A stretch of 10,494 bases of DNA from the NCBI GenBank assembly GCA_002439285.1, contig DJTQ01000168.1:1-10494 (forward strand), written 5' to 3'. The notes under the pieces are model-generated. The model ran no database searches. It was not told the origin of the DNA and was given only the letters and a program-made list of their open reading frames with translations. The DNA is from Paenibacillaceae bacterium UBA6304. Lineage in GTDB: Bacteria > Bacillota > Bacilli > Paenibacillales > Paenibacillaceae. Below are positions 1 to 10,494 of this stretch, one piece after another. Every line of letters starts with the position of its first letter. Positions within the stretch are counted from its first letter, which is position 1. Position numbers and translations under genes: made by a program.

Positions 1-494
1 TAGAGGTCGATGTTGCGGTCCGGACGGAAGAATACGCTCCTTTCGGCAATCGGTTTGAGGCCTATTGCACCTGTATTACTGAAGAAATTATACCCTTTGT
101 GGAACGCAATTATCCGGTTCGTCGCGAACCGGATCAGCGCATACTCGCCGGTGATTCCCTTGGCGGTTCGTTTTCGCTTCATCTCGCTATGAAAAACCGG
201 CATCTGTTTTCCAAAATCATCAGTTTTTCGGGCGCTTTTTATGATGCCTCCCTTGCTCTCATATCTTCCGAGGAGGATTTATCGAATCTTTCTCTATATA
301 TGATTGTAGGTTTACAGGAACAGCAGTACACCACTGATACAGGAACATACAATTTCGTGGAGTTGAATCGCCGGGCGAAGGCTCTGTTGGAGGAACGAGG
401 AGCCAAAGTGAACTATTATGAAAAAGACGGCAAGCACCTGTGGGGCTTTTGGCAACAAGAATTGCCGGAAGCGCTCATATATTTCCTCGAATAA
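1..494 (+). CDS. Alpha/beta-hydrolase esterase, putative-esterase (esterase D/Fes-like) family, 5' end missing
   Basis: The frame is open from the left edge (first full codon at 3) to a TAA at 492-494, so about 163 C-terminal residues are visible. The family is usually near 240 residues, so roughly the first third lies outside the window. A nucleophile-elbow motif GDSLGG has its Ser codon at 156-158, and a candidate catalytic His sits in GKHLWGFW near the C terminus. The stretch VGLQEQQYTTDTG lies where these enzymes carry their acidic residue. A GTG at 99 could pass as a start, but reading continues in frame upstream of it with family-like sequence (EEYAPFGNR), so it is internal. The predicted role is a cytoplasmic carboxylesterase of unknown substrate; siderophore or acyl-ester hydrolysis is possible but not shown. 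It is convergent with the next gene across a shared terminator. Confidence 0.8.
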   Translation, partial: EVDVAVRTEEYAPFGNRFEAYCTCITEEIIPFVERNYPVRREPDQRILAGDSLGGSFSLHLAMKNRHLFSKIISFSGAFYDASLALISSEEDLSNLSLYMIVGLQEQQYTTDTGTYNFVELNRRAKALLEERGAKVNYYEKDGKHLWGFWQQELPEALIYFLE

Positions 495-524
495 CCTGGC
501 CACGATTAAACATGTAAACTGAAT

Positions 525-577
525 AAAGAAGAGGATACCCTGCTAAAAGCAGCTACGTATCCTCTTCTTTATTTATA
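525..577. terminator. Bidirectional intrinsic terminator between convergent genes
   Basis: A perfect 14-bp stem, AAAGAAGAGGATAC (525-538) with GTATCCTCTTCTTT (557-570), encloses an inner hairpin CTGCT/AGCAG (540-544 with 548-552). T-rich sequence follows on the plus strand, and TTCTTTATT follows on the minus strand. It lies between the 3' ends of the esterase gene (494) and the minus-strand channel gene (603), and can serve both. Confidence 0.8.
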
Positions 578-602
578 TAGTAGTTTAAAAATAACCAAAT
601 CT

Positions 603-1238
603 CTACAAATTCTCCGATTTCGCCTCTATATGTCCCGTTTTTAACGACCGCCTTGGAAGCTTCCATTTATAATGAACGGACAACATCCGGAAACAGACGA
701 CTAGTACGAACAGCAATAAAAGCCCGATCGTTGAAGTGAAAAAGCCGAGGCCAATGGCAAGTCCTGCGAGCATCGCCCAAACCGCATAAATTTCATCTCT
801 CAGCACGAGCGGCTTCCGTCCGGCCAGCAAATCCCGGATAATTCCCCCTCCGATCCCAGTCAAAACCGCGGCTACCAAGATCGCACTGATCGGATGCTTC
901 ATTCCGCTGGCATACAGCGCACCTTGAATCGCAAAGGCGGACAAGCCGATAGCGTCGAACAGTGCCTCCGTCTTCTTCCAGTGCTGAATCCATGGAAGCG
1001 GCAGTACAAAAGCCACCAAAACGGACAAAACTGCCAGCAAGATCAGATCACCCTGTGCCCATAAGGTAGTAACCGGCACGCCGATCAGAACATTGCGGAT
1101 GATCCCCCCTCCAAATGCGGTAACAAGCCCCAGTACAATTACGCCCAAAATATCGTACTCTTCCTCCATTGCCACAAAGGCTCCGGACATAGCAAAGGCG
1201 ATTGTTCCGATAATACTGAAAATGTCGAATAAATGCAT
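603..1238 (-). CDS. TRIC-type (UPF0126) cation channel family membrane protein
   Basis: Seen: a hydrophobic protein of 211 residues made of two similar halves. Each has an AFA(M/I)xGA helix followed by a glycine-rich motif, GGGIIRNVLIG in the first half and GGGIIRDLLAG in the second, with about seven membrane helices in total. This is the signature of the bacterial TRIC family (trimeric intracellular cation channel homologues, formerly UPF0126/YicG). Known for the family: trimeric potassium-permeable channels in the membrane; the bacterial physiological role is unclear. Start choice: the frame could begin at 1283, adding 15 polar residues. The ATG at 1236-1238 gives MHLFDIFSIIG, matches the usual length of about 205-210, and has AGGGG nine bases upstream, so it is preferred. 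The gene ends with TAG at 603-605 and is divergent from thiN. Confidence 0.85.
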   Translation of the reverse strand: MHLFDIFSIIGTIAFAMSGAFVAMEEEYDILGVIVLGLVTAFGGGIIRNVLIGVPVTTLWAQGDLILLAVLSVLVAFVLPLPWIQHWKKTEALFDAIGLSAFAIQGALYASGMKHPISAILVAAVLTGIGGGIIRDLLAGRKPLVLRDEIYAVWAMLAGLAIGLGFFTSTIGLLLLFVLVVCFRMLSVHYKWKLPRRSLKTGHIEAKSENL

Positions 1239-1303
1239 TTCCCCGTTCCCCTGCCCTCTCACTTGCTCAATTGCTGTGTCCATTGTATTCCCGACCCGTT
1301 CAA

Positions 1304-1332
1304 TTGTGCAAGCCTAAAAACTGCACTATACT
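1304..1332 (+). promoter_or_regulatory. Candidate sigma-A promoter for thiN
   Basis: A good -10 box TATACT (1327-1332) is preceded at 17 bases by TTGTGC (1304-1309), which keeps only the TTG of the -35 consensus. It lies 40 bases upstream of the thiN start. The 133-base gap to the divergent channel gene must also hold that gene's promoter, for which I see no convincing pair. Confidence 0.45.
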
Positions 1333-1371
1333 TGTAATATTGAGGCTTATGGACAGAAAGGGAGTTTTTAC

Positions 1372-2013
1372 ATGGAAGGAAATCGTGTGCTAATTTTTGC
1401 CGGAGGTACAATCGATCCTGTATTTCTTAAAGACATTGCTCCGAACGATATCATAATCGGGGCGGATCGTGGAGCCTTATTTCTAGTTGAACATGGAATC
1501 TCTCCCGATATTTCGGTAGGCGATTTCGATTCAGTCAGTTCTGAAGAATTAGAGAAAATTAAAAACAGCAGTAAAGAGCTAATCGCTTGTGATGCAGTAA
1601 ACAAAGATTTAACTGATACTGAGCTGGCCTTCGAGTTAGCAATTGAGCGGCATGCATCCGAAATCGTCATGGTCGGGGTGATCGGATCCAGACTGGATCA
1701 TACTTTATCCAACATACAGATGATGTTGCGAGGAATGCAGCATCAAATTACGAGCGTAATTTGGGATACGAACAATTTTGTTACACTCACAGGCACGACC
1801 TGCGAAATCGTAGACCGAGGGTATACATATGTATCCCTATTACCGCTCACCCCGGAGGTGTCCGGTATCCATTTGGAAGGATTCATGTACCCTCTGGACA
1901 ATGCTACCTTGAAGATGGGCCAGTCGCTTGGCGTAAGTAACCGGCTCAAAGAAAGCCGGGGCACCATAAGAATTGAGAGCGGTATGCTGCTCATTATTCA
2001 AAGTAAGGATTAA
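1372..2013 (+). CDS. thiN: Thiamine pyrophosphokinase (thiamine diphosphokinase)
   Basis: Transfers pyrophosphate from ATP to thiamine to make thiamine diphosphate, in the cytoplasm. At 213 residues it is full length for the family. N-terminal catalytic domain: AGG (residues 10-12), GADRGA (30-35), GDFDS (50-54), KDLTDTE (78-84, metal/ATP site) and GSRLDHTLSN (105-114). C-terminal thiamine-binding domain: YVSLLPLTPEVSGIHLEGF, then NATLKMGQSLGVSN with the conserved SN. The usual GG before RxDH is GS here, a minor variation. The ATG at 1372 follows AAAGGGAG with normal spacing. In Bacillus subtilis thiN lies beside rpe; here it stands alone, with its own promoter and a terminator after it. No TPP riboswitch is evident upstream, as expected for a salvage/activation enzyme. 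Confidence 0.95.
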   Translation: MEGNRVLIFAGGTIDPVFLKDIAPNDIIIGADRGALFLVEHGISPDISVGDFDSVSSEELEKIKNSSKELIACDAVNKDLTDTELAFELAIERHASEIVMVGVIGSRLDHTLSNIQMMLRGMQHQITSVIWDTNNFVTLTGTTCEIVDRGYTYVSLLPLTPEVSGIHLEGFMYPLDNATLKMGQSLGVSNRLKESRGTIRIESGMLLIIQSKD

Positions 2014-2088
2014 TCTATTGCGAATCCTGTAAAAACAATTCAATATAAACATTTTTGTAACCTTTAGAGTTCATCTGGTTACAATGCG

Positions 2089-2137
2089 AAACATGAAAAA
2101 ACCCTTGATTTTTCAAGGATTTTTTCATGTTTTTTTT
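2089..2137 (+). terminator. Intrinsic terminator of thiN
   Basis: A 20-bp stem (2089-2108 with 2113-2132) has a TTTT loop and a single mismatch (C2102/A2119); its core is CCTTGA/TCAAGG. An uninterrupted T run extends to 2137. The A-rich 5' arm also gives a T run on the minus strand, but no minus-strand gene ends here. Confidence 0.88.
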
Positions 2138-2194
2138 ATTGAACTCTTTAAAGTTCTTACTTTTTTGTAAACTTTAATCGTTTTTTAATAATTG

Positions 2195-2259
2195 GGGTTA
2201 AACCCATACCTAGCAAGCGATTAAGCACTGTCTACCATAATTTCGGAGGTTTTAAACCT
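2195..2259. promoter_or_regulatory. Pair of similar dyads, candidate operator upstream of NlpC/P60 gene
   Basis: GGGTT-A-AACCC (2195-2205) and AGGTTT-T-AAACCT (2247-2259) share a GGTT...AACC core. Their centres are 53 bases apart, about five helical turns. They flank the region where a promoter for the hydrolase gene would be expected. The binding protein is unknown; operator function is inference. Confidence 0.35.
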
Positions 2260-2301
2260 GTTATACTTCATTTCGAACCGGTCAACAAAAACAAGAACTT
2301 T

Positions 2302-2307
2302 GGAGGT
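2302..2307 (+). promoter_or_regulatory. Strong ribosome binding site of the NlpC/P60 gene
   Basis: GGAGGT lies eight bases before the ATG at 2316. This fixes the start over the nearby in-frame ATG at 2322. It directly follows the AAGAACTTT arm that is complementary to 2150-2158. Confidence 0.8.
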
Positions 2308-2315
2308 ACTACAAC

Positions 2316-2825
2316 ATGAAAATGCACAGCCTATTCCAAAAAGTATTGACGGTAGGTCTTGTCTCAACTATCGGATTCAGCTCCCTGCTCGCCAGCGGCG
2401 CTGGAGCTGCACCGGCCCAAGCAGCAGAAAGTGTAGCAACATCGAAAGGAACTCAAGTCGTAAACTACGGTAAAAAATACATGGGCACGCCTTATAAATT
2501 CGGCGCATCGACTTCAACTACAAGAGTATTCGATTGTTCTTCCTTTATGAAACGCATCTTTAAAAAGTACGGTGTGACTCTACCGCGGACTTCTGTCGCC
2601 CAATCTAAAGTTGGACGTGCCGTTTCCAAATCGAATTTGAAAGCGGGCGATCTCGTATTCTTCTCGAGCGGCAGTCGAGCTAACGGCAAAAATGTAACGC
2701 ATGTAGCTGTTTACATGGGCAACGGCAAAATCTTGCATACCTACGGCAAACCGGGAGTAACGGTCTCCAATCTGAACTCCGGTAACTGGAAAAGAACTTA
2801 CTTGAAAGCACGCCGCGTCCTGTAG
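2316..2825 (+). CDS. Secreted NlpC/P60 family peptidoglycan hydrolase
   Basis: 169 residues. An N-terminal Sec signal peptide has a basic start, a hydrophobic core (about 10-30) and an Ala-rich cleavage region APAQA|AES around residue 36. One NlpC/P60 cysteine-peptidase domain follows (about 45-169): FDCSSF with nucleophile Cys74, THVAVYMGNG with His129, and LHTYG with His141 as the third catalytic position. Known for the family: cleavage of peptide stem bonds such as D-Glu-mesoDAP in cell-wall peptidoglycan. No SH3, LysM or other wall-binding domain is present, so the mature enzyme (about 133 residues) is a lone catalytic domain, probably released or loosely wall-held. It is a single-gene transcript with a terminator on both sides. 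The role could be wall turnover or daughter-cell separation; the sequence does not decide. Confidence 0.92.
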   Translation: MKMHSLFQKVLTVGLVSTIGFSSLLASGAGAAPAQAAESVATSKGTQVVNYGKKYMGTPYKFGASTSTTRVFDCSSFMKRIFKKYGVTLPRTSVAQSKVGRAVSKSNLKAGDLVFFSSGSRANGKNVTHVAVYMGNGKILHTYGKPGVTVSNLNSGNWKRTYLKARRVL

Positions 2826-2881
2826 TCTTTTAAATTGATTTACGTCATAAACTTGTTTTGTTTCAACTCATTAAATAATAG

Positions 2882-2920
2882 AAAAATAACCCGATAGCCT
2901 CTCTATCGGGTTATTTTTTT
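2882..2920. terminator. Bidirectional intrinsic terminator (NlpC/P60 gene and response regulator)
   Basis: A perfect 16-bp stem, AAAAATAACCCGATAG (2882-2897) with CTATCGGGTTATTTTT (2903-2918), has a 5-base loop. T runs follow on the plus strand (to 2920) and, through the A-rich 5' arm, on the minus strand. It separates two convergent genes ending at 2825 and 2928. Confidence 0.92.
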
Positions 2921-2927
2921 GTCCGGA

Positions 2928-3605
2928 TCACTGAATGATGTAACCTGTCCCACGGACCGTATGAATCAGTTTACGCGGTCTACCCTTGTCAATCTTTTTC
3001 CGCAGATGACGGATATATACATCCACGACATTCGTTCCCGTAGAGAAATCGAATCCCCAAACCTCCTGCAAAATCGCTTCCCTATGGCATACCTGCTCCG
3101 CTCTCTTCACCAAATACCGCAGCAAATCAAACTCCTTCGGCGTTAGCTTGATCAGTTCATCGCCCCGATACGCTCTGCGTCCCTTTAATTCGATGATAAG
3201 ATCCTCGTAACTTAGCTCGGTTAAGTAACCGTCGGCAAAACGGCGGAAAAGTCTCACTAAACTGCGAATCCTTGCCGCAAGTTCCTCCTGCGGCACCGTC
3301 TGTTCAACAACGTCGTTGGCACCGGCCTCAAGAGCATTTACCATCTCCCTTGTATTCCACTCCCGCAAGATTACCATGACGGGAAAAGGAAGGCTCTCCC
3401 CCAATCTTTCCAGCAATTCGTATACATGCCGTCCTTCAGATTCCAAGCTGAGCAGCAAAATGCCAGGCATTTCCGCCTCCACCTCTGCGGCTGTATCCTC
3501 TATTCCGTAACACCGGCGCACATCGAATCCGGTCTGTTCCAATAGCAACTGCCTATGGATACCGGAAAGTTCATTCTTCTGCATCAGCAGCACACTGTCT
3601 TTCAT
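2928..3605 (-). CDS. OmpR-type response regulator with degenerate (non-phosphorylatable) receiver
   Basis: 225 residues: a receiver-like domain (1-115) and an OmpR/PhoB winged-helix DNA-binding domain (about 125-225). The DNA-binding half is intact, with LTPKEFDLLRYL, VVDVYIRHLRKKID and HTVRGTGY. The receiver keeps the fold pattern (for example ALEAGANDVV) but has lost its chemistry. The N-terminal acidic pair is Gln9-Lys10, the phospho-acceptor Asp position is Ser53 (GILLLSLES), the switch Thr/Ser is Leu80 (MVILRE), and the invariant Lys is Gln102. No histidine kinase lies beside it. The likely job is an orphan transcription regulator working without phosphorylation, by dimerisation, ligand binding or abundance. 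Targets are unknown; the convergent cell-wall hydrolase and the pilus operon are neighbours only. The ATG at 3603-3605 is preceded by AGGCGG at nine bases. Family assignment is firm; the mode of action is inferred. Confidence 0.9.
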   Translation of the reverse strand: MKDSVLLMQKNELSGIHRQLLLEQTGFDVRRCYGIEDTAAEVEAEMPGILLLSLESEGRHVYELLERLGESLPFPVMVILREWNTREMVNALEAGANDVVEQTVPQEELAARIRSLVRLFRRFADGYLTELSYEDLIIELKGRRAYRGDELIKLTPKEFDLLRYLVKRAEQVCHREAILQEVWGFDFSTGTNVVDVYIRHLRKKIDKGRPRKLIHTVRGTGYIIQ

Positions 3606-3660
3606 GAGTTTTCCCGCCTCTGCCCTTTAGTCCGAACCCGCTTTATTCTTAAGATGGTCA

Positions 3661-3701
3661 AAATAAAAACAAACCATTCCGCAAGAAGCGTGAATGGTTT
3701 G
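3661..3701 (-). terminator. Intrinsic terminator of the ThiF/MoeB-type gene
   Basis: On the minus strand the stem CAAACCATTC/GAATGGTTTG (3692-3701 with 3670-3679) extends inward through CGC/GCG with one bulged base, and is followed by TTTTTATTT (3669-3661). It lies just after the adenylyltransferase stop and upstream of the response-regulator start, so the two minus-strand genes are separate transcription units. Confidence 0.82.
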
Positions 3702-3736
3702 CCAATTATATCCGGCATCAAGCAGGGAGGAAAGGA

Positions 3737-4768
3737 TTAACCCATGTACCGATCATAGATCGCTTTGGCTTCCGCCGTATTTTTCGTTCCGTGGATAAGC
3801 GCTCTCCCGTCTTCAAATAAGACCATTCGCCGATCTCCGATCGTGAAGGAGACCAAAAATGGATTGCGCTCAACCCGCCCCTCCATCAATCGTTCTAGTC
3901 TGGAGGCTATTTCAGCCAATGGCAGTTTCCGTTTGAAGGCAGGACGGATCTGAACGGTATCTCTTCCGCACAACACTTCCGATTTGCGCGTGCTTGCTGC
4001 AGTCAAAAAGGGATAGGTCCGGTGCTCCCCGCAAGATAAACAATCCTCCCGCTTGGCAGAGCCTACTTTGACCGAAGACTGTTCATTTCGCCAAACATCG
4101 AAGGTCAGTAAAGTACCTCGAAGCGCTTCCGGATGTCCTGTCAGCAGCTTAAACGCTTCCGTTGTCTGATGAGCTACGACGATTTGCACGGCTGGCGGAA
4201 TGACGCCTACGGTATCACAAGTATCTCCCCCGAGCGGAATAGTTCCCAATAAGCAATTCAAACATGGCGTCTGTCCCGGAAGGATGGTAAAAGTCATGCC
4301 GTAGCTGCCCACGCATCCTCCATATATCCAAGGTATTCCGTGTTTTTGCGATATATCGTTGATCAGGAGCCGGGTGTCAAAATTATCCGTTGCATCCATG
4401 ACCAAATTTACACCATTGATCAGCTCTTCGATCTCCTCGAAGGTTACATCTACAACATGGGTTTCGATAATAATTTCACTGTTCACGTCGCGAAGACGTT
4501 GTGCCGCCGCCACGGCTTTCGGCAGCCTGTCCAACGCATCGGCTTCCGTATAAAGCTGCTGTCTCTGTAAATTGCTCCATTCCACATAATCGCGATCCGC
4601 TATAACCAGGCGACCAACGCCTGCACGGGCCAGGGTTTCTGCGATCCCCGTGCCCAATGCTCCCGCTCCGATAATCAGAACGGATGAATCCGCAAGCTTT
4701 TGCTGCCCTTCAGGCCCTATGGGTTGAAACAATTGTTGTCGGGAATACCGGCCCTCATTTGCATTCAT
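3737..4768 (-). CDS. thiF: ThiF/MoeB/HesA-type adenylyltransferase (E1-like), probably thiazole-pathway ThiF
   Basis: Adenylates the C-terminal Gly of a ubiquitin-like sulfur carrier (ThiS or MoaD) with ATP, in the cytoplasm. 343 residues. E1 core: RYSRQ (7-11, Arg finger region), nucleotide loop GAGALG (34-39), Asp58, NLQRQ (66-70), Lys84 and ATDNFDTR (126-133, with catalytic Asp128). Zinc site: C169xxC172 and C244xxC247. The segment TCDTVGV contains Cys184, at the position of the conserved cysteine used in sulfur transfer by ThiF/MoeB relatives. A C-terminal extension of about 95 residues starts with LCGRDTVQI and is also seen in Bacillus-type ThiF. ThiF versus MoeB cannot be settled from sequence; the extension and thiN nearby favour ThiF. 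No thiS, thiG, thiO or moa gene adjoins it. The ATG at 4766-4768 has GGAG five bases upstream. Confidence 0.85.
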   Translation of the reverse strand: MNANEGRYSRQQLFQPIGPEGQQKLADSSVLIIGAGALGTGIAETLARAGVGRLVIADRDYVEWSNLQRQQLYTEADALDRLPKAVAAAQRLRDVNSEIIIETHVVDVTFEEIEELINGVNLVMDATDNFDTRLLINDISQKHGIPWIYGGCVGSYGMTFTILPGQTPCLNCLLGTIPLGGDTCDTVGVIPPAVQIVVAHQTTEAFKLLTGHPEALRGTLLTFDVWRNEQSSVKVGSAKREDCLSCGEHRTYPFLTAASTRKSEVLCGRDTVQIRPAFKRKLPLAEIASRLERLMEGRVERNPFLVSFTIGDRRMVLFEDGRALIHGTKNTAEAKAIYDRYMG

Positions 4769-4800
4769 CCTTACTCCACGTTCCTTTCAGGTAATTCTTC

Positions 4801-4830
4801 TATATAAGATGAACTATTGAAATGTGTTAA
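4801..4830 (-). promoter_or_regulatory. Candidate promoter of the ThiF/MoeB-type gene
   Basis: On the minus strand TTAACA (4830-4825, five of six matches to the -35 consensus) is followed after 18 bases by TATATA (4806-4801). This is 32 bases before the start codon. A 34-base dyad lies 11 bases upstream of the -35 box. Confidence 0.45.
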
Positions 4831-4840
4831 GAACAAGTAC

Positions 4841-4874
4841 GTAAAATGTTCCTACGATATCGGAATCATTTTAC
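4841..4874. repeat. 34-base interrupted dyad, candidate operator or weak terminator
   Basis: GTAAAATG-TTCC (4841-4852) pairs with GGAA-T-CATTTTAC (4862-4874, one bulged T). The central part contains the perfect palindrome CGATATCG (4855-4862). No T run follows on either strand, which argues against an intrinsic terminator. Position just upstream of the candidate -35 box favours a protein-binding site. Confidence 0.4.
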
Positions 4875-4917
4875 TACCTTGCCAGCAACGTATTCTATAT
4901 CAACTTATATAGTTTAG

Positions 4918-4943
4918 CTTATATGCGAATTTTAGCATATGAG
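4918..4943. repeat. Short inverted repeat downstream of the pilus operon
   Basis: CTTATATGC (4918-4926) faces GCATATGAG (4935-4943) across an 8-base loop, with one non-Watson-Crick position. It lies about 75 bases past the last gene of the minus-strand operon. There is no adjoining T run, so a terminator call is weak. The rest of 4875-5018 shows only a small GGGA/TCCC hairpin (4990-5000). Confidence 0.3.
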
Positions 4944-5018
4944 GGAAAACCCCGTAACCACTCTAGTTCAAATGATTATAAATGTAAGCGGGAGAATCCC
5001 ATCGTAAATCTTAAAGAA

Positions 5019-6008
5019 TCATGGTACTCCCTGCGTGCAGTCTGTTTCGAAATATCCGGAGGCCGCCGCATCTTTGGCATTTGCGAATACCTCTACCGGG
5101 TGAAACGGGAGCGGGCAAATGTCGGTAGAGACATATTGGATTCCGGTTTCCGGATGTGTACCGCCATAAATTGGCCGGTTTTTGACCAGTCGACCTCCAC
5201 CAAGCGCATAATTGTTATAGTACTTATTCCCGACAGGAATTCCTTGCAAGAAAACGAGCACGCCTACGTCATCGATGGTGTTATTCCATTCCTCCTGCGA
5301 AATGACCGGAAGGGTGAACCTGTACTGCACACCCAGTTTCCGGATAAATTCATTATGCCGGTTAATGATATCCCCTAAGTCATCTTCAATACTACGGACG
5401 ATCACCGACCGTCGCACCTGTTCGAAGGTTTCTGCATCTTGAAGAAGCGGAATGTTAAGCGATGCCCCAATGGACTCCCGCAAGCCTGTTGCCAGTTCTC
5501 CCGAGACGGGATTAATAACTGTAACCTGTTGATCCAGTGTAAATGATAGACTATTGCCATCAGCATCCTGATATACAAATGGTTTTTTGGGGCGCCAGCG
5601 ATGTTCGGCGACGGGATAACCGTCGTCGCCTGCCCGTTCTTCCATGGCATAAATGAAGTATCCGTCGTAATCAATTACTACTACTGCAGGAATATACTTC
5701 ATAAAAGCCTGCATGGCCAACGTATCATCGGTTAAATTAAAGTTCAGTGCCAATGTATTCTTTAGTGCCGTCAAAGCTGCTTCCTTGTCGGCCCGCATGA
5801 ATTTTGATGATCCGTAGCCCGATTCGTAGGATTGCAACTCATTTCGGTTCAGCATAACCCCCGCATCCTGGGCAGCCGTTCTTAAAGCCGCGGTATACCG
5901 GAGTTGGAGCCGATTTGTTTCTCTAAGCTGTTCCGCATCCCAACCGGAAATCCATAACATCGGACCTACGATCAATACAAAAATGATGGCCCAATCAGTA
6001 ATCTTCAT
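5019..6008 (-). CDS. Tad-locus single-span membrane protein, 329 residues, function unknown
   Basis: Last gene of the pilus operon. One N-terminal membrane helix (about residues 5-23, WAIIFVLIVGPMLWISGW) is followed directly by a heptad-like polar stretch (AEQLRETNRLQLRYTAALRTAAQDAG). A large domain of about 280 residues follows, predicted outside the membrane. Near the C terminus it has STDICPLPFHP and GYFETDC, giving two cysteines that could form a disulphide. I do not recognise a named domain. It resembles the long hypothetical protein found at the end of Bacillota Tad-type clusters and could be a minor pilin, tip protein or assembly factor. The ATG at 6006-6008 overlaps the upstream gene by 14 bases, with GGAGGT ten bases before it, so translation is probably coupled. 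There is no Gly-x4-Glu prepilin site. Confidence 0.8.
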   Translation of the reverse strand: MKITDWAIIFVLIVGPMLWISGWDAEQLRETNRLQLRYTAALRTAAQDAGVMLNRNELQSYESGYGSSKFMRADKEAALTALKNTLALNFNLTDDTLAMQAFMKYIPAVVVIDYDGYFIYAMEERAGDDGYPVAEHRWRPKKPFVYQDADGNSLSFTLDQQVTVINPVSGELATGLRESIGASLNIPLLQDAETFEQVRRSVIVRSIEDDLGDIINRHNEFIRKLGVQYRFTLPVISQEEWNNTIDDVGVLVFLQGIPVGNKYYNNYALGGGRLVKNRPIYGGTHPETGIQYVSTDICPLPFHPVEVFANAKDAAASGYFETDCTQGVP

Positions 6009-6549
6009 TCAATACCATACCTCCGTAGGACATACGTTGCGTGCGGTCGCTTCCGGGAACCAAGCCGAAGACAAAACCGGATAATATATCAAACGGAGAC
6101 CGGGACACTTTGATCAACGTCACGTTAAGATAATCACCGACTTCAAGTTTATATCTTCGTAAGTCCGGGTCATTCCCGGCTAGTGACGAGGGAAACATCA
6201 CCTGAAACATACTTGAAGAATAATTCGCATCATAAACCACACTGAATTCACCTTTGAATGTTGCCGGATCCGCCGGGTCGCCGTATTCGGGATGATATTT
6301 CTTATGGCGGTGTTCCAAATCAATATCATAGACCGCGCCTGTAATCTCCAGTTCGCGGGTGAAATCCTCGTACATCTCCGGTGAGATATATCCCTTGCTT
6401 CGTACGGCATCCGTAAATTGGACTAACGAGTTATGAGCCGACAGTACCCGGAGATCCTCCTCCCGTTGAGCAGACTGGACGGCGGGGAACAGAAATATCA
6501 GAATTACCGCCAGCAAAGCTGCCGCGATCTTTGATAAAGCATTGCCCAT
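5995..6549 (-). CDS. Tad-locus single-span membrane protein (pseudopilin-like), 184 residues
   Basis: An N-terminal helix (about 6-26, KIAAALLAVILIFLFPAV) is followed by QFTDAVRSKGYISPEMYEDF and then TGAVYDIDLEHRHKKYHPEY, a pattern I associate with TadE/TadF-like proteins of Bacillota Tad loci. The C-terminal part is predicted extracytoplasmic and ends with a moderately hydrophobic segment (SPFDILSGFVFGLVPG). Likely a minor pilin or pseudopilin sitting on the TadB/C platform; this is inferred from context, as no catalytic motif is visible. The ATG at 6547-6549 has AAGGGGG six bases upstream and begins 12 bases after the previous stop. Its 3' end overlaps the next gene by 14 bases. The processing site is unclear: the helix starts almost at the N terminus and lacks Glu at +5 of any Gly. 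Confidence 0.78.
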   Translation of the reverse strand: MGNALSKIAAALLAVILIFLFPAVQSAQREEDLRVLSAHNSLVQFTDAVRSKGYISPEMYEDFTRELEITGAVYDIDLEHRHKKYHPEYGDPADPATFKGEFSVVYDANYSSSMFQVMFPSSLAGNDPDLRRYKLEVGDYLNVTLIKVSRSPFDILSGFVFGLVPGSDRTQRMSYGGMVLNEDY

Positions 6550-6561
6550 ATTCCGCCCCCT

Positions 6562-6996
6562 TCAGTTTAGGTAAAAAGACAGCTTAGCCAAACGACCATA
6601 CGCATCAACCAGGGAGACTCCCCTGTAATCTCCATTCAAGTCCAATAGAGTTAAGGCAAATCCAAGATCTCGATCATAGGGCCCGGCTGGAGATAATCCA
6701 TATTCGGCTACATACGGAATTACCTTACCCTTGATGGAGATTTCCGTCTCCTCCAGCTCCCAGCTCCGCAAACCGTACAATATATCTAACCCCGGATAAA
6801 GATCAAAAGCGGAATTCTCTGGATTGTATTCAGTTTCCGATATGGCTACGCTTCGCGTTTGCGTATGAATAATAGGAACGAGGGTATCCAGAATCTCATC
6901 ATAACGCCGGTTATGATCTAGGGTAAGCAAAACAGCCCCAAGACTTAACGAAACAGCTGTGCAAAACCATAGCAGAGTTTTCAGACTGTTCAACAC
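6562..6996 (-). CDS. Tad-locus single-span membrane protein, 144 residues
   Basis: A small protein with one N-terminal membrane helix (about 6-26, KTLLWFCTAVSLSLGAVLL), then DHNRRYDEILDTLVP and a predicted extracytoplasmic domain of about 115 residues rich in Tyr, Leu and acidic residues. I recognise no named domain. Its place in a chain of four similar-topology proteins after the ATPase and platform genes suggests a minor pilin-like or scaffold component. The start is GTG (6996-6994), with a TTG directly after it (6993-6991). AAGGG lies two bases before the GTG and five before the TTG, so either could be used. The gap to the preceding gene is 18 bases and to the next gene 12. Confidence 0.75.
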   Translation of the reverse strand: MLNSLKTLLWFCTAVSLSLGAVLLTLDHNRRYDEILDTLVPIIHTQTRSVAISETEYNPENSAFDLYPGLDILYGLRSWELEETEISIKGKVIPYVAEYGLSPAGPYDRDLGFALTLLDLNGDYRGVSLVDAYGRLAKLSFYLN

Positions 6997-7014
6997 GTCC
7001 CTTCACTCTCCGGA

Positions 7015-7506
7015 TTACGGTATTACCGTTGTCTGAGTAAAAACCAATCCCCGTACAACGTTGGAGTTATCTTTGATCACCTTGGCTTTGAATTTCCCGC
7101 TCGGATTCACGTATTCATTAAGCTTCTCATTCCATGTGTTGCCGATATCCGCCAAACTGGTGCCGCTCACTGAACCGTATTCTTCGTTCGTCAGGGTGCC
7201 GTTGATTTTGAGAACGTCTCCGTACCATTGGCCTAAACTGTTCTTTCCCGTTTTGACTTGTATTCCGAACTCATCCCGGTCCTTAAATTTTCTTAAAGCA
7301 TTCGTTACCTGGGATCCACTGATTGTTGTTTCATCATAAACCGTAAAAGAAGCCTGCGAGAGCTCCGTTTGAATATCAGAGAAATTGTTTTGAGCTGTTT
7401 TTGTTGCTTCTTGGGCTGAAACAAACAGGATTACGACAATAGTAATCAAAGCGATCGTCAAAAAGATCCCCGCCGCCACCTTAAGTGCTGATGATGCATT
7501 ATTCAT
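7015..7506 (-). CDS. Tad-locus candidate filament subunit, single-span protein, 163 residues
   Basis: An N-terminal helix (about 10-30, VAAGIFLTIALITIVVILFV) runs into SAQEATKTAQNNFSDIQTEL, a long amphipathic helix of the kind that packs in type IV filaments. A globular part follows with TISGSQVTNALRKF, GTLTNEEYGS and a C terminus ending in TVIP. No other domain is recognised. It is the first of four bitopic proteins after the TadB/C gene and has the best ribosome site of the operon (AAGGAGG at 7523-7517, ten bases before the ATG). That would fit a subunit needed in many copies, hence the candidate major pilin call. Against this, it is far longer than Flp pilins (50-80 residues), and Gly13 is followed by IFLTI, with no Glu at +5. 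Pilin function is inference from topology and context. Confidence 0.75.
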   Translation of the reverse strand: MNNASSALKVAAGIFLTIALITIVVILFVSAQEATKTAQNNFSDIQTELSQASFTVYDETTISGSQVTNALRKFKDRDEFGIQVKTGKNSLGQWYGDVLKINGTLTNEEYGSVSGTSLADIGNTWNEKLNEYVNPSGKFKAKVIKDNSNVVRGLVFTQTTVIP

Positions 7507-7516
7507 AGATTTACTT

Positions 7517-7523
7517 CCTCCTT
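7517..7523 (-). promoter_or_regulatory. Full-consensus Shine-Dalgarno of the 163-residue gene
   Basis: AAGGAGG on the minus strand sits in the 18-base gap after the TadB/C stop (TAA at 7527-7525), ten bases before the ATG at 7506. It is the closest match to the anti-SD sequence among the operon genes in view. Confidence 0.7.
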
Positions 7524-7524
7524 A

Positions 7525-9603
7525 TTAGATATGTTGAATTTGTTCAAAATAAATGCCCATCTGCTCAAAGCTCATCCAGATCAGCGGAACGACCAAATAG
7601 GCAAACACGAGACAATACATCGGTGCAAAACCGATCATCCGCCCGATCCCCGCTTTCGTATCCAGCGATTTCTCATAATCCAGCCGTCTCCGCTCAAAAT
7701 GGTATGCCATCTCGCTCTCAAGTTCATCGAAGGCGTTGTAAATCGCGATTTTCTCCGCAGCAAGAAGAAGTTTGTCGGCCAGCTGACGGAATTCGTCCAA
7801 CCCGGCTTCTTCTTTCATTTGCCGCAGAGCATCTTCACCGCCGTGGCCGTAGTGGAGTAGGCATTTCTGAAGTGGAATTTTGAAGATGACAGCATACGAA
7901 TGCAGCCACTCCAGAATTTCCTCAACCGAAATCCGTTCCAGTTCCCGCAGAATGGAGATCATCGTTTGGAACTGGTACACCTCTTGTCTCATATCCATAA
8001 GTGACATCTTTCGTTGAAACATCAGCGTCCAGACCGGAACATAATACCCGATCCATCCGGCAACCAGCGATACGAGAAGCTCCCACCATTTCAGATACTC
8101 CGCATTCCAGCGTTCCACCTTCCCCATGACCCGCTCTACCGTCGCATTGAAATTATGGTCGTCCGGCTGTAATCCTTCTTCAGCCCATGACTTGGAGACG
8201 GATGTTGCAACCTTGTCATATTCAAGTTCCCGATTCATCCCGGTCTCCGTCATAATTCGCTTGTCCCTATCGACGATTTCAGTTGCTTCTTTAGCATCAT
8301 CCTGAGATAGGGTTCCAAAGAACACATAGCTTGATGGCGGCTCATTCAGAATCCATGTTCGGTTCTGCAAATGGAGATAAGAAAACGTACCCGCCATAAC
8401 AATCACACAGATCAGAAATAGGACAAGTCGCCTGATTTGTAAGGACTCTACATTTAGATGATGGTTACTATCTTTGAGCAATCTTAGAATCCGCTCATAA
8501 GCGGCGGACTTAGGCCTTGGAGTGAACCAGTCCGAACATTTCCGTACGAGCCTCCATTTCCTCAATGCAATTTCCCACGCAAACCGGTCTTTGCCGGCCC
8601 GATAAACACTTTCTTCCTCGCTCTTCAGCTTCTGAAGCAGCATATAGCAAATAAGAATGATTAGAAAAATACCGATTTTGGTCATTACACCGGTCTTACT
8701 CAAATAGAAGTGATCCATTAGCGGAAAGTTTCTTCGCGCCCAAAGCTCAATCGGCTTGGTAAAAAAAATCGGCACCAAGGCAATCAAATTCAAGCCCTTT
8801 AGCAAATAATCCAGTTTGCCCCGGCGGATCAGATCCAGTTGTATTTCACCCGTTAGACTGGTCAAACCCCGCAAATAGAGCGAACCCTTGTCCCTTTTGC
8901 GGTCCCCAAATTCCATGATCATTCGCGATATACCCGCAAAAGCCTTCAAAAAGCGATTTGGCGCCGTTTCATAATATTTCTCCAGAGCTTCGTCGGGGTT
9001 TACATCTGTTAAAGCTTCATGAATCCTATTGGCATGCAGAGCGACCTCTTCCCCAACGGATTCAACCGATTCTTCAATAGCATCGCTAACCATACCATGC
9101 CTGTGATAGGCTAGCCTGACGGAGCTGAATAAATCCAGCATTTGCTCCAGAAGCTTCGTTTCCAGCCGATTGACATAACCGTCCAGGATCAGCCCTTGAA
9201 TGACCACTGCCGCGATAAGCAATGATAGAAAAAATAACAAGCTCGGATTCATCACCGTCAGTAAGCCGATCACCGTTATGAATGTTCCCGCAATCAGGAA
9301 AACGAACTTCATCGTTTGCCGTCTTAAACTAAATTCGTCGTAAATCTGGACAACCGACAAGCGATATCGGACTTTCAACACATAATAACGCAGCGGCGGC
9401 AGCTTCATAAACAATGCGTAAGACTTCAGAAACAGAGCCGATAATCCGATTCGAATCCACCGGGAGACCGAATTTCCGTCATTGGCGAGGAATATCCCAT
9501 GCTCCTCTTCCCGCTTGGATATAAGCTTGCCCCATCCAAACAGGAGTACAAAACAGCATAAGGACAGGACGACAACGATCATGAGAACCGACTTAAGCTC
9601 CAA
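7525..9603 (-). CDS. TadB-TadC-like fused platform protein of a Tad/type IV filament system
   Basis: About 692 residues from a TTG start. Two tandem halves each hold a cytoplasmic T2SF/GspF-like helical domain. The first is about residues 150-270 (KLLEQMLDLFSSVRLAYHRHG to MIMEFGD); the second about 540-655 (YQFQTMISILRELERISVEE to HFERRRLDYEKS). Predicted membrane helices: about 5-24, 98-118, 121-141, 271-282, 310-325, 393-410, 508-529 and 656-678. A segment of about 100 polar residues (411-507) lies between helices six and seven, predicted outside. In classic Tad loci TadB and TadC are separate proteins of roughly 300 residues forming the inner-membrane platform turned by the TadA ATPase. 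Start: a frame-open ATG at 9651 would overlap the ATPase gene by 59 bases and lacks an SD. The TTG at 9603 has GGAGG seven bases upstream and overlaps only 11 bases, so it is preferred. Confidence 0.85.
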   Translation of the reverse strand: MELKSVLMIVVVLSLCCFVLLFGWGKLISKREEEHGIFLANDGNSVSRWIRIGLSALFLKSYALFMKLPPLRYYVLKVRYRLSVVQIYDEFSLRRQTMKFVFLIAGTFITVIGLLTVMNPSLLFFLSLLIAAVVIQGLILDGYVNRLETKLLEQMLDLFSSVRLAYHRHGMVSDAIEESVESVGEEVALHANRIHEALTDVNPDEALEKYYETAPNRFLKAFAGISRMIMEFGDRKRDKGSLYLRGLTSLTGEIQLDLIRRGKLDYLLKGLNLIALVPIFFTKPIELWARRNFPLMDHFYLSKTGVMTKIGIFLIILICYMLLQKLKSEEESVYRAGKDRFAWEIALRKWRLVRKCSDWFTPRPKSAAYERILRLLKDSNHHLNVESLQIRRLVLFLICVIVMAGTFSYLHLQNRTWILNEPPSSYVFFGTLSQDDAKEATEIVDRDKRIMTETGMNRELEYDKVATSVSKSWAEEGLQPDDHNFNATVERVMGKVERWNAEYLKWWELLVSLVAGWIGYYVPVWTLMFQRKMSLMDMRQEVYQFQTMISILRELERISVEEILEWLHSYAVIFKIPLQKCLLHYGHGGEDALRQMKEEAGLDEFRQLADKLLLAAEKIAIYNAFDELESEMAYHFERRRLDYEKSLDTKAGIGRMIGFAPMYCLVFAYLVVPLIWMSFEQMGIYFEQIQHI

Positions 9604-10494
9604 GGGCCTCCCTCCAATACTTATCTGCAAATTTCTCAAAAGCCGCGGCATCTGTCGGTAACATTTCTTGGGCCATTTTCTCTCGCATCAACGGAGAAAT
9701 CGGGTTTATGGCTACATAATCTCCGTTACGGTACTCAACAATCGCTCTCTCCACATAACTTTCATTCATGCGGCAGCACTCCGTAATCCGTTCTATGTAC
9801 CTGTTCCCTGCATGGTCCTTGCAAAGATGAATATCAAAATCCAACACGCCGGCTACCTGGTACTCGGCGATCTTTTCATCCCGGAACACCCCTGTTTTCA
9901 ACAAAGAATTCCGCAGCGACTCGATAAGATCACGGAACGTTTTTGCGTGATGGGTAAACAGCGTAAACAAACTTGCCACTTGAGCCATCTGAATCATCCA
10001 GGCCGCAACTTCATCCGTCGCTACCTCTCCAAGAATATTGACGGTACCATCCGTTTTTTTCTGTAAATCCAACCCGGCTTGTCCCGACACATACTCCGTT
10101 TCCCGAAAGGTCAAAATGTTTCTCGAGGAATAGATTCTCCGCAAATGAAGTTCAAACGACATCTCTTGTACCCGTAAGGTATAAGAAGGATAAATATGCT
10201 TGACCAGGGCCATGAGCAACGTTGTTTTGCCAGATCCTTGAGAACCCGTGATCGATGTGATGCGGCTTCCCTTCATCAAATATTTCAGCAGTTCGACCGG
10301 TAAATCGGAGTTATTCCCTTGAATCAACCCATCAAGGCTAGCGCTCTTCACATCAAACTTTCTGACGAAGAACGCCCATGACTCTGCGAAGGGCGGTCTC
10401 ACTACGACGACCCGTGAACCATCCTTCAACTCATTTACCTTATAACCGTTAGCTTCAGATAGCTGTCCCGGTAAATTGAATTTATAGATGTTCT
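9593..10494 (-). CDS. cpaF: CpaF/TadA-type secretion ATPase (GspE/VirB11 superfamily), 5' end beyond window
   Basis: About 299 C-terminal residues are visible. The frame stays open to the right edge (…YKFNLPGQLSEANGYK upstream of an internal TTG at 10429), so the start is outside. Seen in order: RVVVVRPPFAESWAFFVRKFD; Walker A GSQGSGKTT (10246-10220); an Asp-box-like stretch VQEMSFELHLRR; a Walker-B region NILGEVATDE; and a His box TLFTHHAKTFRD. The usual GEVRG is GEVAT here, losing the Arg; a strand-helix pattern and Glu are kept. Known for the family: a cytoplasmic hexameric ATPase that powers assembly of Tad pili through the TadB/TadC platform, which is the next gene downstream (11-base overlap). 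The whole downstream set appears co-transcribed from a promoter to the right of the window. Confidence 0.9.
   Translation of the reverse strand, partial: NIYKFNLPGQLSEANGYKVNELKDGSRVVVVRPPFAESWAFFVRKFDVKSASLDGLIQGNNSDLPVELLKYLMKGSRITSITGSQGSGKTTLLMALVKHIYPSYTLRVQEMSFELHLRRIYSSRNILTFRETEYVSGQAGLDLQKKTDGTVNILGEVATDEVAAWMIQMAQVASLFTLFTHHAKTFRDLIESLRNSLLKTGVFRDEKIAEYQVAGVLDFDIHLCKDHAGNRYIERITECCRMNESYVERAIVEYRNGDYVAINPISPLMREKMAQEMLPTDAAAFEKFADKYWREALGA

Follow-up and report, generated by a model that had tools for sequence, protein, structure and literature searches.

A Tad-like operon shared by Paenibacillus chromosomes and Bacillota plasmids: a possible filament machine of conjugative origin

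We describe a ten-gene operon that extends across two contigs of Paenibacillaceae bacterium UBA6304: six genes lie in the window (the whole 10,494-nucleotide stretch analyzed, itself an entire contig) and the upstream part lies on contig C19. Relatives of this operon occur on large plasmids together with genes for DNA transfer; this points to a mating appendage taken over by the chromosome of soil bacteria. Our preferred reading, to which we give not quite an even chance, is that the operon encodes a Tad-derived filament machine that came from the backbones of conjugative plasmids and was domesticated in Paenibacillus under kinase control. That the machine forms a filament, and what the filament does, we infer from sequence.

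Details of the locus are given in Table 1. The original prediction had six genes running head to tail with short gaps or overlaps, and the open reading frames are indeed as claimed: all are on the minus strand, separated (in order of transcription, from the ATPase to p329) by distances of -59, 18, 18, 12 and -14 bases. The contig end cuts the ATPase gene; beyond it the operon continues for four more genes on C19, which carries a Ser/Thr kinase fused to a MinD-like part, a SAF/CpaB-like protein, two more proteins and the remainder of the ATPase. Past these upstream genes are members of the methyltransferase and AP-endonuclease families. At the 3′ side, the window and the P. vini locus alike have as neighbors a gene of the ThiF family and one for a response regulator. 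The genes flp and tadV, whose presence directly upstream had been named as grounds for seeing an ordinary cluster, were not seen on C19 next to the operon.

Table 1. Features of the operon in the window (p, protein, with its length in residues).
Feature	Position	Strand	Remarks
Weak terminator-like stem	4989..5001	-	directly after p329; 1 found against 0.4 expected
p329, bitopic	5019..6008	-	predicted helix 3-51, then mixed domain; outside known families
p184, bitopic, conserved	5995..6549	-	outside known families
p144, candidate minor or tip subunit	6562..6996	-	fast-evolving p163 homologue
p163, candidate main filament subunit	7015..7506	-	predicted helix 2-50, then small strand-rich head
Fused inner-membrane platform, 708 residues	7525..9651	-	both halves match TadB and TadC profiles
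TadA/CpaF-like ATPase, C-terminal 299 residues	9593..10492	-	N-terminal part on contig C19 (L045:3-1061, minus strand)
Overlap with contig C19	10344..10494		final 151 bases of the contig recur unchanged as bases 1-151 of C19

Profile comparison supports assignment of the ATPase to the TadA/CpaF type. Against solved structures its profile matched CpaF (1.8e-16) ahead of FlaI (1.5e-5), PilT (2e-4) and VirB11 (1.9e-3); with CpaF as the nearest solved relative, the earlier proposal of a Tad-type motor is borne out. The Pfam T2SSE score is barely above the cut-off (25.7 bits, cut-off 24.9) and NCBIfam TIGR03819 scores 35.7 of 373 bits. For the platform Pfam gives no T2SF match, so the predicted T2SF-like character holds at the level of profile–profile comparison and not at that of a Pfam domain. 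Both halves match TadB/TadC profiles with E-values of 1.6e-6 to 1.1e-5 (probabilities 82-90); 12 column-shuffled profiles, run as controls against the whole platform, returned E-values of 0.19 or more. Profile comparison of the halves with each other detected nothing (E 0.13). On these profiles the single platform looks like a fused TadB/TadC.

The four small proteins each have one hydrophobic window near the N-terminus, in keeping with the common topology ascribed to them. The further claim, that they are alike in topology only, fails because p163 and p144 are homologues (profile comparison: probability 95.8, E 6.7e-9, 123 columns). Among 15 named chromosomal loci searched with tblastn, the ATPase part, platform, p163, p184 and p329 were found in all 15 and p144 in ten. 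The product of the p163 gene is the most conserved (mean identity 83.6%), followed by the C-terminal part of the ATPase (76.2%) and by the platform, p184 and p329 (57-59%); p144 averages 32.5% in its ten loci. We regard p163 as the best candidate for the filament subunit. Neither p163 nor p329 gave a fold match, a result with which membership of the type IV pilins remains compatible.

Sequence sets of the four small proteins were interrogated for a prepilin pattern, defined as [GAS]x4[ED] followed by 14 non-polar residues. The pattern is absent from all four window proteins, as the original prediction had it; it was found in none of the p163 rows (0/16 and 0/56), p184 rows (0/14) or p329 rows (0/14 and 0/53), and in a single p144 row of 14, that of L007. 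Control pilins and pseudopilins carried it in 17 of 18 cases; one TadF (L060:9050-9583), whose start is doubtful, was omitted from these controls and kept in the profile sets. Similarity of the small proteins to Flp was at noise level in hhalign, and comparisons with TadE, TadF and DUF4320 sets (7, 3 and 2 rows) gave probabilities of 2.3% or less, sets so small that a distant relation could escape them. The description of the subunits as non-standard thus stands in the sense that they have no detectable profile similarity to small Flp, TadE, TadF and DUF4320 sets.

Nor did Pfam detect a TadV/PilD-type peptidase among the ten operon genes. The same genome contains further tad-like loci on contigs C76 and C404, and a T4aP locus on C296 that presumably includes a prepilin-peptidase-like gene. 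The operon could be an ordinary Tad pilus that draws a standard pilin and prepilin peptidase from one of these loci, the four proteins being accessory. We consider this improbable: the four-protein set recurs beside the motor from Paenibacillus to Butyrivibrio, Peptidase_A24 is found in 0/13 plasmid records (control genomes, 12/14), though the plasmid hosts may carry one, and the ATPase tree separates the family, as one group, from ten canonical TadA rows (100/100), at a point where long branches meet.

The operon was predicted to be lineage-specific; that view has to be abandoned, as the same module is present on plasmids of eight genera (Lysinibacillus, Sporosarcina, Cytobacillus, Alkalihalophilus, Thermobacillus, Cohnella, Paenibacillus and Butyrivibrio). 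In all, 25 plasmid records match the family, each of them typed as non-mobilizable; the analysis of plasmid loci covered 13 of the 25, picked for organism spread. The 13 loci share the same gene order, judged by size and annotation. Order in the named chromosomal loci was read from the ORF map, on which p163 is hidden by antisense ORFs at three of the loci. Recurrence of the gene set in both chromosomal and plasmid loci excludes chance.

A type IV coupling protein (T4CP) scored above cut-off in 13/13 plasmids against 5/14 control genomes, and Replic_Relax in 10/13 against 0/14. Viewed from the coupling protein, for which two T4CP queries were used, 20 of the 26 records that matched one or the other query strongly carry the platform, against none of 22 weak-match records: the family is co-inherited with two VirD4 subfamilies. 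On the L. sphaericus plasmid L009, which we take to be pBsph-like, the operon adjoins T4CP and Replic_Relax genes. Plasmids of the pBsph type are reported to be conjugative in the available part of PMC13239906, and the portions available of that paper and of PMC4363355 already note a 'pilus assembly ATPase' on pBsph, possibly involved in transfer. The window's copy differs from that of L009 in being chromosomal, with a kinase fusion and without transfer genes nearby.

Chromosomal copies form one group in the tree (99/98), and the window's copy is a member of this chromosomal clade, without a coupling protein nearby. Of 15 genomes having T4CP, none has its first-type copy within 60 kb of one; for extra copies the figure is 8/17 (Fisher p 0.003). 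It is conceivable that the chromosomal copy is a resident integrated element, still a working part of conjugation and not domesticated, just as its plasmid relatives travel with T4CP genes. This we hold to be very improbable, given that no T4CP match was found in the genome to which the window belongs (86% complete) or in 20/35 same-genus genomes, all 35 of which have a platform relative, and that a response regulator lies near the operon in 15/15 named loci (best blastp match, orthology assumed). Still less credence attaches to a DNA-uptake (competence) pilus of the kind formed by Flp pili in Micrococcus luteus. The available text of two papers provides a precedent in Flp-dependent transformation (PMC4322843, PMC6370729), but the listed neighbors include no competence gene and the plasmid form is associated with genes for DNA transfer.

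The upstream genes also separate the two forms. The kinase part aligns in 15/15 chromosomal loci; the kinase core aligns in 0/13 plasmid loci. The SAF domain is above its cut-off of 21 bits in the one example of each form tested (25.5 bits chromosomal; 31.3 bits plasmid L006), a domain that by itself is not specific to CpaB. The MinD-type region of the head protein falls below cut-off (AAA_31, 13.6 of 27 bits), as do the head protein of L007 (CbiA, 20.0 of 25.4 bits) and another L007 protein (AAA_31, 17.1 of 27 bits); the chromosomal proteins of 225 and 282 residues have no Pfam match. For two upstream proteins the label MinD/TadZ-like derives only from their position and degenerate N-termini. 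Across the four upstream proteins, mean identity in the named chromosomal loci lies between 36.8 and 56.1%.

A working model can be put together from these components. The ATPase would drive the platform, which would pull p163 and its homologue p144 from the membrane into a polymer with the first ~50 residues of p163 as its core. Lacking a site for the prepilin peptidase, the subunits would retain an intact N-terminus; p184 and p329 would serve as assembly, base or tip parts. In Bacillota the family would belong to the backbone of conjugative megaplasmids and there join mating cells or assist the type IV secretion channel. One copy would have become a resident chromosomal system in Paenibacillus, its MinD-like head protein fused to a Ser/Thr kinase. 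This chromosomal system is probably used for contact or adhesion, with DNA transfer not involved.

A Tad-derived device for protein secretion or contact-dependent action is an unlikely alternative in which the surface filament gives way to a piston or pseudopilus like those of type II secretion or of the Kil apparatus in Myxococcus, and the four bitopic proteins make up a short pseudopilus or gated complex. The lack of a recognized major pilin would agree with such a device, and so would the surface-type genes that follow the operon in ten of the 13 plasmid loci (eight have DUF5704 together with an SLH or copper-amine-oxidase-N protein, and two have a single very long gene); no surface-type gene, however, adjoins the operon in the window or in the P. 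vini locus. In the Kil system, as far as the available text of PMC8460266 goes, a Tad motor is put to contact-dependent use and the core genes are required while the peptidase KilA is dispensable, but that apparatus has a secretin, a split platform and pilin homologues. A conserved chromosomal p163 with a fast-evolving homologue is more readily explained by a polymer that has a variable minor subunit.

Comparison with the Tad/type IVc pilus shows both kinship and departure. A CpaF-type ATPase, two TadB/TadC-like halves and a SAF/CpaB-like protein are shared features, and the operon has in addition a putative MinD-type region; in contrast, the platform is one fused gene, Flp, TadE, TadF and TadV were not found with the operon, the four bitopic proteins are outside known families and the chromosomal form has the Ser/Thr kinase fused to a MinD-like part. 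By description, the operon resembles the 'no Flp_2' tad-like loci of Gram-positive bacteria (Imam et al. 2011, PMC3244431), in which tad motor genes stand beside unrecognized genes with no prepilin signal; those loci, in the available portion of that paper, are reported with a tadV homologue and from other genera (Clostridium and Desulfitobacterium). Linear plasmids of Cutibacterium acnes likewise combine a tad locus with conjugation signatures on a Gram-positive plasmid, one described in the accessible text as a Flp pilus locus (PMC5696575).

A fuller version of our preferred reading would make the operon an unrecognized kind of conjugation-linked Gram-positive filament: a mating appendage with a Tad-derived motor, whose subunits skip prepilin-peptidase processing, and which in Paenibacillus was domesticated under a kinase fused to a MinD-type positioning protein. 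We treat this as possible but doubtful.

Contact between conjugating Gram-positive cells is poorly defined, and retractile pili serving that purpose are not generally known. The operon makes the question of mating contact testable: it is a concrete set of genes, present in several genera and on large plasmids typed as non-mobilizable. It is also a possible case of a type IV filament motor whose subunits lack a prepilin site, and one in which a machine of mobile elements appears to have turned chromosomal.

The contig that makes up the entire window (C309) belongs to a 4.30-Mb assembly of 452 contigs, 86% complete, and carries six open reading frames on the minus strand, starting from the window's right end: an ATPase, a protein that looks like a TadB/TadC fusion (the platform) and four small bitopic proteins named by residue count (see the table). 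From the ATPase to p329 the intergenic distances are -59, 18, 18, 12 and -14. The contig end truncates the ATPase. The 151 bases at the window's end are identical to the opening 151 bases of a second contig of the genome (C19), where the N-terminal part of the ATPase is found and, further upstream, proteins of 282, 225, 306 and 510 residues. The 306-residue protein has a CpaB-like SAF domain; the 510-residue protein (the head protein) joins a protein kinase (137 bits, cut-off 31.7) to a weakly matching MinD-type region behind it, and its Paenibacillus vini relative has the kinase motifs HRDLKPSN and DFG, found by eye. The 225- and 282-residue proteins have no Pfam match and are taken as putatively MinD/TadZ-like, solely from their position and degenerate N-termini. 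Genes with matches to methyltransferase and AP-endonuclease families are located upstream beyond the operon. In P. vini (locus L030) all ten genes are contiguous on one piece.

Open reading frames of the operon within the window
Feature	Coordinates	Strand	Source
ATPase, last 299 residues	10492-9593	minus	ORF map
platform, 708 residues	9651-7525	minus	ORF map
p163	7506-7015	minus	ORF map
p144	6996-6562	minus	ORF map
p184	6549-5995	minus	ORF map
p329	6008-5019	minus	ORF map

Pfam matches the ATPase marginally (25.7 bits against a cut-off of 24.9) and does not recognise the platform. Compared with solved structures, a profile built from 14 full-length relatives of the ATPase had as its top hit the ATPase of the Tad pilus, CpaF (1.8e-16, about 280 positions aligned), followed by FlaI (1.5e-5), PilT (2e-4) and VirB11 (1.9e-3). 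The operon's family is a single group (100/100) in a 26-ATPase tree, separate from ten canonical TadA rows, its placement being unsure because long branches meet. When a profile of 29 platforms was halved, each half matched both the TadB and the TadC set, of nine rows each (E 1.6e-6 to 1.1e-5, probabilities 82-90); the E values of 12 column-shuffled controls, compared with the whole platform, were 0.19 or more. The two halves showed no detectable match to each other (E 0.13), and the TadB and TadC sets match mutually at 1.4e-17. On these profile comparisons we read the platform as two putative T2SF-like halves fused, each matching both TadB and TadC. A report on Paenibacillus polymyxa A18 describes a tad locus in which TadA, TadB and TadC are separate (PMC6465253).

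Conservation across 15 named chromosomal loci is highest in p163 (83.6% mean identity, present in 15/15), followed by the C-terminal part of the ATPase (76.2), p184 (58.9), the platform (58.7) and p329 (57.0); the four upstream proteins fall between 36.8 and 56.1, and p144 is the least conserved (32.5, detected in 10/15). In the comparison with 13 plasmid loci the ATPase stands slightly above p163 (45.4 versus 42.6). By profile comparison p163 and p144 are homologues (probability 95.8, E 6.7e-9, 123 columns); it detected no relation between the remaining pairs, nor between any of the four and sets of Flp, TadE, TadF and DUF4320 proteins, which are small (2 to 7 rows) and drawn from eight plasmid tad loci and a second tad-like locus of the same genome, on contig C404. 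The prepilin pattern, present in 17/18 control pilins and pseudopilins, occurs in none of the p163 rows (0/16 and 0/56), p184 rows (0/14) or p329 rows (0/14 and 0/53) and in one of the 14 p144 rows. AlphaFold models predict for p163 a helix spanning residues 2-50 together with a small head rich in strands (pLDDT 83.6, pTM 0.61), and a helix from 3 to 51 with a larger mixed domain for p329 (pLDDT 82.7, pTM 0.72). The long predicted N-terminal helix is compatible with a type IV pilin, while not demonstrating one; neither model matched a solved structure. A secretion or contact device that forms no filament is a rival reading of the operon, which we consider unlikely.

In public records p163 (window 7015-7506) and its relatives are often labelled 'ABC transporter permease', very likely a wrong name for a protein of 163 residues with a single hydrophobic segment.

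Further pilus loci are present in the same genome. The tad-like locus on C404 (L047, 1-8998), whose genes are named partly from position, contains a MinD-type protein, a protein in the CpaB position (no Pfam match), a TadZ-like protein, TadA (489 residues), TadB (335) and TadC (293), then a 75-residue Flp-like protein, a 167-residue protein and a DUF5050 protein; the Flp-like protein likewise has no prepilin pattern. The protein next after DUF5050 (no Pfam match) presumably resembles the start of the ESX ATPase EssC. A third tad-like locus (C76, L046, 3552-6612) comprises a MinD-type protein, TadA and the start of another gene, at which the contig end cuts it. Two T2SSE ATPases are encoded on contig C296 (L048); with a putative prepilin, a platform-like protein and a prepilin-peptidase-like gene, we take them to make up a type IVa pilus locus. 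The operon might, given such loci elsewhere in the genome, encode an ordinary Tad pilus supplied from them, a rival reading that seems improbable. What the data support is a motor of Tad type that recurs together with four bitopic proteins of its own, in a locus with neither prepilin site nor peptidase.

A platform relative is present in 45/59 genomes searched, own genome counted: all 35 same-genus genomes and 9/23 others of the order. Five of the 35 carry an in-frame stop within their best match, and the sole copy in G029, also of the genus, is distant (36%). A phylum-wide draw gave 5/398. Platform matches were found in 25 of 72,556 plasmid records and in 0 of 50,697 phage records. NZ_CP013205.1 and NZ_CP013206.1, both recorded as plasmids and both from a single Paenibacillus strain, share an operon between them that appears chromosomal in type: each carries one operon end at the record end with chromosomal-type identity, and the two may be pieces of one molecule.

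Thirteen of the 25 plasmid loci were examined in detail. All share one gene order, judged by size and annotation: a protein in the SAF position, two further proteins, ATPase, platform and four small proteins. A VirD4-type coupling protein (T4CP) scores above cut-off on 13/13 plasmids versus 5/14 control genomes, a Replic_Relax protein is found on 10/13 versus 0/14, and a prepilin peptidase on 0/13 versus 12/14. A VirB4-type model matches 11/13 plasmids at E 1e-3 (6 above cut-off); as it also matches 10/14 controls, the weak matches say little. On pCY360, genes annotated T4CP, PrgI and VirB4 lie within about 8 kb after the operon. The platform occurs in 20 of the 26 records that strongly match either of two T4CP queries (identity of 39.9% or more, covering 73% or more of the query, a line drawn after the tables were seen) and in 0 of 22 further records with a weak match; a strong T4CP match is lacking in five platform records, namely the two from Butyrivibrio, the one from Cohnella and the two chromosomal-type pieces. 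Since the records share ancestry, this association demonstrates co-inheritance and not function. On the 13 plasmids the spacing between T4CP and operon departs moderately from random (Fisher p 0.007, or 0.012 when one near-duplicate is dropped). One study reports pBsph-type plasmids as conjugative (PMC13239906); an earlier one observed no transfer but names a pilus assembly ATPase alongside five T4SS homologues (PMC4363355).

Downstream of the four small proteins, 8/13 plasmid loci (L006, L007, L008, L009, L010, L049, L051 and L052) have a surface-type gene (SLH, stalk-domain or copper-amine-oxidase-N protein) and a gene for a DUF5704 protein of over 1000 residues; one gene intervenes in three of the eight, and a GGDEF gene is next in five. 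DUF5704 had no mention in the open-access literature searched. L050 and L055 have, in that position, a single very long surface-type gene, annotated at about 8.8 and 11.1 kb, and L050 a small additional ORF behind the platform. Three of the 15 named chromosomal loci (L031, L034 and L043) have an additional ORF of 515-517 residues directly after p329.

Chromosomal and plasmid forms separate in several respects. In the platform tree, whose midpoint root serves drawing only, 16 chromosomal platforms form one group (99/98), the plasmid rows require three changes, and two Butyrivibrio rows lie outside on long branches. The kinase part is alignable in 15/15 chromosomal head proteins; at the 13 plasmid loci, 10 head proteins align only from residue 251-321 onward, past the kinase core, and three do not align to the chromosomal protein. 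Near the 15 named loci, query L030 included, best blastp hits gave a putative counterpart of the response regulator in 15/15 and of the ThiF-family gene in 12/15. T4CP had no match in 20/35 same-genus genomes, nor in the 86%-complete genome itself. In same-genus genomes that have one, the best-matching operon copy is within 60 kb of it in 0/15 genomes; of the extra copies in the genus, 8/17 are (Fisher p 0.003), a limit picked after the fact and subject to contig breaks that may conceal neighbours; 11 of the 17 extra copies sit in genomes with any T4CP match. To us this two-lineage pattern suggests that a plasmid-type machine was domesticated, a direction that depends on the tree root.

Our search of the open-access literature found no paper on the operon as a system, which is not proof of absence. 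Our tentative reading, which we put just short of even, is of a Tad-derived filament machine of conjugative-plasmid backbones, domesticated in Paenibacillus under kinase control. In it the polymer would consist mainly of p163, p144 would supply a minor or tip subunit, and p184 and p329 would act at the base or in assembly; the plasmid form would aid the meeting of mating cells, and the chromosomal form would serve kinase-controlled contact or adhesion. A more specific version, in which the Tad-derived motor builds a mating appendage from subunits that skip prepilin-peptidase processing and the Paenibacillus copy is domesticated under a Ser/Thr kinase, is doubtful. Both are slightly weakened by the lack of a match between the two platform halves and by p163 not exceeding the ATPase in the plasmid comparison. 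For the wider family, Imam et al. 2011 reported tad-like loci of Clostridium and Desulfitobacterium that have a tadV homologue and no prepilin motif ('no Flp_2'; PMC3244431). Denise et al. 2019 derive TadB and TadC from the fission of one protein (PMC6668835), and a fused platform, each half of which matches both TadB and TadC, bears on that origin.
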